From Opitutus sp. (GTDB lineage Bacteria > Verrucomicrobiota > Verrucomicrobiia > Opitutales > Opitutaceae): a stretch of 64,000 nucleotides of DNA. Location: assembly GCA_024998815.1 (NCBI GenBank), contig JACEUQ010000001.1, forward strand, positions 1,240,001 through 1,304,000, given 5' to 3'. A program made the translations under genes and the position numbers. Shown here in pieces: positions 1 through 64,000 of this stretch (position 1 is the first letter of the stretch; each line of letters starts with the position of its first letter). The notes below the pieces were generated by a model. The model searched no databases, was not told the DNA's origin, and saw only the letters and a program-made list of their open reading frames with translations.

Positions 1-7
1 GATCGGG

Positions 8-352
8 ATGATCGTGGCTGGGGTGGTCGTGCTGGGGCTGGCGGGCTTTTTTGGCTGGCACGCGTTTATGCCCAGTGCGCCCAAGCTGCCGATTGAAACT
101 TATTTGACCAATGCGCGGGGACTCGCAGGCAATCGCTACGAGTTTTCTGCTCGTATCGAGCGCCAACTCGATACGAAAGCTGGCGCGGGACGAATCATTC
201 TCGCCCGCGACACGGCTTCGGGTCGACCAGTGCCATTTCTCGATGGAGGTAAGGTGCAGGCGTTTAACCCCGAGCCGGGCCAGCTTTATACGCTCACCGT
301 GCTGGTGGCGATGGACGGGCTGATGGAACTGACTGAGGCGCGGAAACTGTGA
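8..352 (+). CDS. Small membrane-anchored protein of unknown function (5' end uncertain)
   Basis: I do not recognise this 114-aa protein. Residues 1-20 form one hydrophobic segment (VVVLGLAGFFGW), so it is probably an inner-membrane anchor or uncleaved signal; the rest is a soluble domain with no motif I can name. The frame is open to the left edge of the window, so the true start may lie outside. It ends 27 bp before the secreted 644-aa protein and runs in the same direction, so the two probably share a transcript with the ABC exporter that follows. Confidence 0.6.
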   Translation: MIVAGVVVLGLAGFFGWHAFMPSAPKLPIETYLTNARGLAGNRYEFSARIERQLDTKAGAGRIILARDTASGRPVPFLDGGKVQAFNPEPGQLYTLTVLVAMDGLMELTEARKL

Positions 353-359
353 GCCGGAC

Positions 360-390
360 TGGCCACAAAAAGCACAAAAATGCACAAAAA
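360..390 (+). repeat. Solitary copy of a GGCCACAAAAA-type repeat arm
   Basis: The A-rich 31-bp stretch beginning TGGCCACAAAAA closely matches the terminal repeat of the cassette at 41965-42427. Here I find only one arm. It overlaps the start of the next gene, so that the first codons (MHKKN) come from repeat sequence. Confidence 0.6.
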
Positions 391-2314
391 GAATCAAACC
401 CTGGCGATTTTCATCGCAGGAATCGTGGCTAGCGGGACCTGGCTGCATGGACAAACGCAACCCGAGGCGACGAAGTCGGCGGAGGGCGCGGGAGCTTCAG
501 CTGCCACCGCTCCGACGTCGCCGAATGGCAGTACTAGCGGCGGGGGGCTTAATTTGCTCAAGATGTTTGACCCGCAATCGGGCAACGTATCGTGGCAGGG
601 GAAAACCTTCGGGATGGGTGAATCCAAGGTACTGCTCGCGCGCTTCGAGCGCTACTTGGTGACACCGGAGGCCAATGGTGCCGCCGATATAGCCTACAAC
701 CAAACCCTCGAAGACATCTCCGACACCCTTAAGGGGCGCAAAGGGGGCTCCGTAGAACAGCGTTTGGCTGAGGCTTGGCGGTTGCTTTACAAGGCGGCGG
801 ACTACGAGGGCGATTCACGCCTGAGCGAAACCCTCGCGAACAGCTTGATTAGCCATTGGCAAACCAACGCCAAGGTGAAGGACATCCTGCAAACCAATAA
901 GGAGTTGGAGAAAAAGCGTGCCCAGGCGGAGTCGAACGTCGTGCGCACAAAGGACAGCGACCGTAACGAGGTACTGAATTCGATCAGGGCCAATACTGCG
1001 GCCACGGCTGCGCCCCCCACGCGAGATTACGCGTCGAGTCCGTTTCAAAAGCGCCTCGAAGAGGCCGAGCGGCGCATTGCCGATAACGAAAAACTAGAAA
1101 CCTCCTCAAGGCTTAACCAGAAGCTGGAGTTTCAGGGTATGATTTTCCAACTTTTTGCCCAGCGCCGGTTTCAGCATGTTTTTATCGCGTTGGACTTTTA
1201 CCGTTACCTTTTCCCGGGCGAGCAGGGCAACATGGAGGGCGGCGACGGCCTCAAAAAGCAACTGCTGGGGGACATCGATGTGAAGTTAACCACCTCGGGC
1301 ATCGAGGCGCTGACCCGCGAGGCGGTGCGGGAGGTGGACGCGGGGACCAAGGCGGTTAACCATCTTTTGAGCAAAGGGGAAATCTACGGGTCGTCACTAC
1401 GCCTGATGGAGGTTTTTCACCTTGGGGAATTCCTGCCTGTGGTAAAAACCTTCCCGATCGACCAAAAGGATAAGTTGCGCACGTCGGTGCAGGGCATGGG
1501 CGATCTGGCGACGGCGCTGGAGGCCAAGGATTTCGAGCGGGCGACGACGCTGATCACCGAGATCAAGACCAAGGTGCCGGACTTCGACGCGGTTAAGCCA
1601 AACGCGCTGATCGTGGCGGCCAAGCAGGTGAGCAGCCTTGCGCTGCAAAAAGCCGGGCTGGCGGCGAAGAGCGGCGACATGAAGGGTGCCGAGGAGGCAA
1701 TCAAACTGGCGATGGAGACTTGGCCATCGAACCCGGCGATCACCAAATTTTCCAACGGGGTGGAGCAACGCTCCGACGTGGTGGATGTGGCGGGCAAGGA
1801 TTTTGACCGCCTGCTGGCGAACGGGGAGTTGCGGTCGATTTTCAACGACCGGTTCCGTTTCGCAGCGGCGCTGCATGCTGACGCGGAGCGAACCAAGAAG
1901 TTCACCGACATCATGAAGCGCATGGAGCAGATCGAAACGGCTATCGCGCAGTCGCGGGAGCTGGAGCGGACCAAAAACGAACTCGGTGCATGGGAAATCG
2001 TCGAGCGCGCCTACCGTGCGTTCCCCGACGACCTACAAATCAACCGGGCGCGTTCGGACCTCGCGGTGAAAGCGTCGGCCTTTGCCTCGCTGATCGCCAA
2101 GGCGGACGTGGAGGAACGTCAGGGGCAGCGAGTAGGTGCACTCCTCGCGTACCTGGACGCTAAAGAAAAATACCCGGCCAGCTACTTTGCGGATGACGGC
2201 ATTGTCCGGTTGACCGCCGACATTTTGGACAACCGCGCCAGTGGGAGTGGTCTCGCCAAAGCCGCTGGCGGCACTGCCGATGCGGCGGTGGCGAGTGGCG
2301 AGGCGAAGAAGTAG
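380..2314 (+). CDS. Secreted/periplasmic protein of unknown function, 644 aa
   Basis: Residues 1-24 look like a Sec signal peptide: a KK-containing start, the hydrophobic stretch LAIFIAGIVASGTW, then a likely cut near LHG-QT. The mature part is long, charged and predicted mostly helical. Repeated patterns of the type AKSGDMKGAEEAIKLAM and ELGAWEIVERAYRAFPDD resemble TPR-like helical repeats, which would suit a scaffold or binding role, but I cannot assign a function. It starts 27 bp after the small membrane protein and stops 9 bp before the ABC exporter, so the three genes are probably one operon acting at the envelope. Confidence 0.75.
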   Translation: MHKKNQTLAIFIAGIVASGTWLHGQTQPEATKSAEGAGASAATAPTSPNGSTSGGGLNLLKMFDPQSGNVSWQGKTFGMGESKVLLARFERYLVTPEANGAADIAYNQTLEDISDTLKGRKGGSVEQRLAEAWRLLYKAADYEGDSRLSETLANSLISHWQTNAKVKDILQTNKELEKKRAQAESNVVRTKDSDRNEVLNSIRANTAATAAPPTRDYASSPFQKRLEEAERRIADNEKLETSSRLNQKLEFQGMIFQLFAQRRFQHVFIALDFYRYLFPGEQGNMEGGDGLKKQLLGDIDVKLTTSGIEALTREAVREVDAGTKAVNHLLSKGEIYGSSLRLMEVFHLGEFLPVVKTFPIDQKDKLRTSVQGMGDLATALEAKDFERATTLITEIKTKVPDFDAVKPNALIVAAKQVSSLALQKAGLAAKSGDMKGAEEAIKLAMETWPSNPAITKFSNGVEQRSDVVDVAGKDFDRLLANGELRSIFNDRFRFAAALHADAERTKKFTDIMKRMEQIETAIAQSRELERTKNELGAWEIVERAYRAFPDDLQINRARSDLAVKASAFASLIAKADVEERQGQRVGALLAYLDAKEKYPASYFADDGIVRLTADILDNRASGSGLAKAAGGTADAAVASGEAKK

Positions 2315-2323
2315 CCGCTCACG

Positions 2324-4018
2324 ATGTTTCGCACTCAAGATCTGACGGTCACCACCCCGGACGGGGCTAAAACCCTGCTGGCTGGGGTGGCGGCGGAATT
2401 TCCGCGTGTGGGCCTGCACGCGGTGGTCGGGCCATCCGGTTGCGGCAAAACCACGCTCGTCAAGGCGCTGCTCGGACTGGTGCCACGCACCGGCCGGGTG
2501 GAATTCGACGGGGCTGAGGTGGCCGAACCGGGAGATCTGGTGGGGCGGGTGGGATTTGCGCCGCAGTTCAGCATCGCCAACCCCAAGCTTACGGTGGAGG
2601 AAAGCCTGGCCTACGCGCTGGATTTACTGGTCGCGGACGACTCGGCGCGAAAAGAGCGCCTCGATGCGATTTTGACGACGGTGGGCCTCGATGCGGCGCG
2701 ATCCACTCGGGTGGAAAACCTCTCGGGTGGACAATTGCGGCGGCTGGGACTCGGGCTGGAGTTGGTCAACGATCCCGATTGGCTGGTGTGCGACGAAGTC
2801 ACCTCGGGCCTCGACCCACGCTCGGAGGATCAAATCTTGGACGTGCTGCGCGGGCTGGCGACGGAGCGCGGCAAGTCGTTTATCTGCATCATCCACAACC
2901 TGGCGAAACTACGCAGTTTTGACCGGATCACGGTGCTAGGCCAAGGGGCCATGCTGTTTCAAGGGAGTTATCCGGAGTTTTTGGCGCATTTTAAGATCGA
3001 GGACCCGCTGCAGCTTTACGAGCGGTTGAACGAAAAGGTATTGGACTTGTGGAAGGCGCAGTGGGTGGAGGCACAGCAATGGAATGCGCGGGCGAAGGCG
3101 GCTGCCGAGCCCCATGGCATGGGCGCAAGCGGATCCACTGCTTCAGTGGATCAACGTCGTCCGAGCGTGGTGGCGCAGACGTGGACGCTGTTGCGGCGGC
3201 GGTGGCAGCTTTTTTGGAGAGACCGGGGTAATCTGATGTCGGTAAGCGCGATCACCTTTGGGTTTCCGGTACTCGTCGCGATCTTCGCTTTGGGGGGACT
3301 ACCGCAAATCAGCGCCATCGCCCTCGACTCGAACGCGGGATTTCTGGAGTCGCTGCAACAAAGCATCCGCCACCAACGCGAGGCAACCCAGGCGGCCAAC
3401 CTGGTCGTCGGACTGGTGTTGTTTCAGGTTATCTTGCTCGGGCTTACCGGCACGAACAACGGGGCTCGGGAAATAGCGGGCGAGCGCATGGTTTTTGAGA
3501 AGGAGCGGATGAACGGGCTGCGCGCCTCGGCCTATGCACTCTCCAAGGTGATCTTTTTTACCGGCCTAGCTGGGGCGCAGGGCGCGTGGATGGCAATATT
3601 CGTCAAGTCAGTGTGCCGATTTCCGGGGCAATGGTGGGTGCAGATTTCCACGCTGGCGTTGTCGTGCGTGGCGATGACCCTCGTGAGCTTGGGGATATCG
3701 GCGGTGGCACGGACGGCGGAGCGGGCGTCGTTCTCCGCCGTGTTTTTAGTCGGCATGCAACTGCCGTTGTCCGGAGTGGTGCTGGCGCTGCCGAGTTATT
3801 TGCTTTGGATCTGCCGCCCTTTCGTGAATGCCTTTTGGGCCTGGGCGGGATATTTTAACGCGATGACGAACACGCGGATTTATGACGCGTTCCGGCTGAA
3901 CAACGAACGCTGGTTACCCACGGCGGAGCTGGCGTTGGTGGTGCTCGCGCTGCAAGCGCTGGCGGGTGTGGGGTTGGTTGTTTATGGCTGCCGCCGACTG
4001 CGGTGGGGCGAGGCGTGA
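2324..4018 (+). CDS. ABC exporter half-transporter, ATPase fused to ABC-2 permease
   Basis: The N-terminal ~225 residues are an ABC ATPase: Walker A GPSGCGKTT at 36-44, signature LSGGQ at 133-137 and Walker B WLVCDE at 153-158. A linker leads to a C-terminal membrane domain with about six hydrophobic segments between residues ~300 and 560, typical of ABC-2 (ABCG-like) permeases. ATPase-first fusion on one chain is the usual ABCG layout; it would work as a dimer to export an unknown substrate. It starts 9 bp after the secreted 644-aa protein, which may be its partner. Confidence 0.88.
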   Translation: MFRTQDLTVTTPDGAKTLLAGVAAEFPRVGLHAVVGPSGCGKTTLVKALLGLVPRTGRVEFDGAEVAEPGDLVGRVGFAPQFSIANPKLTVEESLAYALDLLVADDSARKERLDAILTTVGLDAARSTRVENLSGGQLRRLGLGLELVNDPDWLVCDEVTSGLDPRSEDQILDVLRGLATERGKSFICIIHNLAKLRSFDRITVLGQGAMLFQGSYPEFLAHFKIEDPLQLYERLNEKVLDLWKAQWVEAQQWNARAKAAAEPHGMGASGSTASVDQRRPSVVAQTWTLLRRRWQLFWRDRGNLMSVSAITFGFPVLVAIFALGGLPQISAIALDSNAGFLESLQQSIRHQREATQAANLVVGLVLFQVILLGLTGTNNGAREIAGERMVFEKERMNGLRASAYALSKVIFFTGLAGAQGAWMAIFVKSVCRFPGQWWVQISTLALSCVAMTLVSLGISAVARTAERASFSAVFLVGMQLPLSGVVLALPSYLLWICRPFVNAFWAWAGYFNAMTNTRIYDAFRLNNERWLPTAELALVVLALQALAGVGLVVYGCRRLRWGEA

Positions 4019-4031
4019 GGCCGTCGGATGA

Positions 4032-4490
4032 TTATGGCTTGGAGCCGGGAGCTGGGAGGGTGATTTTTTCCAATTCCGCGAGCCAAACCTTTGGTCCACC
4101 CTTTTCGTACCCGAGTTGCCCGATTTGTTTACCGGCGGGATCGAGCACGATAATCGTGGGATAGCCACGCACTCGATAATTACGGGCGAGTTCTTTGTTT
4201 TTGGCTGCCTGCGCTTCTGGAAGCGGAGTCTTTCGAGGGAAATCCACCTTGAGCAAAACTAGCTTTTGGCCGGCGTAGCTCACGAAGGCGGGTTGGGAAA
4301 ACACTTCCTTATCGAGGCGGATGCACCAACCGCACCAATCGGAACCAGTAAAGTCGATCACGAGAGGTTTTTTCTCAGTTGAGGCCTGCTTGAGGGCGAC
4401 TTCGTAGTTGGTTTGCCATTTGGCTTCGGCGGAGAACAGAGGAAGCGAAGTGAGGGCCAAAAGAGCGAAGAAGGGGAAAATGCGGCGCAT
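4032..4490 (-). CDS. Secreted thioredoxin-like protein
   Basis: I start at the ATG at 4490, whose product opens with a clear signal peptide (MRRIFPFFALLALTSLPLFS-AEA); an in-frame ATG at 4505 only adds five residues. The mature domain has the redox motif WCGWC (Cys53 and Cys56) and the cis-proline region RGYPTIIV, so it belongs to the thioredoxin-like (Thioredoxin_7 type) family. It probably reduces or shuffles disulfides in the periplasm. The last residues (LPAPGSKP) are encoded by a repeat word also found in the phage-like element, so the C-terminus may have been altered by repeat insertion. Confidence 0.85.
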   Translation of the reverse strand: MRRIFPFFALLALTSLPLFSAEAKWQTNYEVALKQASTEKKPLVIDFTGSDWCGWCIRLDKEVFSQPAFVSYAGQKLVLLKVDFPRKTPLPEAQAAKNKELARNYRVRGYPTIIVLDPAGKQIGQLGYEKGGPKVWLAELEKITLPAPGSKP

Positions 4491-4548
4491 GAAAAAGAGA
4501 TACACGGTGGATCGGGTGGCGGCAAGATCGGGGTGGATCGCAGGAGGG

Positions 4549-4554
4549 TAAATA
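4549..4554. repeat. Target-site duplication, left copy (TAAATA)
   Basis: TAAATA lies directly outside the left inverted end of the insertion sequence and is repeated exactly at 6362-6367 on the other side. Confidence 0.85.
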
Positions 4555-6361
4555 GAGCCTGTCCCAAATTTCCGGATTTTTAAAAAGTGCGCAGAGGTCC
4601 ATTGGGATTGCGGGCGAACGAGGTGGCACGAATCACCCCAGCGACGTTAAACGGCGGCCCGAATCGATTTTTCCCGCCCCCAAGCGCGGTAGTAAGGTAC
4701 GGCAAAGCCGGGGCGAGCCCCAGGGTTATTCACATTTTTGCCGGAAAATTGAATTAAGCGGCCAGCGGAAGTGTTATTTCCTCGGCAAGGATTCGTGACA
4801 CCAGCCAGAGGTTGTGACCGAGTACACTCCAACCCACCGAACGGTAGCGGTTGGCAAACCCTTTACAGCGCAAGCGTCCGCCGAGGCGTTGTTTGAGGAT
4901 CGCAATGCGCGCTTCGGTCGCCGAACGGCGCCGCTGCAATTGGGCGAAGCGTTTTTCGCTCAAACGCTCCTTGAGCGCGTGCGGATCACGCGGGCATACC
5001 GCATCGTAAACGTCTTGTTGCTTGAGCATTGCGGAAGTTTTTTTGGTGGCGAAGCCGCGGTCGGTGCCGACCGCGCTAATCGGCGCACTCAGGTCAAAGC
5101 GGTTCTGCCGCGCCAGGCTTTCCTCGAGTTGGCACCATTCTGCCGGAGCCGCGCCCTGGTAGAGTTGCCAGTCGGTGATTAAACCGGAGAGCGCCTCGCT
5201 CAACAGCAACGAGTTGCCAAACTCGACTTGGCTCCCTGCTTTGCCGCGAACCAGTACGTTCACATCAAGTTCATGCACGCTGAGGATCTTTTGGTCGTTG
5301 GGCACCGGGCGTCCGCCGATGATGCGCTCGTGGGCCTGCTTGATGACGGCGGGCAGTTGGCCGAGCATAGCGTCGATGCGGGTGGTTATCCGCTTGGTTT
5401 GGCGTTGGCTGTAATGGGTTTGGCTATACTTCTGCGCCAACAGGTCGCGGTGGCGGCGGGCATGTTCTCCGATCGTGCGTAACAGCGTCTTCATCTTGCG
5501 CAGGATCTGTTTACGCGCGCGCTTGGCGTCGTTGCGGCGGCCTGCGTGGGTCATTGACATGCACAACTTGTTCATCTGCTTGGCAAAGCACTCCGGCTCT
5601 TCAGGCATACGGTGGAGCAGTCCAGCGCGGCGGATTAAAATCATGGCCTTGAGCAAAGTCTTGGACACATCACGCAACAGCACCCAGTCCACCGGGAAGT
5701 GGATGTTGGTCTCCAAGCACGTGCCGTCGATGAGGCAAACATCCATGTCCAGCGGCGCGCTCAACCCGAGTTCAGTGGCGCGATCCTTCTCGCCGCACAT
5801 CTCCACCAACACTTGCCCCATCCAGCGCACCTGTTCGGCGGTGAAAAACTTCGAGGCCCGCTCCAGCACACTTTTGGACGCCCCCTTGATTCCCTCAAGC
5901 GTGCGAACACCGCAAAAATCCGCCAGTAAATCACTTGAGGCAATGCTACGGGAAAGCTCGCGAAAGGATATGTTGCCCAAATGCACCCGCAACACTTCAA
6001 AGCGTAACGCTTTGAGCGCAAACTCCATACGCTGGCGTAGTTGTGCGACACTGGCTTGGCCTGCCCCCGCCTTGGCAAAGTCCATCGCCATCGTCTCCAA
6101 GTGGCTGCCACGCAACAACGCGTCGAGTCCTTCCAATTGCTGGCGAAACTCGGCGTAATCTTTATTGGCACCGACTGGCGTTAGCGCCGGACGCAACCAG
6201 CGTTGCAGGGCAATGGCCGAGGTGGCGGATACGGGTTTTGACTTCATGGCCGATTATAGCGGCTTTTTTTTGACCAAAACCAGGGAATTACCCCTCTTTA
6301 GGCATCATTAAACTTATGCTAATAGTTCACTGCTAGGTTTTTATGCTTTCGGGACAGGCTC
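4555..6361 (-). mobile_element. Complete insertion sequence with inverted ends and 6-bp target duplication
   Basis: The element is 1,807 bp. Both ends carry GAGCCTGTCCC (4555-4565 and, inverted, 6351-6361), with weaker matching further in. TAAATA flanks both sides, as expected for a 6-bp duplication made on insertion. One transposase gene on the minus strand fills most of it; about 200 bp of non-coding DNA follow the gene (4555-4753) and about 100 bp precede it. The element looks intact. It sits just beyond the terminator of the leftmost gene of the phage-like element, at or near that element's boundary. Confidence 0.88.
4754..6247 (-). CDS. DDE transposase (IS5/ISNCY-like)
   Basis: This 497-aa protein has the acidic triad expected of a DDE transposase: Asp174 in CLIDGTCLETNIHFPVD, Asp396 in VGTDRGF and Glu446 in SATEARIAILKQ. 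The block VLVRGKAGSQVEFGN near residue 335 also recurs in transposases of the ISNCY/IS5-like groups, as far as I recall. A basic, Arg-rich helical insert (residues ~235-300) sits between the first two acids. No frameshift is visible, so it is probably active. The exact IS family needs a database match; the DDE call is firm. Confidence 0.88.
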   Translation of the reverse strand: MKSKPVSATSAIALQRWLRPALTPVGANKDYAEFRQQLEGLDALLRGSHLETMAMDFAKAGAGQASVAQLRQRMEFALKALRFEVLRVHLGNISFRELSRSIASSDLLADFCGVRTLEGIKGASKSVLERASKFFTAEQVRWMGQVLVEMCGEKDRATELGLSAPLDMDVCLIDGTCLETNIHFPVDWVLLRDVSKTLLKAMILIRRAGLLHRMPEEPECFAKQMNKLCMSMTHAGRRNDAKRARKQILRKMKTLLRTIGEHARRHRDLLAQKYSQTHYSQRQTKRITTRIDAMLGQLPAVIKQAHERIIGGRPVPNDQKILSVHELDVNVLVRGKAGSQVEFGNSLLLSEALSGLITDWQLYQGAAPAEWCQLEESLARQNRFDLSAPISAVGTDRGFATKKTSAMLKQQDVYDAVCPRDPHALKERLSEKRFAQLQRRRSATEARIAILKQRLGGRLRCKGFANRYRSVGWSVLGHNLWLVSRILAEEITLPLAA

Positions 6362-6367
6362 TAAATA
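6362..6367. repeat. Target-site duplication, right copy (TAAATA)
   Basis: This is the right-hand partner of the TAAATA at 4549-4554, immediately outside the right inverted end GGGACAGGCTC. Confidence 0.85.
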
Positions 6368-6398
6368 AAAGCCCCGGCGCGGTGAAGCGGTCGGGGCT
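6365..6398 (-). terminator. Rho-independent terminator
   Basis: Read on the minus strand, AGCCCCG pairs with CGGGGCT (arms 6392-6398 and 6370-6376), followed by TTTTATTTA. It lies 26 bp past the stop of the minus-strand gene at 6424-6618 and marks the end of leftward transcription of the phage-like element. The T-rich tail overlaps the IS target site. Confidence 0.7.
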
Positions 6399-6423
6399 GC
6401 TGGATCGAACTGATGCCGTAGGG

Positions 6424-6618
6424 TTAGGGCTTGAAGGAGTCGTTGGGTTTGCCGTCGTCGGCGAGGTCGCCGAAGTGATTGACCGCATCTTTGAGGAGTG
6501 AGGCGGCGGCGAAGACCGTCAGGCCAATGGGTGTGCCGGAGAGGGGGCCGGCGATGGTGAGGGCGAGGCCAGCGGCTTTGCCAAGGAAGGAGAGGATGCG
6601 GAGGAGTTTGGTGGGCAT
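6424..6618 (-). CDS. Small hydrophobic protein at the left end of the phage-like element
   Basis: I read a 64-aa product (starting MPTKLLRILSFLG) from the ATG at 6618; a longer frame from 6720 runs through the divergent gene's promoter region and is less likely. The sequence is Gly/Ala/Leu-rich, with a hydrophobic stretch at residues ~7-45 and a polar tail, like small phage membrane proteins. A TTGACA-type box lies 15 nt before the ATG, as before five other genes of the element, and a terminator follows. The function is unknown; a holin-like role is possible but unproven. Confidence 0.5.
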   Translation of the reverse strand: MPTKLLRILSFLGKAAGLALTIAGPLSGTPIGLTVFAAASLLKDAVNHFGDLADDGKPNDSFKP

Positions 6619-6632
6619 ACGCCTAGGGAGGC

Positions 6633-6640
6633 GTGTCAAC
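6633..6640 (-). promoter_or_regulatory. GTTGACAC box 14 nt upstream of a start codon
   Basis: The minus strand reads GTTGACAC here. Similar TTGACA boxes lie 13-16 nt before the starts at 12403, 16094, 18919, 28978 and 30366. See the finding on this motif. Confidence 0.4.
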
Positions 6641-6697
6641 TCGGATGATATTGCTCTAGCAAAAGCTTGCCCCAACGGCCACAACCCAGCGCCTGCC

Positions 6698-8821
6698 ATG
6701 GAACCTGACAACTTCGCCAACCCTCTACCGTCCTCTATTGACGCTCCTTATGTAGTAGAGACAATTGGTGCTGAGGATAAGCGGTTTCAAGAGGTTATAG
6801 CCATGTGGGGAATTGAGCGTAAGACGCTCGGCTTATTCCCCGTAGGTGCGTTTGAGGCACGTGCGCAGGCCGGTCATCTACTGGTTGCTTCAACCCCAGC
6901 CGGTTCGGTCTTGGGTTACCTTACCTACCGCGCGCAGCGACGGTTAAACTGCGCAGTCATCATTCACCTATGCGTGGCACGAGACGTACGGGGGCGAAGT
7001 GTTTCGGATTCCTTGTGGGGCGCCCTGAAGCGGGAATCGATAAGATTGGGCTGGGACAGTGTGCGGCTGAAATGCCGTCGGGATTACCATCATACGCATA
7101 AGCTGTGGAAACGCCTCGGCTTTGTTGCACGGACAGACGTTGACGGTCGCAGTCGTGCCGGAAGCGAGTTGACCCTGTGGGTTCATGCCTTGCGGCCGGA
7201 AAATCTTCTTCAATTTTCGGGCGGTGAAGATGACGACCGATTAAAAGCAGTCATCGACGCCAATGTATTTTACGATCTGCGAGGGAATAAGGGAAATCGT
7301 GACGAAGAGTCCACCGTGTTGCTAGAGCCGTGGCTTGAGGAGTCAGTGATGCTGTGCGTGGTGGATGAGTTGCACAATGAAATTGACCGGCGCGAAGAGC
7401 GCGAAGACCGGGATTATTTCCATCGTGAAGCGCAGCAATTCAAGGAACTGAATGGTTTTTCGGAGGAATACGATAAAGCCTATGGAATTGCAGTGGAACT
7501 CCTCGGGGAGCCGGGGAAATCTGAGAGCAAGCGCTCTGACCGAAAACAATTGGCCAAGGCCGCTACAGGAAAAGCGGATGTATTCATAACACGAGATACG
7601 CAAATCCTCGATGCGGCGGCGGATATTGAACGACGCTTGGGATTGCGCGTGATGACCCCAGGGGAATTGAGTAGTAAATTGGATGAAGCCGAAAGGGCTC
7701 ACGTTTATCAACCGGCACGGCTGTCAGGCACGACCTTGATCCAGCGGGTAATACGGGCCGATGACCTTGATCTTGTCGTTTCGGTTTTCCAGGCATCGCA
7801 AGCAGGAGAAACGAAGAGCGAATTAACGAGGGCAATGCGGGCTAATCTGGCCCAAATACGGGGTGTTTGCCCGCCGGAGATGTTGGTTGTCTGGCAAGAC
7901 GAGAACAGTCCCCTCGCATTTTTTGTCAGGACTGTGGATCGTCAAAACAACCGTGTGCTGGTCGATTTTTTGCGCGTAGCGCCTGGCGGCATGGAGCGAA
8001 CGCTGCTCCGCCATATCCTGCTCTCGTTGGTGCGAGAAAACAGCGATGGCGGGTTAGCTGAATTGAGAATTTGCGATCCGTATCTCGTGCCGGCTGCAAA
8101 CGAGGCATTGAGGGAGTTGCATTTCGAAAGCGACACCGATGGATGGCGACGCCTGACTCCCGCAATAGTTGGTGACCGAGGCCAACTGTGCCGTCTTCTT
8201 TCGGATCGGGAGGGCGATGCTGCGAACCGCGATGATGAGATCGCCAAGGTGGAACTGCCAGCGCCAGTGATGGAGGAGCGGTATTGGCCTGCAAAGGTTT
8301 TGGGTGAAGGAGTCGACACTTACATCATTTCGATAAAGGCGACGTGGGCAGCCCAGCTCTTTGACAAACATCTTGCCGAAGAAGAGCTTTTTGGGGCCTT
8401 TGCACGCCTCGCGCTGAATCGGGAGCAGGTGTATTACCGTAGTGCGAGGGCGGCAGGCCTTTCTGCACCGGCCCGCATTCTTTGGTATGTATGCAAGGAT
8501 GACGGCACCGATGGTGCGATGGCTATCCGTGCATGCTCCCGCCTCCTTTCATTTGAAACCGGAACCGCCAAGGAGCTATTCAGGCGGTATCAGCGCATCG
8601 GCATCTATCAGTGGCGCGAGATTCTGGCGGCGGCGGATAACAAGCCATTCGCGGACATCATGGCCATACGCTTTGCAGACACAGAGTCGTTTACGCAGCC
8701 GGTGCCGGTAGCCGTAGTGCGCAGCCTTGGCATAAAGTCACAATTCCAGTCGCCAACCAAGATCACCGAGGCTCAATTTGCGGCGATTTACAAATTCGGC
8801 ATGAACCGCTCGCAACCATGA
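6698..8821 (+). CDS. GNAT acetyltransferase-PIN nuclease multidomain protein (toxin/defence-like cargo)
   Basis: I start at the ATG at 6698 (707 aa); the longer frame from 6479 reads through the opposite gene. Domains in order: a GNAT acetyltransferase at ~15-165, with RDVRGRSVSDSLW (95-107) and LWKRLGF (136-142); a PIN ribonuclease domain at ~183-325, with Asp187 (VIDAN), Glu224 (DELHNE) and Asp294/Asp300 (ADVFITRD), the usual metal ligands; a second GNAT-like segment at ~345-490; and a C-terminal region of ~200 residues I cannot name. It is on the plus strand, against the rest of the element, and overlaps the ASCH gene by ATGA. Base composition looks less GC-rich than its neighbours, a sign of separate origin. 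A PIN domain joined to acetyltransferase and ASCH modules suggests RNA or tRNA as target; this is inference. Confidence 0.8.
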   Translation: MEPDNFANPLPSSIDAPYVVETIGAEDKRFQEVIAMWGIERKTLGLFPVGAFEARAQAGHLLVASTPAGSVLGYLTYRAQRRLNCAVIIHLCVARDVRGRSVSDSLWGALKRESIRLGWDSVRLKCRRDYHHTHKLWKRLGFVARTDVDGRSRAGSELTLWVHALRPENLLQFSGGEDDDRLKAVIDANVFYDLRGNKGNRDEESTVLLEPWLEESVMLCVVDELHNEIDRREEREDRDYFHREAQQFKELNGFSEEYDKAYGIAVELLGEPGKSESKRSDRKQLAKAATGKADVFITRDTQILDAAADIERRLGLRVMTPGELSSKLDEAERAHVYQPARLSGTTLIQRVIRADDLDLVVSVFQASQAGETKSELTRAMRANLAQIRGVCPPEMLVVWQDENSPLAFFVRTVDRQNNRVLVDFLRVAPGGMERTLLRHILLSLVRENSDGGLAELRICDPYLVPAANEALRELHFESDTDGWRRLTPAIVGDRGQLCRLLSDREGDAANRDDEIAKVELPAPVMEERYWPAKVLGEGVDTYIISIKATWAAQLFDKHLAEEELFGAFARLALNREQVYYRSARAAGLSAPARILWYVCKDDGTDGAMAIRACSRLLSFETGTAKELFRRYQRIGIYQWREILAAADNKPFADIMAIRFADTESFTQPVPVAVVRSLGIKSQFQSPTKITEAQFAAIYKFGMNRSQP

Positions 8822-9252
8822 ACCCCACCGCACTGCTGATATCGGTCAAACCTCGTTACGCGGATGCTATTTTCAGCGGATCAAAGACGGTAGAACTGCG
8901 TCGTGTTCGACCGCGTGTTGTTAGCGGGGATCTTGTGATGGTGTATGTCAGTTCCCCTCGATGCTCGTTGGAGGGGGCATTCGAGGTCGCCGAAGTAATC
9001 GAAGCTTCTCCCGCTCAACTCTGGAAGAAGATGTCTACTGAAACCGGCATTACGCGGGAGGAATTTGATGTGTATTTCTCCGGACGTGAGATCGGCTATG
9101 GCATCCGGATCAGGAAAGCGTGGAAACTTGTGCCGGTGTCATTGGCGCGACTTCGAGCATCAAAACTACGTCCGCCCCAAAGTTATCATTATGTACGGAG
9201 GGATCATCCGGCTTTTGCCAAGGCAGGTAAATGGACCAGGACGGTTCGATAG
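8818..9252 (+). CDS. ASCH-domain protein coupled to the GNAT-PIN gene
   Basis: The 144-aa protein opens with LLISVKPRYADAIFSGSKTVELRR, which contains the ASCH motif GxKxxExR (GSKTVELR, residues ~21-28). ASCH domains share a PUA-like fold and are thought to bind RNA or modified nucleotides. Its ATG overlaps the stop of the GNAT-PIN gene (8818-8821, ATGA), so the two products are probably made in fixed ratio and act together; ASCH could give RNA specificity or act as antitoxin. The two genes form a self-contained cassette at the edge of the phage-like element. Confidence 0.82.
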   Translation: MNPTALLISVKPRYADAIFSGSKTVELRRVRPRVVSGDLVMVYVSSPRCSLEGAFEVAEVIEASPAQLWKKMSTETGITREEFDVYFSGREIGYGIRIRKAWKLVPVSLARLRASKLRPPQSYHYVRRDHPAFAKAGKWTRTVR

Positions 9253-9256
9253 GGCT

Positions 9257-9454
9257 TCAATCGGATTTTGTGTTTACCGTATTGCGAACTCGCCATTCGC
9301 GGCGAATGCGGAGGCAGAGGTAGACCAAGGTCGCCATGCCGACCATGAGGCCGACGTAGGCGTTGAGGCGTTCGAGGGTCGTGAAGGCGAAAAAGCCTAC
9401 CGCGCCGTGGTACGGTACGGGGTCGCGGAGGATGGAAAGTGTGGCGGGGAGCAT
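9257..9454 (-). CDS. Small single-pass membrane protein (phage-like, function unknown)
   Basis: A 65-aa product has one transmembrane segment at ~32-48 (LNAYVGLMVGMATLVYLCL) followed by a basic tail RIRREWRVR, so a cytoplasmic C-terminus is likely. It lies beyond the terminator that closes the head operon and converges with the ASCH gene, whose stop is 4 bp away. Size and layout would fit a holin or other small phage membrane protein, but there is no specific evidence. Confidence 0.5.
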   Translation of the reverse strand: MLPATLSILRDPVPYHGAVGFFAFTTLERLNAYVGLMVGMATLVYLCLRIRREWRVRNTVNTKSD

Positions 9455-9461
9455 TTCGGAG

Positions 9462-9528
9462 AGAGGTCGGAGGTCAGAAGTCAGGGGGCAGGTGGCGGAA
9501 GTCTAAGGTCTAAGGTCGGAGGGCATAA
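9462..9528. repeat. Low-complexity word repeat (GGTCGGAGGTC, TAAGGTC)
   Basis: This stretch is built from variants of a short word (GAGGTCGGAGGTC, GTCTAAGGTC, TAAGGTCGGAG). Comparable word repeats of other types sit near 10490-10512, 10909-10944, 11341-11386 and 19908-19946. No gene is visible. Confidence 0.4.
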
Positions 9529-9560
9529 AATCGGGCGGCGGTCGTGGTGACCGGCCGCCC
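9525..9560 (-). terminator. Terminator closing the capsid operon
   Basis: On the minus strand a GC-rich hairpin (arms 9549-9560 and 9533-9543, one bulge) is followed by GATTTTAT. It lies about 25 bp after the major capsid stop, so transcription of the head module probably ends here, before any tail gene could follow. Confidence 0.6.
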
Positions 9561-9585
9561 GTGGTGCGCTCTTTTTGGGTGGCGG

Positions 9586-10488
9586 TTAGCTGGCGGTGAG
9601 CTTGCGGGCGCAGACGGGGCTCGTGACACGGATGTCTTCGCTCCAGTCGACCGCTAGAATATCCGAGCGGGCGGCGTCGTCGCGGTAGGTGCGGACGACG
9701 TCCACACCGCCTCGGCGCAACCGGAAGGTTTTCATGAAGCTGGGATCGTAGAGCGTGGGGCTGGCGTTGGCGTGGAAGATCACCAACTGCTGGCCGATGA
9801 TGTTTACGTTGGCTTTGGTCAGGCCGAGTTTTGCCGTGTCCCGGGCCAAGATGCCGACGCGGATGTCGATGCTGGGGTTGAGCAGCAGTGAGCTGAACTG
9901 GGCCATGCTCACACCGATCGAGGCCGCCCCGGGGAAGCGGGCGATCACTTTGGCGTTATTGCGCAGTTTGTTCCAGAGGGGCAGGCCGATCACCAGGCGG
10001 TTGGGCATGCGGCCGGTGTCGGTCGCGAGGGCTTCGATTTGTTCGTCGAGTTTGGCGATGGGGTCGTCAGTCGCCAGGGTGATGTTGGCGGCGGCAGCGA
10101 GGGCGGTCAGGGCGGCGAACACTTTGGCTTCGTGCGAGGTGACAGCGGAGGAGACGAGGGTCTGCGTCTTGGCCTCTTCGAGACGGAGCGGGTCGCCTTC
10201 GCCTGCTTCGTCGCGTTCGTGGTCGTCGATGGCGATTTCGAGGGCTTGCGGGAGACAGTTGTAAGTCGGATCGCTGGCGGCGAATTCGAGGCGTTTGGCG
10301 GGGCCACCGACTGCGCGCGAGGTGTCGACCACCTGAAAGGTGTTCTTGTCGTCGAAGTTTTTGTACTGGCCGGTGGCGGCGGGGACGACCACCTCGGGGG
10401 CGAGGAAGTTGGCGAGGGTGGCGGAGATGTCTTGGGACAGGCCGCGGGCGTAGTTGGTCAGGGTGACGTTGTATTTGGAGGAGGACAT
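9586..10488 (-). CDS. Phage major capsid protein
   Basis: The 300-aa protein has the look of an HK97-fold major capsid protein: an N-terminal arm with GQYKNFDDKNTF, a helical region rich in Ala and Glu, a segment naming a subunit contact (GRMPNRLVIGLPLWNKLRN), and a beta-rich C-terminus (FRLRRGGVDVVRTYRDD). Position is decisive: it follows portal, protease and two cement-like genes, the Mu-like head order. A terminator follows directly, making it the last gene of the operon. Alternative subfamilies cannot be separated by eye. Confidence 0.8.
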   Translation of the reverse strand: MSSSKYNVTLTNYARGLSQDISATLANFLAPEVVVPAATGQYKNFDDKNTFQVVDTSRAVGGPAKRLEFAASDPTYNCLPQALEIAIDDHERDEAGEGDPLRLEEAKTQTLVSSAVTSHEAKVFAALTALAAAANITLATDDPIAKLDEQIEALATDTGRMPNRLVIGLPLWNKLRNNAKVIARFPGAASIGVSMAQFSSLLLNPSIDIRVGILARDTAKLGLTKANVNIIGQQLVIFHANASPTLYDPSFMKTFRLRRGGVDVVRTYRDDAARSDILAVDWSEDIRVTSPVCARKLTAS

Positions 10489-10515
10489 GGGGGGAATGAG
10501 CTGGGATTATGGAGG

Positions 10516-10908
10516 TTAGACGCGGGGTGTTAGCACCGGGGTGTAGAGGGAGGCTTCGATGAGTTCACCGGAAACTCCGGCTTCGAGTGCAATCCCGACG
10601 ACCATCCGCGGGGCGTCGTTGCTGTAGCCTTCAACGCAGCCGGTGGCGGTGAGTTGCAGCTGCTCGCCAAAGCTGACCGGGCCGGTGATTTTCACCCGGA
10701 CTGTGCCAGCGAGGCCGCCGGGAATCGCCACGGTGACGCGTTCGTAGGCTTTGCCGCCGGTAAGAAGCAGGCCAAGGGGTTTTTCGAGGGCGTAATCAAC
10801 TAAGCAGACGGTGTCGGCATTACTCATTCGAACGAAACGGCCTTCTTGGCCGGTCAGATCGTCGTCGGCCATAACCGAGATAATGGCGTTGGTGCGGGTG
10901 AGGTGCAT
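10516..10908 (-). CDS. Capsid cement/decoration protein (second copy)
   Basis: This 130-aa protein resembles DUF2190-type capsid decoration proteins (short N-terminus, then a Gly/Val-rich beta fold: GRFVRMSN, KPLGLLLTGGKAYERVTVAIPGG). It is clearly a paralogue of the 131-aa gene just upstream: the blocks LTGQEGRFV/LTGYVGRFI, KPLGLLL/KPLGVLL and LAGTVRVK align in order. It sits 27 bp before the capsid gene. Confidence 0.72.
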   Translation of the reverse strand: MHLTRTNAIISVMADDDLTGQEGRFVRMSNADTVCLVDYALEKPLGLLLTGGKAYERVTVAIPGGLAGTVRVKITGPVSFGEQLQLTATGCVEGYSNDAPRMVVGIALEAGVSGELIEASLYTPVLTPRV

Positions 10909-10944
10909 GGGGATGAGCTGGGGGCTATGAGCTTGGAGCCGGGC

Positions 10945-11340
10945 TTAGACGAGGGATTGGGGCGCGATGAGGATGGCTTCGACGAGTTCGTCGGTGACTC
11001 CGGTTTCGAGGGCTTGTGCAACGAGGGTGCGGGCGCCGGTGCCAGCGTCGGTTTGAACGCGGCCGTCGGCGGTGGTTTGCAGGTAGGCACCGATGGTCGA
11101 AACGGTGGCGGCGAGTTTCACGCGGACGGTGCCAGCGAGGCCGCCGGCGCCAAGGGCGACGGAGACGCGTTCGGCGGCTTTGCCGTCACAAAGGAGGACG
11201 CCGAGGGGTTTGACGGTGGCCGAGCTGAGGAGCGCGGCTTTGCCTTCACTGAGGACAATGAATCGGCCGACGTAGCCGGTGAGATCGGCGTTGGCGTCGA
11301 AGGAGAGAATGGCGTTGGGACGGGCGAGAGAGGTTTTCAC
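10945..11340 (-). CDS. Capsid cement/decoration protein (first copy)
   Basis: This 131-aa protein is the tandem paralogue of 10516-10908, sharing the aligned blocks described there, with LGAGGLAGTVRVKLA in its middle. Two related cement proteins may occupy different positions on the capsid shell or reflect a recent duplication. A run of variant GAGCTGGG/CTTGGAGC words separates the two copies (10909-10944). Confidence 0.72.
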   Translation of the reverse strand: MKTSLARPNAILSFDANADLTGYVGRFIVLSEGKAALLSSATVKPLGVLLCDGKAAERVSVALGAGGLAGTVRVKLAATVSTIGAYLQTTADGRVQTDAGTGARTLVAQALETGVTDELVEAILIAPQSLV

Positions 11341-11386
11341 GGGAAGTAGCGAGTAGCGGGTAGTGAGTAGCGAGTAGTCGGAGGGG
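11341..11386. repeat. Word repeat (GTAGCGAGTAGCGGGTAG type)
   Basis: Variants of GAGTAGCGAGTAG are tandemly repeated here. The block AGCGAGTAGTCGGAG recurs at 19908-19946 in the same element. Confidence 0.55.
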
Positions 11387-11392
11387 GGCCGA

Positions 11393-12403
11393 TTAGCGGA
11401 ACAGCTCGGGGGATTCGGCCTTCGCCTTGGCGTAGATGGTCTGGAAATCGGCGCTGGGGTGGGCGGCGCGGATGGCGGCGAACTTTTGTTCTTGGCGGGT
11501 GATCAGGCTGGCCGGGGTGGCGGTGTCGTCTTGGCCGGTGGTCAGTCGGGCGAGCACCGGATTGATCGTCAGGGATTCGAGCGCTTTTACGGCTTTGGCC
11601 TCGTCGCGCAGGAGCGCATCAACCCAGAAACCGCGGGTGTCGGTGTCCTTGGCAGGCAGGCGACCGGCGTGCACCGCGGCATCGACGTGGGCCTCGGCGC
11701 GGTGGCGGGCCTGCGTCGCCATGAGTAATTGTAGGCCGGCGAGTTCGCTTTTGAGCGCGGTGGCGTGGCGGGTCACTTGGGCAACGAGGTCGGCTTCGTC
11801 GGTGGCGGAGGCTTCAACCAAGGAGAGTGACCGGAGGGTGGAGATGAGGTTTTGCATGGGCATCGACTCAGCCACCGTGTCAACCGGTGCGGCGGCGAAC
11901 AGGGGCGCGATGCGCTTAAACGCGGCGCGATTGACCAAGCCGCCCATGTTGATTTCCGAACCCGTCACCTGGCCGGCGGCGTCGAGGTGGAACGTTGGCG
12001 AAAACCGGCGAAAGGTGCGGCCTTCGACCGACTTTTTACCGGCGTCGGACCAGTCGAGGCGTGCACGGACGCCGCCAGTCTGCGGTTCGTCACCGGCCCA
12101 ATAAAATTCAGTCGGCCAGGCGGAGGCTTCGCGGTCCTCGTGGTTGAAATCGAAAAAGGGCCGGTCTTCGCGTCCCTCGGCGGCGGCGGTCATTTTTGCG
12201 GCGAGAAAGGTTTGTAGGACGGCGGCGGTGGCGGCGTTCACCGCGACTTCGACCGAGACGGGTTTGCCGCCTTGGGAAGCCCGGATGCGGTGGCGGCCGG
12301 GCGGCATGTATTGGATTTCAGCGGGGAGTGCGGCGCCTTCGGTCAGGGCGTTGGCGAAGGCGGCGTGGAGCGGTGCGTTTTTGTTGTTGGTGGCGAGGTC
12401 CAT
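11393..12403 (-). CDS. Prohead protease, Mu gpI-like
   Basis: The 336-aa protein carries the features of Mu-like (gpI) prohead proteases: PAEIQYMPPGRHRI near residue 30, FFDFNHEDREASAW near 90-105 with the conserved Phe-Asn-His, EFYWAGDEPQTGGVRARLDWSD, then RRFSPTF and EINMGGLVNRAAF. The C-terminal third is helical and charged and may serve as an internal scaffold released by self-cleavage. It lies between portal and cement genes, as in Mu-type head modules. A GTTGACAC box lies 12 nt before the ATG. Confidence 0.8.
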   Translation of the reverse strand: MDLATNNKNAPLHAAFANALTEGAALPAEIQYMPPGRHRIRASQGGKPVSVEVAVNAATAAVLQTFLAAKMTAAAEGREDRPFFDFNHEDREASAWPTEFYWAGDEPQTGGVRARLDWSDAGKKSVEGRTFRRFSPTFHLDAAGQVTGSEINMGGLVNRAAFKRIAPLFAAAPVDTVAESMPMQNLISTLRSLSLVEASATDEADLVAQVTRHATALKSELAGLQLLMATQARHRAEAHVDAAVHAGRLPAKDTDTRGFWVDALLRDEAKAVKALESLTINPVLARLTTGQDDTATPASLITRQEQKFAAIRAAHPSADFQTIYAKAKAESPELFR

Positions 12404-12415
12404 GCCATCTCCACG

Positions 12416-12423
12416 GTGTCAAC
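12416..12423 (-). promoter_or_regulatory. GTTGACAC box upstream of the protease gene
   Basis: The minus strand reads GTTGACAC 12 nt before the ATG at 12403; one member of the motif set described in the findings. Confidence 0.4.
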
Positions 12424-12432
12424 GGTGGGCGC

Positions 12433-14040
12433 TCACTTGGGCGGCTGGTAGGCGGCTTTGGGGACGCGGATCAGGGAGCTGCGGCAGTTGTAGTGGGCGG
12501 GCGGCGGGGAAAACCAGCCGTCACCCCAGCGGTGACCGTGGCGACCGAGACACACCTCGGTGGTGCGGCCGTCGAGGATCGCATCCCAAACCAGATAATC
12601 ACCGGCGGCTTCGGCCTGGGCGAGTTCTTGGGGGAAGGCCGCCTCGGCAGCGGCTTGGCGACCGGCGAGGGATGCGGCGGACTCGCTGGTGGCATCGATG
12701 GGCGCACCACATCCGCAACCGCAGGCCTTGGTGGTGTTGGGCGCAGAGGCCGCTGGCACTGATGGGGCGGTGGGTTTGGCCGGTTGAAACAGGGCTTCGC
12801 TTGGGGCGGGCGACGGGACTTTGTGGCGTTCGTAAAGGTATTGCAGGGAGACGGGCAGGCCCATGTCCACAAACAGGGTTTTGTCGCGAGTGGCCATTTC
12901 CTGCTCACGCTCGGGGCGGGTGATTTCGACTTCGACGAAGGGGACTTCGTCGGCAGTGCCCCAGTTTTGGGCGATCAGTTGAGGGATGAGTTGGTCGTTG
13001 AGGATCGCGACGATGTATTCGGCGTAGGTTTCGAAGAGATCCAACTCCACTTCTCGGTGAACTTCCGTGGCGGCACGGCTACCTTCGCCGTTGTGTTCAA
13101 CGGAGAGGTTTTGCCCCAGCAGCATGATGTCGCAGGCGCGGTCTGCGATTCCCATGAGGCGTTCGCTCGGGTCGTTGGGACCGGATACGCCCGGGGTGGT
13201 GCCCTGCATGATTTGCAAGTTGGTGCCTTGGGGGAACGCACCCCAGGAGGCCGTGCCCATGTTGCGCAGGGCGGAGGTGATGGCGTCGATTTCCACCTGG
13301 GTGGCGGTCGCGGGATAGTTGGCCCAGCGCAGCGGCGTCCCGAAGAGTTCGGCTTTTTGGACGAGCCACTCCCAGCCGAGCATGTGACCGAGCCAGAGCG
13401 GAGCCAGTGCACGGAGTTGGGCGGCTTCACCTAGGGCACCGGATTTGGACTGAAAGATGCCGGTGAGGAATTTGCCGGGGTGTTTGGCGAAGGGGGTTAG
13501 CTGGGAGCTTGAAGCTGAGCGCTTGGCGCCAGACGGACGGAGCGCGAGGGTGCCGTCGGTGTCGATGCCGAGGTAACGGGTCGGGACGCGACGAAAGCCG
13601 ACCGGCACCACGTAACCGGTGGTGTCGTTGGCCCAGTCGATTTCGACCACGGAGAGGCCGCGGGCAACGGCGTCCATCAGTTCGTACACGGCGGAACCGA
13701 GCGGGGCGCGAGTGGTGTCCACGTAACCGCGTTGGAGGTGCAAAGCCGATTCAACGAAGGCGGCCTTTTCTTGGGCCGTGGCGGAGGGTTTGCCGTTCTT
13801 TGGGGTGTAGGGCTGGACGTTGAGGGGCAGCTTGCGGATGGCGTTTTTGATCTTCTGGAGGTTGGCACGCAGGCGCGGCCAGGTGTCTTCCATCAGGTTG
13901 AACAAGTCGCTTTGGGCGGCGAGGTCGCCACGGGCACCGGCGTCGAGGAGTTCACCAATGGCGTCGGGGGAGAGGCTGCGGCCGAAGAGTTGGGGCTCAA
14001 AGTCGCGAGCGGTGGGGCGGATGATGGGTGATGGGGACAT
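12433..14040 (-). CDS. Portal protein (DUF935, Mu gp29-like) with a gpF-like C-terminal motif
   Basis: The 535-aa protein begins with PIIRPTARDFEPQLFG and continues with RGLSVVEIDWAND, RVPTRYLGIDTDG and WEWLVQKAELFGTPLRWANY, blocks typical of DUF935 portals. The final ~70 residues contain TTEVCLGRHGHRWGDG and PPPAHYNCRSSLIRV, which match the zinc-like end motif of Mu gpF-type minor head proteins, normally a separate gene. This suggests a portal-minor head fusion. In the middle, SASSSQL is encoded by a GAGCTGGGAGCTT-type word repeat that has been taken into the reading frame (about 13497-13530). It starts about 130 bp after the terminase stop. Confidence 0.82.
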   Translation of the reverse strand: MSPSPIIRPTARDFEPQLFGRSLSPDAIGELLDAGARGDLAAQSDLFNLMEDTWPRLRANLQKIKNAIRKLPLNVQPYTPKNGKPSATAQEKAAFVESALHLQRGYVDTTRAPLGSAVYELMDAVARGLSVVEIDWANDTTGYVVPVGFRRVPTRYLGIDTDGTLALRPSGAKRSASSSQLTPFAKHPGKFLTGIFQSKSGALGEAAQLRALAPLWLGHMLGWEWLVQKAELFGTPLRWANYPATATQVEIDAITSALRNMGTASWGAFPQGTNLQIMQGTTPGVSGPNDPSERLMGIADRACDIMLLGQNLSVEHNGEGSRAATEVHREVELDLFETYAEYIVAILNDQLIPQLIAQNWGTADEVPFVEVEITRPEREQEMATRDKTLFVDMGLPVSLQYLYERHKVPSPAPSEALFQPAKPTAPSVPAASAPNTTKACGCGCGAPIDATSESAASLAGRQAAAEAAFPQELAQAEAAGDYLVWDAILDGRTTEVCLGRHGHRWGDGWFSPPPAHYNCRSSLIRVPKAAYQPPK

Positions 14041-14169
14041 GGGAGATTCGGATTTAGGAGGGTGTCACAGAGCCGAGCCGGAGCGCCGACACAGAGCGGC
14101 ACAGAGTAAGGCATCGGCAACGGAGGTGGATTTGGGTTTCGGATTTAGAGGCTGAGAGAGATCGGAGCG

Positions 14170-15570
14170 TTACCGCGTCCACGCGCAGCGGTAGCGGGTG
14201 AGTGCGGGGCGGTGGCGGGCGTTGAGGCCGGTGGGCACGCGTTCGGCGGCGAAGGCGCCCGTGCCAGCGGAGGGGTTGCGTTGTGCTGCGTGGATCGCGA
14301 GGGCCAGCGCGGTGGATCGGTCGGCGTGGCCGTCAGCGGTGCGGGCGGCGGCGTAGCGGATCGTGCCACCGGGGCTGACGATGCGTTGCATGCTGCCGAG
14401 GTCGTCGCGGATCACCGCTGCAGCCGGTAGCCCCACGGTGCGGGCTTGCAGCGCCTTTTTTAAGCGTTCGAACAGCTCACGCTTGCGGTCGCCGGTGAAG
14501 GTCACGCCTTCAAAGCGGGTTTCATCGAGTGCTGCGGCGAGGTGTTCGCTCACGGGTCCACCGATTCCGGTCGCATCAATCGCGGTGAACGCTGCCGCCA
14601 TTACCCGAGGCAGGAGGATTTCTTCCTGTTGGGGAAATGGCACGCGGTCCAAGACGAGGACTTCGCGGGTGATGAGTTGGCCGCCGTGCAACCGTTCGAG
14701 GGTCCAAGCTACGGTCAGGTCCCGTTTTCGACCGACGTCGATGCCGATAAACAAGGCCGGTCGCGGCCGGAGGGTTCGACAATAGAGGTCCGTAAGCGGA
14801 TCGAGTGTAGCTTCCTCACATTCACAGCCTCTGACGAGTTCGGCTGGGAAAACCTGCGACGAGTGCTCCATAAACTGGCACTCGAACTCCTGCGCCCAGC
14901 CGTCTGGATCGGCCAAATTGGCCCGCAGTTCGTCCACGTTGAGCGCGAGTCCCTGCGCCACCGCGTCGTAAACACTGGTCTTGTGGCGAGAAAAGGCCGG
15001 TGCGTGCTCCCAGAGGTCGAAATACTTGTTATTCCGCCCCGCTGGTGTGGAGATGACTCGCAGTTTCAACGCACCACGCAGCGGGTTGGAGATGATCGGG
15101 TAAACGGCGCGCCAGATTTCCTCGGGGTTTTCGTGGAAGGCGAATTCGTCCAGCACCAGGTTGGCGGAGTAACCGCGCGCCGTGGACGGATTGGCAGGGA
15201 GTGCCAGCACTCGCGCCCCGTTGGGAAACCGTAGCTGTGATTTCTGGATCTCAGGGCGGTATTCTTGGCCAGTCGAGTAGCTGACTGCGTCGCAGAAAAT
15301 CCCAGCGGCGCGATTCACCTTGTCCATGAACTCCAGCGCCTGCCGCTCACCGGCGCTCAGGATGATCCAGTCGCCACCCGTCTCGATGGCGTCGGCTACC
15401 ACCTCAAACGAGGCAGCGAGCGAGCCGCCAATCTGTCGCGACTTGAGCCAGATTTTGAAGCGGGCTTTGTCCTGCACCCAGGCGCGTTGATAGGGCAAAA
15501 GGAGATCAAGCGGCGTGACCGCGAGGCGGCGGTCGGGCTTGTAGGTCTTTTTAGGGGCGGCGCGGCTCAT
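14170..15570 (-). CDS. Terminase large subunit (Mu gp28-like)
   Basis: The 466-aa protein has both terminase modules. ATPase: the deviant Walker A KSRQIGGS at 43-50 and Walker B LVLDEF at 138-143, with the coupling motif VISTPAG near 172. RNase H-like nuclease: Asp278 in FIGIDVGRKRD and Asp332 in AIDATGIG. It packages DNA into preformed heads. Its ATG overlaps the stop of the small subunit (15567-15570), and the portal follows, the usual packaging order. Confidence 0.88.
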   Translation of the reverse strand: MSRAAPKKTYKPDRRLAVTPLDLLLPYQRAWVQDKARFKIWLKSRQIGGSLAASFEVVADAIETGGDWIILSAGERQALEFMDKVNRAAGIFCDAVSYSTGQEYRPEIQKSQLRFPNGARVLALPANPSTARGYSANLVLDEFAFHENPEEIWRAVYPIISNPLRGALKLRVISTPAGRNNKYFDLWEHAPAFSRHKTSVYDAVAQGLALNVDELRANLADPDGWAQEFECQFMEHSSQVFPAELVRGCECEEATLDPLTDLYCRTLRPRPALFIGIDVGRKRDLTVAWTLERLHGGQLITREVLVLDRVPFPQQEEILLPRVMAAAFTAIDATGIGGPVSEHLAAALDETRFEGVTFTGDRKRELFERLKKALQARTVGLPAAAVIRDDLGSMQRIVSPGGTIRYAAARTADGHADRSTALALAIHAAQRNPSAGTGAFAAERVPTGLNARHRPALTRYRCAWTR

Positions 15571-16094
15571 GGCGTGGGCGCCGTCGCAGCTGGCAACGCG
15601 GGGGCCTCAGTCGCACCGAGGCGTGAGCGCCATTCACGCATGATGGCCTTTTCGCGGTCGGGCGTGATGTTGACCTGCGTCGCCACCAACGTCGTTGGTT
15701 GGTCGCGGTACACGTCGGGCTTATGGGCCTTCAAAAAGAAGATTAAGCAGGCGTCCGAGTAGCGTCGGCGCTCACCGCACTGCTGGCCTTTGGCGTCGAA
15801 TACGGGTTCGCTCCACCCGTCGATACCGCGCCGTTTCAGCTCAAGCTCGGCTTCCTCGATGCGGGAGGCGTTGCGCACGCGGTCGCGCTCGAGCTGGGCC
15901 GATTGGAGCACGGGCACGAGGTCGGGCTGGCGCTGCAAGTGGCGGTAAAACGTGGACTGGTCGATGCCCGCTTTCTTGATGGCGTTGAGCGACGGGGCAC
16001 CGTCACGGATGTCCTGCACGACGCGGTCGAAGAGCGCTTGGCTGAACTTGGGCGAGCGACCGAGCTTGGCGGCTTTGGGTACGGCGATGGGCAT
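15567..16094 (-). CDS. Terminase small subunit-like DNA-binding protein
   Basis: I start at the ATG at 16094 (175 aa) because the longer frame to 16364 is composed of GC-driven Arg/Pro sequence. Residues ~15-55 look like a helix-turn-helix (FSQALFDRVVQDIRDGAPSL followed by KKAGIDQSTFYRHLQRQ), typical of small terminase subunits that recognise the packaging site; then come a charged helical stretch and RRYSDACLIFFLKAHKPDVYRD, common in this family. It overlaps the large subunit by 4 bp. The gene-free DNA on its 5' side is where a packaging site would be expected. Confidence 0.78.
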   Translation of the reverse strand: MPIAVPKAAKLGRSPKFSQALFDRVVQDIRDGAPSLNAIKKAGIDQSTFYRHLQRQPDLVPVLQSAQLERDRVRNASRIEEAELELKRRGIDGWSEPVFDAKGQQCGERRRYSDACLIFFLKAHKPDVYRDQPTTLVATQVNITPDREKAIMREWRSRLGATEAPALPAATAPTP

Positions 16095-16107
16095 TGTGAT
16101 GGGCGAC

Positions 16108-16115
16108 GTGTCAAC
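16108..16115 (-). promoter_or_regulatory. GTTGACAC box upstream of the small terminase gene
   Basis: The minus strand reads GTTGACAC 13 nt before the ATG at 16094; one member of the motif set described in the findings. Confidence 0.4.
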
Positions 16116-17590
16116 GGGCGGGCGCTCGCCCAACGGGGCGAAAGGGAGGGCGGAATAAGCGCGCGCAGGCGGATTTGGCGGTGGTTCGAAAACGCGCTGG
16201 TGGTTCGGGGCTCGGGTGGTTCGGGGCGGGCGTAGCCCGCCTCGGGCGCGGAGTCGGGCCGTCGCGAGGCTCGGCGAGCCCGGCCTGACGGAGCCGCGTG
16301 CCAGAGGCACGCAAGGCGCGCCGAGTCGCCAGCGGAGCGTCGCGGCGAGGACGCGCGGGGCCACCGCGCCGGCTGGGCGGCGGGGGGAAGCTCCCCCCGT
16401 GAACGAGCTTGCGAGTGAACTTGGGGGGGCGCCTGGCGGCCGGCCGGACCAGCGATGGCTTTGTGCTCAACTCGCCCAGCGACGGGACGCCTTAGAAAAC
16501 GGACGGCCCGGGCGGGGGCGGGGGGTATCTATTCGCGCGGTAGCGCCGCTAAAAGACGTTCTACCGGCGAAGCCGAGTGATATTTCTGGGTGCGCGCGCA
16601 TACTGACAACGCACCGTAGTGAGCCCCGAGGGTGGAGCGTGTAATACGACATTATGACCAGTGGCCGCCGCCCCGAGGGAATGCTTGGACTGAGGGGCGG
16701 ATTAGCGGCCATTGGACATAATGTCCTGTTACACGCGGAACCCGCGCAGCCGCTGTGCCAGATCAGCCCGGACGTGGGACGTGGACGGCTGGACACGACG
16801 TCGGACGTGACTCGGGGAACGCCGTCGCGTGCCTGCCGCCGTCGCCCTCGCCGGGCCTGGCACTGCGGGTGCCGGGGCTCACGGAGGTGCAGCCCGCGTT
16901 TTTCGCGCGCGTTCCATTGTGGGCCGTGAGTGAGCTTGCGAACAAGCCGCTGACCTTGGTTAGCCGTGGGGCGTTGTCGCCCCGCGCATCAAAGCCTTCC
17001 GGCGTATGAGGTGGGCTGTAGCGAGTCGGCGAGCGGTGGGCCCAAATTATTGAGGCCGGGCGAGTCGGCGGCACTCGGTGAGCACCTGGCTCGGCAGGCG
17101 CGGAATCGAGGGTCGCTGTCTCGCCCCGCTGAAATTGGTTCGTTGAGGATGTTAGCAGCCGGACAGGCGAGCAGGCGCTGGCGGTCGGGCGTCCGGAATG
17201 GAGCGGAGTGTGGGAGTGGAGACGGAGGGGCACAGGGGCCGCCGGGCCGGGGGTTTGCGGCCGTCTCGGCCGTAGCCCCGTTTTGACGCTGCGGTTCCTG
17301 GCTCGGCAGGATCCGTGGCGTGAGGGGCGAAGGACGTTGCGGCCCCCCGGCTGGGCGGACCCTGGGACCCGCAGACGGAACGCACGCACGTAGCGGAATG
17401 TAGGGCGACAGAGCGCCTGCGTCTGCGGGCGGATTATCGTGCGGCTTACGCCGGAGCGCGTGAGCGGGTTCGCCAAGGGAGCGGAGCGAGCGCAGGCGTT
17501 GAGGCACACGCATCACGGGGGCGGACGAAAACCGTTGAGGCCCCACTGCCCCGCTCTTCTCGCCTGCAAGCGAGCGCACATCGGAGGTGG
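16116..17590. other. Gene-free, very GC-rich 1.5-kb stretch between toxin and terminase genes
   Basis: Open frames here (up to 248 codons on the minus strand) are long only because GC is extreme; their products are Arg/Pro/Ala-rich without domains, and none is favoured. I see many short palindromes (for example GCGGGCGTAGCCCGC near 16227), two copies of a GAGCTTGCGA-type word (16400, 16933), a cluster of GGACGTG words (16771-16808), and a large inverted repeat at 16637-16736. By position this is a good candidate for a packaging or replication site. Such a long non-coding stretch is unusual in a phage genome. Confidence 0.55.
16637..16736. repeat. Large imperfect inverted repeat with inner GGACATnATGTCC palindromes
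   Basis: Arms of 33 bp at 16637-16669 and 16704-16736 match inverted with about five mismatches, around a 34-bp spacer. Each arm reads GCGTGTAA at its outer end, then a GACATTATG core, then TGGCCGC. The right arm contains the near-perfect palindrome GGACATAATGTCC. This is a likely protein-binding or structural site. Confidence 0.75.
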
Positions 17591-18013
17591 TCAGAGGAGG
17601 CCTGCTTCGCGCTGGTCGATCAGGAATTGGCCAGGACTGCGAACTTGGAGACTGTAAACCTGCGACCCGATTACCTTCTGGAAATCGGCTTCGTCGAGCG
17701 TGAGTAAAGCGTCAGCCTCGGCACCCAAGGCGGAAAGCAGGACGGGGCGATCTTTGGATTTGGGGAAAACCAGTACCTTGTCGTAGGCGAGCTCGATGGG
17801 GACAAGGGTGAGCCGAGGGAGGAGCGATGAACGCCAATACGGCAAGGCTTTGGGGCCGAGCTTGCGGGCGTTGCGGTCCGTCTCCTCGACGCAATAAAGC
17901 GATGAGAGCAACTCCCACCCATTGGTTTCGGCGTGGGTAAACAGGTAACGCGAGGCCCCCTTGGCCGAACCTGCGGCCGCCAGCAGGACGCTGGTATCAA
18001 TGAAAAGTTTCAC
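17591..18013 (-). CDS. PIN-domain toxin of a type II toxin-antitoxin pair
   Basis: The 140-aa protein is a PIN-fold ribonuclease: Asp6 in KLFIDTSVLLAA, Glu in CVEETDRNA near residue 43, and Asp in EADALLTLDEADF near 105-110. PIN toxins cleave specific RNAs, often tRNA or mRNA. It starts with GTG at 18013, overlapping the antitoxin stop by 4 bp (GTGA), which couples their translation. It probably stabilises the integrated element or guards against other phages. Confidence 0.85.
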   Translation of the reverse strand: MKLFIDTSVLLAAAGSAKGASRYLFTHAETNGWELLSSLYCVEETDRNARKLGPKALPYWRSSLLPRLTLVPIELAYDKVLVFPKSKDRPVLLSALGAEADALLTLDEADFQKVIGSQVYSLQVRSPGQFLIDQREAGLL

Positions 18014-18264
18014 TTCTTTGACTTGGCTTTCCCTGCGCGAGTGAAGGTGGCCATTTCGGCTTCATCACGTGAGATCCAGCGGGCTAGTTTTTCACGGGGT
18101 ATGTCACGCACCGGGACGGCGGCGGCGGCTTGCAGAAAAAGCCCCCCGTCCCGTTCCTCGATGATCACCAGGGGGCTGTCGAGACCATCAAGCCCCAGCT
18201 TACGGCGGAGAGCGGGAGGAAGGGTGAGGCCACCGCGTTTGCTAATGGGAAGTGTAAGCGTCAT
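18010..18264 (-). CDS. AbrB/MazE-type antitoxin
   Basis: This 84-aa protein opens with MTLTLPISKRGGLTLPPALRRKLGL, a swapped-hairpin AbrB-like DNA-binding domain, and ends in a charged tail (FTRAGKAKSKK) expected to cover the toxin. It is translationally coupled to the PIN gene. I take the ATG at 18264 as start because it begins exactly at the AbrB domain and lies inside a palindrome (18262-18288) that fits an autoregulatory operator; the longer frame to 18609 is the antisense of the neighbouring gene. Confidence 0.82.
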   Translation of the reverse strand: MTLTLPISKRGGLTLPPALRRKLGLDGLDSPLVIIEERDGGLFLQAAAAVPVRDIPREKLARWISRDEAEMATFTRAGKAKSKK

Positions 18265-18288
18265 GCCGTAATGCTGCATTGCGGCATG
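18262..18288. promoter_or_regulatory. Palindromic operator over the antitoxin start
   Basis: CATGCCGTAATG and CATTGCGGCATG form a 12-bp inverted repeat with one mismatch around a 3-bp centre. It covers the antitoxin ATG, the usual place for toxin-antitoxin autorepression. Confidence 0.65.
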
Positions 18289-18343
18289 ACGGTTGGCAAG
18301 CATCGCGCACAATGAAGCGCCGAGCTGCGTCCCCCTCGGCATT

Positions 18344-18919
18344 TTAGGCCGCAAGGTCGTCGTAGAGGTTCTTGAACCAGGTGAGTTCTTGCCGGAGCAG
18401 GCGGCGTGCTTCGGGGGTCCACTTGGCCAGCGGGGTGTCGTCGGTGCGGCGGTGGTACCAGCGCCGGAACTGATCCAGCCCTTTCGTGAATTGGATGACC
18501 GGTGTATTCGCATCGGGCTGGACGGCTTCGCGTGGAGCCGGTTCGGGTAATACCCCCGTTGCGAGGTAAGCCTGACGCAACGAGTGGGCATCATTGAAAA
18601 ACGACACATGTGTCGTTTTTGATAATCGAATGTAGCGTTGGGCCGTTCGTCCCGAGATTTCGGGACAATTCACGGCAAGCCAATCCGTCCAAGCCCCATG
18701 GGGCAAACTGCTCTTTTGTCGTTCGAGTAACCGCCCGCAGTCGATGGCCGCAACGATGGCGTGCTGGGCCTTTTCTCGGGCCGAACCAGCAAGGGTTTGG
18801 GCCTTGGTGAAGGCGGCATTGATCGCCAGCGCGAGGTCGATGGAGAGAACAATCCCCCCGTCGGTAGCTACGGCGGGAAGGATTTCGAGTGAGACAGGTT
18901 TAGTTTTGGGCGCGGTCAT
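18344..18919 (-). CDS. DUF3102-like phage regulatory protein
   Basis: The 191-aa protein contains a DUF3102-like block at ~60-105: IDCGRLLERQKSSLPHG followed by WTDWLAVNCPEISGRTAQRYIRLS, an HTH-like module found in phage and plasmid proteins of unclear role. Its start overlaps the preceding gene by 20 bp. A 24-bp palindrome (18597-18620) is embedded in its coding region, and a TTGACA box lies 16 nt before the ATG. Confidence 0.72.
   Translation of the reverse strand: MTAPKTKPVSLEILPAVATDGGIVLSIDLALAINAAFTKAQTLAGSAREKAQHAIVAAIDCGRLLERQKSSLPHGAWTDWLAVNCPEISGRTAQRYIRLSKTTHVSFFNDAHSLRQAYLATGVLPEPAPREAVQPDANTPVIQFTKGLDQFRRWYHRRTDDTPLAKWTPEARRLLRQELTWFKNLYDDLAA
18597..18620. promoter_or_regulatory. 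Perfect 24-bp palindrome, operator type A
   Basis: Arms AAAAACGACACA and TGTGTCGTTTTT match perfectly. The same arms (AAAAACGACA, TGTCGTTTTT) recur at 29048-29071 near the integrase, so one regulator may bind both. This copy lies within a coding region. Confidence 0.6.
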
Positions 18920-19466
18920 GTTTTGAGGTGTGCGATGTCAATTGGGCGAGGCGGTAAATGCGGCGGGCTCGCTTGGTGCGCATCCCCCGCGACGGTGGCA
19001 GGCCGAACGTTTCGGACCACTTCACGACGAGTTTGGAAAACCCCGCGCGTGTCACCCCGTGGCGTTCGGCGAGCGCGGCTTCGCTCAGGCCTTCGATGTC
19101 CATGAGGCCGGACGCGAAACAGGCGGCGTCGAAGGCGAGCATGGGGTTGGGGTGCGACCGGATGCGGGCGCAAAACGAAGCGAGGATCGCCGAAGCTGAG
19201 GCTGCCACTTGGTCGGCAGTGGCGTCGGTTGGGCTGGGATCATCGGCGTCTTCGGCAACGGAGTCGGGCGTAGGATCGGGAGCAGCGCGACGTTCGAGCA
19301 AGGTGTCGTCGTGCTGGGGCGTGTTGGTGTGACGCGTGGCGTCGGGTTGAGCCAAGCCCCCCGCCGCGAGTTGAGCTCGTTCGGCGGGTGAGAGGCTGGC
19401 CACCCAAGCGCGATAGGCCTCCGAGTATTGGGCATCGCGGGCTGCTTGGCGGTCGGCGCAGGTCAT
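18900..19466 (-). CDS. Phage protein with predicted HTH, function unknown
   Basis: The 188-aa protein has an acidic, Ala/Asp/Pro-rich first half and a second half with an HTH-like block (LSEAALAERHGVTRAGFSKLV, residues ~130-150) followed by a basic region MRTKRARRIYRLAQ. It may be a DNA-binding regulator. It overlaps the nuclease gene by ATGA at 19463-19466 and the DUF3102-like gene by 20 bp. Confidence 0.62.
   Translation of the reverse strand: MTCADRQAARDAQYSEAYRAWVASLSPAERAQLAAGGLAQPDATRHTNTPQHDDTLLERRAAPDPTPDSVAEDADDPSPTDATADQVAASASAILASFCARIRSHPNPMLAFDAACFASGLMDIEGLSEAALAERHGVTRAGFSKLVVKWSETFGLPPSRGMRTKRARRIYRLAQLTSHTSKHDRAQN
18936..18941 (-). promoter_or_regulatory. TTGACA box upstream of the DUF3102-like gene
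   Basis: The minus strand reads TTGACA 16 nt before the ATG at 18919, inside the preceding coding region. It is one member of the motif set described in the findings. Confidence 0.3.
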
Positions 19467-19885
19467 GGCGAGGGCGCGGGGGTTGGAGTGGCCGCAAAGG
19501 GCAAGGAATCGGGCCGATGGGGCGGAGGCAGGCTGGAAGCCTGCGCTACTTCGCTTGCGGCGACGTGGTCGCTTTGACGGATGAGGTTGAGCCAGTCGTC
19601 GGCGCGCATCGTCACGAGCCAGCCGGAGCGGTTACGGGTGTGGGCCACTATCGGCGTCTTGCGCGCACCGGCGTCGCGGATTGCCTGGTCCATCGCTCGC
19701 CAGATGTTGAGCGCTTCGACGGCCTTCACCTCGAAGTGGATGCCGGGCAGCTCCGGACAAGCCACGTCGGGCGAGTCGGTGCCGCCCGCGTACTGTACGC
19801 CTCGATGGGCTTTGAGGAAGCCGGCTTCGCGCAGCACGTCACGCCAACGGCGCTCACCGCGTTTACCTTTTTCGCGTGAGTTCAT
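19463..19885 (-). CDS. PDDEXK nuclease, Holliday junction resolvase-like
   Basis: The 140-aa protein starts MNSREKGKRGERRWRDVLREAGF and continues GGTDSPDVACPELPGIHFEVKAVEALNIW. The pattern Glu in GERRWRD, Asp in SPDV and Glu-x-Lys in FEVKAV is the archaeal Hjc-like/phage PDDEXK resolvase signature. It probably trims branched DNA during replication or packaging. The C-terminal ~35 residues (EVAQASSLPPP and on) are encoded by a dispersed repeat related to the palindrome at 40545-40603, so the tail appears to have been extended by repeat insertion. Confidence 0.78.
   Translation of the reverse strand: MNSREKGKRGERRWRDVLREAGFLKAHRGVQYAGGTDSPDVACPELPGIHFEVKAVEALNIWRAMDQAIRDAGARKTPIVAHTRNRSGWLVTMRADDWLNLIRQSDHVAASEVAQASSLPPPHRPDSLPFAATPTPAPSP
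19529..19555. repeat. Half-copy of the GCAGACTGGAAGTCTGC-type palindrome inside a gene
   Basis: CAGGCTGGAAGCCTGCGCTACTT resembles one arm of the inverted repeat at 40545-40603, with paired changes that keep its inner symmetry. It encodes part of the nuclease C-terminus. Confidence 0.55.
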
Positions 19886-20160
19886 CGGGCACCTCCAGCG
19901 GCGAAAGTTGCGAGTGGTGAGTAGCGGGTAGCGAGTAGTCGGAGCGGCGTGGGCGGTTGGTCCGTCCCGTCGAAAGAAGAGAGGCGAGCGTTAGCGTAGC
20001 TCGCTCTCTTCTTCTTTAGAAGAATAGCAGCAGGGGCTAGCGTCACGCTTAGCGCCACCTGTGAGCTAGTGACGCTAAGGAGGGGGGTGGCGCTGACCGG
20101 CGTCACCGTGGCGCGCAAGGTGGCGCGGGGCGAGCAATGGAGGTTATTCTGCGGCGACAT
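19882..20160 (-). CDS. Possible small coupled ORF, doubtful
   Basis: A 92-aa frame from the ATG at 20160 overlaps the primase stop (20144) and ends in an ATGA overlap with the nuclease start, an arrangement typical of this operon. Against it, the product has no recognisable feature, its C-terminus is encoded by the GTAGCGAGTAG word repeat, and the middle holds inverted AGCGTCAC/GTGACGCT pairs (20038-20081). It may be an untranslated spacer. Confidence 0.3.
   Translation of the reverse strand: MSPQNNLHCSPRATLRATVTPVSATPLLSVTSSQVALSVTLAPAAILLKKKRASYANARLSSFDGTDQPPTPLRLLATRYSPLATFAAGGAR
19908..19946. repeat. Word repeat (GTAGCGGGTAGCGAGTAG type)
   Basis: Tandem variants of GAGTAGCGGGTAGCGAG, sharing AGCGAGTAGTCGGAG with 11341-11386. 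Confidence 0.55.
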
Positions 20161-22159
20161 AGTTGACTCCTTTCCACGTCTTGGAGGCACGGTCGAAGAT
20201 GAGCATGCCCCTGTCAGGGTGGCGGATCGTATGGAAGACCGATACCGCCTTGGTGGGGTCTTTCCCCGCTGCCGTCAGCTTGGCGGAAATGTAGGCGATC
20301 ACGGCGCTTTCCTCGGGGTTTGCCGAGTTGGCCAGCGGTGGCATGCTGGAGAACATGGCGCGGTGGCTGCCGGGTATGAAACTAGTCTCACGACGGGCGG
20401 AGGCAGGTTTGTTGTCGCGCCCCTGAATCGCCTTCGGGTCGGCGGCGATACGCTCGAAGTGATGGGTGGTCCACTGGATCACGAACTCGGGTTGCGGGGG
20501 TAGGTCGCGCAGGATCGGTGTGATGGTGAACGCCTCCGGCTGTTCATGGGGTGACATGATCAGTAAGGCGTCTGGATCACGGCCGAAGACTGATGCACCG
20601 GCAACGCGGTCGATGGCGTCGCGTCCGGTGAGGTTACCCTTGGGGAAATGGGCCGCGATCAGAACCGCTGTATGGGTGTCGTGGGCCAACTTTTCGAGCT
20701 CGTTCAAGACCTGCGCCATCTCGGTATTTGAATTCTCCTCACGGTCCCCGTAGGTCTTATAGATTGGGTCGATGATGATGAGTTCGGCTCCGACTCGCGC
20801 GACCTGCTGGCGAAGTCGGGTAGAAAGTTCAGTGATTTCGTTGTCCTTGCCGCGCCGATTCCAGATGTGGAAGCGAGACAGGTCATCGGGCATGAACTCG
20901 CGACCGGCACAGACTAGGCGGATGCGCTTCCGGTAGCTGAATTTGGCAATCTCCAGGTTCACGTAGAGGACGGAGGCGGCACGGGTTTGAAAGCCGCACC
21001 ATGGACGCCCCAAAGAAACCGAGATGGCGAGGTCAGTTAGATTCCAGGTCTTCCGGCTCTTGGACGGTCCGGCGATGATCATCTTCGCGCCTTGAAACAG
21101 GATGCCTTCGATGAGCTGGGGTGGATCCGGTTCGTTCTCAGCGCAGAACGTGTTACCGGTGACAATGTCGCGGGCGTCTACATGCTGGGCTTCCCACGCA
21201 GAGAACGAGGAGGCCCCGAGATTCACGGCGAGGAGGCGTTGCACGCCCTCATTGCGCAGGCCGCCGGGGCAACGGGAAAAGCGCGACGGGTTTTTATTGG
21301 CCTTGTCGATCTGGAAGCCGGGCAAGGATGCCCAGACTTTCTCGCGGCGGGCGTGGTATTCTTCGCGGTTCTTCGCGTCAATCCGCACCCACGCGTGCAC
21401 CGAGTTACCGGCTGAGTCGATCAGCGCAGCGATGGGCAGACCGGAGGCGCGGAGCTGGCGTTCCTGCTCGGGCTTGGAGATCACGTCGCTTTCAACCAGC
21501 ACGTGACGCAGGGCGGTTACATCTTCGTCGGTGCCCTCGGCTCCGTGGCGCACCGGGTTGATGCGGATGAACAGACCATGATGCCCACTGAACACGTGGG
21601 CGATGCCTCCGCGTGAAGAGGCGCGTTCGATCCAGGCGTCACGGGTGAGGATGTTGACGCCACCGTTTTCAGGGATGGCGCGCTCGGCTTCGGGGTGAAG
21701 CGTGCCAGGGGCGATGGACAAGACATCGGCCGGCTCGAAACAGGCGCGGAGGAAGACCTCGAAGGCTTCGCCTTCGGAATGACCAATGCCCAATGACAAA
21801 TGACCATTGGTAGGATTGGGAGAATGATGGGACATGGGGGATGAGGGGCCGGTGGAGCGGGCGAGGTGGCCGCGGCCTTCGGTGGGTGATGCGGCGCGGT
21901 CGGCGTCGGTCAGTTTGTGGGTGAGGTCAGGCTCGGACCACGGGGGCGAGCAACGGGCGTTGTACTCGGCAAAAAGCGGGGCGGCGTCGGCCACCGCCAG
22001 GCCGAAGCCCTGCACCAATGTGCAGGCAACGGCGAAGGTCTGGTCGTGGCCATGCTGGCCCGAAACGGCGGGCGGTATTTTGGCGAGATAACGCCGGGCG
22101 CGCTCGATCAGGTCGAGCGGCCCGGCGCTGGCGGAGGGCGAGGTGTAGCGCAGGGACAT
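20144..22159 (-). CDS. Phage primase-helicase (RepA-like AAA ATPase)
   Basis: I start at the ATG at 22159 (671 aa), which overlaps the helicase stop (TAATG). Residues ~15-90 resemble a primase-associated helical domain (RARRYLAKIPPAVSGQHGHD). Residues ~190-305 look like a primase-polymerase-like domain (VESDVISKPEQERQL, SAGNSVHAWVRID, NPSRFSRCPGG). Residues ~345-600 form a RepA-type hexameric helicase/ATPase with Walker A GPSKSRKT (364-371) and Walker B IIIDP (461-465). It should prime and unwind the element's DNA. The domain names are by motif, not by search. Confidence 0.8.
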   Translation of the reverse strand: MSLRYTSPSASAGPLDLIERARRYLAKIPPAVSGQHGHDQTFAVACTLVQGFGLAVADAAPLFAEYNARCSPPWSEPDLTHKLTDADRAASPTEGRGHLARSTGPSSPMSHHSPNPTNGHLSLGIGHSEGEAFEVFLRACFEPADVLSIAPGTLHPEAERAIPENGGVNILTRDAWIERASSRGGIAHVFSGHHGLFIRINPVRHGAEGTDEDVTALRHVLVESDVISKPEQERQLRASGLPIAALIDSAGNSVHAWVRIDAKNREEYHARREKVWASLPGFQIDKANKNPSRFSRCPGGLRNEGVQRLLAVNLGASSFSAWEAQHVDARDIVTGNTFCAENEPDPPQLIEGILFQGAKMIIAGPSKSRKTWNLTDLAISVSLGRPWCGFQTRAASVLYVNLEIAKFSYRKRIRLVCAGREFMPDDLSRFHIWNRRGKDNEITELSTRLRQQVARVGAELIIIDPIYKTYGDREENSNTEMAQVLNELEKLAHDTHTAVLIAAHFPKGNLTGRDAIDRVAGASVFGRDPDALLIMSPHEQPEAFTITPILRDLPPQPEFVIQWTTHHFERIAADPKAIQGRDNKPASARRETSFIPGSHRAMFSSMPPLANSANPEESAVIAYISAKLTAAGKDPTKAVSVFHTIRHPDRGMLIFDRASKTWKGVNYVAAE

Positions 22160-23706
22160 TATGCAGCCCTCCGGGTTGGCTGGTTTTTGAACCGATCCGT
22201 CATCCACACACCGGCGTCGGCGAACGTGACAAGATCAGGGCGGGGATGACCGTTGCGGCGCAGGCAGGCGACTTGCTTGGGCGTAGCCAAACCAAGGTTA
22301 CGCCGGGCGAGGATGCGGTCGATAATCGCCGCCGCGTGACCTTTATCCCGGATGGCGGCCGGATCGAGGCCGTTGCGTTCGAGTAGGCTGAGCTGCTTGA
22401 ACGAGGGCGGCTGGTGGTGCCACGCCATGGTCGGGGCGTACTCGGCCAAGTCGAGTTCGTGCAGAGAGAGCGCGAATTCGACCGGATCGATCTGGCGCGC
22501 CGCCCGCTTGGCGTTGGCAGCCAGCTCGGTGGCAAGCGAGGCTTCGCGCTGGGACTTGGCGTCGATTTCCGCCTTTAGTAAGTCGAGCTCCTTACCGACA
22601 GCCGCTTCGACGGACTGGGCAATCATGGCATCGGCGATCTCTGGCGTGGATGCCACCAGATGAGCAGGCCGCACAATGGAGTGGCGGCCGGTCATCCAGA
22701 GGAAGTCCAACACCAGCAGGTTTTCCTTGCCTGGGTGAAGCCGCGTGCCGCGACCAATGATCTGCGCGTAGAGGGCGCGGACCTTGGTCGGGCGGAGGCA
22801 AATCACACACTCGATTGAGGGCTCGTCAAAACCCTCGGTGAGTAGCATCGAATTGCTCAGTATCTGGAAATCACCGGCGGCAAAACGGGCCAGCAGCTCG
22901 GCTCTATCCTCGCCTTGACCGTCGATGTGGGCGGCGGTGAAACCGGCCTCTTGGCAAAGTTCGACGAACAACTGGGAAGTGCGGATCAGTGGCAGGAAGA
23001 CGAGGGTTTTTCGGGTGCCGATCGACTCGCGCAGGGCGGTGACGATGCCGCGTAATAGCGGCTCGATGGCGATACCCAGGTCGGCGTCGTTGTAGTCACC
23101 GGCCAAGGTGCGCACTTCGGTCAGGTTGATCTCCACCGGCAGCGTGAGCACCGAAATACGCGTGAGGTATCCTTGTTCTATCAGCTCGTGCAGACCGACC
23201 TCGAAGGCGATGTCCTCGAAGTAGGTGCCGAGGTTTTTCTTGTCACCGCGGTCGGGCGTGGCGGTCACGCCCAGCACTTTGGCGTGACCGTCAAAGTGCC
23301 GGAGTACCCGCTGGTAACTCTCGGCGAGGGCATGGTGCGCCTCGTCGACCACGACCAAATTAAAATGGTCGCGGGGCCAACGGCTGAGACGCTTTTCGCC
23401 CATCAGGGTTTGCACCGAGGCGACCACCACCTGGGCGTTGAGGCTGGCTTGGCGGGTGCCGCATTCGGTTTCGGCGACGATGCCAGTGGCGCGGGTGAGC
23501 TTGTCCGCCGCTTGGCTGAGTAATTCCTCGCGGTGGGCGAGGATCAGGGTGCGGCCGGGCGCGAACTTTTCTGCCGTGTGGGAAAAGATCACGGTTTTAC
23601 CGGCGGCGGTGGGGAGGACGGCCAGCAGTTTACCGTGCTGGCGGAACTTGCTGAGTACGGCCTCGACGCAGGCCGTTTGGTAGGGGCGGAGGTTAAAACG
23701 GCTCAT
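22159..23706 (-). CDS. SF2 DEAD/DEAH-box helicase
   Basis: The 515-aa protein has all the core SF2 motifs: Q-like LRPYQTACVEAV, Walker A PTAAGKT (32-38), DEAH at 121-124, motif III GVTATPDRGD, and motif VI QIIGRGTRLHPGK. The order resembles UvrB/Res-type helicases used in phage replication or recombination. Its first codons overlap the DUF669-like gene by 14 bp, and its TAA stop shares a base with the primase-helicase ATG. Confidence 0.87.
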   Translation of the reverse strand: MSRFNLRPYQTACVEAVLSKFRQHGKLLAVLPTAAGKTVIFSHTAEKFAPGRTLILAHREELLSQAADKLTRATGIVAETECGTRQASLNAQVVVASVQTLMGEKRLSRWPRDHFNLVVVDEAHHALAESYQRVLRHFDGHAKVLGVTATPDRGDKKNLGTYFEDIAFEVGLHELIEQGYLTRISVLTLPVEINLTEVRTLAGDYNDADLGIAIEPLLRGIVTALRESIGTRKTLVFLPLIRTSQLFVELCQEAGFTAAHIDGQGEDRAELLARFAAGDFQILSNSMLLTEGFDEPSIECVICLRPTKVRALYAQIIGRGTRLHPGKENLLVLDFLWMTGRHSIVRPAHLVASTPEIADAMIAQSVEAAVGKELDLLKAEIDAKSQREASLATELAANAKRAARQIDPVEFALSLHELDLAEYAPTMAWHHQPPSFKQLSLLERNGLDPAAIRDKGHAAAIIDRILARRNLGLATPKQVACLRRNGHPRPDLVTFADAGVWMTDRFKNQPTRRAA

Positions 23707-24130
23707 TGGCGGCTCCTTCCTTTTTGGCGGCGTTGGCGGAGGCGGCCGGAACGGTGGGCAGAAGCGGGGCGAGCCAGAATTCCACTTTATTGTTAGCCTT
23801 GCCGTTGTAGTTCTCGACTTTGAGGCGGACGCGCAGGGTGAGGCCGATCAGCTCTTCGGCTGTGAGTTCAACTAATTCTTCAGGATCAATTTCATGGCCT
23901 AGCGCCCGGCGGAAGGCGTCGATTTTCCAGGCGGAGGAGGCGGATGCGACCAGGTAATCGAAAACCTTCGCGCTGGCTCCGTCGGGCGTTTCAGCTAGGA
24001 GTGTGAGCTTGATCATATCCGCGCCGGTGGCGCGCGAAACGGTTTCGGTGGCCTCGACGATGGCGACCGTATAGTCACCGGCGGGTACGTGGTAGGATTT
24101 GGGGGCGTCGGCGGAAGCAGTGTATTTCAT
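23693..24130 (-). CDS. DUF669-like phage protein, possible ssDNA-binding role
   Basis: I start at the ATG at 24130 (145 aa); the longer frame to 24379 lies antisense-like over the exonuclease gene. The pattern (HVPAGDYTVAIVEATE, ADMIKLTLLAE, VFDYLV, LGLTLRVRLKVENYNGK) matches DUF669-type proteins found next to helicases and Sak4-like ATPases in phages; many are thought to bind single-stranded DNA. It lies 5 bp after the exonuclease gene. Confidence 0.72.
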   Translation of the reverse strand: MKYTASADAPKSYHVPAGDYTVAIVEATETVSRATGADMIKLTLLAETPDGASAKVFDYLVASASSAWKIDAFRRALGHEIDPEELVELTAEELIGLTLRVRLKVENYNGKANNKVEFWLAPLLPTVPAASANAAKKEGAANEPF

Positions 24131-24135
24131 GGTAA

Positions 24136-24798
24136 TTAAAGGGAGGGTTGGGAGGCGGAGGATTGAGCGAGGAGGCCGAGCGCGACGGCGCAGCGGCGGG
24201 TGAGGCGGAGGTCGTTGGCGAGGTAGTCGAGGGCACCGGCGGGGTCGGTCGCCCACTGGGCGGCGAAGTCCGCGCCGTGACCTGTCTTGCGGCCGACGCC
24301 GAGGAACTGAGCTAGGCGGTCGAGCGAGACGGAGTCCTCGCGGTTGCCGCATCGCCAGCAGTCGAGCAGGTCGCGGCAATGGGAGGGCAGAAACCGGCCG
24401 GAAACGAGTTCGGTCGGCACCGGCACGCGGAGATGCCAGGAGCGGCGGATCAAAAACGGCAGGTCGAAGCGGTTGCTGTTAAACCCGATCAGCTCGGCCT
24501 GCAGGTAACCGGTGGGGGCGATCAGTTGCCAAAAGGCACCGATATCAGCGGCCTCATTATTGGAGGCAAAGAAGCCGATTTCTCCGGTCGCCTCGTTGGT
24601 GTAGCCGATCGCGAGCACCCGACCGGTGAGCGCGGAGAGGGCCCCGGACTGGAACCACTCGGCCTCCTTTTCGGCGACGTAGGCGCGGATCTTTTCGGGG
24701 TCCTTCCAGTTGGCCGGGGCCTCAAAGTGCGGCACGCACTCGGCGAGTTCGGCGCGGGAACGCGGGCCGGTTTCGATGTCGAAAATATAGGTGCTCAT
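24136..24798 (-). CDS. DnaQ-like 3'-5' exonuclease
   Basis: The 220-aa protein has the DEDD exonuclease motifs: ExoI YIFDIETGP (Asp-x-Glu near 7-9), ExoII ELIGFNSNRFDLPFL near 105-118, and a C-terminal ExoIII-like LDYLANDLRLTRR with a final Asp. It probably proofreads or resects DNA in the recombination module. Its start overlaps the Sak4-like ATPase stop by ATGA (24795-24798). Confidence 0.8.
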   Translation of the reverse strand: MSTYIFDIETGPRSRAELAECVPHFEAPANWKDPEKIRAYVAEKEAEWFQSGALSALTGRVLAIGYTNEATGEIGFFASNNEAADIGAFWQLIAPTGYLQAELIGFNSNRFDLPFLIRRSWHLRVPVPTELVSGRFLPSHCRDLLDCWRCGNREDSVSLDRLAQFLGVGRKTGHGADFAAQWATDPAGALDYLANDLRLTRRCAVALGLLAQSSASQPSL

Positions 24799-25874
24799 CG
24801 GGCACCTCCGTTCTGGCGCGAGGCCGCTTTGGCTGCGGTCGAGGTCGACGCCTCGGCAATCTTGTTCATCTGGTCCTGTAGCTTGCCGATTAACCGTTCG
24901 GCTTGGTCGGCGGTGAGTTCGTTCCAGTGCAGGTCGATGCTATCGCAGCCGATCCAAGCGAAAGCCTTTGCGCGGTCCTCGTGCGTTTTGTTGAGGGTGA
25001 CCCAGTAGAGGTCGATTTTTTCGGCCTGCTCGCGGGTGATTAGGAGCAACGGTGAGGCTGGCGTGGTTGCAGCAGGCGATGAGGAACGGACCTTGGGCGA
25101 CGCCGGTGCTGGTGTGGCGGGGGTTGCTGCGCGGGTGAAGAGCGGGGCGAGGCTCGCGACGACGCAGGGGACTTTGTCTTCGAGACCGTAACGGTTTTTA
25201 GCATCCCAGGCTGCTGTGTGAGTGGTGTGGATGACCCGTTCACGGCCACCGACGGCACGCTGTTTACCGTCCTTTTCTGTGACCTTGGTGACGAAGTTCA
25301 CAAATAACAGGGCATCGACCCACTCCTTCACCAAGGCGGCGACCTGTTTGCTCAGTTTCAGCTCAAAGCGGTCGTAGGCACCGACCGCGTCGGGAGCCTC
25401 GAACTTGCGGATCATCGAGTGTCCAACGAGGACCACGTGAATACCGCGGTCGCGGAGCTTTTCGAGCAGGGCCAAAAAGCGGGCGAACTCCTCGGCAAGG
25501 TAGACGTTACCTTTGCCGTAGCCGAAGTCTTCCAGGCTCTCCTTGTTGGCCTTGCGGCAGACTTCCTCGATGAGGAGCTTTTCGGCCCAGTCGATGGAGT
25601 CGATCACTAGGGTTTGAAACCCATGGTCGGCGGCGACCAGGTGGTTGGTGGCGGCGAGCAGCTCGGCCCAGGCGCGGGGCCGGGGGAAACGGGCGACGTC
25701 GAGGTGGGCGGAGCCTCCCTCGGTATCAAGGAACACCGGTGCGGGGAAACCGGCGGTGAGGGAGGTCTTGCCGACGCCCTCCGGCCCGTAAAGGGCGAGG
25801 CGGGTGGCGCTCGGGATCAGGCCGCGCGTTATGGTCACGGGGGCGGCTGGTTTATTGACGGCGGAAACAGACAT
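24795..25874 (-). CDS. Sak4-like RecA-fold ATPase (AAA_24)
   Basis: I start at the ATG at 25874 (359 aa). Walker A is GPEGVGKT at 30-37 and Walker B-like FQTLVIDSIDW lies near 85-95; HVVLVGHSMIRKFE follows. This is the pattern of AAA_24 phage nucleotide-binding proteins related to the Sak4 single-strand annealing/recombinase group. An Ala/Pro/Ser linker (~245-275) leads to a helical C-terminal domain. Together with the exonuclease, DUF669-like protein and helicase it forms the element's recombination block. Confidence 0.8.
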   Translation of the reverse strand: MSVSAVNKPAAPVTITRGLIPSATRLALYGPEGVGKTSLTAGFPAPVFLDTEGGSAHLDVARFPRPRAWAELLAATNHLVAADHGFQTLVIDSIDWAEKLLIEEVCRKANKESLEDFGYGKGNVYLAEEFARFLALLEKLRDRGIHVVLVGHSMIRKFEAPDAVGAYDRFELKLSKQVAALVKEWVDALLFVNFVTKVTEKDGKQRAVGGRERVIHTTHTAAWDAKNRYGLEDKVPCVVASLAPLFTRAATPATPAPASPKVRSSSPAATTPASPLLLITREQAEKIDLYWVTLNKTHEDRAKAFAWIGCDSIDLHWNELTADQAERLIGKLQDQMNKIAEASTSTAAKAASRQNGGAR

Positions 25875-25982
25875 TTGTTTGCAAATCACCAGAGCGCCGA
25901 ACGGGAGGCATAACCCGGAGCCTCCCATCCGGCTCCGCTGGCGGCGGAGGTTTTGCGGATATTTTGGGTTACGAAACCACGG

Positions 25983-25994
25983 GGGTAATTACCC
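25983..25994. promoter_or_regulatory. GGGTAATTACCC palindrome (copy 1)
   Basis: A perfect 12-bp palindrome ~110 bp upstream of the Sak4-like gene start, followed by a further AATTACCC half-site. The same palindrome recurs at 26127-26138. It may be an operator for this operon. Confidence 0.5.
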
Positions 25995-26030
25995 AAATTA
26001 CCCAAAAACGGCCCCGCGACTGGGGCACAA

Positions 26031-26061
26031 AAAAGCCGCCTGCGGTTCGCAAGCGGCTTTT
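26031..26061. terminator. Hairpin terminator after the 386-aa gene
   Basis: AAAAGCCGC and GCGGCTTTT pair around an inner TGCG/CGCA stem, with T-runs on both strands, so it can act in either direction. It lies 11 bp after the minus-strand stop at 26072 and separates the two operons. Confidence 0.75.
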
Positions 26062-26071
26062 GTAGAGAGGG

Positions 26072-27232
26072 TTAATCTGAATCTGGCGGTTCGTCGGGAT
26101 CGGCGGCGAGGTCGAGGACGGGGACTGGGTAATTACCCACCGGCGGGGTAAAACGAGCCGATTGGGGCCGTAATTTGAAAAGCGGCCAGTAACCGAGCAC
26201 CGGCACGCATCCGGGGGTTTCGTGAAACGGCGAAGTGGCTTTTTCGAAGCCAGCGGTGGGTAAATTCACCACCTGTTGCAACCCACTGGCGATTGATCGC
26301 ATGCGATTGCGGGTGGAGTCGTCCCGTTTGCCCGGTGTTAGGGTAATCGGGATGCAACCGTGGTGTGCCGCGAAATCGAGCGCCCTCCACGCTTCGGTTT
26401 CAGCGCCGGCCTTGTTTTCGAAGCCAAGTTCGGCGCGGGAGTAGGAGCGTTCAGGCGAACCCGTCCTGTGAGCGATGTTGATTTTGCCGTTGGTCAGCAG
26501 TGTCACCACCAGATGCGCCCAGGTGGCCCCGGCTGGCAGGGGGAGCTTTTCCAAAACGCGGGCGGGCTCGCGGTCGAGATCGCGCCAGCGTTCGGCCAGT
26601 TCGAGAGTCGCTGCTAGCCGGTTTTTGCGGTCCAGCTCCAAAAAATCAGCCAGCACCCCAAGGCGGCCGCTGGCCATGGCGAGGGCGGTATCCACGGGTT
26701 GGAGCGCGGCACTGGCGGTTGGCACGAAAAAGACGGGCCGCTCGTGCTTTTGGGCGGCGACGAAGGCGACGTTTTGGGCGTGGCCGACCACCGAGGTGGC
26801 GAGGGAAACGAAGACCGGGATGCGGCGTTTGGTGGCGGTACCGAGCCGCCAGCAGGTCGGTGCCACCGCCTCGGGTGGGCCGTCGAGGGTTAGAGTCGAG
26901 GCGATGTCGGCCAACATTGCAGGCAGGTCGATGCGCCAAACCAGCCGGTCTGCGGCGGTGATTTCAAAATGTGGGCAAGCCTCGCCGGGCTGCGCGTAGG
27001 CTATAAGTCGGCCATCGGCATCTTCGTCGATCCGGTGCAGCCGACGGCAGGAGCGTTGGGCATGTCGACAGGGCACCCACCGCGCGGTTCGGCGGGTGTT
27101 GACGAGGTAGCCGGTCGGCAGCGAACGAAAGCAATCTGCGCCGAGGTGGTGGTGCCACTCGGACGGGACCGCGCAAACCCCCGCCAGCAACGGCAACCGC
27201 TCAAACAACCGCAGCAAAATCAAATTCGACAT
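26072..27232 (-). CDS. Unknown protein of the phage-like element, 386 aa
   Basis: I do not recognise this protein. The N-terminal ~100 residues contain spaced Cys/His (CFRSLP, WVPCRHAQRSCRRLHR, GEACPHF) that could form a zinc-binding module. The middle contains FVSLATSVVGHAQNVAFVAA and VFFVPTASAA; the C-terminus is Pro-rich and acidic. Its start overlaps the end of the 402-aa gene by 32 bp, so the two are translated together. A GGGTAATTACCC palindrome lies within the 3' end of the gene. Its place beside integrase and excisionase would fit an early or control function. Confidence 0.65.
   Translation of the reverse strand: MSNLILLRLFERLPLLAGVCAVPSEWHHHLGADCFRSLPTGYLVNTRRTARWVPCRHAQRSCRRLHRIDEDADGRLIAYAQPGEACPHFEITAADRLVWRIDLPAMLADIASTLTLDGPPEAVAPTCWRLGTATKRRIPVFVSLATSVVGHAQNVAFVAAQKHERPVFFVPTASAALQPVDTALAMASGRLGVLADFLELDRKNRLAATLELAERWRDLDREPARVLEKLPLPAGATWAHLVVTLLTNGKINIAHRTGSPERSYSRAELGFENKAGAETEAWRALDFAAHHGCIPITLTPGKRDDSTRNRMRSIASGLQQVVNLPTAGFEKATSPFHETPGCVPVLGYWPLFKLRPQSARFTPPVGNYPVPVLDLAADPDEPPDSD
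26127..26138. promoter_or_regulatory. GGGTAATTACCC palindrome (copy 2)
   Basis: This is an identical 12-bp palindrome to 25983-25994, here inside the 3' end of the 386-aa gene. Confidence 0.4.
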
Positions 27233-28409
27233 CAGCGTAGTCGGGAGTTGGTGACGTTTCGCTGAGAATGATGCCCGAGTTACGCATCCATTTTTCGATC
27301 AACTGGCCTTCGTTATCGCGCTTAAAACTGGCCTTGTTCGGGGTCTGCACGGTGACAAAGCGAGTGCGGCGCGAGTGACTGAAAGTCACCTCGAAACAAG
27401 CCGCCTGAATGGTGCGACCGTGGATGACGTTGGCCTCATTCATGGCTCTGCTGGCGAATAAATCATCGGCGCGGTAGAGGACCGACTCGGCCAACTCGCC
27501 ACCGATGTGAACATCGAGCTCGATCAACGTTATCGATTTGAGGCCGAGGATGTCGGCGCACACCAGCGACTGTTCGCGGGCGGTGCGGAGAGGTTCGAGG
27601 GTGTATTTGTCGGTGTCGGGAAAGGCGTCGGCTTTGTCGAGGAACTGCAAACCGCAGGCGTGGGTGTAGAGGTCGCAGTCGCGTTTTTTGGCGTGGATAC
27701 GCACCTCATTATTTTGCGGGTCGTAGACGATCACGTCGAAGACCTCGCGGCGGAACAGGCAACTGTCGGACTCGCCCGGGGCGTCGGCTTTGACGATGCC
27801 CTCACGGACCAACGGGCCGCCGTGACGGACGATGAAGCGGAGGGTTTCGCTGCCGTCGTTTTCGGGGAACTGGAAAACTTTAACGCTCTCCGGCGGGTAA
27901 AACGGGGCGAGCAAGGTGGCGATTTGGTCCTGAAACGCAGCCAACTCGACTGCATTGAGCCGACCGGCAGGCAGGTTCAACGACGTGCGGTAGGAGCGGA
28001 AAGTACGGTTTTCGCGGGCATAGCGGCGGGCATTGGTGTTCTCGACGAGCTCGGGGTCGATCAGCCAGCGGGTCATGACGAAGACGACGTTTTCCATGTG
28101 GCGGTCACGGCTGAACGTGGGTTCGGTCTCGCGGATCGCGTCGACCAAGGCGGCGACGCCGGCCTCGTCGGACATTTCGTCGACCACGAACATGGCCTGG
28201 GCGAGACGCTTGTCCGGCATGGAGGCGAGCGGCTTCATCAACGTCGCGTGAAGCGCACGATAATCGAGATTTTCAGGGCTGTCGGGCCAGTCGAACTGCA
28301 GGGATTGAAGAAATCCCTGATGCGGAAGGAAAAACCGGTGGAGCAGAGCGGCCGGAATGGAGCGCAGAAGGCCCAGGGAGGTGAACGTGCGAGGATTGTA
28401 GTTCGACAT
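27201..28409 (-). CDS. Unknown protein of the phage-like element, 402 aa
   Basis: I do not recognise this protein. It starts MSNYNPRTFTSLGLLRSIP and has a mixed alpha/beta look, with FVVDEMSDEAGVAALVDAI near 75-90 and VFDVIVYDPQNNEVRIHAKKRD near 225-245; no catalytic motif is clear. It is the first gene after a 320-bp AT-richer control region and is translationally coupled to the 386-aa gene. The pair may act together early in the element's cycle. Confidence 0.68.
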   Translation of the reverse strand: MSNYNPRTFTSLGLLRSIPAALLHRFFLPHQGFLQSLQFDWPDSPENLDYRALHATLMKPLASMPDKRLAQAMFVVDEMSDEAGVAALVDAIRETEPTFSRDRHMENVVFVMTRWLIDPELVENTNARRYARENRTFRSYRTSLNLPAGRLNAVELAAFQDQIATLLAPFYPPESVKVFQFPENDGSETLRFIVRHGGPLVREGIVKADAPGESDSCLFRREVFDVIVYDPQNNEVRIHAKKRDCDLYTHACGLQFLDKADAFPDTDKYTLEPLRTAREQSLVCADILGLKSITLIELDVHIGGELAESVLYRADDLFASRAMNEANVIHGRTIQAACFEVTFSHSRRTRFVTVQTPNKASFKRDNEGQLIEKWMRNSGIILSETSPTPDYADVEFDFAAVV

Positions 28410-28583
28410 TAGGGGGTGTGCAGGGGTGTGCGGGCGCGCACCTCGCGTGAAGGAGGGAAAACCCTCAAACCCGCTTGGTCGTTAGCCCAGACAAGACCTT
28501 AGCGGTTGTGGGGTGTGGACCTTTCTTGGCTTGGATCAATTGATTACTAATTATTAAAAGTTTAAATAATAGGCACTTAAGTT

Positions 28584-28610
28584 ACCCAGTTAATTTTCGA
28601 TTAACTGGGT
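28584..28610. promoter_or_regulatory. Perfect inverted repeat ACCCAGTTAAT/ATTAACTGGGT
   Basis: Perfect 11-bp arms around TTTCG, then TTTT on the plus strand. It can be read as a plus-strand terminator, but no plus-strand gene precedes it, so an operator for the operon starting at 28409 is as likely. Confidence 0.55.
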
Positions 28611-28651
28611 TTTTGAGGGAACCGGACGCGGTGAATGGGTTACTGTGGTTG

Positions 28652-28679
28652 CCAAAAAAGCCCGCCGATAAGGGCGGGC
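28652..28679 (-). terminator. Terminator of the excisionase-like gene
   Basis: On the minus strand GCCCGCC pairs with GGCGGGC around TTATC, followed by TTTTTT. It lies ~55 bp after the stop at 28733. Confidence 0.8.
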
Positions 28680-28732
28680 AGGGGCGCGGCAAGGGCGACG
28701 CCGGAAATCGGCGCGATGCGACGGGATGCGAA

Positions 28733-28978
28733 TCAGGCGCGGGCGGGAATTTTTAGTTTGGTGCGGATATGGAGCGAAACCTCTGCCGGATCATAATAAA
28801 CGAAGTGGCCGACGCGGTGATGAGGAATGCGGCGGAGTTTGGACCATTCGCGCAGAGTGCGGATGGAGGGTTCACGACCGATGGGGAAAATGCCACTGGC
28901 GCGAAGACCTACTACGTCGGTGAGTTGCGCGTTGATCGAGGGTTGAATACAGGGAGCGGAAACGGTGGTTGGGTTCAT
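28733..28978 (-). CDS. Excisionase/AlpA-like HTH protein
   Basis: I start at the ATG at 28978 (81 aa); the longer frame passes through a palindrome. The second half, GREPSIRTLREWSKLRRIPHHRVGHFVYYDPAEV, is the winged-helix pattern of AlpA/MerR-like excisionases, with a recognition helix and a wing ending in the usual tyrosines. It lies directly next to the integrase gene and ends at its own terminator. It probably directs excision and may regulate the element. A GTTGACAC box lies 14 nt before the start. Confidence 0.75.
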   Translation of the reverse strand: MNPTTVSAPCIQPSINAQLTDVVGLRASGIFPIGREPSIRTLREWSKLRRIPHHRVGHFVYYDPAEVSLHIRTKLKIPARA

Positions 28979-28992
28979 GCGTCCAAGGCGGG

Positions 28993-29000
28993 GTGTCAAC
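28993..29000 (-). promoter_or_regulatory. GTTGACAC box upstream of the excisionase-like gene
   Basis: The minus strand reads GTTGACAC 14 nt before the ATG at 28978; one member of the motif set described in the findings. Confidence 0.4.
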
Positions 29001-29047
29001 GTGGCGGCGGAAAAAAGCCCGCACGGGTGAAGGTGCGGGCGGTGATC

Positions 29048-29071
29048 AAAAACGACATCTGTGTCGTTTTT
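29048..29071. promoter_or_regulatory. 24-bp palindrome, operator type A (second copy)
   Basis: Arms AAAAACGACA and TGTCGTTTTT around TCTG; the arms are identical to those at 18597-18620. It lies between integrase and excisionase, 70 bp upstream of the latter's ATG. It may be an operator or a terminator for the integrase transcript (a T-run follows on each strand). Confidence 0.6.
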
Positions 29072-29104
29072 GGGGAGGGGTTGAAGGCTGGCAGGGATGG
29101 GCGA

Positions 29105-29136
29105 GGTCAAATAGGTCAACATTGACTGATTTGACC
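29105..29136. promoter_or_regulatory. 32-bp palindrome of four GTCAA half-sites
   Basis: GGTCAAAT and ATTTGACC form the outer arms, with inner GGTCAA and TTGACT half-sites. It sits 39 bp after the integrase stop. It may be an excisionase or integrase arm-type site. Confidence 0.55.
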
Positions 29137-29175
29137 CCGGATTAGCACGGGGTGGTGGAGTGGGTTGGGTGCCGA

Positions 29176-30366
29176 CTAGGCGGCGATGGGTAAGGGGATC
29201 GCGGCGGTGGCGGGGACCGGCGTCGGCAGGATTCCGAAGAACTGCTCGGCCTCGGCAGGGGTTTTGAGGTCGAGGTAGTGCTTGCGGATGATGCTCTCTG
29301 AGTTGCCCGCCTGGAGTGCTGCCTCGCCCATCGATCGGTATTTGGCGACGTGCATGGAAATGAACGTGTGCCGCATGATGTCGTGGGACAGGTCGAAGGA
29401 TTTGGCCACAACGGCGCGGCTATTTTTAAGGTTTTTCGGGATGATGGGGAAGCGATCGAGCGGGTAGGCGGTCAGCCAAGCCGCGAGGTTGGGCTGGATG
29501 GTTACGTTGCGCTTCATGCGCACCTTGGACACTTCGGGCTCGATCAGGATGACGCCGGTATCGAGACGGACATGGTCGGCTTGGAGCTTCATGATTTCGC
29601 CATTCCGTACGCAGGGGCGGATGCCGGCAAACAGCGCCAAGGCGAAGAACGGCACCATGACACCGCCGTCAATCTGCTCAACGTGGTGCATGAGCTTGGC
29701 GGCTTGCTCGGCGCTAAGGGTTTTGGCAGAACCTCGCCGGTGAGCGATGCGGTGGTGGGGCATCTTTTCGACCGGATTGGTGGCGACCCAGTCCTTCTGG
29801 AAGGCGAACTTAAAAAAGGTATGCAGGATACCTCTGCGATTATTGATCGTTTTGGGGCAGGCGTTGCCACGCTGACAAACCTCGGTGAGTTGCAGGGTGG
29901 TGAGTTGGGAAACAAGCACGCCCGGAAAGCTTTTCATGAGAACTTCCAGTTGGCGGCGGATGTGGTGGTGTTGGGAGATCGAGAGCAGATTCTGGTCATG
30001 CTCCCGTGTCTTAAAAGCGATGTAGGCGGCTACAGCTTCGGCTAGGGTTTGTTCGCGATCAGGCGCACGGTAGTTGGCCAAGGCGAAATCGACGTAAAAC
30101 ACTAGAGACTTAGGGGCCTCTGAAAGGCGGCGAAAGACGGTTTCGGCGTCATGGAGCTGCTCGTCGGTCAGGCGTGTTAAAGCAGTGCGAACGCCTGCCT
30201 CGGTTTGAGCGGCCTTGGCTTCGAGGGATGCCTTTTCGGCTCCGGCCTCGGCACGGGTTTTGAAGTTCTTGCGAATGCGAAGACCGTTGATGCGGCCATC
30301 GACTCGCCAAGAGGTGATGCCGTTGGGATTTATGAAGCGGCTAACGGTGAATGCGGACGGGGACAT
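29176..30366 (-). CDS. int: Tyrosine recombinase (integrase)
   Basis: The 396-aa protein has an N-terminal arm-binding region (residues ~1-60, basic), a SAM-like core-binding domain (~105-205) and a catalytic domain: Arg250 in ALFAGIRP, a beta-strand Lys near 281-285, His328 and Arg332 in LSHDIMRHTF, and nucleophile Tyr364 in IIRKHYLD. It probably integrates the element at the adjacent tRNA-Ser gene, whose 3' end lies 74 bp upstream of the integrase start. The C-terminus ends in a Pro-rich tail. A TTGACA box lies 13 nt before the start. Confidence 0.9.
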   Translation of the reverse strand: MSPSAFTVSRFINPNGITSWRVDGRINGLRIRKNFKTRAEAGAEKASLEAKAAQTEAGVRTALTRLTDEQLHDAETVFRRLSEAPKSLVFYVDFALANYRAPDREQTLAEAVAAYIAFKTREHDQNLLSISQHHHIRRQLEVLMKSFPGVLVSQLTTLQLTEVCQRGNACPKTINNRRGILHTFFKFAFQKDWVATNPVEKMPHHRIAHRRGSAKTLSAEQAAKLMHHVEQIDGGVMVPFFALALFAGIRPCVRNGEIMKLQADHVRLDTGVILIEPEVSKVRMKRNVTIQPNLAAWLTAYPLDRFPIIPKNLKNSRAVVAKSFDLSHDIMRHTFISMHVAKYRSMGEAALQAGNSESIIRKHYLDLKTPAEAEQFFGILPTPVPATAAIPLPIAA

Positions 30367-30379
30367 GTTTAGGTTGCCA

Positions 30380-30385
30380 TGTCAA
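30380..30385 (-). promoter_or_regulatory. TTGACA box upstream of the integrase
   Basis: The minus strand reads TTGACA 13 nt before the integrase ATG, inside an imperfect GGTTG/CAACC inverted repeat (30372-30395). Confidence 0.35.
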
Positions 30386-30410
30386 TTGGACAACCTAGTC
30401 AGCTCGTTTT

Positions 30411-30436
30411 ATTAAACCGCTAATTAGTAGCGGCTT
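30411..30436 (-). terminator. Hairpin downstream of tRNA-Ser
   Basis: CCGCTA (30428-30433 read on minus) pairs with TAGCGG, followed by TTTAATAAAAC. It probably ends the tRNA transcript before the integrase. Confidence 0.55.
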
Positions 30437-30439
30437 AAC

Positions 30440-30531
30440 TGGCGGAGGGGGGGGGATTCGAACCCCCGGTAGGCTTTTACACCTACGGCGCTTTAGCAAA
30501 GCGCTGCTTTCGACCACTCAGCCACCTCTCC
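30440..30531 (-). tRNA. tRNA-Ser(GCU)
   Basis: The minus strand folds as a class II tRNA of 92 nt. The acceptor stem opens GGAGAGG and closes CCCCTCC (one A-C mismatch), with discriminator G and an encoded CCA. The D arm is GGCTGAGTGGTCGAAAGC-like; the anticodon stem GCGCT/AGCGC holds loop TTGCTAA (anticodon GCT); there is a long variable arm (GTAGGTG/AGCCTAC), and the T arm is GGGGG-TTCGAAT-CCCCC. The 3' end faces the integrase, so it is the likely attachment site of the element. Confidence 0.95.
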
Positions 30532-30678
30532 GTTAAGCAGAAGCGAAAACCAAAGGTGCCCAACGCAAAGTGCAAGGTCTTTCTCTAGCGTTTATCCGCA
30601 ACCTGCAACTTACCCCGTTTTGTCTCCGAGGATCCCTGTCCATCCCGCGCCCTCAGCCCCTTCTCGCACCCGCCGAAA

Positions 30679-31386
30679 TCAGCTTTCGTCGTCGTCCGGG
30701 CGCTCGATCGCATCACGGCACTCGCTCATCACCCGCAGCCAGATCTCGCGCAGGTCAAACAAACGCGGCTGGGCATCAGCCCTGAATTTCACCACCGCTG
30801 CCTGCTTGCCGGCCGCAGCCGTGTTCAGCAAAGCAAAGGTGCGATTGAGCTCGGCCATCGAGCGCTTAAACAGGCTGATCGCCATCGCATAATCACCAAA
30901 GTCGAGGGCCTGAATCGCCAACATGGCTTGCTCCTCGCCCCGGTAAATCGAGGCATGTACGTCGATCGCCAGCGACTGGGGGACTTTGGCGCTGGTGTGG
31001 GCAATCTGCTCCCATCCACGCTTAAGACTCAGATAAATCGCCTTCGTGGAGATAAAAATCGGGTTCTTGTGAAGCGTGTAGGGATCGTCCGCGCCATCAT
31101 CGATCTCACCCGTGGCAACCGCGTCCAAATCCTCTTCATCCAAGTCGTCGTCGGAATCGTCGTCGGTGACGTCCGAACTCCAAGCGTCTTCATCCCAACC
31201 CATCAAATGAGCGGTTTCGTCAATGCGGTCTTCCTTGCCATTAAGCTGCTCGTAATAGGCGAGGTAGCGATGAATCACGTCGTCTTGGGCGCGCAGGTAC
31301 TTTTCCCAGTCAAATTCATTCCATGCGAGCTCTCCACGATCATCCCACTCGTTGTCGGAGGGGCCGTTGGATTCGGATTTGCTCAT
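30679..31386 (-). CDS. Acidic cytoplasmic protein of unknown function
   Basis: I start at the ATG at 31386 (235 aa), since the frame further up has no coding character. An N-terminal acidic region (DDDSDDDLDEEDLDAV near 75-95) precedes a helical domain with IFISTKAIYLSLKRGWEQIAH and RGEEQAMLAIQALDFGDYAMAISLFKRSMAEL, a TPR-like repeat. No signal peptide or membrane segment. I cannot assign a function. It is the first host gene to the right of the tRNA and stands alone. Confidence 0.72.
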   Translation of the reverse strand: MSKSESNGPSDNEWDDRGELAWNEFDWEKYLRAQDDVIHRYLAYYEQLNGKEDRIDETAHLMGWDEDAWSSDVTDDDSDDDLDEEDLDAVATGEIDDGADDPYTLHKNPIFISTKAIYLSLKRGWEQIAHTSAKVPQSLAIDVHASIYRGEEQAMLAIQALDFGDYAMAISLFKRSMAELNRTFALLNTAAAGKQAAVVKFRADAQPRLFDLREIWLRVMSECRDAIERPDDDES

Positions 31387-31610
31387 TTTTTTGGGGTCCG
31401 AGGACCTTGGATTTGGAGGCTGTTCCAATGCCCCAAAAACGCAAAGCAAATTCCACTTTTGCAAAGAGCGCCGCCCCCTTTCCGAGCTGGAGCTCAGCGC
31501 TCCTTAAACCAAAAGAGCGCACTTTGCGTTTAACCCATGAATTTCGTGCGGTTCACTTTGCAGATTGAATCCGCTCCGATCGAACCGCTATTTTTTGCCA
31601 TCTTTATCCC

Positions 31611-31886
31611 ATGGCTGACGTACATCACGAGACCGTTTACTTCTCAGGGCATGTCCAGGGCGTGGGCTTTCGCTACACCACCCTGTCCGTCGCCAAGGAA
31701 TTCGAGCTGACGGGGCGCGTCAGCAATCTGGCCGATGGCCGCGTGCTGCTCGAAGTCGAGGGCGCCCCCAAGGAGATCAACGCCTTCCTCATCGTTCTAG
31801 AAGAGCGCATGCACGGCTACATCCGTAAGGTGGAGCGCAGCTCCTCTCAGGGCCCGGCCCAATACCAAGATTTTTGCATTCAATGA
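31611..31886 (+). CDS. acyP: Acylphosphatase
   Basis: The 91-aa protein has the two acylphosphatase signatures: FSGHVQGVGFRYTT with catalytic Arg21, and GRVSNLADGRV with Asn39. It hydrolyses acyl-phosphates in the cytoplasm. Its stop overlaps the ATG of the ABC ATPase gene (ATGA at 31883-31886), so it is the first gene of that operon; this link is probably just genomic. Confidence 0.93.
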   Translation: MADVHHETVYFSGHVQGVGFRYTTLSVAKEFELTGRVSNLADGRVLLEVEGAPKEINAFLIVLEERMHGYIRKVERSSSQGPAQYQDFCIQ

Positions 31887-32776
31887 CCGCCGCCCCCGTG
31901 CCCCCTGCCCTGCCCCAGGCCGCGATCACGATCACCGGCCTGACGAAGGACTTTTCGCTTAATCTGCGCGGCGTAAAATTGCGCGCGGTGGACAACCTCA
32001 AGCTCTCCGTGCCCGAGGGCCAGGTTTTCGGCCTGCTCGGCCCCAACGGCTCCGGCAAAAGCACCACCATCAAAATCATCCTCGGTCTGCTCGAACCCAC
32101 GGTGGGCGAATGCCAGGTGTTTGGCGTGCCCAGCGGCCGGGTCGATTCGCGCCTCAACGTCGGCTACCTGCCCGAGGCACCCTATTTCTATCGCTACTTA
32201 AGCGGCACCGAGCTGGTGCGTTTTTACGGGCGGATTTGTGGCGTACCGAAGGCCCGACTCGCGGACCGGGTGCGCGAGGTCATCGACTGGGTTGGACTGA
32301 GCGCCGCCGCCCACCGCCGCGTCGGAACCTACTCGAAGGGCATGTTGCAACGCATCGGCCTGGCCCAAGCACTCGTGCATGACCCGCGCCTGATTATCCT
32401 CGATGAGCCCACCGCCGGCGTCGACCCAGTCGGCTCGGCGGAGATTTCCGAGCTCATTTTAAAACTTAAAACCCAGGGCAAAACCGTGCTGATCACCTCG
32501 CATCTGTTGGCGCAGATCGAGGACATCTGCGACCGCGTCGCCATCCTTGACCGCGGAAAACTAATCCTCGAAGGGGCGGTCACCGAGCTGGTCGGCCGTC
32601 AGGACCAACAGGCGCTGATCGTCGACGCGCTGCCGCCGGCGGAGTTGGCGGAGTTGCGCGGTTGGCTGGCGGCGCGCGGACATACGCTCAGCGCCGTGGA
32701 GCAACCGCGCACCCGCCTCGACCAGCTTTTCCTGAGCAAGGTCGCCCGCGGCCCCAAGAACGGAGGCCAGGCATGA
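31883..32776 (+). CDS. ABC transporter ATP-binding protein (ABC-2 type)
   Basis: The start at 31883 gives 297 aa and overlaps the acylphosphatase stop. Walker A GPNGSGKST lies at ~49-57, signature TYSKGMLQRIGLAQAL near 150, Walker B RLIILDEPTAGVDP near 170. The Y-S-K-G-M signature is typical of ABC-2 exporters of the natA/ccmA class. A C-terminal ~60-residue domain follows. It overlaps its permease gene by ATGA and energises that permease. Confidence 0.92.
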   Translation: MTAAPVPPALPQAAITITGLTKDFSLNLRGVKLRAVDNLKLSVPEGQVFGLLGPNGSGKSTTIKIILGLLEPTVGECQVFGVPSGRVDSRLNVGYLPEAPYFYRYLSGTELVRFYGRICGVPKARLADRVREVIDWVGLSAAAHRRVGTYSKGMLQRIGLAQALVHDPRLIILDEPTAGVDPVGSAEISELILKLKTQGKTVLITSHLLAQIEDICDRVAILDRGKLILEGAVTELVGRQDQQALIVDALPPAELAELRGWLAARGHTLSAVEQPRTRLDQLFLSKVARGPKNGGQA

Positions 32777-33621
32777 GCACCGCGACGCGCAGCGTGCCGT
32801 TTTCCTTCGGCCGCCTCGGTATCGTGGCCGGCAACACCTTCCTGGAGGCCGTGCGCCAGAAGCTATTTAACTTCCTGCTCCTGCTAGCGGTCGCGCTGGT
32901 TGCGAGCGCCCAGCTATTTCGCGAGTTCAACTTCGGCTCCTCGGAGCTGAAGTTCATCGCCGACTTTGGCTTCGGCGCGATGGTATTTTTTGGCTCCACC
33001 CTGACGATCGCCGCCACCGCCCAGCTGTTTTTCAGCGAGATCGAAAACCGCACCGCGTTGACCCTTTTGGCCAAGCCGATCTGGCGCACGGAATTCATCT
33101 TCGGGAAACTTCTGGGCGTGTTCGCGGTGGTCGGCGTGTTTTGCGCGCTCACGACGGGCCTGTTGCTGGCGCTGATCTACAACCGCGAGACCGCGCTCAT
33201 GGACGCCAATCCGGAGGCGTTTGAGGCGGGCCGGCTGATTCATTACGGCGACCTGCTGATGATGGGCGTGCTGCAATGGCTAAAATTCGGCGTACTCGCG
33301 GCGATCACGCTGCTGGTGGCGAGTTTCTCCAACACCAACCTCTACACCGTGGTCATGGGTTTTTTTATGCTGGTGATCTGCCACCTGCAGTACCTGGCGC
33401 GCGACGCCTACAGCCACGTGACCGCCCTGCCCCTGCGCCTACTGGTGCAGGGACTCGGCTACGTGTTCCCGAATTTCCAGGTCTTTAATTTGGCCGACCA
33501 AATCGGTATCGGCCAAGCGATCGATCCCCTCGTGTTTGTGCGGGTGGGCGGCTATGCACTCACCTACATCGTAGTGTTTGGTGCCCTGGCGGTTTACAGT
33601 TTCAGCCAACGTGAAATTTAA
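32773..33621 (+). CDS. ABC-2 type permease
   Basis: Start at 32773 (282 aa), overlapping the ATPase stop. About six hydrophobic segments, including FNFLLLLAVALVASAQL, MVFFGSTLTIAATAQLFF, VVGVFCALTTGLLLALI and YTVVMGFFMLVICHL, with the conserved cytoplasmic segment NRTALTLLAKPIWRTEFIFGK that contacts the ATPase. Substrate unknown. It overlaps the next gene by 11 bp. Confidence 0.88.
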   Translation: MSTATRSVPFSFGRLGIVAGNTFLEAVRQKLFNFLLLLAVALVASAQLFREFNFGSSELKFIADFGFGAMVFFGSTLTIAATAQLFFSEIENRTALTLLAKPIWRTEFIFGKLLGVFAVVGVFCALTTGLLLALIYNRETALMDANPEAFEAGRLIHYGDLLMMGVLQWLKFGVLAAITLLVASFSNTNLYTVVMGFFMLVICHLQYLARDAYSHVTALPLRLLVQGLGYVFPNFQVFNLADQIGIGQAIDPLVFVRVGGYALTYIVVFGALAVYSFSQREI

Positions 33622-34435
33622 CCTCGCGCGCCTTCGCCCGCTGTTAACCGGGTTCGTGGTCGTCGCCGTGTTGGCCGTGACCGGCCTGGCGGTGCGCCCG
33701 TTGGAAGCGCCGGCGTGGGAGTGGGTGCGCGCTCGGCAACCGGCACTAAAACTGGACTCGCTCCAGGGCGCGCTCGGCCAGGGCGTCACCGTGGGACTGC
33801 TCGGCGGCTTCCGCGCGATCGCGGCGGACTTTTTTTGGATTCAAACCCACACGGAGTGGGAAGACCGCAACCTGCCGGCCACGCAGACGTTCATCAAATT
33901 GGTCACCGCCATCGATCCGCGCCCGCTGTTTTTTTGGCTTAACGGCTCGCGTATGATCGCCTACGACATGCCCAATTGGCGCATCGTCGACGCCGGCGGC
34001 TACAACGCCGTGCCGCAGGCCAAGCAGCGCCTGATCGACGAGGAGCAGGCCAACGTTGCGCTGAAGTACCTCAACGAGGCGTTTAACCACCACCCGGATT
34101 CCGCGCTGCTGCACGTGGAAGTCGCCAATGTTTACCTCAACCGCCTCAAGGACAAAGCCAACGCCGCCGAGGCCTACCGCCGCGCTGCGCTTCGTCCCGA
34201 CGGGCCCTTTTATGCCGGACGGATTTATGCTGAATTGTTGCGCAAACTCGGCCGCAACCAAGAAGCCTACGATTGGCTGAAACAGACCTACACGAAGCTC
34301 CCCAAAACCGTGGATCGGGCCCGCGGGATCAGCGAATTCACGGTGGAGTCCGCCATGGCCCCGCTGGTCCTAGCGCGCATTCGTGAGCTCGAAGCGGAAT
34401 TAAATCTTCCTGAAGAACAAAGGTTTAACCCCTGA
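33611..34435 (+). CDS. Membrane-anchored TPR-like protein of the ABC operon
   Basis: I use the GTG at 33611 (274 aa), the first start after the permease that keeps the operon spacing tight. One N-terminal membrane segment ([18 protein letters not shown]) is followed by a region with [22 protein letters not shown] and [17 protein letters not shown], and then TPR-like helices ([29 protein letters not shown]). It probably acts outside the inner membrane as an accessory to the transporter. Function unknown. Confidence 0.75.
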
Positions 34436-34508
34436 TTTAACCGGGCTCGCAGGCTTTTCTCTTGCGCCGAACCGCCTACTTTCAAAAGTTCATCAGTTTA
34501 CTAAACAT

Positions 34509-35129
34509 ATGGCTGCCTCCACGCCCGACAACCTCTATCCCATTTTCGACCGCGTCCTCGGACGGGCGGACAAAGAGGCCAAGTTGAAACAACGCGGCCG
34601 GGTGATCTGGTTGTATGGTTTGTCCGGGTCGGGCAAGAGCACCCTCGCGATCGCCTTGGAGCGCCGCCTCCACGCCGAGGGTTTCACCACCCACTTGCTT
34701 GATGGCGACAACGTCCGCAGCGGGCTCAACCGTGATCTCGGGTTCACCGACGCGGATCGGGCTGAAAACATCCGTCGCATCGCGGAAGTGGCGAAACTCT
34801 TTGTACAGGCCGGCGTGGTGGTGATCGCGGCGTTTATCACCCCGCAACGCGCCCACCGCCAGTTGGCGCGCACGATCATCGGGGCGGACGATTTCTCCGA
34901 GGTGTATGTGGCGGCCTCGTTCGACACCTGCGCGGCGCGCGACCCCAAAGGTCTTTACGCCAAGGCGAAGGCGGGCAACGTGCAGCAATTCACCGGACGC
35001 GACTCGAGCTTCGAGGCGCCGCTCGCAGAAGACCTCGAGGCCCAGATCATCGACACCGAGGCGGGCACCGCCGCCGACTCGCTCAACCAGTTGCACACCG
35101 CCATCTTGCCCCGCATCACTTTCCAATAA
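34509..35129 (+). CDS. cysC: Adenylylsulfate kinase
   Basis: The 206-aa protein has P-loop GLSGSGKS (37-44), [15 protein letters not shown] and the APS-binding helical region, ending with [12 protein letters not shown] and [10 protein letters not shown]: all features of CysC. It phosphorylates APS to PAPS. It is the first gene of a cysC-cysD-cysN cluster; cysD starts 6 bp after it. PAPS may serve sulfate assimilation or sulfation; no reductase is seen in the window. Confidence 0.94.
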
Positions 35130-35135
35130 CCCGAT

Positions 35136-36041
35136 ATGAGTTCCTACAACCTTACGCATCTCGCCCAGCTCGAACACGAGGCCATCTTCATCATGCGCGA
35201 AGTCGCCGCGCAGTTTGAGCGCCCCGCCCTGTTATTCTCTGGCGGCAAGGATTCCATCGTCATGGTGCGCCTCGCCCAGAAGGCGTTTGCCCCGGCCAAG
35301 ATCCCCTTCCCGCTCGTGCACGTGGACACCGGCCACAACTTCGAGGAGACGATCGCATTCCGTGATTGGTTGGCCAAGGACACCGGCAGCCGTCTGGTGG
35401 TGCGCTACGTCGCCGACTCCATCAAGGCTGGTCGCTGCCAGGAAGAAAAAGGCCCGAACCCCTCGCGCAACGGCCTGCAAACCGTGACCCTGCTCGATAC
35501 GATCGAGGAGTTCCGCTACGACGCCTGCCTCGGTGGCGCACGCCGCGACGAGGAAAAAGCCCGCGCCAAGGAGCGGTTTTTCTCCCACCGCGACGAGTTC
35601 GGCCAGTGGGACCCTAAAAACCAGCGCCCCGAGCTTTGGAACCTGTTTAACGGCCGCAAAAACCAGGGTGAGCACTTCCGCGTGTTCCCGCTCTCCAATT
35701 GGACCGAGATGGACGTGTGGCAGTACATCGCCCGCGAGAAACTCGACATCCCCTCGATCTATTTCACGCACCAGCGCGAAGTGGTGAATCGCAACGGCGT
35801 GCTGCTGGCGAAGTCGCCCTACATTACGCTCATCGGTGACGAAAAGTACGAAACCCGCACGGTGCGCTACCGCACGGTGGGCGACAGCACCTGCACCGGT
35901 GCGGTTGAGTCGGATGCGGCCGATCTCGCCGCGGTCATTCAAGAAGTCGCCACCGCCCGCCAGACCGAGCGTGGCACCCGCGCCGACGACAAGCGCTCCG
36001 AAACCGCAATGGAAGACCGCAAAAAGGCGGGCTATTTCTGA
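35136..36041 (+). CDS. cysD: Sulfate adenylyltransferase subunit 2
   Basis: The 301-aa protein shows the PP-loop ATPase motif SGGKDSIVMVRLA near residue 34, FPLVHVDTGHNFEE, and the C-terminal RTVGDSTCTGAVES and DDKRSETAMEDRKKAGYF. It makes APS from ATP and sulfate with CysN. In most genomes cysN follows directly; here a 0.5-kb inverted-repeat cassette carrying a GxxExxY gene separates them. Confidence 0.95.
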   Translation: MSSYNLTHLAQLEHEAIFIMREVAAQFERPALLFSGGKDSIVMVRLAQKAFAPAKIPFPLVHVDTGHNFEETIAFRDWLAKDTGSRLVVRYVADSIKAGRCQEEKGPNPSRNGLQTVTLLDTIEEFRYDACLGGARRDEEKARAKERFFSHRDEFGQWDPKNQRPELWNLFNGRKNQGEHFRVFPLSNWTEMDVWQYIAREKLDIPSIYFTHQREVVNRNGVLLAKSPYITLIGDEKYETRTVRYRTVGDSTCTGAVESDAADLAAVIQEVATARQTERGTRADDKRSETAMEDRKKAGYF

Positions 36042-36089
36042 GAACCGGATTTTTAACGCAAAGACGCGAAGACGCAAAGGACACGCCGC

Positions 36090-36476
36090 ATGGAATTAGA
36101 CGAAAACGCCCTCAGTCGCATCATCGTGGAATCCGCGATTGAGGTGCACCGTGAGCTGGGAGGGCCAGGGTTGTTGGAGAGCGTATATGAGGAAGCCCTC
36201 GTATTTGAACTCATGCTCCGTGGTCTGTCCGTTGAACGTCAGCAGCCGGTCCCTATTTTTTACAAGGGCCACGTCCTCGCAACGCCTCTGCGGCTCGATC
36301 TCTGCGTGAACAAGCGCGTGATCGTCGATCCGAAGGCGGTCACCGAATGGAATCCGATCTTTGAATCCCAGATGCTGACTTATCTTCGACTCACTCAGCT
36401 GAAGTTAGGACTCGTCATCAATTTCGGCGAACGTCTGGTGAAAGACGGTCTCCATCGCGTGGTTAATCGGCTATAA
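36090..36476 (+). CDS. GxxExxY protein (PDDEXK_3 family), possibly degenerate
   Basis: The 128-aa protein has GLLESVYEEAL (the GxxExxY motif, residues ~25-35), then VPIFYKGH and RLDLCVNKRVIVDPKAV. In the family this last block is usually D...(V/I)ELKA; here Glu-Leu is replaced by Asp-Pro, so catalysis may be impaired. The second member of the window (41998-42387) keeps the normal VELKA. Function of the family is unsettled; a nuclease fold is predicted. It is co-oriented with the cys operon. Confidence 0.85.
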   Translation: MELDENALSRIIVESAIEVHRELGGPGLLESVYEEALVFELMLRGLSVERQQPVPIFYKGHVLATPLRLDLCVNKRVIVDPKAVTEWNPIFESQMLTYLRLTQLKLGLVINFGERLVKDGLHRVVNRL

Positions 36477-36487
36477 ACTCCCGCGTT

Positions 36488-36502
36488 CCCCCCCCCCCCC
36501 CC
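36488..36502. repeat. Run of 15 C
   Basis: A 15-base C tract lies 12 bp after the GxxExxY stop, inside the cassette. It is outside any reading frame; its exact length may be unreliable in the assembly. Confidence 0.7.
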
Positions 36503-36590
36503 AGTTAATCTCCACCCAAATCCAATCCTTTGCGGACTTAGCGCCTTCGCGCCTTTGCGTTAACTCCGTCCCTTTTTCAATTTTCAACGC

Positions 36591-37877
36591 ATGAACGCTC
36601 CTGCCCACACGCACACCGACCAGCATTACCTAGCCATGGACCTGCTCCGCTTCACCACGGCGGGCAGCGTTGACGACGGTAAATCCACCCTCATCGGCCG
36701 CCTGCTTTACGACTCCAAGGCGATTTTCGAGGACCAGCTGGAAGCCATCGAGCGCGCCACCGAACAGCGCGGCGAGGACCACCTCAACCTCTCGCTGCTC
36801 ACCGACGGCCTGCGCGCCGAGCGCGAGCAGGGCATCACCATCGACGTGGCCTACCGCTATTTTGCCACCCCGCGCCGCAAGTTCATCGTCGCCGACACAC
36901 CCGGCCACATCCAGTACACGCGCAACATGGTGACGGGCGCCTCCACCGCCAACCTCGCCATCATCTTGATCGACGCGCGCAAAGGCGTCATCGAGCAAAC
37001 CTGCCGCCACTCCTTCATCGCCTCGCTGCTGCGCATCCCGCACGTGGTGGTCTGCGTCAACAAGATGGACCTCGTCGACTACTCCGAGGCCCGGTTCAAC
37101 GAGATCGTCACCGCCTACACCCAGTTCGCATCCCGCCTGGAAATCCCCGACATCCAGTTCATTCCGATCTCGGCTCTGCACGGCGACAACGTCGTCGATC
37201 GCTCGCCCAAGATGCCATGGTATCAGGGCAGCGCGCTGCTTTACACCCTGGAAACCGTCTACATCGGCAGCGATGTTAACCACATCGACGCGCGCTTCCC
37301 GGTCCAAACCGTGATCCGTCCCAACACCGATGAGCACCACGATTTCCGTGGTTTCGCCGGCCGCGTGGCGGGCGGGGTGTTCAAGCCCGGCGACGCGATC
37401 GTCTCGCAACCCTCCGGCCTGACCTCGCGCATCAAAACCATCCACGGCCCGTCTGGCGAACTCACCGAGGCCTTCGCGCCGATGTCGGTGGTGATGACGC
37501 TCGAAGACGAGATCGACGTCTCCCGTGGCGACACCATCACCAAGGCCAACAATCCCCCGGAGGTCACCCAAGACATCGAGGCGATGATCTGCTGGTTCTC
37601 GGACAAGAAACTGGTGCCCAACGGCAAATACATCATTCGCCACACCACCCGCGAGGCCAAGTCGGTCATCAAAGCCGTGCGCTACAAGGTGAACATCAGC
37701 ACGCTGCACAAGGTCGAAGGTGACCTGGACATTGGCATGAACGACATCGGCCGCATCCTGTTGCGCACCGCCTCGCCGCTCATTGCTGATTCTTATCAAC
37801 GCAACCGCGCCACGGGGAGTTTCATCCTGGTTGATGAATTCACCAACGCGACGGTCGCCGCCGGCATGATCCTCTGA
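36591..37877 (+). CDS. cysN: Sulfate adenylyltransferase subunit 1 (GTPase)
   Basis: The 428-aa protein is an EF-Tu-like GTPase: G1 GSVDDGKST (25-33), switch/G2 EREQGITIDVAYRYF, G3 DTPGH near residue 102, G4 VNKMDLVD near 155, then two beta-barrel domains. It couples GTP hydrolysis to APS formation with CysD. No CysC domain is fused to it; cysC is separate at the start of the cluster. Confidence 0.95.
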   Translation: MNAPAHTHTDQHYLAMDLLRFTTAGSVDDGKSTLIGRLLYDSKAIFEDQLEAIERATEQRGEDHLNLSLLTDGLRAEREQGITIDVAYRYFATPRRKFIVADTPGHIQYTRNMVTGASTANLAIILIDARKGVIEQTCRHSFIASLLRIPHVVVCVNKMDLVDYSEARFNEIVTAYTQFASRLEIPDIQFIPISALHGDNVVDRSPKMPWYQGSALLYTLETVYIGSDVNHIDARFPVQTVIRPNTDEHHDFRGFAGRVAGGVFKPGDAIVSQPSGLTSRIKTIHGPSGELTEAFAPMSVVMTLEDEIDVSRGDTITKANNPPEVTQDIEAMICWFSDKKLVPNGKYIIRHTTREAKSVIKAVRYKVNISTLHKVEGDLDIGMNDIGRILLRTASPLIADSYQRNRATGSFILVDEFTNATVAAGMIL

Positions 37878-37929
37878 TTACTCCAGGCTGCCGCCTTGGC
37901 GTGCAGACTGCTTTGAGCTTCGCCATTAC

Positions 37930-38580
37930 ATGATCGTTAATTATTGGTTACTGCCCTTCGCCCTGCTGCTGCTCTGGTTCCCTCGGCAGTGGCTACGGCT
38001 CGGCAGAAAAGTCATCCGCAGTTCGGCCCCGCGTAACCTGGGCCAACCGGTGGTGGAGCGCGATGCGCAAGACGCCTCCATCAGCCTCACGTCTGAAATC
38101 GGCAAGGCGCGCAACTGGGTGGATTTGGCCCGTGCGGCAGCGGGGGCGGTTGCGGTTAATTACGCCTGCTTCGCCGTTGAACTCGGGGCCGCCAAAAGCA
38201 TCGCGCCCACGGTTTTTGCCCTCAAATGCGTCCTGCTCGTGATCGCCGTGCTGGTGCAGGCAATTCGACTCGAGTCGCGCGTCCGTCTGGTCGCCCCGAT
38301 CTTCTTTATTTTGGGGCTTAGTTTTGGACTCATCGGCTGGCAGTCGGCCCTTTTCGCTTTTGTAACGGTCTGGACCTGCAACCGAGCTATCCCCAGTGCA
38401 GGAGTCTTTCTTTTTGCCGCCGCCAGCTTTCAAATCGCCTTCGGCATCCTACTAGCGCGAGAGCTGTTCGATTACCAATTATTAAGCGCTGGGCTGGCGA
38501 TTCTGCCGCTGATTTTAAGCGGCATGCTCAAGCGCCCCCTGGTGCAGCTCAATAAACCGTCGCGGCGAAAAAACCGGTAG
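37930..38580 (+). CDS. Polytopic membrane protein of unknown function
   Basis: The 216-aa protein has five or six hydrophobic segments (LLPFALLLLWF, CVLLVIAVLVQAI, VAPIFFILGLSFGLIGW, FAFVTVW, GVFLFAAASFQIAFGILL, GLAILPLILSGML). I do not recognise a family. Its stop lies 8 bp before menA, so it is probably co-transcribed with it. Confidence 0.7.
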   Translation: MIVNYWLLPFALLLLWFPRQWLRLGRKVIRSSAPRNLGQPVVERDAQDASISLTSEIGKARNWVDLARAAAGAVAVNYACFAVELGAAKSIAPTVFALKCVLLVIAVLVQAIRLESRVRLVAPIFFILGLSFGLIGWQSALFAFVTVWTCNRAIPSAGVFLFAAASFQIAFGILLARELFDYQLLSAGLAILPLILSGMLKRPLVQLNKPSRRKNR

Positions 38581-38588
38581 TCCCCATC

Positions 38589-39491
38589 GTGATACCGGCA
38601 ACTTCCTCCACGCGCTTTTCGGTTTGGCTGGAGGCCACGCGCCCACGCACCTTGCCGGCGGCAGTCGCCCCGGTGGTCGTGGCTTCGGCGTTGGCGTGGC
38701 GCGATGGGAGTTTTAACGCGCCGGCTGCGATCCTCTGCCTTGCGTTCGCCCTGCTCATCCAGATCGGCACCAATTTCGCCAACGATTACTACGACTTCAT
38801 CAAAGGCGCGGACACCGCCGCGCGAATCGGCCCGCGCCGGGCCGTCGCAGCGGGACTCATCATCCCCGCCACGATGAAGCGAGCCATGATCGGGGTGTTC
38901 ATCGCCGCCTTTTTGACCGGACTGCCGCTGCTGACCTACGGCGGCTGGCCGCTGCTGGTGATCGGCCTGGCCAGTATCGCGTGCGGCTACGCCTATACCG
39001 GCGGCCCGTATCCACTGGGGTACAATGGGCTGGGCGACGTGTTCGTCTTTGTTTTCTTTGGGCTGGTAGCGGTCGGGGCGACCTACTTTGTGCAAACCGA
39101 GGTCTTCACGGCCGACGTCTGGCTGATCGGCAGCGGCATCGGCGCGCTCGCCGCCAATATTCTGGTGGTTAACAACTACCGCGATGCCGACACCGACGTG
39201 AGTGCGGGTAAACGCACGCTGGTGGTGCGGTTGGGGCGGCGCTTCGCTCGGGCGCAGTTTGTGGCGGCCCATGCGCTTGGGGTGGCGGTGATTTTCGCGA
39301 TCGGCGTGGACGACTGGAACCCGTTCGTTCTGGCCGGCGCCCTGGGGCTCTGTAGCGCGATCGGCTGGCGTCAATCGCGCCGCCTCGCGCAGGCTACGAC
39401 GCCAGCGGAGTTAATTCGTCTCTTGGGATCGACCGGCCTGTATTTGGCCGGCTACGCACTCATCGTATCAATCGGGCTGATCTGGGGCTGA
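38589..39491 (+). CDS. menA: 1,4-dihydroxy-2-naphthoate polyprenyltransferase
   Basis: The 300-aa protein starts at a GTG. It is a UbiA-superfamily prenyltransferase: the first Asp-rich motif NDYYDFIKGAD near residue 63 and the second NNYRDADTDVSAGKRTL near 200, with nine hydrophobic segments. PLGYNGLGDVFVFVFFG is characteristic of MenA. It attaches the isoprenoid tail in menaquinone synthesis. A 4HBT thioesterase that could act earlier in the pathway lies at 46105. Confidence 0.92.
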   Translation: MIPATSSTRFSVWLEATRPRTLPAAVAPVVVASALAWRDGSFNAPAAILCLAFALLIQIGTNFANDYYDFIKGADTAARIGPRRAVAAGLIIPATMKRAMIGVFIAAFLTGLPLLTYGGWPLLVIGLASIACGYAYTGGPYPLGYNGLGDVFVFVFFGLVAVGATYFVQTEVFTADVWLIGSGIGALAANILVVNNYRDADTDVSAGKRTLVVRLGRRFARAQFVAAHALGVAVIFAIGVDDWNPFVLAGALGLCSAIGWRQSRRLAQATTPAELIRLLGSTGLYLAGYALIVSIGLIWG

Positions 39492-39542
39492 TACCAATTC
39501 GCGTTCTAGATGAGTTAAGAAGCGGATACCTGTGCGTAAACA

Positions 39543-39612
39543 CCTTGAGCTCACGCTCAAGGCCACGGGAAGTTTGTTCAGGAAGGGTGTGGCCTTGAGG
39601 GTGAGCTCAAGG
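39543..39612. repeat. REP-like hairpin pair
   Basis: Two facing hairpins: CCTTGAGC-TCAC-GCTCAAGG with tail CCAC (39543-39566) and foot GTGG plus a partner with GGTGA-type loop (39589-39612). The pair lies between the convergent menA and CPBP protease genes. Confidence 0.8.
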
Positions 39613-39673
39613 ATGCCGTAAGCCTCAACTTGAACTCTAATTAGTATGAGCCGCGGAAGCCGCTAGAGGTCGG

Positions 39674-40510
39674 TCACGTCACCCCAGCCATCACGAGAAG
39701 GATGGTGTGCAGATTGAACAAGGCGTGGGCGATGATCGGCACGCTGATGCGGCCGGTTTGTTCGTAGGCGATCGCAAAAAACGCCCCGAGCGCACAGAGC
39801 GGAACCACGGCCACCAGATTGCCGTGGAGAAGAGCAAAAACCATCGCTGGAATAATTAAGGCGAGTCCTCTCGGCAGGCGGTTGCGCAGGAAACGAAACA
39901 GTCCGGCGCGGAAAACCAGTTCCTCGGTCAAGGGCGCAATCACGGTTGCGAGGGCCACCATGAACAGCCAACGCTCCGGATCGTCGCAGTCACGGAACAG
40001 GCCGACCATGTCCTGTTCGGCGGCGGAAAACCCCAGCGCCTCGACGAGTGTTTTCCATAAAAAACCGATACCGTTGATCACCGGAATGGAGATCAGGAAA
40101 ACCGTGACGCCGGCCACGACGGGGTAACGCGTCGGTTCTGGCCGAAAGACCTCGGGGGGGACGGCCAACGCAGAAATCCGGGCGGATTTATTGAAGCGCA
40201 AGCAAAGGGCTGCGATGAACAGACCCGCCAACAAACCGAGTTGAAAGGCGGCCGCTTGGACGGCCTGCCACCACGCACCATCACGCGCGGCTGCACCCAG
40301 CCAACGGTCGCCGAGATGGGTGACTGAGTACGGAAGCGCAAGTGCGCCGCCCACGGTGAGCAGCACGCCGAGGGCAAACCCTTCGACCGTCACCGGCCAG
40401 GGTGCAAGGGAGGGGGACGCAAACACCCGCCGGGCCGCCACCACCCGCCACAGCGCGACCAATCCCGCCAACCAGATCACCACTTCCAAACCAATAACAA
40501 GGGAAAGCAC
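39674..40510 (-). CDS. CPBP-family intramembrane metalloprotease
   Basis: The 278-aa protein has about seven membrane segments and the CPBP (Abi) motifs: APLTEELVFRAGLFRFLR (Glu-Glu ligand pair with Arg), FALLHGNL (His) and PIIAHALFN (His-x-x-x-Asn). These form a buried metal site; relatives process prenylated or membrane proteins. Substrate unknown. It is convergent with menA. Confidence 0.87.
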   Translation of the reverse strand: MLSLVIGLEVVIWLAGLVALWRVVAARRVFASPSLAPWPVTVEGFALGVLLTVGGALALPYSVTHLGDRWLGAAARDGAWWQAVQAAAFQLGLLAGLFIAALCLRFNKSARISALAVPPEVFRPEPTRYPVVAGVTVFLISIPVINGIGFLWKTLVEALGFSAAEQDMVGLFRDCDDPERWLFMVALATVIAPLTEELVFRAGLFRFLRNRLPRGLALIIPAMVFALLHGNLVAVVPLCALGAFFAIAYEQTGRISVPIIAHALFNLHTILLVMAGVT

Positions 40511-40544
40511 GAGTTAGGAGAAGACGGGCGTTGAGGGATAAAAG

Positions 40545-40603
40545 AGTAGCGCAGACTTCCAGTCTGCTCCGAGAGGGAGTGCAGACTGGAAGTCTGCGCT
40601 ACT
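40545..40603. repeat. Perfect 23-bp inverted repeat (GCAGACTTCCAGTCTGC type)
   Basis: Arms at 40545-40567 and 40581-40603 match perfectly around 13 bp; each arm holds an inner symmetric GCAGACTTCCAGTCTGC. A related half-copy is in the nuclease gene at 19529-19555. It lies between the CPBP protease and pyrC. Confidence 0.8.
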
Positions 40604-40667
40604 TCGATACACGTGAGGCTATGGCTTGAGTTAAAACGCTCCAGGCTGGCATGGGCGAAGTCGCGCG

Positions 40668-41957
40668 TTAAGAAATCTTGCCGTGGTTAAACACCACTTT
40701 GCCGTCGACGATCGTGGTTTTCACGCGGCCTTGCAGGGTCTGGCCGTGCCACGGGCTGTTGCTGGATTTGCTAAACCCGGCTTTGGCGTCGTACACCCAC
40801 TTCTCGTCGGGATCGAACAGGCAGACGTCGGCGGGAGCGCCGACGGCGAGCGTGCCGGCTTCGAGCTTGAGCAGGTTGGCGGGCTTGCGCGTCAACAGAT
40901 CGATGACGTAGGGCAGCTTGAACTTGTTTTTGCGCACGAGGATTTCGAGCGAGATGGGCAGCGCGGTTTCGAGGCCGAGGATGCCGTTGGGGGCGTAGTC
41001 GAACTCCTTGTCCTTTTCGTAATCGGTGTGCGGGGCGTGGTCGGTGGCCAAAATGTCGAGGGTGCCGTCGCGCAGGCCTTCGATGATCGCCACGCGGTCC
41101 TCCTCGGTGCGCAGCGGCGGGTTCATCTTAAAGTGCGTGTCGTAGGTGCCCAGCGCCTCGTCGGTGAGCGCGATGTGGTGCGGGGTGGCTTCGGCGGAAA
41201 CCGAAACGCCACGGGCCTTGGCCCGGCGCAGGATCTCGACGGAGTTTTTCGAGGAGATGTGCTGCATGTGGATATGCGCACCGGTGTAGGTCGCGAGCAC
41301 GACATTACGCGCCACGATGATGTCTTCGGCCGCATTGGGCCACCCCTTGAGGCCGAGGCGGGTCGACACCACGCCTTCGTTCATGACCGCGCCGACCGTC
41401 ATCGAATGGTCCTGGCAGTGGTCCATGAGCGGCAGGTCGCACATTTTTGCGTACTCGCAGGCCCGGCGCATGAGTTCGTTGGACTGGACGCAGTCGCCGT
41501 CGTCGGTGATGGCGATGACGCCGGCTCGTTTGAGCGAGCCGATGGGCGCAAGGGCCTGGCCCTTCATACCGACGGTGATGCAACCGGTAGGATAGACTTT
41601 GATGCACGCGGTGCGGGCGATGGAGTCTTTGATTTGCTGAATGGTGCCGGCGGTGTCGGCGACCGGGGCGGTGTTGGGCATGCAGACGACCGAGGTGAAC
41701 CCACCGGCGGCGGCGGCGCGGGAGCCGGTCTCGATGGTCTCCTTGTGCATTTGGCCGGGCTCGCGGAAATGGACGTGGATATCGACCAAGCCGGGGCAGG
41801 CGACGAGGCCCTTGGCGTCGATTTTTTTGGCCTTCTTGAGCTCGGCGGCCGAGAGGGAGGCGACGAATTTACCGTCTTTAATGAAAAGGTCGCCGACCGA
41901 GTCGCGCTTGGCGGCGGGATCGATGACGCGGGCGTTGGAAATCCAGAGTGAAGGCAT
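40668..41957 (-). CDS. pyrC: Dihydroorotase
   Basis: I start at the ATG at 41957 (429 aa, MPSLWISNARV); the frame to 41993 would translate the cassette arm. Metal-binding DIHVHFREPG near residue 60, PNTAPVADT, HCQDHS, and the C-terminal LATDHAPH are all present; this is the class I (PyrC/PyrX-type) dihydroorotase. It closes the ring to dihydroorotate. A GxxExxY cassette lies between it and pyrB. Confidence 0.94.
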   Translation of the reverse strand: MPSLWISNARVIDPAAKRDSVGDLFIKDGKFVASLSAAELKKAKKIDAKGLVACPGLVDIHVHFREPGQMHKETIETGSRAAAAGGFTSVVCMPNTAPVADTAGTIQQIKDSIARTACIKVYPTGCITVGMKGQALAPIGSLKRAGVIAITDDGDCVQSNELMRRACEYAKMCDLPLMDHCQDHSMTVGAVMNEGVVSTRLGLKGWPNAAEDIIVARNVVLATYTGAHIHMQHISSKNSVEILRRAKARGVSVSAEATPHHIALTDEALGTYDTHFKMNPPLRTEEDRVAIIEGLRDGTLDILATDHAPHTDYEKDKEFDYAPNGILGLETALPISLEILVRKNKFKLPYVIDLLTRKPANLLKLEAGTLAVGAPADVCLFDPDEKWVYDAKAGFSKSSNSPWHGQTLQGRVKTTIVDGKVVFNHGKIS

Positions 41958-41964
41958 AGGAGGG

Positions 41965-42427
41965 TTGGCCACAAAAAACACAAAATGACACAAAAAATCA
42001 GGCGACCGGATCGGTCATCAGATATTTTTTAACATGCAGAGTAGGTGCACCGAAATTGATGAGTAAGCCGGTTTCGACCCGACTGGATTTGAGGTAGCCG
42101 AGGAGCTGGGCGACATGCTCATCGAGCACACACTTCGTGGCTTTGAGCTCCACGATCAGTTGGTCTTCAATAAAGAGGTCGGCAAAAAATTCGCCGAGCA
42201 GCGTGCCGTCCTCATCGTAAACGTGAAGCGGGTACTGCTGGTGCACTTTAAGCCCCTGCTTACGCAGCCGGTGGACAAGACCGTTTTCGTAGATTTTCTC
42301 AGCGTGGCCGTGCCGGTGGTAGCGATGGAGAGCAAAACTCGTTTCCCTGACGACGTCACAGAGTTGGTTAATATGCGCGAATTTCACGGTTCAGTTTTTT
42401 GTGTCATTTCGTGTTTTTCGTGGCCAA
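41965..42427 (-). mobile_element. Putative 0.46-kb cassette with 33-bp inverted ends carrying a GxxExxY gene
   Basis: The ends at 41965-41997 and 42395-42427 are 33-bp inverted repeats with two mismatches, starting TTGGCCAC(A/G)AAAAACAC. They frame the GxxExxY gene almost exactly (it ends 1 bp from the left arm and starts 8 bp from the right). The cassette fits the gap between pyrC and pyrB, co-oriented. A lone arm of the same repeat is at 360-390. No clear target duplication. Confidence 0.75.
41998..42387 (-). CDS. GxxExxY protein (PDDEXK_3 family)
   Basis: The 129-aa protein has GHAEKIYENGL (GxxExxY, residues ~27-37), then GEFFADLFIEDQLIVELKATKCV, which keeps the Asp...Glu-x-Lys pattern of a PDDEXK nuclease, and GYLKSSRVETGLLINFG. 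It is complete. The family is common and of unknown role. Sequence similarity to the cys-operon copy is limited to the family motifs, so the two are old relatives or separate arrivals. Confidence 0.88.
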   Translation of the reverse strand: MKFAHINQLCDVVRETSFALHRYHRHGHAEKIYENGLVHRLRKQGLKVHQQYPLHVYDEDGTLLGEFFADLFIEDQLIVELKATKCVLDEHVAQLLGYLKSSRVETGLLINFGAPTLHVKKYLMTDPVA

Positions 42428-42440
42428 AAACTCCGCCGCC

Positions 42441-43385
42441 TCACTCCGCCGGAACGACGCTTTCGGGTTGGCCGCCGGAGCACAGGTACAAGACCGCCAT
42501 GCGCACGGCGATGCCGTTGGTGACTTGCTCCAAAATGACGCTGCGCTCGCCGTCGGCCAGTTCGCTATCGATCTCGACGCCGCGGTTGATCGGGCCGGGG
42601 TGCATGATGATCGCCTTGGGGTTGAGCCAGCCGGCGCGGGTTTTGTTGAGCCCGAACAGGCTGGTGTACTCACCGAGCGAGGGGAACATGCCGCTGGATT
42701 GGCGCTCGTGCTGGATGCGCAGCAGCATGACCACGTCGGCATCGGAGAGCGCGCTGCGCAGGTCGTGCGACACGGTCACCCCCATCGGCTTGAGCGTGTG
42801 CGGCACCAAGGTGGACGGCCCCACAACGGTGACGTTGGCACCGAGTTTGTTAAGGGCGTGGATGTTGGAGCGGGCAACGCGGCTAAACAAAATGTCGCCG
42901 AGGATGACCACCTTGCGTCCCTTGAGGGAACCGAGGTGCTCACGCATGGTGAACGAGTCGAGCAGGCCCTGGGTCGGGTGCTCGTGGGCGCCGTCACCGG
43001 CGTTGATCACCGGGATTCCCAGGATTTTGGACAGGTACAGGGGAGAGCCGGCGGCGGCGTGGCGGATAACAATCAGGTCGGCCCCGAGCGCCTCGATGTT
43101 CTGCGCGGTGTCGCGGAGGGTTTCGCCCTTGGTGGTCGAGGAACTGGAGCCGTCCATCGAGATCACGTCGGCGCTGAGGCGCTTGGCCGCCATGTCGAAG
43201 GCCATGCGCGTGCGTGTGCTGGGTTCGAGGAATAGGTTGACGATTGTCTTGCCGCGCAAGGCGGGGACTTTCTTCACACTGCGCCCGAGGATTTTTTTAA
43301 ACGCGGTGGCGGTGGCGTGGATTTGGTTGATCTCGTCGAGGGAGAGTTCCTCGAGCGTGATGAGGTGGCGGCGGGTCCAGGGCAT
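42441..43385 (-). CDS. pyrB: Aspartate carbamoyltransferase catalytic subunit
   Basis: The 314-aa protein has the carbamoyl phosphate loop FLEPSTRTRMAFDMAA near 52-67, HPTQGLLDSFTM near 138, and LLRIQHERQ near 215. It makes carbamoyl-aspartate. No regulatory pyrI is seen. It lies ~65 bp after pyrR in a minus-strand pyrR-pyrB-(cassette)-pyrC cluster. Confidence 0.95.
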   Translation of the reverse strand: MPWTRRHLITLEELSLDEINQIHATATAFKKILGRSVKKVPALRGKTIVNLFLEPSTRTRMAFDMAAKRLSADVISMDGSSSSTTKGETLRDTAQNIEALGADLIVIRHAAAGSPLYLSKILGIPVINAGDGAHEHPTQGLLDSFTMREHLGSLKGRKVVILGDILFSRVARSNIHALNKLGANVTVVGPSTLVPHTLKPMGVTVSHDLRSALSDADVVMLLRIQHERQSSGMFPSLGEYTSLFGLNKTRAGWLNPKAIIMHPGPINRGVEIDSELADGERSVILEQVTNGIAVRMAVLYLCSGGQPESVVPAE

Positions 43386-43451
43386 AGAAAGAATAACTGA
43401 TTTTAACTGAACAAAATCCGGAGCGGATTGCGCAGCAGCATTCAGTGGAAG

Positions 43452-43982
43452 TTAGGCGGCGGGTTTAAAGGGAATGATGGTGACCGAATCGCGCGCGGGT
43501 TTGGCGGAATCGAGCTTCACAACGATCTTTGCCGAGGCGGGAACTTCGAGGGCCAAGCCGGTGTAATCGGCGGCGACCGGCAGCTTGCGGCCTGCGCGAT
43601 CGATGAGAACGGCCAACTCGACTTTGGCGGGGCGGCCGTAGTCAAACAGCTCGTCGAGCGCGGCTTTGACGGTGCGTCCGGAAAACAGCACGTCGTCAAC
43701 CAAGATGACGGTCGCGCCGGTGACATCGACGGGGATGCGCGTGGGGCTGAACTCCTTGGGAATCGGGTGGCGATCGATGTCGTCGCGGTGAAACGAAATA
43801 TCGAGGGTGCCGGACTGCACGCCAAGGGACGCGGCAAGGCGGCTGGCGAGTTCGATGCCGCCGTTGGCGATGCCGAGGAGGATCAACCGGTTGGGCGACG
43901 GGTGGCGTTCGCGAATGGCGTGGGCCAGCCGATCGATGGCGGCGTGAATCTCGGCGACGGGAAAGCTTTTAGGTGCGGGCAC
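43452..43982 (-). CDS. pyrR: PyrR-type pyrimidine regulator/uracil phosphoribosyltransferase
   Basis: The 176-aa protein starts at a GTG. It has the PRPP motif VILVDDVLFSGRTVKAALDEL near 93-113 and GTLDISFHRDDI near 64, typical of PyrR. In other bacteria PyrR binds pyr mRNA and controls transcription attenuation in response to UMP. I did not identify a clear leader hairpin set in the ~110 bp upstream, so regulation here is open. Confidence 0.9.
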   Translation of the reverse strand: MPAPKSFPVAEIHAAIDRLAHAIRERHPSPNRLILLGIANGGIELASRLAASLGVQSGTLDISFHRDDIDRHPIPKEFSPTRIPVDVTGATVILVDDVLFSGRTVKAALDELFDYGRPAKVELAVLIDRAGRKLPVAADYTGLALEVPASAKIVVKLDSAKPARDSVTIIPFKPAA

Positions 43983-44092
43983 GAGGGTTGTTTGTGCCGC
44001 CCGACACAGGTGCGGACAAGCGGGAAATAAGCGAATGGAAAACTCGCGGGCGGAAGCGGTTTCAGGCCCGCCTCAAGCCCCCCTGAACACCG

Positions 44093-44902
44093 TTAGGCGG
44101 AGGGCAGTTTCGGGCTCGCTGGGCGGGCTTCCGAAGCCTGGTACCACTTGTAGAACGCGATGACAAAAACAATGAACGTCACGCCCATGCCGCCCATTTT
44201 CATGATGACAGACCCGAGTAGCTGGTCCTCGGCAGGGCCAAAAGTGGCGAACAGGCGCGGGGCGTATTCGTAGGTCGGGTAAAGGATGTCTTTGGAGAAG
44301 GCGATGAAGGCAAAAACCGGTGTCATGGCGATGACCACCCCGGTTAGATAGAGCATCTGCGCGCCGTAGGAAATGCGCGGGAACTCCGTGGACGGGCTAA
44401 TAATGGGCCACCAGTAAAACAGCGCCGCCGCGAAAAACATGACGTGTTCGGTGATGTGCACCCAGCGGTTTTGCAGCGCCCAATCGTAGAGTGCGGGCAC
44501 GTGCCAGACGGAGTAAATGAGCGTGTAAATGAGGCCGCAGATTAACGGGTTTGAAAAAAAGCCCAGAACAGATCTTAGTTCGGGGCGGGCGGTGACCTTG
44601 GCCACCAGCCAACTCGGCAACCCCAACAAGAACAGCACGGCGGCCACATACATGATCAACTGGTGTTGCACCATGTGCCCGCTGAGCAAAAAACGCTCGC
44701 CGATCTGGTCGAGCGGCGAGCCCACGGCCAAATAGAAAACGGTTAACCCCAGGTAGAACCGAATGGCCTGGGCACGCGGGTAAACGGCACCGGGGGCGAT
44801 GCGTTCACGCAAGGGGCCGGTCAACAGGGCGTAAAGCCAGCCGAGTAGGATAAGCCCGCCGACGAGGTGCGGTTCGTTGTGCCAGTGGGACCAGTTGATC
44901 AT
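44093..44902 (-). CDS. ctaG: Cytochrome c oxidase assembly factor CtaG-like
   Basis: The 269-aa membrane protein has seven hydrophobic segments and the caa3_CtaG pattern: GSPLDQIGERFLLSGHMVQHQLIM, GLPSWLVAK, HVPALYDWAL and HITEHVMFFAAALFYWWPI, with several conserved His in the membrane. Relatives help insert copper into heme-copper oxidases. No oxidase subunits are in the window, so the pairing is not visible. Confidence 0.87.
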   Translation of the reverse strand: MINWSHWHNEPHLVGGLILLGWLYALLTGPLRERIAPGAVYPRAQAIRFYLGLTVFYLAVGSPLDQIGERFLLSGHMVQHQLIMYVAAVLFLLGLPSWLVAKVTARPELRSVLGFFSNPLICGLIYTLIYSVWHVPALYDWALQNRWVHITEHVMFFAAALFYWWPIISPSTEFPRISYGAQMLYLTGVVIAMTPVFAFIAFSKDILYPTYEYAPRLFATFGPAEDQLLGSVIMKMGGMGVTFIVFVIAFYKWYQASEARPASPKLPSA

Positions 44903-45207
44903 GGTAAAATCAGCGTAAAACCGGGCGATGCTTAAACGAATTCAGCGGCGACATCCTTCCCGAAAGAGGCTTTGTGGCGGCCGGGGCAAATCTATAATCA
45001 GCAGAACGCGTCGCGCCGGGTTTTCGCTGGGCGCTCGGGGGCATACGAGCGGAAACGGGGCCCCGAAAGCGGCCTCTGTCCGAAGCCCCGGTCATTTTAT
45101 CCCTATCCAGCCCGGCGGCGGTCGCCCCCATCAAAGCGCGGCTGCGGGCGACTTTCGGAATCGACTAATCCAACCAAAACCAGCGTCATGCGCTCCGCTC
45201 CGAAGCC
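44903..45207. other. Intergenic region, no feature found
   Basis: About 300 bp between divergent ctaG and the HD-domain gene. Short frames have no coding character. It must hold both promoters; I see no convincing boxes, RNA gene or REP-like hairpin. Confidence 0.5.
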
Positions 45208-46041
45208 ATGCTCTACGCCAATCCCACCACTAAATTCATTTTGGCCGCGGCTAAAAACCACCATGAGAGCGCCTACTCGTCGTCCGCCTTCGGGCTAATA
45301 GAAAACGCCACCGCGTTGGTGTCCGATCTCTTCGCCGGCAGGCACGCCAATTACCAGGAGGCCGACCTAAGCTACCATAATTTCGACCACACGTTGCTCG
45401 CCACCCAGTGCTTTATCGATCTGGCCGCCGGTCGCATTAACCATGGCGCACAGCCAGCCTTTAACGGCCGTCAGTTCTCCCTCGGCTATGCCGCCATCAT
45501 GCTCCACGACTGCGGGTATCTGAAAACCCGCGATGACCAGTCGGGAACGGGGGCCAAGTACACCGCCACGCATGTGGAGCGGAGTTGCGCGATGGCGGCT
45601 TCGTTTTTACCCGCGCTGGGCTGCGCTGAAGGAGAAATCGAGGGAGTGTTAAACGCCATCCGCTGCACCGGCCTGACCAGCCAGATAGAACTGCTGACCT
45701 TCCGTAGCGACATCGAGCGGTTAACCGGGTGCATGGTCGCCACGGCGGATTACCTTGGCCAAATGGCCGACCCCGCCTACCCCGCCAAACTCCCCGGCCT
45801 GTTTGCCGAGTTCGAGGAGTCCAACGACTTCAACAACGTCCCAGCCGAGAAACGGCTCTTTAAGTCAGCTCAGGAGCTGATGGCAAAAACGCGCGGCTTT
45901 TGGAGTTTCTTCGCGTTGCCCAAATTGGAGAAGGATTACGAAGGGGTTTACCGCCTGCTGGCGCAGCCCGACGGCCGAAACCCCTACCTGGAATCGGTGG
46001 ATTTGAACCTGTCGAAAATCGACGCAGGGGTTTCTAAGTAA
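45208..46041 (+). CDS. HD-domain phosphohydrolase-like protein
   Basis: The 277-aa protein has the HD-fold ligands: YHNFDHTLLAT (His...His near 57-62), IMLHDCGYL (His-Asp near 98-99) and VATADYLGQMAD (final Asp near 173). Its substrate is unknown; relatives hydrolyse nucleotides or cyclic dinucleotides. It stands alone in a plus-strand pair with the thioesterase 63 bp downstream. Confidence 0.8.
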   Translation: MLYANPTTKFILAAAKNHHESAYSSSAFGLIENATALVSDLFAGRHANYQEADLSYHNFDHTLLATQCFIDLAAGRINHGAQPAFNGRQFSLGYAAIMLHDCGYLKTRDDQSGTGAKYTATHVERSCAMAASFLPALGCAEGEIEGVLNAIRCTGLTSQIELLTFRSDIERLTGCMVATADYLGQMADPAYPAKLPGLFAEFEESNDFNNVPAEKRLFKSAQELMAKTRGFWSFFALPKLEKDYEGVYRLLAQPDGRNPYLESVDLNLSKIDAGVSK

Positions 46042-46104
46042 GCGTTAAGCCGACCGCAGCCCCTTGGTCCAATCCCTTTTAATTAACCGCCAGCGCTTTT
46101 TGCC

Positions 46105-46512
46105 ATGCCCTTTGCCTACCACCGCACGGTTCACTTTCCCGATACGGACGCCGCCGGCGTGGTGTTTTTCGCCCGCTACCTGTCGATTTGCCATGAGGCT
46201 TACGAGGAATCCCTGGCGGCGTTTGGCGTGCCGCTCGGCTCTTTTTTTGCCGACAATGGCGCCGTGATTCCGGTGGCCAAGAGCGAGGCAAGCTACTTGC
46301 GCCCACTCGCTTGTGGTGACCTCTTGCGCATCGACGTGTCACCGCGCTCCCTGAGCGAGAACAGCTACGCGATCGACTACGTTATCTGGAAGAAGGGGGC
46401 CGTGGACAAACGCGCTGCGGTGGTACGCACCGAACACGTCTGCATTTCCTCAAAAAACCGCGAACGCCTCGTCTTGCCCGGCAATCTGTTGGCTTGGGTC
46501 CAAGCGGGCTGA
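46105..46512 (+). CDS. 4HBT-fold acyl-CoA thioesterase
   Basis: The 135-aa protein has the hot-dog motif FPDTDAAGVVFFARYLSICHEAYEE with catalytic Asp near residue 15 and SEASYLRPLACGDLLRIDV further on. This subfamily includes DHNA-CoA thioesterases of menaquinone synthesis; with menA 7 kb away that role is plausible, but YbgC-like function is equally possible. Confidence 0.85.
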   Translation: MPFAYHRTVHFPDTDAAGVVFFARYLSICHEAYEESLAAFGVPLGSFFADNGAVIPVAKSEASYLRPLACGDLLRIDVSPRSLSENSYAIDYVIWKKGAVDKRAAVVRTEHVCISSKNRERLVLPGNLLAWVQAG

Positions 46513-46560
46513 TGGGTCAAGTCGTCCGCTGGAGTACGGGCGTGGCAGGCGAGCGGACGC

Positions 46561-46689
46561 TTACTTCTTGGGCTTGTTAACGGGCAGCAGTGACGACGGT
46601 TTTTTGCCGCGGGCTTTTTGGACCTGTTTATTCAGGAAGCGCTCGCTGGCTTTCAGGTCGCGCGTGGTGGGAAGGTATTTGGATGCCAT
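46561..46689 (-). CDS. Small basic protein, 42 aa, unannotated-size ORF
   Basis: On the minus strand the ATG at 46689 opens a 42-codon frame ending in TAA at 46561: starts MASKYLPTTRDLKASERF, ends VNKPKK. Composition is Lys/Arg-rich with a helical middle, unlike shadow frames, and it fills a gap between two genes without overlapping either. It may bind nucleic acid. Support is composition only. Confidence 0.45.
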   Translation of the reverse strand: MASKYLPTTRDLKASERFLNKQVQKARGKKPSSLLPVNKPKK

Positions 46690-46790
46690 GTCCTCAAAAC
46701 CGCCCAGACTCGCGCGGCCATGCAATCACAATTTCCGCTCTGGGATCGCCGAACGCGCATTACATTTAGGTTCCTTCGCCCACCACCCCA

Positions 46791-46872
46791 CCCTGCGCTC
46801 ACGCGCAAGGCCACATAGATCCCCCCTGAACCCACTCGCGCCCCCACCGTGGCCCTGAGCGTGAGCTCAGGG
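46791..46872. repeat. REP-like hairpin pair (diverged)
   Basis: CCCTGCGC-TCAC-GCGCAAGG with tail CCAC (46791-46814) faces foot GTGG plus CCCTGAGC-GTGA-GCTCAGGG (46849-46872). Stem changes are largely compensated. Confidence 0.75.
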
Positions 46873-46938
46873 ATGGCGTAAGAACTCGACCAGCCCCCGA
46901 GTTCTTTAAGCCACTGCACGCCACCGCGCCAACCGAGC

Positions 46939-47844
46939 TTAAACGGCTACATCGGCAAACTCAGCCAAACTTTTCACCGACCAGGCTTTGTCAGTGCGTT
47001 TGGCAAGGCCGGCGAGAACGCCACCGGGCCCAAGCTCAAGGAAGCTGGTCACCCCGGCCGCAACCGCTGAGCGCATGCAATCTTCCCACAGCACCGAAGA
47101 GACGACCTGCTTAACCAACGCTTCGCGAATAGCGGTCGGTTCAGCCACCGCCTGGCCGGTCGTGTTGGTGAACACGGTCAGCTGCGGCGGGTTAAACACA
47201 ACACCTTGCAGGTAAACGGCAAAAGCGGCACGCGCGGGCTCCATCAGGCGGCTGTGGTAGGCGCCAGCGACATTGAGCGGGATGACCTTCTTGATGCCGC
47301 GGTCTTTGGCGGCGGCGACAGCTGCGTCCACCTTGCTCTTGTCACCCGAGACGATGATCTGACCGGGGGCGTTGAAATTGGCCGCCTCGATATCGAAGGC
47401 AGCGCAAAGATCATAAATGGTCTGGCGCTCTTCGCCCAGAATCGCCGCCATGCCGCCCGTGGTGCTTTCGCAGGCGACCTGCATGAGGCGACCGCGTTCG
47501 GCCACCACCTGGAGCCCCGTCGCAAAATCAAACACACCGGCGACGGTGAGCGCCGTGACCTCGCCCAGACTCAGGCCAAAAGCAAACCGCACGTCGTCGA
47601 GTTTACCCTGCTCTTTTAATATAGCGTGGACGGCCATGCCGTGCACAAACAGCGCAACTTGGCAGACCTTGGTTTGCGTGAGCTCGGCATCCGGACCCTC
47701 GAAACAGATTTTGGCGAGATCCCAGCCGAGCACGCGGTTGGCCTCATCGTAGAGAGCCCGCGCGGTGGCGGAGTTTTCGTAGAGCGACTTGCCCATGCCG
47801 ACCTTTTGGGCGCCTTGTCCGGAGAAAATAAGTGCGGTTGCCAT
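46939..47844 (-). CDS. fabD: Malonyl-CoA:ACP transacylase
   Basis: I start at the ATG at 47844 (301 aa, MATALIFSGQGAQKVGMG), the canonical FabD opening. The nucleophile Ser92 is in FGLSLGEVTAL; the common His of GHSLGE is Leu here, a variant also found in plastid and some bacterial enzymes. The catalytic His is in VAGAYHSRLM and the C-terminal LELGPGGVLAGLAKR is conserved. It loads malonyl groups onto ACP for fatty acid synthesis. It stands apart from other fab genes in this window. Confidence 0.93.
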   Translation of the reverse strand: MATALIFSGQGAQKVGMGKSLYENSATARALYDEANRVLGWDLAKICFEGPDAELTQTKVCQVALFVHGMAVHAILKEQGKLDDVRFAFGLSLGEVTALTVAGVFDFATGLQVVAERGRLMQVACESTTGGMAAILGEERQTIYDLCAAFDIEAANFNAPGQIIVSGDKSKVDAAVAAAKDRGIKKVIPLNVAGAYHSRLMEPARAAFAVYLQGVVFNPPQLTVFTNTTGQAVAEPTAIREALVKQVVSSVLWEDCMRSAVAAGVTSFLELGPGGVLAGLAKRTDKAWSVKSLAEFADVAV

Positions 47845-47986
47845 ATTTGGAAAGGTAGACGGGTAAGCCTCCCAGCCCTCAAAACCAAGCCCGAAAACAC
47901 CACCCGCCTGCGCAGCATCGCCAAGTCGGGTCGCGGTTTTCAGGGCGGCACGCGGGGTGAACCGCGCTGCGACCAAAGCGGTTGCA

Positions 47987-48427
47987 ATGCCGCCCGCACT
48001 GGGTTGCTTCAAGCCCGTGATCGCCTCCCTTGCACTTCCCGGCCTGACCGCCCGCCTCGACAAGCTTGTCTACCACCACGGTGGCAAGAGCCTGCCACCG
48101 GACAAGCCCCACGCCTTCGTGTATTTCATCACCATTCACAACGGCTCCGAGCGCACCGTCACCCTGCTCGGGCGCAAGTGGGTGGTCACTCACGCCAACG
48201 GCAGCCAACTGGTGGTCGAGGGCGACAAAATCGTAGGCGAAACCCCGCGCTTGGCCGCCGGCGAACAGTTTTTCTACAACAGTTACCACGTCACCGCGGA
48301 ATCCGCCCGCTCGCAGGGCAGTTTCCATGGTGTCGACGATCTCGGCCGTCGGGTTCACGTCGTCTTGCCCGCCTTTGAGCTGATCGTACCCGATGAGGAT
48401 ACGCGCGCCGGATCCGGCGACATTTAA
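47987..48427 (+). CDS. apaG: ApaG-domain protein
   Basis: The domain spans most of the protein: YFITIHNGSERTVTLLGRKW, VEGDKIVGETPRLAAGEQFFYNSYH and a final beta-rich LPAFELIVP, matching ApaG (DUF525). The start is uncertain: the ATG at 47987 gives 146 aa, while a GTG at 48017 gives 136 aa, nearer to the family length. ApaG is a small immunoglobulin-like protein of unclear role. Divergent from fabD. Confidence 0.85.
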   Translation: MPPALGCFKPVIASLALPGLTARLDKLVYHHGGKSLPPDKPHAFVYFITIHNGSERTVTLLGRKWVVTHANGSQLVVEGDKIVGETPRLAAGEQFFYNSYHVTAESARSQGSFHGVDDLGRRVHVVLPAFELIVPDEDTRAGSGDI

Positions 48428-48602
48428 GTCAGGCAAAACGGGGATATTTAATGGGGCCGGATGGCGGTTTGCTCCCGTCCGCCCGCGTGCTCGGGCTTGA
48501 ATGAATGAGGCCGGCTATTGGTGCCAAAAAACCAACACGCAAAAGGGAAAACTTGCGCCTTGCGCATGCCGCTCGGGTTCGTCTCGATCTCACGTTTAAG
48601 AA

Positions 48603-49961
48603 ATGAAGTTAATTGATTTAAATCCTGTAGGTGGCATCGGTGCCAACTGTATGTTCGTGCAAATTGGGGACTTGAAGATCCTCATCGACTGCGGACTCAA
48701 TCCCAAGTTAGCGGGCCGCAATGCCACGCCTCGCCTGGACTTGATCCGTGATGTCGAGCTCGACTTTATCATCATCACTCACTGCCACTTAGACCATATC
48801 GGCAGCCTGCCCGTGGTGATGATGCAGCACCCCAATACCCCGGTCATCATGACGCAGTCCAGCCGGATGCTCATCGAGCGCATGCTCCACAATTCGGCCA
48901 ACGTGATGATGCGCCAAAAAGAGGAGTCCAACATCCCCGATTACCCGCTGTTCACGCACAATGACATTGATCGCTGCGCCGGCCGCATTCTCGGCCTGTC
49001 CTTTAACCAGGTGAAGAAATTCCAGGGCAAGACCGACGAGCTCGAGTTGTTGTTCCACCGCGCCGGCCACGTCGCGGGTGCCGCCGCCGTCGAAATCCAC
49101 CACAAGAACCGCCACTACTTCTTCAGCGGCGACGTGCTGTTCGAAAACCAACGCACGCTGCTCGGCGCCCAGTTCCCCGCTGGCCAGTTCGAGACCGTGG
49201 TCATCGAGACCACCCGTGGCACCACCGAGCGTTCGGTGGGTAAAGAACGCCTCAACGAGGTCAACCGCCTGATCACCTCGATCAACGACACGATCAACCG
49301 CGGCGGCTCGTTCCTCATCCCCGTGTTCGCCCTCGGGCGCATGCAGGAAGTGCTCTCCATCATCCATGACGCCCGTAAATTCGGCCGCTTGGTGGAGTGC
49401 CCCATCTTCGCCGCCGGTCTCGGCATGGACCTCGCCGATTATTTCGACGAGATTTCGCGCAAGACCCAGGACGTCCAATTCAGCCGCTCGGTCATCAAGG
49501 AGCTCAACATCAAGCCCGCCCCGCGCAAGCTGGTCGCTGGCGAAGATCCCAAGCAAAACGCCCTGTACATCATCAGCTCCGGCATGTTGGTCGAGCGCAC
49601 GCCCAGCTACACGCTCGCCTCCGGCCTGATCGGCCACGCGCGCAACACCATCGGCTTCGTGGGTTACTGCGATCCGGAAACCCCGGGCGGCGCGCTTCTG
49701 CAGACCAAACACGGCGAAGAGTTCGTCTTCAAGACCGCCAACGTCACCTCCAAGCTGCTCGCGCGCGTTGAGCGCTACGAGTTGAGCGGCCATGCCGACC
49801 GTGAAGAACTCCTCGAGTTCGCCATTCAGACCCAGGCCAAATCCGTGATCCTGACCCACGGCGACCCCCTCGCCCGTGCTTGGTTCCAGGAACAGCTCAC
49901 GGCCAAGATGCCCGGCACCCGCGTCATCGACCCGGTTCCCCTCGAGTCCTACGAGATCTAA
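48603..49961 (+). CDS. Metallo-beta-lactamase/beta-CASP RNA nuclease
   Basis: The 452-aa protein has metal motif THCHLDHIG (His60, His62, Asp64, His65), FHRAGHVAGAAAVEI, FFSGDV, then the beta-CASP insert and its C-terminal motifs ELSGHADREELL and VILTHGDP. This is the KH-less CPSF-like family, usually RNA endo/exonucleases in the cytoplasm. It is monocistronic and ends at a strong terminator. Confidence 0.92.
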   Translation: MKLIDLNPVGGIGANCMFVQIGDLKILIDCGLNPKLAGRNATPRLDLIRDVELDFIIITHCHLDHIGSLPVVMMQHPNTPVIMTQSSRMLIERMLHNSANVMMRQKEESNIPDYPLFTHNDIDRCAGRILGLSFNQVKKFQGKTDELELLFHRAGHVAGAAAVEIHHKNRHYFFSGDVLFENQRTLLGAQFPAGQFETVVIETTRGTTERSVGKERLNEVNRLITSINDTINRGGSFLIPVFALGRMQEVLSIIHDARKFGRLVECPIFAAGLGMDLADYFDEISRKTQDVQFSRSVIKELNIKPAPRKLVAGEDPKQNALYIISSGMLVERTPSYTLASGLIGHARNTIGFVGYCDPETPGGALLQTKHGEEFVFKTANVTSKLLARVERYELSGHADREELLEFAIQTQAKSVILTHGDPLARAWFQEQLTAKMPGTRVIDPVPLESYEI

Positions 49962-49980
49962 ACCTCGTTCGCCTTCCCCA

Positions 49981-50013
49981 AAAAGCGCTCCCTGTAACGG
50001 AGCGCTTTTTTTA
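49981..50013 (+). terminator. Rho-independent terminator
   Basis: AAAAAGCGCTCC pairs with GGAGCGCTTTTTTT around CTGTAAC, 19 bp after the beta-CASP stop. Confidence 0.9.
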
Positions 50014-50038
50014 GGCCCCTGCGCCGACGTCCGACCAT

Positions 50039-50062
50039 GTGGCCTTGCGCGTGAGCGCAGGG
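50039..50062 (+). repeat. Single REP-like hairpin
   Basis: Foot GTGG followed by CCTTGCGC-GTGA-GCGCAGGG. Only one arm of the usual pair is present. Confidence 0.7.
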
Positions 50063-50142
50063 TGATCCCCCCAATGTATATCCGCCCGAAACCGGGGAGC
50101 CCCCGATAGGCTTTCCTGCTCAGTTTGACGCGCGAATGCCCC

Positions 50143-51117
50143 TCAGCGCCGCGCCCAGCGGCCGGCCAGCACCCCGCAAATGAGCAGTTGCATCGGGTGA
50201 TAAATAAGCAGCGGCAGCAGAATCAGCCCAAGCCTTGGGTCGCCGCTGAAAATGACCTGCGCCATCGGCACCCCTGCGGCGATGGATTTCTTTGATCCGC
50301 AAAAAACCACCGCGATCCGGTCTTCGATGGGGAATCGCAGGGTTCGGCAGACCAGCTGAAGCAGGCCGAAAACCACCGCGAATAACACCGCGCCGCCCAC
50401 CAACGCCGTACCGACCGTGGCCCACCCCTGCCCTGTCCACACCCCACGCAGAATCGAATCGCAAAAGGAGGTGTAGATAATGAACAGGATCGTCATGCGA
50501 TCGACCCGTTGCAGCCCGACCCGATGACGCAGGGCCCAAGCCCCGAGGTGCGATCGGCACAACTGCCCGAGCACGAGTGGCAACAGTAGCCACAGGACCA
50601 AGTCGCCAATCACCCGGCCCAAGTCCACCGAGCCGACTCCGCCGACATCGCTTGGGCCGGGGTTCCACCAGCTGAGCAATAGCGGCGTGACGAACACCCC
50701 GATCACGCTGGAAAGCGTGGCGTTAAACAGGGCTGCGGGCACATTGCCGCGCGCCGCCGAGGTCAGCGCAACCGATGACGACACGGTCGAGGGTAGCGCG
50801 CAGAGGAAAAAAAAGCCCAAGGCGAGTGCCGCAGGCAGCCAAAACCCGATCAGCGCCAGCAGCCCCAAGCCGATAAGCGGGAAGAGTAAAAACGTGCCCA
50901 GTTGCACCACCAGATGGAGCGGCCAGCGGAGCATGCCGGAGCGCATAGACGCGAACGACAGCGACAAACCGTTGAAAAAAAAGATGAGCGCTACGCCTAG
51001 TTTATTGAGTAAATCGGGGTGCAGCGGGCCGTCTTTTCCGCCCACCGGGGGCCAACCCCACGCAAGACCCACGGCCGCCAGCATACCCAAGAGAAACCAA
51101 TCGACTTTGAGACGCAT
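50143..51117 (-). CDS. BASS-type (bile acid:sodium symporter family) transporter
   Basis: The 324-aa membrane protein has nine or ten hydrophobic segments and the SBF-like pattern: LGVALIFFFNGLSLSF, LGFFFLCALPSTVSSSVALTSAARGN, and FCGSKKSIAAGVPMAQVIF near the end. Relatives import organic anions with sodium; true bile acids are unlikely here. Substrate unknown; alone in its neighbourhood. Confidence 0.88.
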   Translation of the reverse strand: MRLKVDWFLLGMLAAVGLAWGWPPVGGKDGPLHPDLLNKLGVALIFFFNGLSLSFASMRSGMLRWPLHLVVQLGTFLLFPLIGLGLLALIGFWLPAALALGFFFLCALPSTVSSSVALTSAARGNVPAALFNATLSSVIGVFVTPLLLSWWNPGPSDVGGVGSVDLGRVIGDLVLWLLLPLVLGQLCRSHLGAWALRHRVGLQRVDRMTILFIIYTSFCDSILRGVWTGQGWATVGTALVGGAVLFAVVFGLLQLVCRTLRFPIEDRIAVVFCGSKKSIAAGVPMAQVIFSGDPRLGLILLPLLIYHPMQLLICGVLAGRWARR

Positions 51118-51169
51118 GTGAGACGGCGAAGTTATACTAATGGGCGTTCACGTGGAGGCGTTCGGCCGA

Positions 51170-51361
51170 CCCTGAGCTCACGCTCAGGGCCACGGGGCGG
51201 AGGTGATGCCGAAGGCCGGAGGTGGCCTTGAGCGTGAGCTCAAGGTGCAGCGGCGTGCACAGGCGATCGCCTGTCGCCCTGAGCTCACGCTCAGGGCCAC
51301 ATTTCTCATTGGAAAAATCCTCGTGGCCACACTCCCCGTGGCCTTGCGCGTGAGCGCAGGG
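51170..51361. repeat. Two REP-like hairpin pairs
   Basis: Four hairpins: 51170-51193 (CCCTGAGC stem), 51222-51245 (CCTTGAGC stem), 51277-51300 (CCCTGAGC) and 51338-51361 (CCTTGCGC/GCGCAGGG). They alternate in direction and fill the 313-bp gap between the transporter and trpF. Confidence 0.85.
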
Positions 51362-51430
51362 CGTTCGCCTCAAAGGATACGCTCCCCCAAGAACCGATTT
51401 CGTTGGGCTCATCGTAAACGCGAACAGGGG

Positions 51431-52078
51431 TTAACCCGCCCCCAAAGCCGCTGCCAGGCGCGCTAGTTTGGCGTGGTCTTTCACCCCTGGCGACGTTTCG
51501 ACCCCGCTGTTCACATCGACAAAAAGCGTTCCGCTGCGCATGACGGCGTCGGCGAGGTTTTCTGGGCTCAGCCCGCCGGCAAGAATCCAGTTTTTTTGGG
51601 GAAACGCCTGCTGGTGCCGGGCGAACTTGGCCCAATCACCCGTTTTGCCGGAACCGCCAAACCCTGCGGCATGAAAAGTATCCATCAAAAACGTGTCCGC
51701 CAAAGTTAACACCGCCGCTGGCACCTCGTCGGCTGGCGGGAGTTTGGGTGCCAGCCAGAGCCGCCGTGGGCCCACCTGCGCCGACCAGCCCGCAACGGTC
51801 TCCACCGGAGTCGCGGGCGCGTAGTGGATTTGAAAGAAATCGAACCCGGCGTCGGCGGCTTGCGCGAGTTCATCGGTGGAGGGTTCCACCATCACCGCCA
51901 CGCGGCGCGGCCCGACCTGCAACGACGAAGCCAAGCCCCGATACGACGCGAGCGGAAGGTAGCGCGGCGATTTCCGGTACAGGATGAACCCCAAAAAGTC
52001 CGCGCCGATCCCCGCCGCCACGGCCGCGTCGGCCAGCGTGGTGAGACCGCAGATTTTAAGCTGAATGGCGTTGATCAT
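51431..52078 (-). CDS. trpF: Phosphoribosylanthranilate isomerase
   Basis: I start at the ATG at 52078 (215 aa, MINAIQLKICGLTT), with the catalytic Cys in KICG at residue ~9. GADFLGFILYRKSPRYL, FQIHYA, and the C-terminal ILAGGLSPENLADAV and VDVNSGVETSPGVKD are the PRAI hallmarks. It acts in tryptophan synthesis. Other trp genes are not in the window. Confidence 0.93.
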   Translation of the reverse strand: MINAIQLKICGLTTLADAAVAAGIGADFLGFILYRKSPRYLPLASYRGLASSLQVGPRRVAVMVEPSTDELAQAADAGFDFFQIHYAPATPVETVAGWSAQVGPRRLWLAPKLPPADEVPAAVLTLADTFLMDTFHAAGFGGSGKTGDWAKFARHQQAFPQKNWILAGGLSPENLADAVMRSGTLFVDVNSGVETSPGVKDHAKLARLAAALGAG

Positions 52079-52146
52079 GATTCGGGATTTTTCTTCTCGG
52101 GCGGGCACCGAGACTAATTAGCGTTCAAGTTGAGAGGTAACGGCAT

Positions 52147-52216
52147 CCTTGAGCTCACGCTCAAGGCCACACGCTTCGCGAACACACTCCTCGTGGCCTT
52201 GAGCGTGAGCTCAAGG
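52147..52216. repeat. REP-like hairpin pair
   Basis: CCTTGAGC-TCAC-GCTCAAGG with tail CCAC (52147-52170) and foot GTGG plus CCTTGAGC-GTGA-GCTCAAGG (52193-52216): a clean pair between trpF and the aminotransferase. Confidence 0.85.
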
Positions 52217-52294
52217 TGTTTACCCAATGGTATCCGCACCCCAAGAAACAGGTTAATTAAGCTCAGCAGCCCCCCGAGCGGAATCGCGCTACGG

Positions 52295-53389
52295 TTAAAA
52301 TGCATTGATGACTGCGATCACGTGATCGACCTGAGCGTCGGTGAGCTCGGGGAAAATCGGCAAACTCATGCAGGTGGCGGCGGCTTTTTCAGCCACCGGG
52401 ATCGAACCCGGTTGATAGCCAAGCGAGGCATAACAGGTCTGCTGGTGCAAAGGCACGGGGTAAATCAAGTCGGTGCCGATGTCGTTCTTGGTCAAATGCT
52501 CACGCAGGGCGTCGCGCCGCGGATGACGGATCGTAAACTGGTGATAAACGCTCTCCCCGTAAGACACCGTCGTCGGCAGGATCACGTCGGCGAGTTTAAT
52601 GCCGGCGAGGTAACGCGCGGCGATTTCTTGGCGGCGGGCAGTCCAGCTGGCAAGGTGCGGCAGCTTCACGTTGAGCAGCGCGCCCTGGAACCCGTCCATG
52701 CGGAAGTTGAAACCGACCAGGTCGTGGTAATAACGGCGGCCCATGCCATGGACACGCAAGAGTTTGGCGTGCTCGAAGTGGGCGTCGTTTTTCGAAACCA
52801 GCGCCCCACCCTCGCCGCAACCGCCGAGGTTTTTGGTAGGATAAAAACTAAAAGTGCCGATATCGCCCAACAGGCCCACCGGAGTGCCCTTGTAACGAGC
52901 CTCGACGGCCTGCGCGCAATCCTCGACCACGAACAGATTGTGCTTTTTGGCGATGGCGAGCAGCTCGTCCATGGGGGCGGGCTGGCCGAACAAATGCACG
53001 ATCACGATGCCCTTAGTTTTGGGCGTAATGGCGGCCTCGACGGCGGCCGGATCCAAGTTAAAAGTCTTCGCGTCGATATCGACGAACTTGGGCGTTGCCC
53101 CGACATAACTCACGCCCCAGGCCGAGGAAATGAAGGTGAAGGCCGGCACGATGACCTCGTCGCCAGGGCCCCAACCGGCGATGACGGCGGCGAGGTGGAG
53201 CGGCGAAGTGCCGCTGTTGAGCGCGAGGGAGCGCGGATAACCGAGGGTTTTGGAAAAATTGGCCTCGAACGTCTCCACGTCCTTGCCGAGGCAGAAGCGA
53301 GTGGCGTCGTAGGTCGCCGCAAGTGCGGCGAGAGCCTGCTCGCGAAGAGCCTGATGCTGAAGCGAAAGGTCGAGGAACGGGACTTTCAT
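52295..53389 (-). CDS. DegT/DnrJ/EryC1-family PLP aminotransferase
   Basis: The 364-aa protein has the family opening VPFLDLSLQHQ, substrate-loop LNSGTSPLHLA near 57, PAFTFISSAWGV near 82, EDCAQAVEARYKG near 156, PLP Lys186 in FSFYPTKNLGG and GFNFRMDGFQGALL. It adds amino groups to sugar nucleotides for surface glycans. No sugar dehydratase is adjacent, so the pathway is not visible. Confidence 0.9.
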   Translation of the reverse strand: MKVPFLDLSLQHQALREQALAALAATYDATRFCLGKDVETFEANFSKTLGYPRSLALNSGTSPLHLAAVIAGWGPGDEVIVPAFTFISSAWGVSYVGATPKFVDIDAKTFNLDPAAVEAAITPKTKGIVIVHLFGQPAPMDELLAIAKKHNLFVVEDCAQAVEARYKGTPVGLLGDIGTFSFYPTKNLGGCGEGGALVSKNDAHFEHAKLLRVHGMGRRYYHDLVGFNFRMDGFQGALLNVKLPHLASWTARRQEIAARYLAGIKLADVILPTTVSYGESVYHQFTIRHPRRDALREHLTKNDIGTDLIYPVPLHQQTCYASLGYQPGSIPVAEKAAATCMSLPIFPELTDAQVDHVIAVINAF

Positions 53390-53576
53390 GGGTTTTTTGA
53401 GAAAACCAATATGCGGGCGAAAACCAAACCTGTTTTACGGCTCAATGGCGTGGATAGGAAAAAACCCTGTCGCTGCGCAAAAATAGGACGCGTTTCAGGC
53501 GGGGGCCCCGCGCGGCGTAGAATCGGCGGAACTTTCGCTTGGCGGCACGCCCCCTAGCCCATCTTAATGGGTTGAA

Positions 53577-54257
53577 ATGTCTTCTTCTGGTCAACCTCCC
53601 GTGGTGCACGGACTGCGTGGCTGGCGCCCCTTGGCGCTGTGGCCACTGGGGTTGCTCATGCGCTTATGGGGCCGTTCGCTTCACTTTGAGGCGTCGCCGG
53701 AAACTGTCCGGCGTCTCAGCAAGACCGACCAGCCCGTGGCGTTCACGCTGTGGCACAACCGGCTTTTTATCACCGCGGAGATATTCCGCCGTTATCGGCA
53801 GGGTCGGTCGGTTTATGGGTTGGTGAGCCCGAGCAAGGACGGCGCTTGGCTGGAGGCGTTTTTTTCGCTCGTCGGCATTCGCGCGGTACGTGGCTCCAGC
53901 AACAAACTGGGACGCGAGGCCGTCACCGCCTTGGTCGAGGTCATGAAATCAGGCCACGATATCGGCATCACCCCGGACGGACCGCGCGGGCCGATCTATG
54001 AATTCAAGGCGGGCGGGCTGATCGTCGCCCGCCGCGTTCAGGCCCCGATTCTGCTGGTCGGCTGCGCCTATGCGTCATCGTGGCAGTTCAAAAGCTGGGA
54101 TCGTTTCCACCTGCCGCACCCGTTCTCCTCGCTGCGCGTTTACTGCGTGGAGGTGCCCAGCGCCGAGCTCGCCGACCGCGAGGCCTGTGCGCTGGAGCTC
54201 CAAGCGCGCCTGCGCGAGATGAGCCCTGATTACGCGGTCAAAATGACCGTGGTTTGA
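53577..54257 (+). CDS. DUF374 lysophospholipid acyltransferase-like protein
   Basis: The 226-aa protein has TLWHNRLFI near 58-66 (the His-x(4)-Asp-like site is altered as usual in DUF374), LVSPSKDGAWLEAFF, RGSSNKLGREA and GITPDGPRGPIYEFK: DUF374, related to glycerol acyltransferases, often lipid A or phospholipid acyl transfer at the inner membrane. Divergent from the aminotransferase and convergent with pheA. Confidence 0.87.
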   Translation: MSSSGQPPVVHGLRGWRPLALWPLGLLMRLWGRSLHFEASPETVRRLSKTDQPVAFTLWHNRLFITAEIFRRYRQGRSVYGLVSPSKDGAWLEAFFSLVGIRAVRGSSNKLGREAVTALVEVMKSGHDIGITPDGPRGPIYEFKAGGLIVARRVQAPILLVGCAYASSWQFKSWDRFHLPHPFSSLRVYCVEVPSAELADREACALELQARLREMSPDYAVKMTVV

Positions 54258-54312
54258 GCCGCAGCCGACGTGCGGATTGACGGTGTCATCGGGCACCGCC
54301 ACACACACCCGT

Positions 54313-55401
54313 TTACGGAGTAATCGCAGGATAACTCCCCAGCCATTTCACGAGCGGGCAAAACTGTTTCAGCTCGGCAATCGCCTCTTTCATCGCGGGG
54401 TCGTCGTAGTGGCCCTTAACATCGATAAAAAACAGGTAATCCCAGGGCCGGCGTTTGCTCGGGCGGGATTCGACTTTGGAGAGATTAATTCCCCGCTCAC
54501 CGAAAGGCGTTAACATCTTCAACAGCGAGCCGGAGTGCGCCGCAGCTTCATCACCGAGCGAGATCACCAGGCTGGTGAGGTCGCGTCCGCCGCCCACGGG
54601 GCCGGAGGCTTTTTTTCCGATCACAAAAAAACGCGTGGTGTTGTCAGACTGGTCTTGGATGCCACGAGCAAGGACGGCGACGTCTTGCTGTTGCGCCGCC
54701 AGTTCGGAGGCGATGGCAGCTGCGCCCGGGGTGTCTTTGGCGATTTGCACGGCGCGGGCCGTGCTGGAGGTGTCGATGAGTTGCGCGTGCGGCAGGTGGC
54801 GTTGCAGCCAGTGGCGACATTGGGCAAGCGCTTGGTCTTTGGAGTAGACCTTGTCGATTTGCGCCAGCGGGGAGGCTGATATCAGCGCGTGGTTAATCTC
54901 CAGAACCACTTGAGCCACCACTTTGAGGTCGCTCTCCACAAAGCTGTCGAGCGCCTCGCGCACCGAGCCTTCGGTGGAGTTTTCAATCGGGATGAGGCCG
55001 TAGTCAGCTTCACCTTTTTCCACCGCAGTGAAAATGTCGGCGATGGTCGCAATCGCGGCGTAATCCACGCTGGCGCCGAATTTCTTCATGGCCGCAGCAT
55101 GTGTGTAGGTCGACTCCGGCCCGAGGTAGGCGATCAGCAGGGGCTTTTCGAGCGCGATGGCCGCCGACATGATCTCACGGTAAATGGCGCGCAGTGCTTC
55201 GGGCTTGATGGGGCCTTGGCTCAGCCCGGTGACCTTGCGGAAAACGGCGTCCTCGCGCTCGGGCACGTAGATCTGGCCACCGGAGTCGCGTTTGAGTTTA
55301 CCGATCTCGGCGGCAAGGGAGAGGCGGCTGTTGAGCAACTCCACGATTTGGCGATCGTGGGCGTCGATTTGATCGCGGATGGGTTGAAGCGGGTCGGACA
55401 T
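54313..55401 (-). CDS. pheA: Chorismate mutase/prephenate dehydratase (P-protein)
   Basis: The 362-aa protein has three domains: chorismate mutase AroQ (1-90; RDQIDAHDRQIVELLNSRLSLAAEIG), prephenate dehydratase (95-270; IAYLGPESTYTHAAAMKKFG, PIENSTEGSVREALD, DNTTRFFVIG) and a C-terminal ACT domain (285-360; GSLLKMLTPFGERGINLSKVESRPSK). It makes phenylpyruvate, with Phe feedback through ACT. The gene starts 3 bp after the scpB stop. Confidence 0.94.
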   Translation of the reverse strand: MSDPLQPIRDQIDAHDRQIVELLNSRLSLAAEIGKLKRDSGGQIYVPEREDAVFRKVTGLSQGPIKPEALRAIYREIMSAAIALEKPLLIAYLGPESTYTHAAAMKKFGASVDYAAIATIADIFTAVEKGEADYGLIPIENSTEGSVREALDSFVESDLKVVAQVVLEINHALISASPLAQIDKVYSKDQALAQCRHWLQRHLPHAQLIDTSSTARAVQIAKDTPGAAAIASELAAQQQDVAVLARGIQDQSDNTTRFFVIGKKASGPVGGGRDLTSLVISLGDEAAAHSGSLLKMLTPFGERGINLSKVESRPSKRRPWDYLFFIDVKGHYDDPAMKEAIAELKQFCPLVKWLGSYPAITP

Positions 55402-55404
55402 GGG

Positions 55405-56277
55405 TTAGGCGGATGCGGGTTGGCCGGCGTCGGATGCCGGTGCGGCGGGAGCAGCGGCGTGCGGTTCAACGTGAGCGACCTCGACGGGGAACAGGCTGGG
55501 CGAATCGCCTTCACCGTCTTCCAACGGCAGGCCCATTTCGTTGTCGGTGGGAGGCGTGGCGTTGATGGCGTTTTTGAGCCATTCGTCGATCTGGCGCGGG
55601 GTGAGCACGTCGGAGGCGGGCAGTTCAACGAGGGATTTCACCCCGAGGAATTCCAAGAATTGATCCGTGGTGCCGTATTGCAGGGGGCGACCCGGAAGAT
55701 CCGCGCGACCGACGATATAAACGAGTTCGCGTTCGAGGAGTTTGTTCAGGCCGGCCTCGGCCGAAACGCCACGAATCGTCTCGATTTCGGTGCGGGTGAC
55801 CGGCTGGCGGTAGGCGATGATCGCCATGGTTTCGAGCGCCGACTGGGTGAGTTTGGTCGGGGCAGGTTCGTCGCGCAGGATTCGAATCCAGCGGGCAAAA
55901 CGCGGGTGTGTCACCAGGCGGTAACCGCTGGCGCCGTCGATGAGAAGGTAAATGTCGTCGGAGGCGCGCAATTCGGCGGCGAGTTGATCCATCGCCTCAC
56001 GGATCTGGGTGGCGGTGATGAGCGAAGGGACGTTTTGGTAAAGGTCGGCGTCGGTTTCGCTGGGGGCGACGAGGAGCACCTCGGCGGCTTCGTTGCCGCC
56101 CGGAGCGGGTGCGTCGGAGTCGGCTGCGGCGCCCTCGGCCGTGGGGTCAACGATCGCGGTGGTCACCGTGGCTTGGTCATGGAACCGCGCGAACGCGGTC
56201 TGGATGTCTTTGACCGTGAGGGGTTGGCTCGACGAGAAGAGCAGTGCCTTGAGCACTTTTTGGAGTTGGAACGCCAT
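55405..56277 (-). CDS. scpB: Segregation and condensation protein B
   Basis: I start at the ATG at 56277 (290 aa, MAFQLQKVLKALLFSSSQPLTV), the usual ScpB opening; the longer frame passes through the TTGGATGTT repeat. Winged-helix 1 has an acidic, Ala/Glu-rich insert (~35-60), longer than usual. The core LTQSALETMAIIAYRQPVTRTEIETIRGV and LLERELVYIVGRADLPGRPLQYGTT is diagnostic. It works with SMC and ScpA in chromosome condensation. A long C-terminal extension is Pro/Ala-rich. Confidence 0.92.
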   Translation of the reverse strand: MAFQLQKVLKALLFSSSQPLTVKDIQTAFARFHDQATVTTAIVDPTAEGAAADSDAPAPGGNEAAEVLLVAPSETDADLYQNVPSLITATQIREAMDQLAAELRASDDIYLLIDGASGYRLVTHPRFARWIRILRDEPAPTKLTQSALETMAIIAYRQPVTRTEIETIRGVSAEAGLNKLLERELVYIVGRADLPGRPLQYGTTDQFLEFLGVKSLVELPASDVLTPRQIDEWLKNAINATPPTDNEMGLPLEDGEGDSPSLFPVEVAHVEPHAAAPAAPASDAGQPASA

Positions 56278-56367
56278 GCGAAATAAAAGCCGAGAGTGAG
56301 GGGGCCGCCGAAAGCCGAGGCAACCCTGAATCAGCAGCGCGTCGCGGGCTGCGACTCCGCACTCCGA

Positions 56368-56485
56368 GTTGAACGTTGGATGTTCAATGTTGGATGTTGA
56401 ACGTTCTCCGTTCCGCTCAGTGCCTCCGGAGCAAAGCCACCCCGAATCAACGTCCAACATCCAACATCCAACATTGAACCTTCAA
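56368..56485. repeat. Inverted repeat of TTGGATGTT words
   Basis: The left arm (56368-56405) strings GTTGAACG, TTGGATGTTCAATG and TTGGATGTTGAACG; the right arm (56447-56485) is the inverted form (AACATCCAACATCC and so on). A known-looking type of intergenic repeat in this lineage, as far as I recall; lies between dGTPase and scpB. Confidence 0.8.
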
Positions 56486-56540
56486 CCAACCAGCCGAGGT
56501 CTGCGAAAGCGGCTTCCGGCCGGGTGAACCGCTCGATGTT

Positions 56541-57809
56541 TTAACTCAAATCGCGCAACGAGCCGAAATCGGGGTCGTTGAGCCGCTTGTAGGTGCGCAC
56601 AATCATGCCGTCGGTCAGCCCAGCCAGCCAATCGCAGATGCGCCGGGCCTTGCCGTCGACGGTTGTCTCCGCCTCGACCAACCGGCCGACCCGGGGAGGC
56701 AGGATGTTGATCACGCGCGGGCCTTTTTCGACGTAGTTGCGCCAGCACGAATCCCACAGGCTGAACAAAACATTGCGCGCCTTGTGCTCGATTTGCTGAA
56801 GCTGCGGGCTCTCGAAAATAAGGTCGTTGGCCATCTGCTTGTAAAACTGCGCCTCGCGCAGCGCGGCCGGTGCCACCACCAGTTCAAAGGCGTAGCGGTG
56901 GGTAAGCCCCGCCATAAAATTACGCCGGGGGCGCAGTCGGCAGGACGTGATAAAGCCGCCGATTTTCTCCGAAAACACCGCTTCAAGGCGGTCGCTGCGG
57001 ATCACGTTGATCAAGGTTTCCAGATGCTGCTGCCCTTCGGTATCGACGCCCACCTTGGCCGCCCAGCTTTCGATGCGATCGCTGGTGAGAAACCCCGCCT
57101 TCGCCCCGTCGACGATGTCGTTGAGCGAATACGCGGCGTCATCCGCCCAGTCCATGATCTGGCACTCCACACTCTTAAACCCGTTTAACTCCTCGTCACC
57201 GTGCAGCTCCGCAGGAATCGCCGCGTCGCCAAAGACAAAATCCCGGTAAATCGACTGCGCGTCGTAGAGGAAATGGTTGCTCGGGGGCCGGGTGAATTCG
57301 CGGTGAAGCTTTTTGTATTTCAACACCCCGTCGAGGAGGGCGCGGGTGGGCTGCATGCCGCGCACGCTGGACTCGTCCTGATAAAGCGTCTCGGTGAGCA
57401 AGTGCAGGGTCTGTGCGTTGCCCTCGAACCCGCCGTGCGGCTTCATTAACTCCTGCAAGGTGCGCTCGCCCGAATGGCCAAACGGCGGGTGACCCAGATC
57501 GTGTGAAAGACAAACGCCCTCAACCAGGTCGCTATCAATAAAAAAGTCCGGCCCGAGCGGCCCGCCTAGGGTTTGCAAATAGTGGCAAATCGAGCGGCCG
57601 ATCTGTGCAACCTCCATGGAGTGCGTCAGCCGGGTGCGGTAAAAATCGTACTCGCCCGAAAGGAACACCTGCGTCTTCGACTGAAGTTTGCGAAAAGCCT
57701 GGGCATGGATGACCCGGTCGCGGTCGACCTGAAACGCGGTGCGGTAGTCGCTTTTGCGCGCGCCGCCCCAGATTTCCTGATCAAAGGCGGTATAAAAACG
57801 GTTGGTCAT
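56541..57809 (-). CDS. dgt: dGTP triphosphohydrolase
   Basis: I start at the ATG at 57809 (422 aa, MTNRFYTAFDQEIWGGARKS). HD motif: RTRLTHSMEVAQIGR near 60-74, LSHDLGHPPFGHSGE near 103-117, DWADDAAYSLNDIVDG near 215. It cleaves dGTP (or dNTPs) to nucleoside and triphosphate; this type-2 subfamily is widespread. Same strand as scpB but ~260 bp away, separated by a repeat. Confidence 0.92.
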   Translation of the reverse strand: MTNRFYTAFDQEIWGGARKSDYRTAFQVDRDRVIHAQAFRKLQSKTQVFLSGEYDFYRTRLTHSMEVAQIGRSICHYLQTLGGPLGPDFFIDSDLVEGVCLSHDLGHPPFGHSGERTLQELMKPHGGFEGNAQTLHLLTETLYQDESSVRGMQPTRALLDGVLKYKKLHREFTRPPSNHFLYDAQSIYRDFVFGDAAIPAELHGDEELNGFKSVECQIMDWADDAAYSLNDIVDGAKAGFLTSDRIESWAAKVGVDTEGQQHLETLINVIRSDRLEAVFSEKIGGFITSCRLRPRRNFMAGLTHRYAFELVVAPAALREAQFYKQMANDLIFESPQLQQIEHKARNVLFSLWDSCWRNYVEKGPRVINILPPRVGRLVEAETTVDGKARRICDWLAGLTDGMIVRTYKRLNDPDFGSLRDLS

Positions 57810-57890
57810 ACGTGTGATTTTCCAAAAATTCTCACCCGTTTCGGCGGGCGGAAAAACCCTTGAGGCGGGCTTTTCATCCCGCCGCATTCA

Positions 57891-59432
57891 TCAGAACTTC
57901 AGCCCCAATTCGTCGACGCGTTTGCGCAGGGTGGCGCGGGTCATGCCGAGTTTCTCCGCCGCTTTGAGCAAGTTGCCGCCAGTCGCACCCAACACGCGCA
58001 CAATCATCTCGCGTTCAAGGCGCGTTAAAATCGGCTCGGCGTGCTGGCTTAACTCAACGTGCAAAAAGTCCAGCGCCCGCTCGACACTCAGCGGCGTGTC
58101 GCCGGCGGCGATGCTTTCGGCAACCACCTGGGCGGTGACCAACGCGGCGCTTTCCGCTGCCGCAGTGCGGGCAACTTCAAAGGGAGCTGCCGAGCCGCCA
58201 CTCGTCGCCGCCAACGCCGCCGAAACCGTCGATCCAGCGGACTCACGCACCTCCACGGGCAAATCCTTGAGCAAAATCGTATCGCCCTGGGCGATCACCG
58301 CGCTGCGATACACCACGTTTTCCAGTTCGCGCACGTTGCCCGGCCAGCGGTAACGCGTGAGCACCTCCATGGCCTCGGGCGCGACCTTGCTCGTGCGCGC
58401 CTTTTTCTGCTTCACCAGGTTTTGCAGGCAGAAATCCACGATCTGCGGGACGTCGGTGACGCGTTCGCGCAACGACGGCATGCGGATGCGCACCACGTTG
58501 AGCCGGTAATACAGGTCTTCGCGGAAGGTTTTTAACTTCACCATCTCCTCGAGATCCTTGTTGGTCGCCGCGAGGATGCGCACGTCGACCTTGATCGTTT
58601 CGGTACCGCCCACGCGCTGGATTTCGCCCTGCTGAAGCACGCGCAAAATCTTGGTCTGGGTGGCCAGCGCCATGTCGCCGATTTCATCGAGAAAAATGGT
58701 GCCGGCATCGCACAGTTCGAACTTGCCCAGGCGCTGGCCGGTTGCGCCGGTGAACGAGCCCTTTTCGTGGCCGAAGAGTTCGCTCTCAATCAAGTTGTCG
58801 GGAATCGCCGCACAGTTGACCGCGATGAAGGGTTTTCCGGCGCGGTGCGAGTGCTTCCAAATGGAGCGGGCGACCAGTTCCTTACCCGTGCCGCTCTCGC
58901 CGGTGATCATCACCGTCACGTCACTGGCCGTCACCTGGCCGATGGTTTTAAACACGTCCTGCATCACGGGCGAAGAGCCGACGATGCCCTCCTTGTAGTC
59001 ATCGCTGTTGATGGTCGGCTTGTAGTTCACCACCGCGCGCATGTCGGCGTGGGCCTTAAGGGCGGTCTCGGCGATGGTCAGCACCTTGGCCGGGTCAAAC
59101 GGCTTCATGAGGTAGTCAAACGCCCCGTATTTCATCGCCTCGATGGCGGTCTGGGCGGTGCCGAAGGCGGTCATCAACACCACGAGCTGCTTGGGGTTAA
59201 CCGCACGGATATGCTGGAGGGCCTCGATGCCGCTGATGCCGCTCATGCGAATGTCCAAAAAAATCAGATCGGGGGCAGGTCCTTTTTTAACCGCGGCAAC
59301 GCCGAGTTCGCCGCTGGCGGCCTCGCTCACCTGGTACTTTTTCGAAGACAGCACGCGTCCCAGCGAGTAACGCACTTCGGCGTCGTCATCGATGACAAGA
59401 ATGGAGGGAGGTCGGCTTGCGAGGTCGGACAT
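57891..59432 (-). CDS. NtrC-family sigma-54 response regulator
   Basis: I start at the ATG at 59432 (513 aa). Receiver domain with phospho-acceptor Asp60 ([10 protein letters not shown]); AAA+ domain with Walker A GESGTGKE (178-185), the sigma-54 loop GSFTGA (225-230; the usual form is GAFTGA) and [20 protein letters not shown] near 385; C-terminal Fis-type HTH ([19 protein letters not shown]). It should activate sigma-54 promoters after phosphorylation by an unseen kinase. Divergent from the site-2 protease. Confidence 0.93.
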
Positions 59433-59526
59433 GCGCCTAGGTGTACGAGATTGAGGCCCGCTGACAAGAACACTGGCGAAACAGAAGAAAGCAGTGTTGC
59501 TTACCGCTCCCATGCTCAGCTGGTCC

Positions 59527-60288
59527 ATGAATTTATTTCGTATTCGCGGCATCCAACTTTCAGTGCACGTGAGTTTCATTCTGATGCTGGCTTACGTGGC
59601 GTGGGAGGGCTGGAGCAGCGCCGCTTGGCCGGGCGCGGTCTGGAGTGTGGCCTACATGCTCACGCTTTTTACCTGCGTCACCCTGCATGAACTCGGCCAC
59701 GCAGCCGCCGCCCGCTACTTTGGAGTGCGGGTCCCACGCATCCTCCTGCTGCCCATTGGTGGCATGGCCGAAATGGACTCGATACCGCGCCGCCCGCGTG
59801 AAGAAATCATCATCGCCCTGGCCGGACCGGCGGTGAATTACCTGATCATCGGTCTGCTGATGATCGTCGTGCGTTTTCCCGAAAACTGGGAGCCACTGGA
59901 TTTTTCATTCAGCTTTATGGAAATGGGCCGACACCTGATCGTGGTGAACCTGATCATGGGCGTGTTTAACCTGCTACCGGCCTTCCCCATGGACGGCGGA
60001 CGGGTGTTCCGCGCGTTGCTCGCCATGAAACTCAGCTACCTACGCGCCACCCAGATTGCCGTGGGCGTGGGCAAAGTCGTGGCGCTGGCGGGGGCCAGCT
60101 ACCTGATTTACCACGGCCAATACATGGGCGGCGTACTGTTTGTGTTCATCATCTACGCCGGCGAAACCGAGCTCAAGTCGGTCGTCCGCCTGGAACGGGC
60201 CGCGCAACACTGGCGCGACCTGCAGGCCCGCGCCTTCCCGCCCCCACCGCTTCGCCCCGACGAAAACGAGCCGCGCGGGATTTTTTGA
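59527..60288 (+). CDS. Site-2 protease-family membrane protease
   Basis: I start at the ATG at 59527 (253 aa); ATGs at 59494 and 59512 are alternatives. HELGH at 54-58 supplies two metal His and the catalytic Glu; [17 protein letters not shown] near 155 gives the Asp ligand. [15 protein letters not shown] is a typical S2P opening. It lacks a CBS pair and has a short soluble tail. Such proteases cut membrane proteins, often anti-sigma factors. Confidence 0.88.
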
Positions 60289-60359
60289 GTCCACCTCGGC
60301 CTGCCGCCGGTACTGCGCCCCCCCCCTTTTCATGTGGAGTTAACCGTTACCGCGTTCGC

Positions 60360-60923
60360 TCACCGAACCCGCTTGGCCCGCATTTTCTTTTTCAACTCCC
60401 CTGATTCCGATTCGCTGATTACGGCCTCGTAGCCCTGGCTAGAGGCGTTTGTTGCGATCAGTTTCCCCCCGACAAAAATCTGAACCAAAGACCCATGCGG
60501 CAACACCCCTTTGGCCGACACCACTTTATCCCGCCCTTTGGCCGTCGTTGATGGAACCCTTTTTTCGGGAGCGTAAATGAACTCTTCGGATTTAAAATTG
60601 TAGGTGTTGCCGGCACCGGACACCGCTTCGCCCTCCCGCGTCAGGGCTGTATTCAGAGTGATTTTCCCGTTAGCCACACTTTGGCCAAAAAAACAGGCCT
60701 TGATCGTTACCTTGCCATCGCAGTCACCGATTTTTTTTAACGTCACGGCAAGCGAGTTCATCCGGTTCGTTCCGCGTAATGGAACACCCGACTGAACCAC
60801 AGACAGGCTCAACTGCAGGGTGTTAATTGGCGGGAGATCAGGCCGAGATTCGCTCCGTTTAGGCTCAGCCACAGCAGGCAAACCACACAGCAAAAGCAGC
60901 AGCAGAAAAATCATGGGGATCAT
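60360..60923 (-). CDS. Secreted protein of unknown function
   Basis: I start at the ATG at 60923 (187 aa): MIPMIFLLLLLLCGLPAVA is a Sec signal with likely cut after AVA. The mature part is beta-rich and basic (AVTLKKIGDCDGKVTIKACFFGQ, two Cys that may pair) and ends KKKMRAKRVR. I do not recognise a family. Stands alone on the minus strand between two plus-strand genes. Confidence 0.7.
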   Translation of the reverse strand: MIPMIFLLLLLLCGLPAVAEPKRSESRPDLPPINTLQLSLSVVQSGVPLRGTNRMNSLAVTLKKIGDCDGKVTIKACFFGQSVANGKITLNTALTREGEAVSGAGNTYNFKSEEFIYAPEKRVPSTTAKGRDKVVSAKGVLPHGSLVQIFVGGKLIATNASSQGYEAVISESESGELKKKMRAKRVR

Positions 60924-61142
60924 ACATGAAAAGTCCGTGGGAACCGCCTTTGGTTCCGCCCCAGGTGAGGCGGCTTGAGCTCGGGCCAAACCTATCTGCA
61001 ACAAATCGCCCGGTAATCCCTAGCTGAAATCTGCGGCAACAGCCCTCCCGCCGATGGTCGACAACGGAAGGGGGAATGGGAATCGGGCGGGATATTTCAT
61101 TCGGCGGCTGGCGTTTTTCGGGAACCGCCTTTTCCTCCCGCC

Positions 61143-61826
61143 ATGCCGTCCACCCCCGCCACACCGGTTTTCTCGGTCACCGACGTCAGTAAAAACTACG
61201 GTGCGCGCCGGGTCCTCGATGCCGTCTCGTTTACGGTCGCCGCCGGCGAGCGCCTGGCGCTGACCGGGCCCTCCGGCAGCGGTAAAACCACCCTGCTCAA
61301 CTGCCTGGGCGGCGTGGACCGGCCCGACGCGGGCGAAATCACCCTCAACGGCCTGCGCATCGACCAGCTCGACAGCGACGGGCTGGCCCGGTTGCGCCGC
61401 GAACACGTCGGCACCGTCTTTCAGTTTTTCCACCTCCTGCCCACCCTCACCGCCGAGGAAAACATCGCCCTTCCCCTGCAACTGCTCGGCGTCGCCGCCC
61501 CCGAACGCCGCCTGCGCGTCGAGGTTATTCTTGAGCGCATCGGCCTGACTCACCGCGCCTCCGCCCTACCCGCTCAGCTCTCCGGCGGCGAACAGCAGCG
61601 CGTCGCCATCGCCCGCGCCCTGATTCACAAACCCGACCTAATTTTAGCCGACGAGCCCACAGGCAACCTCGATTCCGCCAACGGTGCCAACATCCTCGAG
61701 CTCCTGCGCGAATTGACCGACGAAACCCGCACCGCGCTGATTTTGGTTACCCACAGCGACGAGGCGGCTGCCATCTGTCAAAACCGCATCCACCTGCGCG
61801 ACGGCCGCATCGTTGCCCGCACATGA
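61143..61826 (+). CDS. ABC transporter ATP-binding protein (LolD/MacB-like)
   Basis: The 227-aa protein has Walker A GPSGSGKTT near 40-48, LSGGEQQRVAIARAL near 142 and Walker B LILADEPTGNLDS near 162, the pattern of the LolD/MacB/FtsE class that drives FtsX-like permeases. Its permease partner follows, but across 472 bp of hairpin repeats rather than directly. Confidence 0.92.
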   Translation: MPSTPATPVFSVTDVSKNYGARRVLDAVSFTVAAGERLALTGPSGSGKTTLLNCLGGVDRPDAGEITLNGLRIDQLDSDGLARLRREHVGTVFQFFHLLPTLTAEENIALPLQLLGVAAPERRLRVEVILERIGLTHRASALPAQLSGGEQQRVAIARALIHKPDLILADEPTGNLDSANGANILELLRELTDETRTALILVTHSDEAAAICQNRIHLRDGRIVART

Positions 61827-61841
61827 ACCTCGGGATCCCTC

Positions 61842-62230
61842 CAGTTTCCGGACGCCCCTTGCGTAGCCTCCGTGAGCTCACGCTCAAGGCCACACGCACC
61901 TCATCTCCCGTGGCCCCGAGCGTGAGCTCGGGATGTCGGCCCATTTCCGGACGCTCCTCACTTCGCCTCCTTGAGCTCACGCTCAAGGCCACATGCACCT
62001 CATCTCCCGTGGCCTCGAGCGTGAGCTCGGGATGTCGGCCCATTTCCGGACGCCCCTTGCGTAGCCTCCTTGAGCTCACGCTCAAGGCCACACGCACCTC
62101 ATCTCCCGTGGCCCCGAGCGTGAGCTCGGGATGCCGGCCCATTTCCGGACGCTCCTCACTTCGCCTCCTTGAGCTCACGCTCAAGGCCACATGCACCTCA
62201 TCTCCCGTGGCCTCGAGCGTGAGCTCGGGG
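61842..62230. repeat. Tandem REP-like array, A-B-A-B, four ~98-bp units
   Basis: Each unit has TTTCCGGACGC, a CCTTGAGC-type hairpin with tail CCAC, CACCTCATCTCC, then foot GTGG and a facing hairpin CCCCGAGC or CCTCGAGC/GCTCGGG. Units 1 and 3 share CCCCTTGCGTAGCC and CCCCGAG; units 2 and 4 share TCCTCACTTCGCC and CCTCGAG. So a two-unit block was duplicated. It lies between ATPase and permease genes of one operon. Confidence 0.9.
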
Positions 62231-62298
62231 CGTCTTAACCGAGCGGACCTCCTTTTACGGCGAAAAGCCCTTCAATGCCTCAACCGCGAGGTGCGCAC

Positions 62299-64000
62299 AT
62301 GAACGTGCCGCTGCTCACGTTTTTGCTGCGCCACTTCACGCTCCGCCACTGGCGGTTGGCGCCGAAGCAAAGCGCCCTGCTCGTCCTCATCCTCGCCCTC
62401 GGGGTGTCGGTTTTCGTCGCCGTGCGCCTGGCCAACCGCGCCGCCGTCAGCAGTTTTGCCAACTTCACCGACACCCTCACCGGCCAGAGCGACTGGGTGA
62501 TCGAGTCGCCCACCGGCAGTTTCCCCGAAAGCGTTTTGCCCGAACTGCGCGCCGCCCTCGGGTCTCGCCCGGTCCACATTATTCCATTGGTCGAAGTCAC
62601 CGGCGCAACCCCGCCCGAGGCGACCGACACCACCAAACTCGGCCGCACCACCTACACCCTGCTCGGGGTCGATCTGCTCGGCGTGGCCAACCTGGCGCGG
62701 GCCCAGGACCGCTCGTTTTTCCCCAGCGGTAACCAGGCGTTTTGGGAAACCTTTAACCGTGGCCCGCAGATCTGGATCAGCGCCGACTATGCCCCCACCC
62801 CGCCGACCGAAATCGCGCTCGTCATCGACGAAACCATCCGCGTGCTACCGGTCGCCGGGCTGATTCCGACCGCGCCCGACGCGCCCCGCGCCCCGGCCAC
62901 GTTGATGATCGCCGACCTCGCCGCGCTGCAAAAAATCAGCGGCAAAGTCGGTCGCATCGACCGGGTCGAATTCGTGGTCGAAGCCGGCCCGCGCCTGGAG
63001 CAACGCCGCGCCGAGGTCCGCGACGTCTTGGAAACCCTCGCACGCCCAGCCCCCGGCGCCGGTGAAACCACCCGCTGGACGGTCGCCCCGCCCGGCGCGC
63101 GCCGCGAGGCCGCCGAGGCGATGACCCGCGCCTTCAGCCTCAACCTCACGATCCTCTCGCTGATCGCGCTGCTCACCGGGTTGTATTTGATTTTTCAGGC
63201 TCTCGACGGTGCGGTGGTCCGCCGCCGGCCCGAGATCGCCATCCTGCGCTCGCTCGGCGTGGAGGAACGTGCGATTCGCCGCTTGTGGCTGGTCGAGTCC
63301 GCGCTGCTTGGGCTGGCCGGCGGAGCGCTTGGACTGGTGCTCGGCTGGGCTGGCGCGCAACTGGCGGTGCGCGCCGTCGCGCAAACCATTAACGCCCTCT
63401 ATTACGCCACCACCGTCGCGTCGGCCCAGCTCACGGTGGCCGAGATTTTCCTCGGCCTCGTGCTCGGCGTGGGCGCGGCACTGGTCGCCGGTTTTTGGCC
63501 GGCCCGCGAAGCCGCCCGCACCCCGCCCGCCCAGGTTTTACAACGCGGCGCGCGCCCCGCCGCCGGCCCGCGCCTCGGTAGCAATCTCGCACTCGGCCTC
63601 GGGTTTGTCGCCGCCGGCATCCTCTGCGCGCAACTTCCGCCCTTGCCCTTGGCCGGCGGCGGACGCTTCCCCCTGGCCGGATATGCGGCGGCGTTTTTAT
63701 GGATTTTTGGCGTCGGGGTCGTCGCGGCCTTTCTCTTGCCTCCGCTGGCTCGGTTGGCGCGCGGACTGGGCGAGCGCTCTGTGAGCGTTAAAATCGCCCT
63801 CGGTCACCTTCGCCTGCCCTCGGGACGGCACCGGTTGGCGGCGGCCGCCTTGGTGTGCGCCATCGGCATGACCGCCGGCATGACCATCCTGGTGGCGAGC
63901 TTTGAACAGACCATGCAGGGCTGGGTGAAACGCGCGTTGCAGGCCGATCTCTACATCAGCAGCGCTGGCGCCCAAAGCGCCTCGGCCCAGAACCGGATCT
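62299..64000 (+). CDS. ABC transporter permease, FtsX family (runs off the window)
   Basis: The ATG at 62299 opens a frame still open at 64000 (567 codons so far). An N-terminal membrane segment (SALLVLILALGVSVFVAVRLA) is followed by a large periplasmic MacB-like domain (~45-270), then FtsX segments (LNLTILSLIALLTGLYLIFQAL, ALLGLAGGALGLVLGW, EIFLGLVLGVGAALVAGF) with the coupling block RRRPEIAILRSLGVEERAIRRLWLVE. A second set of segments begins near 440, so the full protein probably has the duplicated FtsX layout. Partner of the ATPase at 61143; may move lipoproteins or lipids. Confidence 0.88.
   Translation, partial: MNVPLLTFLLRHFTLRHWRLAPKQSALLVLILALGVSVFVAVRLANRAAVSSFANFTDTLTGQSDWVIESPTGSFPESVLPELRAALGSRPVHIIPLVEVTGATPPEATDTTKLGRTTYTLLGVDLLGVANLARAQDRSFFPSGNQAFWETFNRGPQIWISADYAPTPPTEIALVIDETIRVLPVAGLIPTAPDAPRAPATLMIADLAALQKISGKVGRIDRVEFVVEAGPRLEQRRAEVRDVLETLARPAPGAGETTRWTVAPPGARREAAEAMTRAFSLNLTILSLIALLTGLYLIFQALDGAVVRRRPEIAILRSLGVEERAIRRLWLVESALLGLAGGALGLVLGWAGAQLAVRAVAQTINALYYATTVASAQLTVAEIFLGLVLGVGAALVAGFWPAREAARTPPAQVLQRGARPAAGPRLGSNLALGLGFVAAGILCAQLPPLPLAGGGRFPLAGYAAAFLWIFGVGVVAAFLLPPLARLARGLGERSVSVKIALGHLRLPSGRHRLAAAALVCAIGMTAGMTILVASFEQTMQGWVKRALQADLYISSAGAQSASAQNRI

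Follow-up and report, generated by a model that had tools for sequence, protein, structure and literature searches.

Two described systems come closest to the locus analysed here. In the first, the REPIN/RAYT system (PMC3116915; PMC8266576), gene-less REPINs are proposed to be carried in trans by RAYT/TnpA-REP. The second is the S23 IVS, which in Coxiella measures 428-444 nt, has a 28-bp stem and is excised by RNase III, and which has long been suspected of being mobile (PMC4990558). The locus that we compare with them is a 463-nt cassette in the gap between pyrB and pyrC, in which 33-nt inverted arms frame one gene of the GxxExxY (PDDEXK_3) family. To our knowledge, this family is common and multi-copy and has no known role. 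GxxExxY has been named next to a CRISPR reverse transcriptase (PMC8934634). No description of a GxxExxY cassette with inverted arms was found in open-access full text, and the main text of a paper on Geobacter multicopy sequences mentions neither an inverted repeat nor a nuclease.

The cassette and its protein

The window, by which we mean the whole 64-kb stretch of DNA that was analysed, holds the minus-strand gene series pyrR, pyrB, a 129-aa ORF and pyrC. The features of the cassette and its neighbours, and of related elements in the same window, are as follows.

41998..42387, minus strand: GxxExxY / PDDEXK_3 gene, 129 aa, GTG start (from profiles and model)
42395..42427, no strand assigned: inverted arm on the 5' side of the gene, minus strand reading TTGGCCACGAAAAACACGAAATGACACAAAAAA
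About 42422-42416, 42413-42407 and 42403-42397: 7-mer units of the 5'-side arm
41965..41997, no strand assigned: inverted arm on the 3' side of the gene, plus strand reading TTGGCCACAAAAAACACAAAATGACACAAAAAA
41970-41976, 41979-41985 and 41989-41995: CACAAAA units of the 3'-side arm
42441..43385, minus strand: pyrB, aspartate carbamoyltransferase, upstream neighbour in the operon
About 40668..41957, minus strand: pyrC, dihydroorotase, downstream neighbour, ATG start at about 41957
36053-36563: second GxxExxY cassette, its arms differing from those of the pyrB-pyrC cassette
36053..36079, no strand assigned: left arm of the second cassette, units CGCAAAG / CGCGAAG with 1-nt spacers
36090..36476, plus strand: second GxxExxY gene, TIGR04256 133 bits
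36537..36563, no strand assigned: right arm of the second cassette
361..390, no strand assigned: lone gene-less arm of the same type as the pyrB-pyrC cassette, GGCCACAAAAAGCACAAAAATGCACAAAAA

A sequence-only reading of this DNA had described 33-bp inverted repeats with two mismatches around a single GxxExxY gene, set in the pyrC-pyrB gap in the direction of the operon, and on all of these points it was correct. The arms are complementary at 31 of 33 positions (94%) and 397 nt apart, and pyrB and pyrC lie on the same strand as the 129-aa ORF, which matches both PF13366 PDDEXK_3 (97.3 bits, cut-off 22) and TIGR04256 GxxExxY (109.9 bits, cut-off 35) and contains the G-x-x-E-x-x-Y motif as G27, E30 and Y33. 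The 3'-side arm reads CACAAAA-aa-CACAAAA-tga-CACAAAA and the 5'-side arm CACGAAA-aa-CACGAAA-tga-CACAAAA, which we summarise as three tandem copies of CAC[A/G]AAA per arm, not one unique sequence. The arm score of this cassette, 28-31, is above chance: when 748 random spans were taken from the same loci their 99th percentile was 16, and the 95th percentile of 130 other small genes in its own genome was 21.6.

An AlphaFold2 model of the 129-aa protein has a pLDDT of 95, and its best structural neighbours in Foldseek are SSO0001 (which we take to be a Cas4), AdnAB, lambda exonuclease, RecE and MGME1, at sequence identities of 11-19%. By sequence, a search of solved structures with the GxxExxY protein gave no match, a PHROGs search likewise gave none, and a Cas4a2 profile reached an E value of 0.034 only. 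Across 75 copies of the protein, G27, E30, Y33, D70, E80, K82, Q94, Y98 and N111 are kept in nearly all, with D70 and K82 invariant; the fold and the D, (D/E)-x-K and Q-x-x-x-Y elements of PD-(D/E)XK proteins of the RecB type are thus all present. The protein models as a compact nuclease core of the RecB/Cas4/lambda-exonuclease type, which suggests that it would act on DNA ends or single strands and not on one long duplex target. In the second GxxExxY gene of the window, the second catalytic motif is D-x-K in place of E-x-K.

Other repeats are also found in the window. Classical REP-like palindromes (AGTAGCGCAGACTTCCAGTCTGC and CCTTGAGCTCACGCTCAAGGCCAC) lie at 40545-40603, 39543-39612 and 51169-52217; they are common across the genome and unrelated to the arms described here. 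A gene-less hairpin at 56368-56486 is built from short tandem units (GTTGAACGTTGGATGTTCAATG) of the class seen below around S23 genes.

Inverted arms and their coupling to the protein

The genome from which the window comes (4.24 Mb, 3 contigs) has ten TIGR04256 matches: seven are intact genes, an eighth is interrupted by a stop, and the last two are the halves of a split gene. All seven intact copies have inverted arms directly outside the gene, which vary from copy to copy, each being a tandem 7-mer: CACAGAG, CGCAAAG (three copies), CGCTAAT, CGCGAAT or CACAAAA. The parts of the split gene (L009 and L010, G000 C1:832419-834084) are separated by 1.3 kb, and CGCGAAG-type arms lie close to their outer ends. 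TIGR04256 is present in 40 of the 56 relatives sampled, and in a sample spanning the phylum GxxExxY occurs in 52 of 115 genomes; copy number reaches 12 per genome. The earlier reading had proposed testing whether inverted ends flank such genes more often than other genes of the same size, and had named GxxExxY genes lacking them as evidence to the contrary. In the event, flanking arms with a score of at least 14 (median 24) accompany 84 of 93 GxxExxY genes or fragments from this genome and its relatives, against 34 of 748 random spans of the same loci, for which the 99th percentile is 16. A held-out phylum-wide sample gave a score of at least 16 in 22 of 25 copies, again with a median of 24. 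Among the other small genes of the genome, 13 of 130 reach 16 and nine reach 20; three of these nine are S23 genes, and others lie in hairpin or REP arrays. The usual arm is three copies of the 7-mer CRCDDAD with spacers of 1-4 nt, and such CRC units occur in 71 of 78 GxxExxY arms.

Beyond the phylum, a Bacteroides finegoldii plasmid copy, with radA and an FAD-protein gene as neighbours, has arms of CACAGAG/CGCAGAG/CACGGAG; a Sphingomonas copy between fabD and fabG retains one arm with CGCGAAG-like units; and a Treponema copy has a short arm pair. Recognisable arms are absent at the Fusobacteria and Persicobacter copies (2/5 plasmid copies, other phyla). Since several kinds of intergenic hairpin are common in the genome, an inverted repeat of a commonplace kind, for instance a terminator or a hairpin stabilising the transcript, or one arisen by chance, might have come to surround an unrelated gene. 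The arm enrichment, the unit structure, the replication in held-out copies and the coupling to protein clade described next all contradict this, and we regard its probability as negligible.

Co-diversification of arm unit and protein was assessed with copies grouped by homologous flanking DNA, which separates same-site inheritance from copies at different sites. Pairs of proteins at least 60% identical that lie at non-homologous sites have units differing at 1.32 of 7 positions, compared with 2.29+-0.12 when permuted (0/10000). On a maximum-likelihood tree of 75 proteins, in which many forks are unresolved with 108 columns only, the 7th base of the unit requires 7 changes versus 32.9 when shuffled. 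When each of the 36 site groups is represented by a single copy, the 7th base requires 7 versus 13.0+-1.0 (0/2000) and the 4th base 10 versus 13.9 (24/2000). The other positions (2 and 5 among them) and the whole 7-mer gave no tree signal with one copy per site. For 14 of 16 held-out copies, the closest proteins already known gave the correct 7th base (permutation p 0.0002). A Mantel test over all pairs yielded a weak signal (rank correlation 0.07, with 69/2000 permutations as high), since proteins less than about 50% identical have unrelated arms, and it was replaced by the close-pair and tree tests. Arm unit and protein therefore co-diversify, which is the pattern that recognition of the arm unit by the GxxExxY protein would produce. 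As to the recognised repeat of the earlier reading, there is indeed a repeat, but it is a clade-specific tandem 7-mer and not one end sequence.

Genes for the four-helix S23 protein (23S_rRNA_IVP, PF05635) are likewise framed by inverted arms of tandem units, both in this genome (L131-L135) and in relatives (L166-L194). An arm score of at least 16 was found for 25 of 31 S23 genes, and these cassettes sit outside rRNA. Their units are of another class (AGTAGCG, GTTGAAAG, GGAGTCA, AGGCTGT and GGACCAAT), CRC-type units occurring in 1 of 25 S23 arms versus 71 of 78 GxxExxY arms. Given that S23 proteins are not nucleases, the shared cassette plan implies that this architecture does not in itself require a nuclease. 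It also lends weight to an account in which the GxxExxY cassette is IVS-like and the arms matter as an RNA duplex, RNase III removing the stem from the transcript so that the cassette is tolerated in operons. The RNA of the cassette folds with its arms fully paired (-178 kcal/mol, z -5.9), its size and stem match the Coxiella IVS (PMC4990558), and cassettes lie mostly in the direction of the operon (24 versus 4 sites). Mismatches in the arms, however, are of the wobble type in 65 cases and of the non-pairing type in 111, a bias opposite to that expected from transcript pairing but, the copies not being independent, not a decisive one; and a pure RNA stem would not call for 7-mers in which base 7 tracks the clade of the protein. 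We therefore think it unlikely that the arms serve as such an RNA stem, and it is equally doubtful that, as this account would have it, the gene is a passenger or acts on RNA while mobility comes by another route.

Occupied sites, empty sites and gene-less copies

Empty sites, which the earlier reading had suggested looking for at related pyrB-pyrC loci, were found: the gap is only 20-27 nt in six same-genus genomes, one of which has a pyrB 97% identical. One relative (G012) has the same cassette and another (G009) a related one with CGCAAAA-type arms, and the same protein clade occupies the pyrB-pyrC junction in nine other public loci, with pyrB identities of 76-99%. Members of this clade located elsewhere, including those in Planctomycetota and Kiritimatiellales, have mostly GGCC- or AGCC-CRC-type arms (L085, L089-L093). 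No target-site duplication is recognisable at the pyrB-pyrC junctions or at those of the urease operon considered below, the flanks having diverged. The pyrB-pyrC cassette looks old and site-faithful with a patchy presence, which may result from losses, gains or both; its site-faithfulness indicates that movement is rare or old, and genome comparisons revealed no movement of the element. Of the idea of a small mobile cassette, therefore, one part stands and another does not. The GxxExxY gene and its arms are inherited and relocated together as one unit, as follows from the arm enrichment, the tracking of protein clade by arm sequence at unrelated sites and the existence of empty sites. Recent transposition of the pyrB-pyrC copy is not supported, since the same clade is found at nine other pyrB-pyrC loci.

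The sequence-only reading had also offered a nuclease that homes through a recognised repeat. A site-specific homing nuclease would cut the empty pyrB-pyrC junction and be copied in by repair, with the arms as a by-product, and homing genes do form site-faithful clades that are present or absent in close relatives, as here. Homing does not require inverted arms, however; members of the same clade are found at further sites and in further phyla, where most of them keep that arm type; and the empty junctions have no obvious conserved target. The fold is of the RecB/Cas4 exonuclease kind, and structural neighbours of the RecB/Cas4/lambda-exonuclease type argue weakly against a site-specific homing endonuclease. 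Homing is on these grounds very unlikely.

Gene-less elements with cassette-type arms are abundant in the genome. The genome-wide numbers come from pattern searches and from a 464-kb sample chosen around known sites. A strict pattern (three CRCDRAD units with 3-nt spacers) matches 94 times versus 0 for the reversed pattern, and a relaxed one (CRCDDAD, spacers of 1-4 nt) 421 times versus 11; many of the matches are inverted pairs around a short loop, about 80 nt in total. The 464-kb sample contains 20 short CRC-unit hairpins, among them types that match several resident cassettes and one type, CACGGAA, whose gene-bearing form was found only in relatives. Across the 56 relatives, strict arm matches occur in 36 of 40 genomes with GxxExxY versus 3 of 16 without (Fisher p 5e-7, relatedness ignored). 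The strict pattern returned zero arm matches in four genomes that carry GxxExxY, and some genomes have arm families for which no matching gene was found; both points, like the armless plasmid copies of other phyla, speak against the reading favoured below.

How such gene-less copies might arise is illustrated by an operon on contig C3 (about 237.5-243.5 kb, of which L211 9300-13300 covers about 239-243 kb), whose genes, read from the sequence, are presumably those of urease. Several of its intergenic gaps are filled with one hairpin type (GCCGCGAAAGATCGCAAGGAGCGCAAAGAACG), and one gap also holds a gene-bearing GxxExxY cassette (L006). The gene-less hairpins share the inner sequence CGGAATCAAGCCGCAGAAGGAC with this cassette and look like internal deletions of it. 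Adjoining the cassette, a 265-bp unit that includes part of the neighbouring gene forms an array of about four tandem copies, which must on that account have arisen by local duplication, so that some gene-less copies need no GxxExxY activity. The cassette gap is clean in three same-genus relatives, and a fourth retains a 15-nt remnant (GGCGGCCAAAAAACC) of the right end of the element. The gap before the cassette (L211 10170-10340; L270, L278) has a CRC hairpin in this genome, whereas in two relatives the hairpin there is of the AGTAGCG type and in two more the gap has none; the differing contents of the same gaps imply that hairpins have been gained and lost there. Elements of this kind are thus present or absent in the intergenic gaps of close relatives.

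Another explanation is that some other transposase (e.g. RAYT/TnpA-REP or a MITE transposase) moves the hairpins and that GxxExxY is cargo caught between two of them. The genome has five Y1-type transposase matches, larger MITEs contain CRC hairpins, and two separate hairpins can by chance frame an ordinary gene. One gene-sized pair, C1:415480-416137, was rejected as a cassette on that last ground. A larger MITE with ends of the GATACCATTT type, or like GATACCATTTCGCGTTCAAA, encloses a CRCTAAT hairpin and forms a nested composite family (L101, L106, L111, L113, L122, L125). Many of the CRCTAAT hairpins of the genome lie within this GATACCATTT-ended MITE, and their number is consequently in part the work of that MITE, with no GxxExxY activity needed. 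Nevertheless, the five Y1 genes are not CRC-framed and their flanking repeats, where present, are of other types; RAYT was accordingly rejected as the mover of the CRC hairpins. Moreover, almost every CRC-armed pair of gene size that an inverted-repeat scan picked out either encloses GxxExxY or consists of separate hairpins of the urease array, and cargo predicts neither the coupling of unit to protein nor the genome-level association of GxxExxY with arms. We judge the cargo explanation distinctly unlikely.

A putative mechanism and comparison with known systems

Taken together, the evidence favours the view that the 463-nt cassette is probably the gene-bearing form of a REPIN/MITE-like mobile intergenic hairpin element with a cognate nuclease of the RecB type. 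We infer that the GxxExxY nuclease moves this DNA and recognises the 7-mer, and a possible sequence of events can be outlined. The arms, comprising two or three tandem CRCDDAD 7-mers, would pair into a hairpin where replication leaves the DNA single-stranded. The predicted nuclease would recognise its own tandem 7-mers, most likely in that hairpin, and trim or cut there, so processing the ends of the element, which host repair would then paste into intergenic gaps. Gene-less copies would be carried along in trans, as proposed for REPINs with RAYT/TnpA-REP, here by an unrelated nuclease. More broadly, it is conceivable, at somewhat less than even odds in our estimation, that a widespread and so far undescribed class of hairpin-ended mobile DNA has GxxExxY proteins as its mobility enzymes, these reading clade-specific 7-mers and mobilising gene-less hairpins, with the S23/IVS elements as a second branch that uses another protein and another arm code.

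These results give the GxxExxY family an anatomy, a partner sequence and a code, in that the protein allows a prediction of which base stands seventh in the arm unit. Should the nuclease move the arms, much of the intergenic hairpin content of these genomes would be accounted for, and mobile DNA would be driven by a type of nuclease for which we know of no role in transposition. The S23 cassettes outside rRNA make the old question of S23 IVS mobility testable from a new side.

Against known systems, the cassette stands as follows. It resembles the REPIN/RAYT system in having one gene with flanking hairpin repeats, in a repeat type tied to the partner protein and in the abundance, between the genes of the same genome, of inverted pairs of that repeat that enclose no gene. 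It differs in that the partner is a predicted PD-(D/E)XK nuclease of the RecB type, with no Y1 HUH transposase gene inside, and in that the arms are tandem CRCDDAD 7-mers, REP being one short palindrome; mobility of the cassette, for its part, is putative. With the S23 IVS it shares a length of about 430-460 nt, a terminal stem of about 30 bp that pairs in RNA and one small ORF in the loop (PMC4990558), but it lies between operon genes and not in 23S rRNA, encodes PDDEXK_3 and not the four-helix PF05635 protein, and has other arm units. As in the MITEs of DNA transposons, gene-less copies (in the urease operon) share their ends and an inner boundary with the full-length copy; unlike MITEs and IS, the full-length copy has no DDE transposase and a single PDDEXK_3 gene between its arms. 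Cas4, lambda exonuclease, RecE and MGME1 provide the nearest folds, with the E, D, E-x-K and Q-x-x-x-Y elements conserved, although the cassette protein is a minimal 129-aa core only 11-19% identical to its matches. Unlike homing endonuclease genes, copies of a GxxExxY clade are not confined to the alleles of one cognate site. Because its enzyme separates the cassette from REPIN/RAYT, and its location and protein separate it from the S23 IVS, we place it as a variant of hairpin-type mobile DNA, and there is a real chance that this type of cassette deserves a class of its own.
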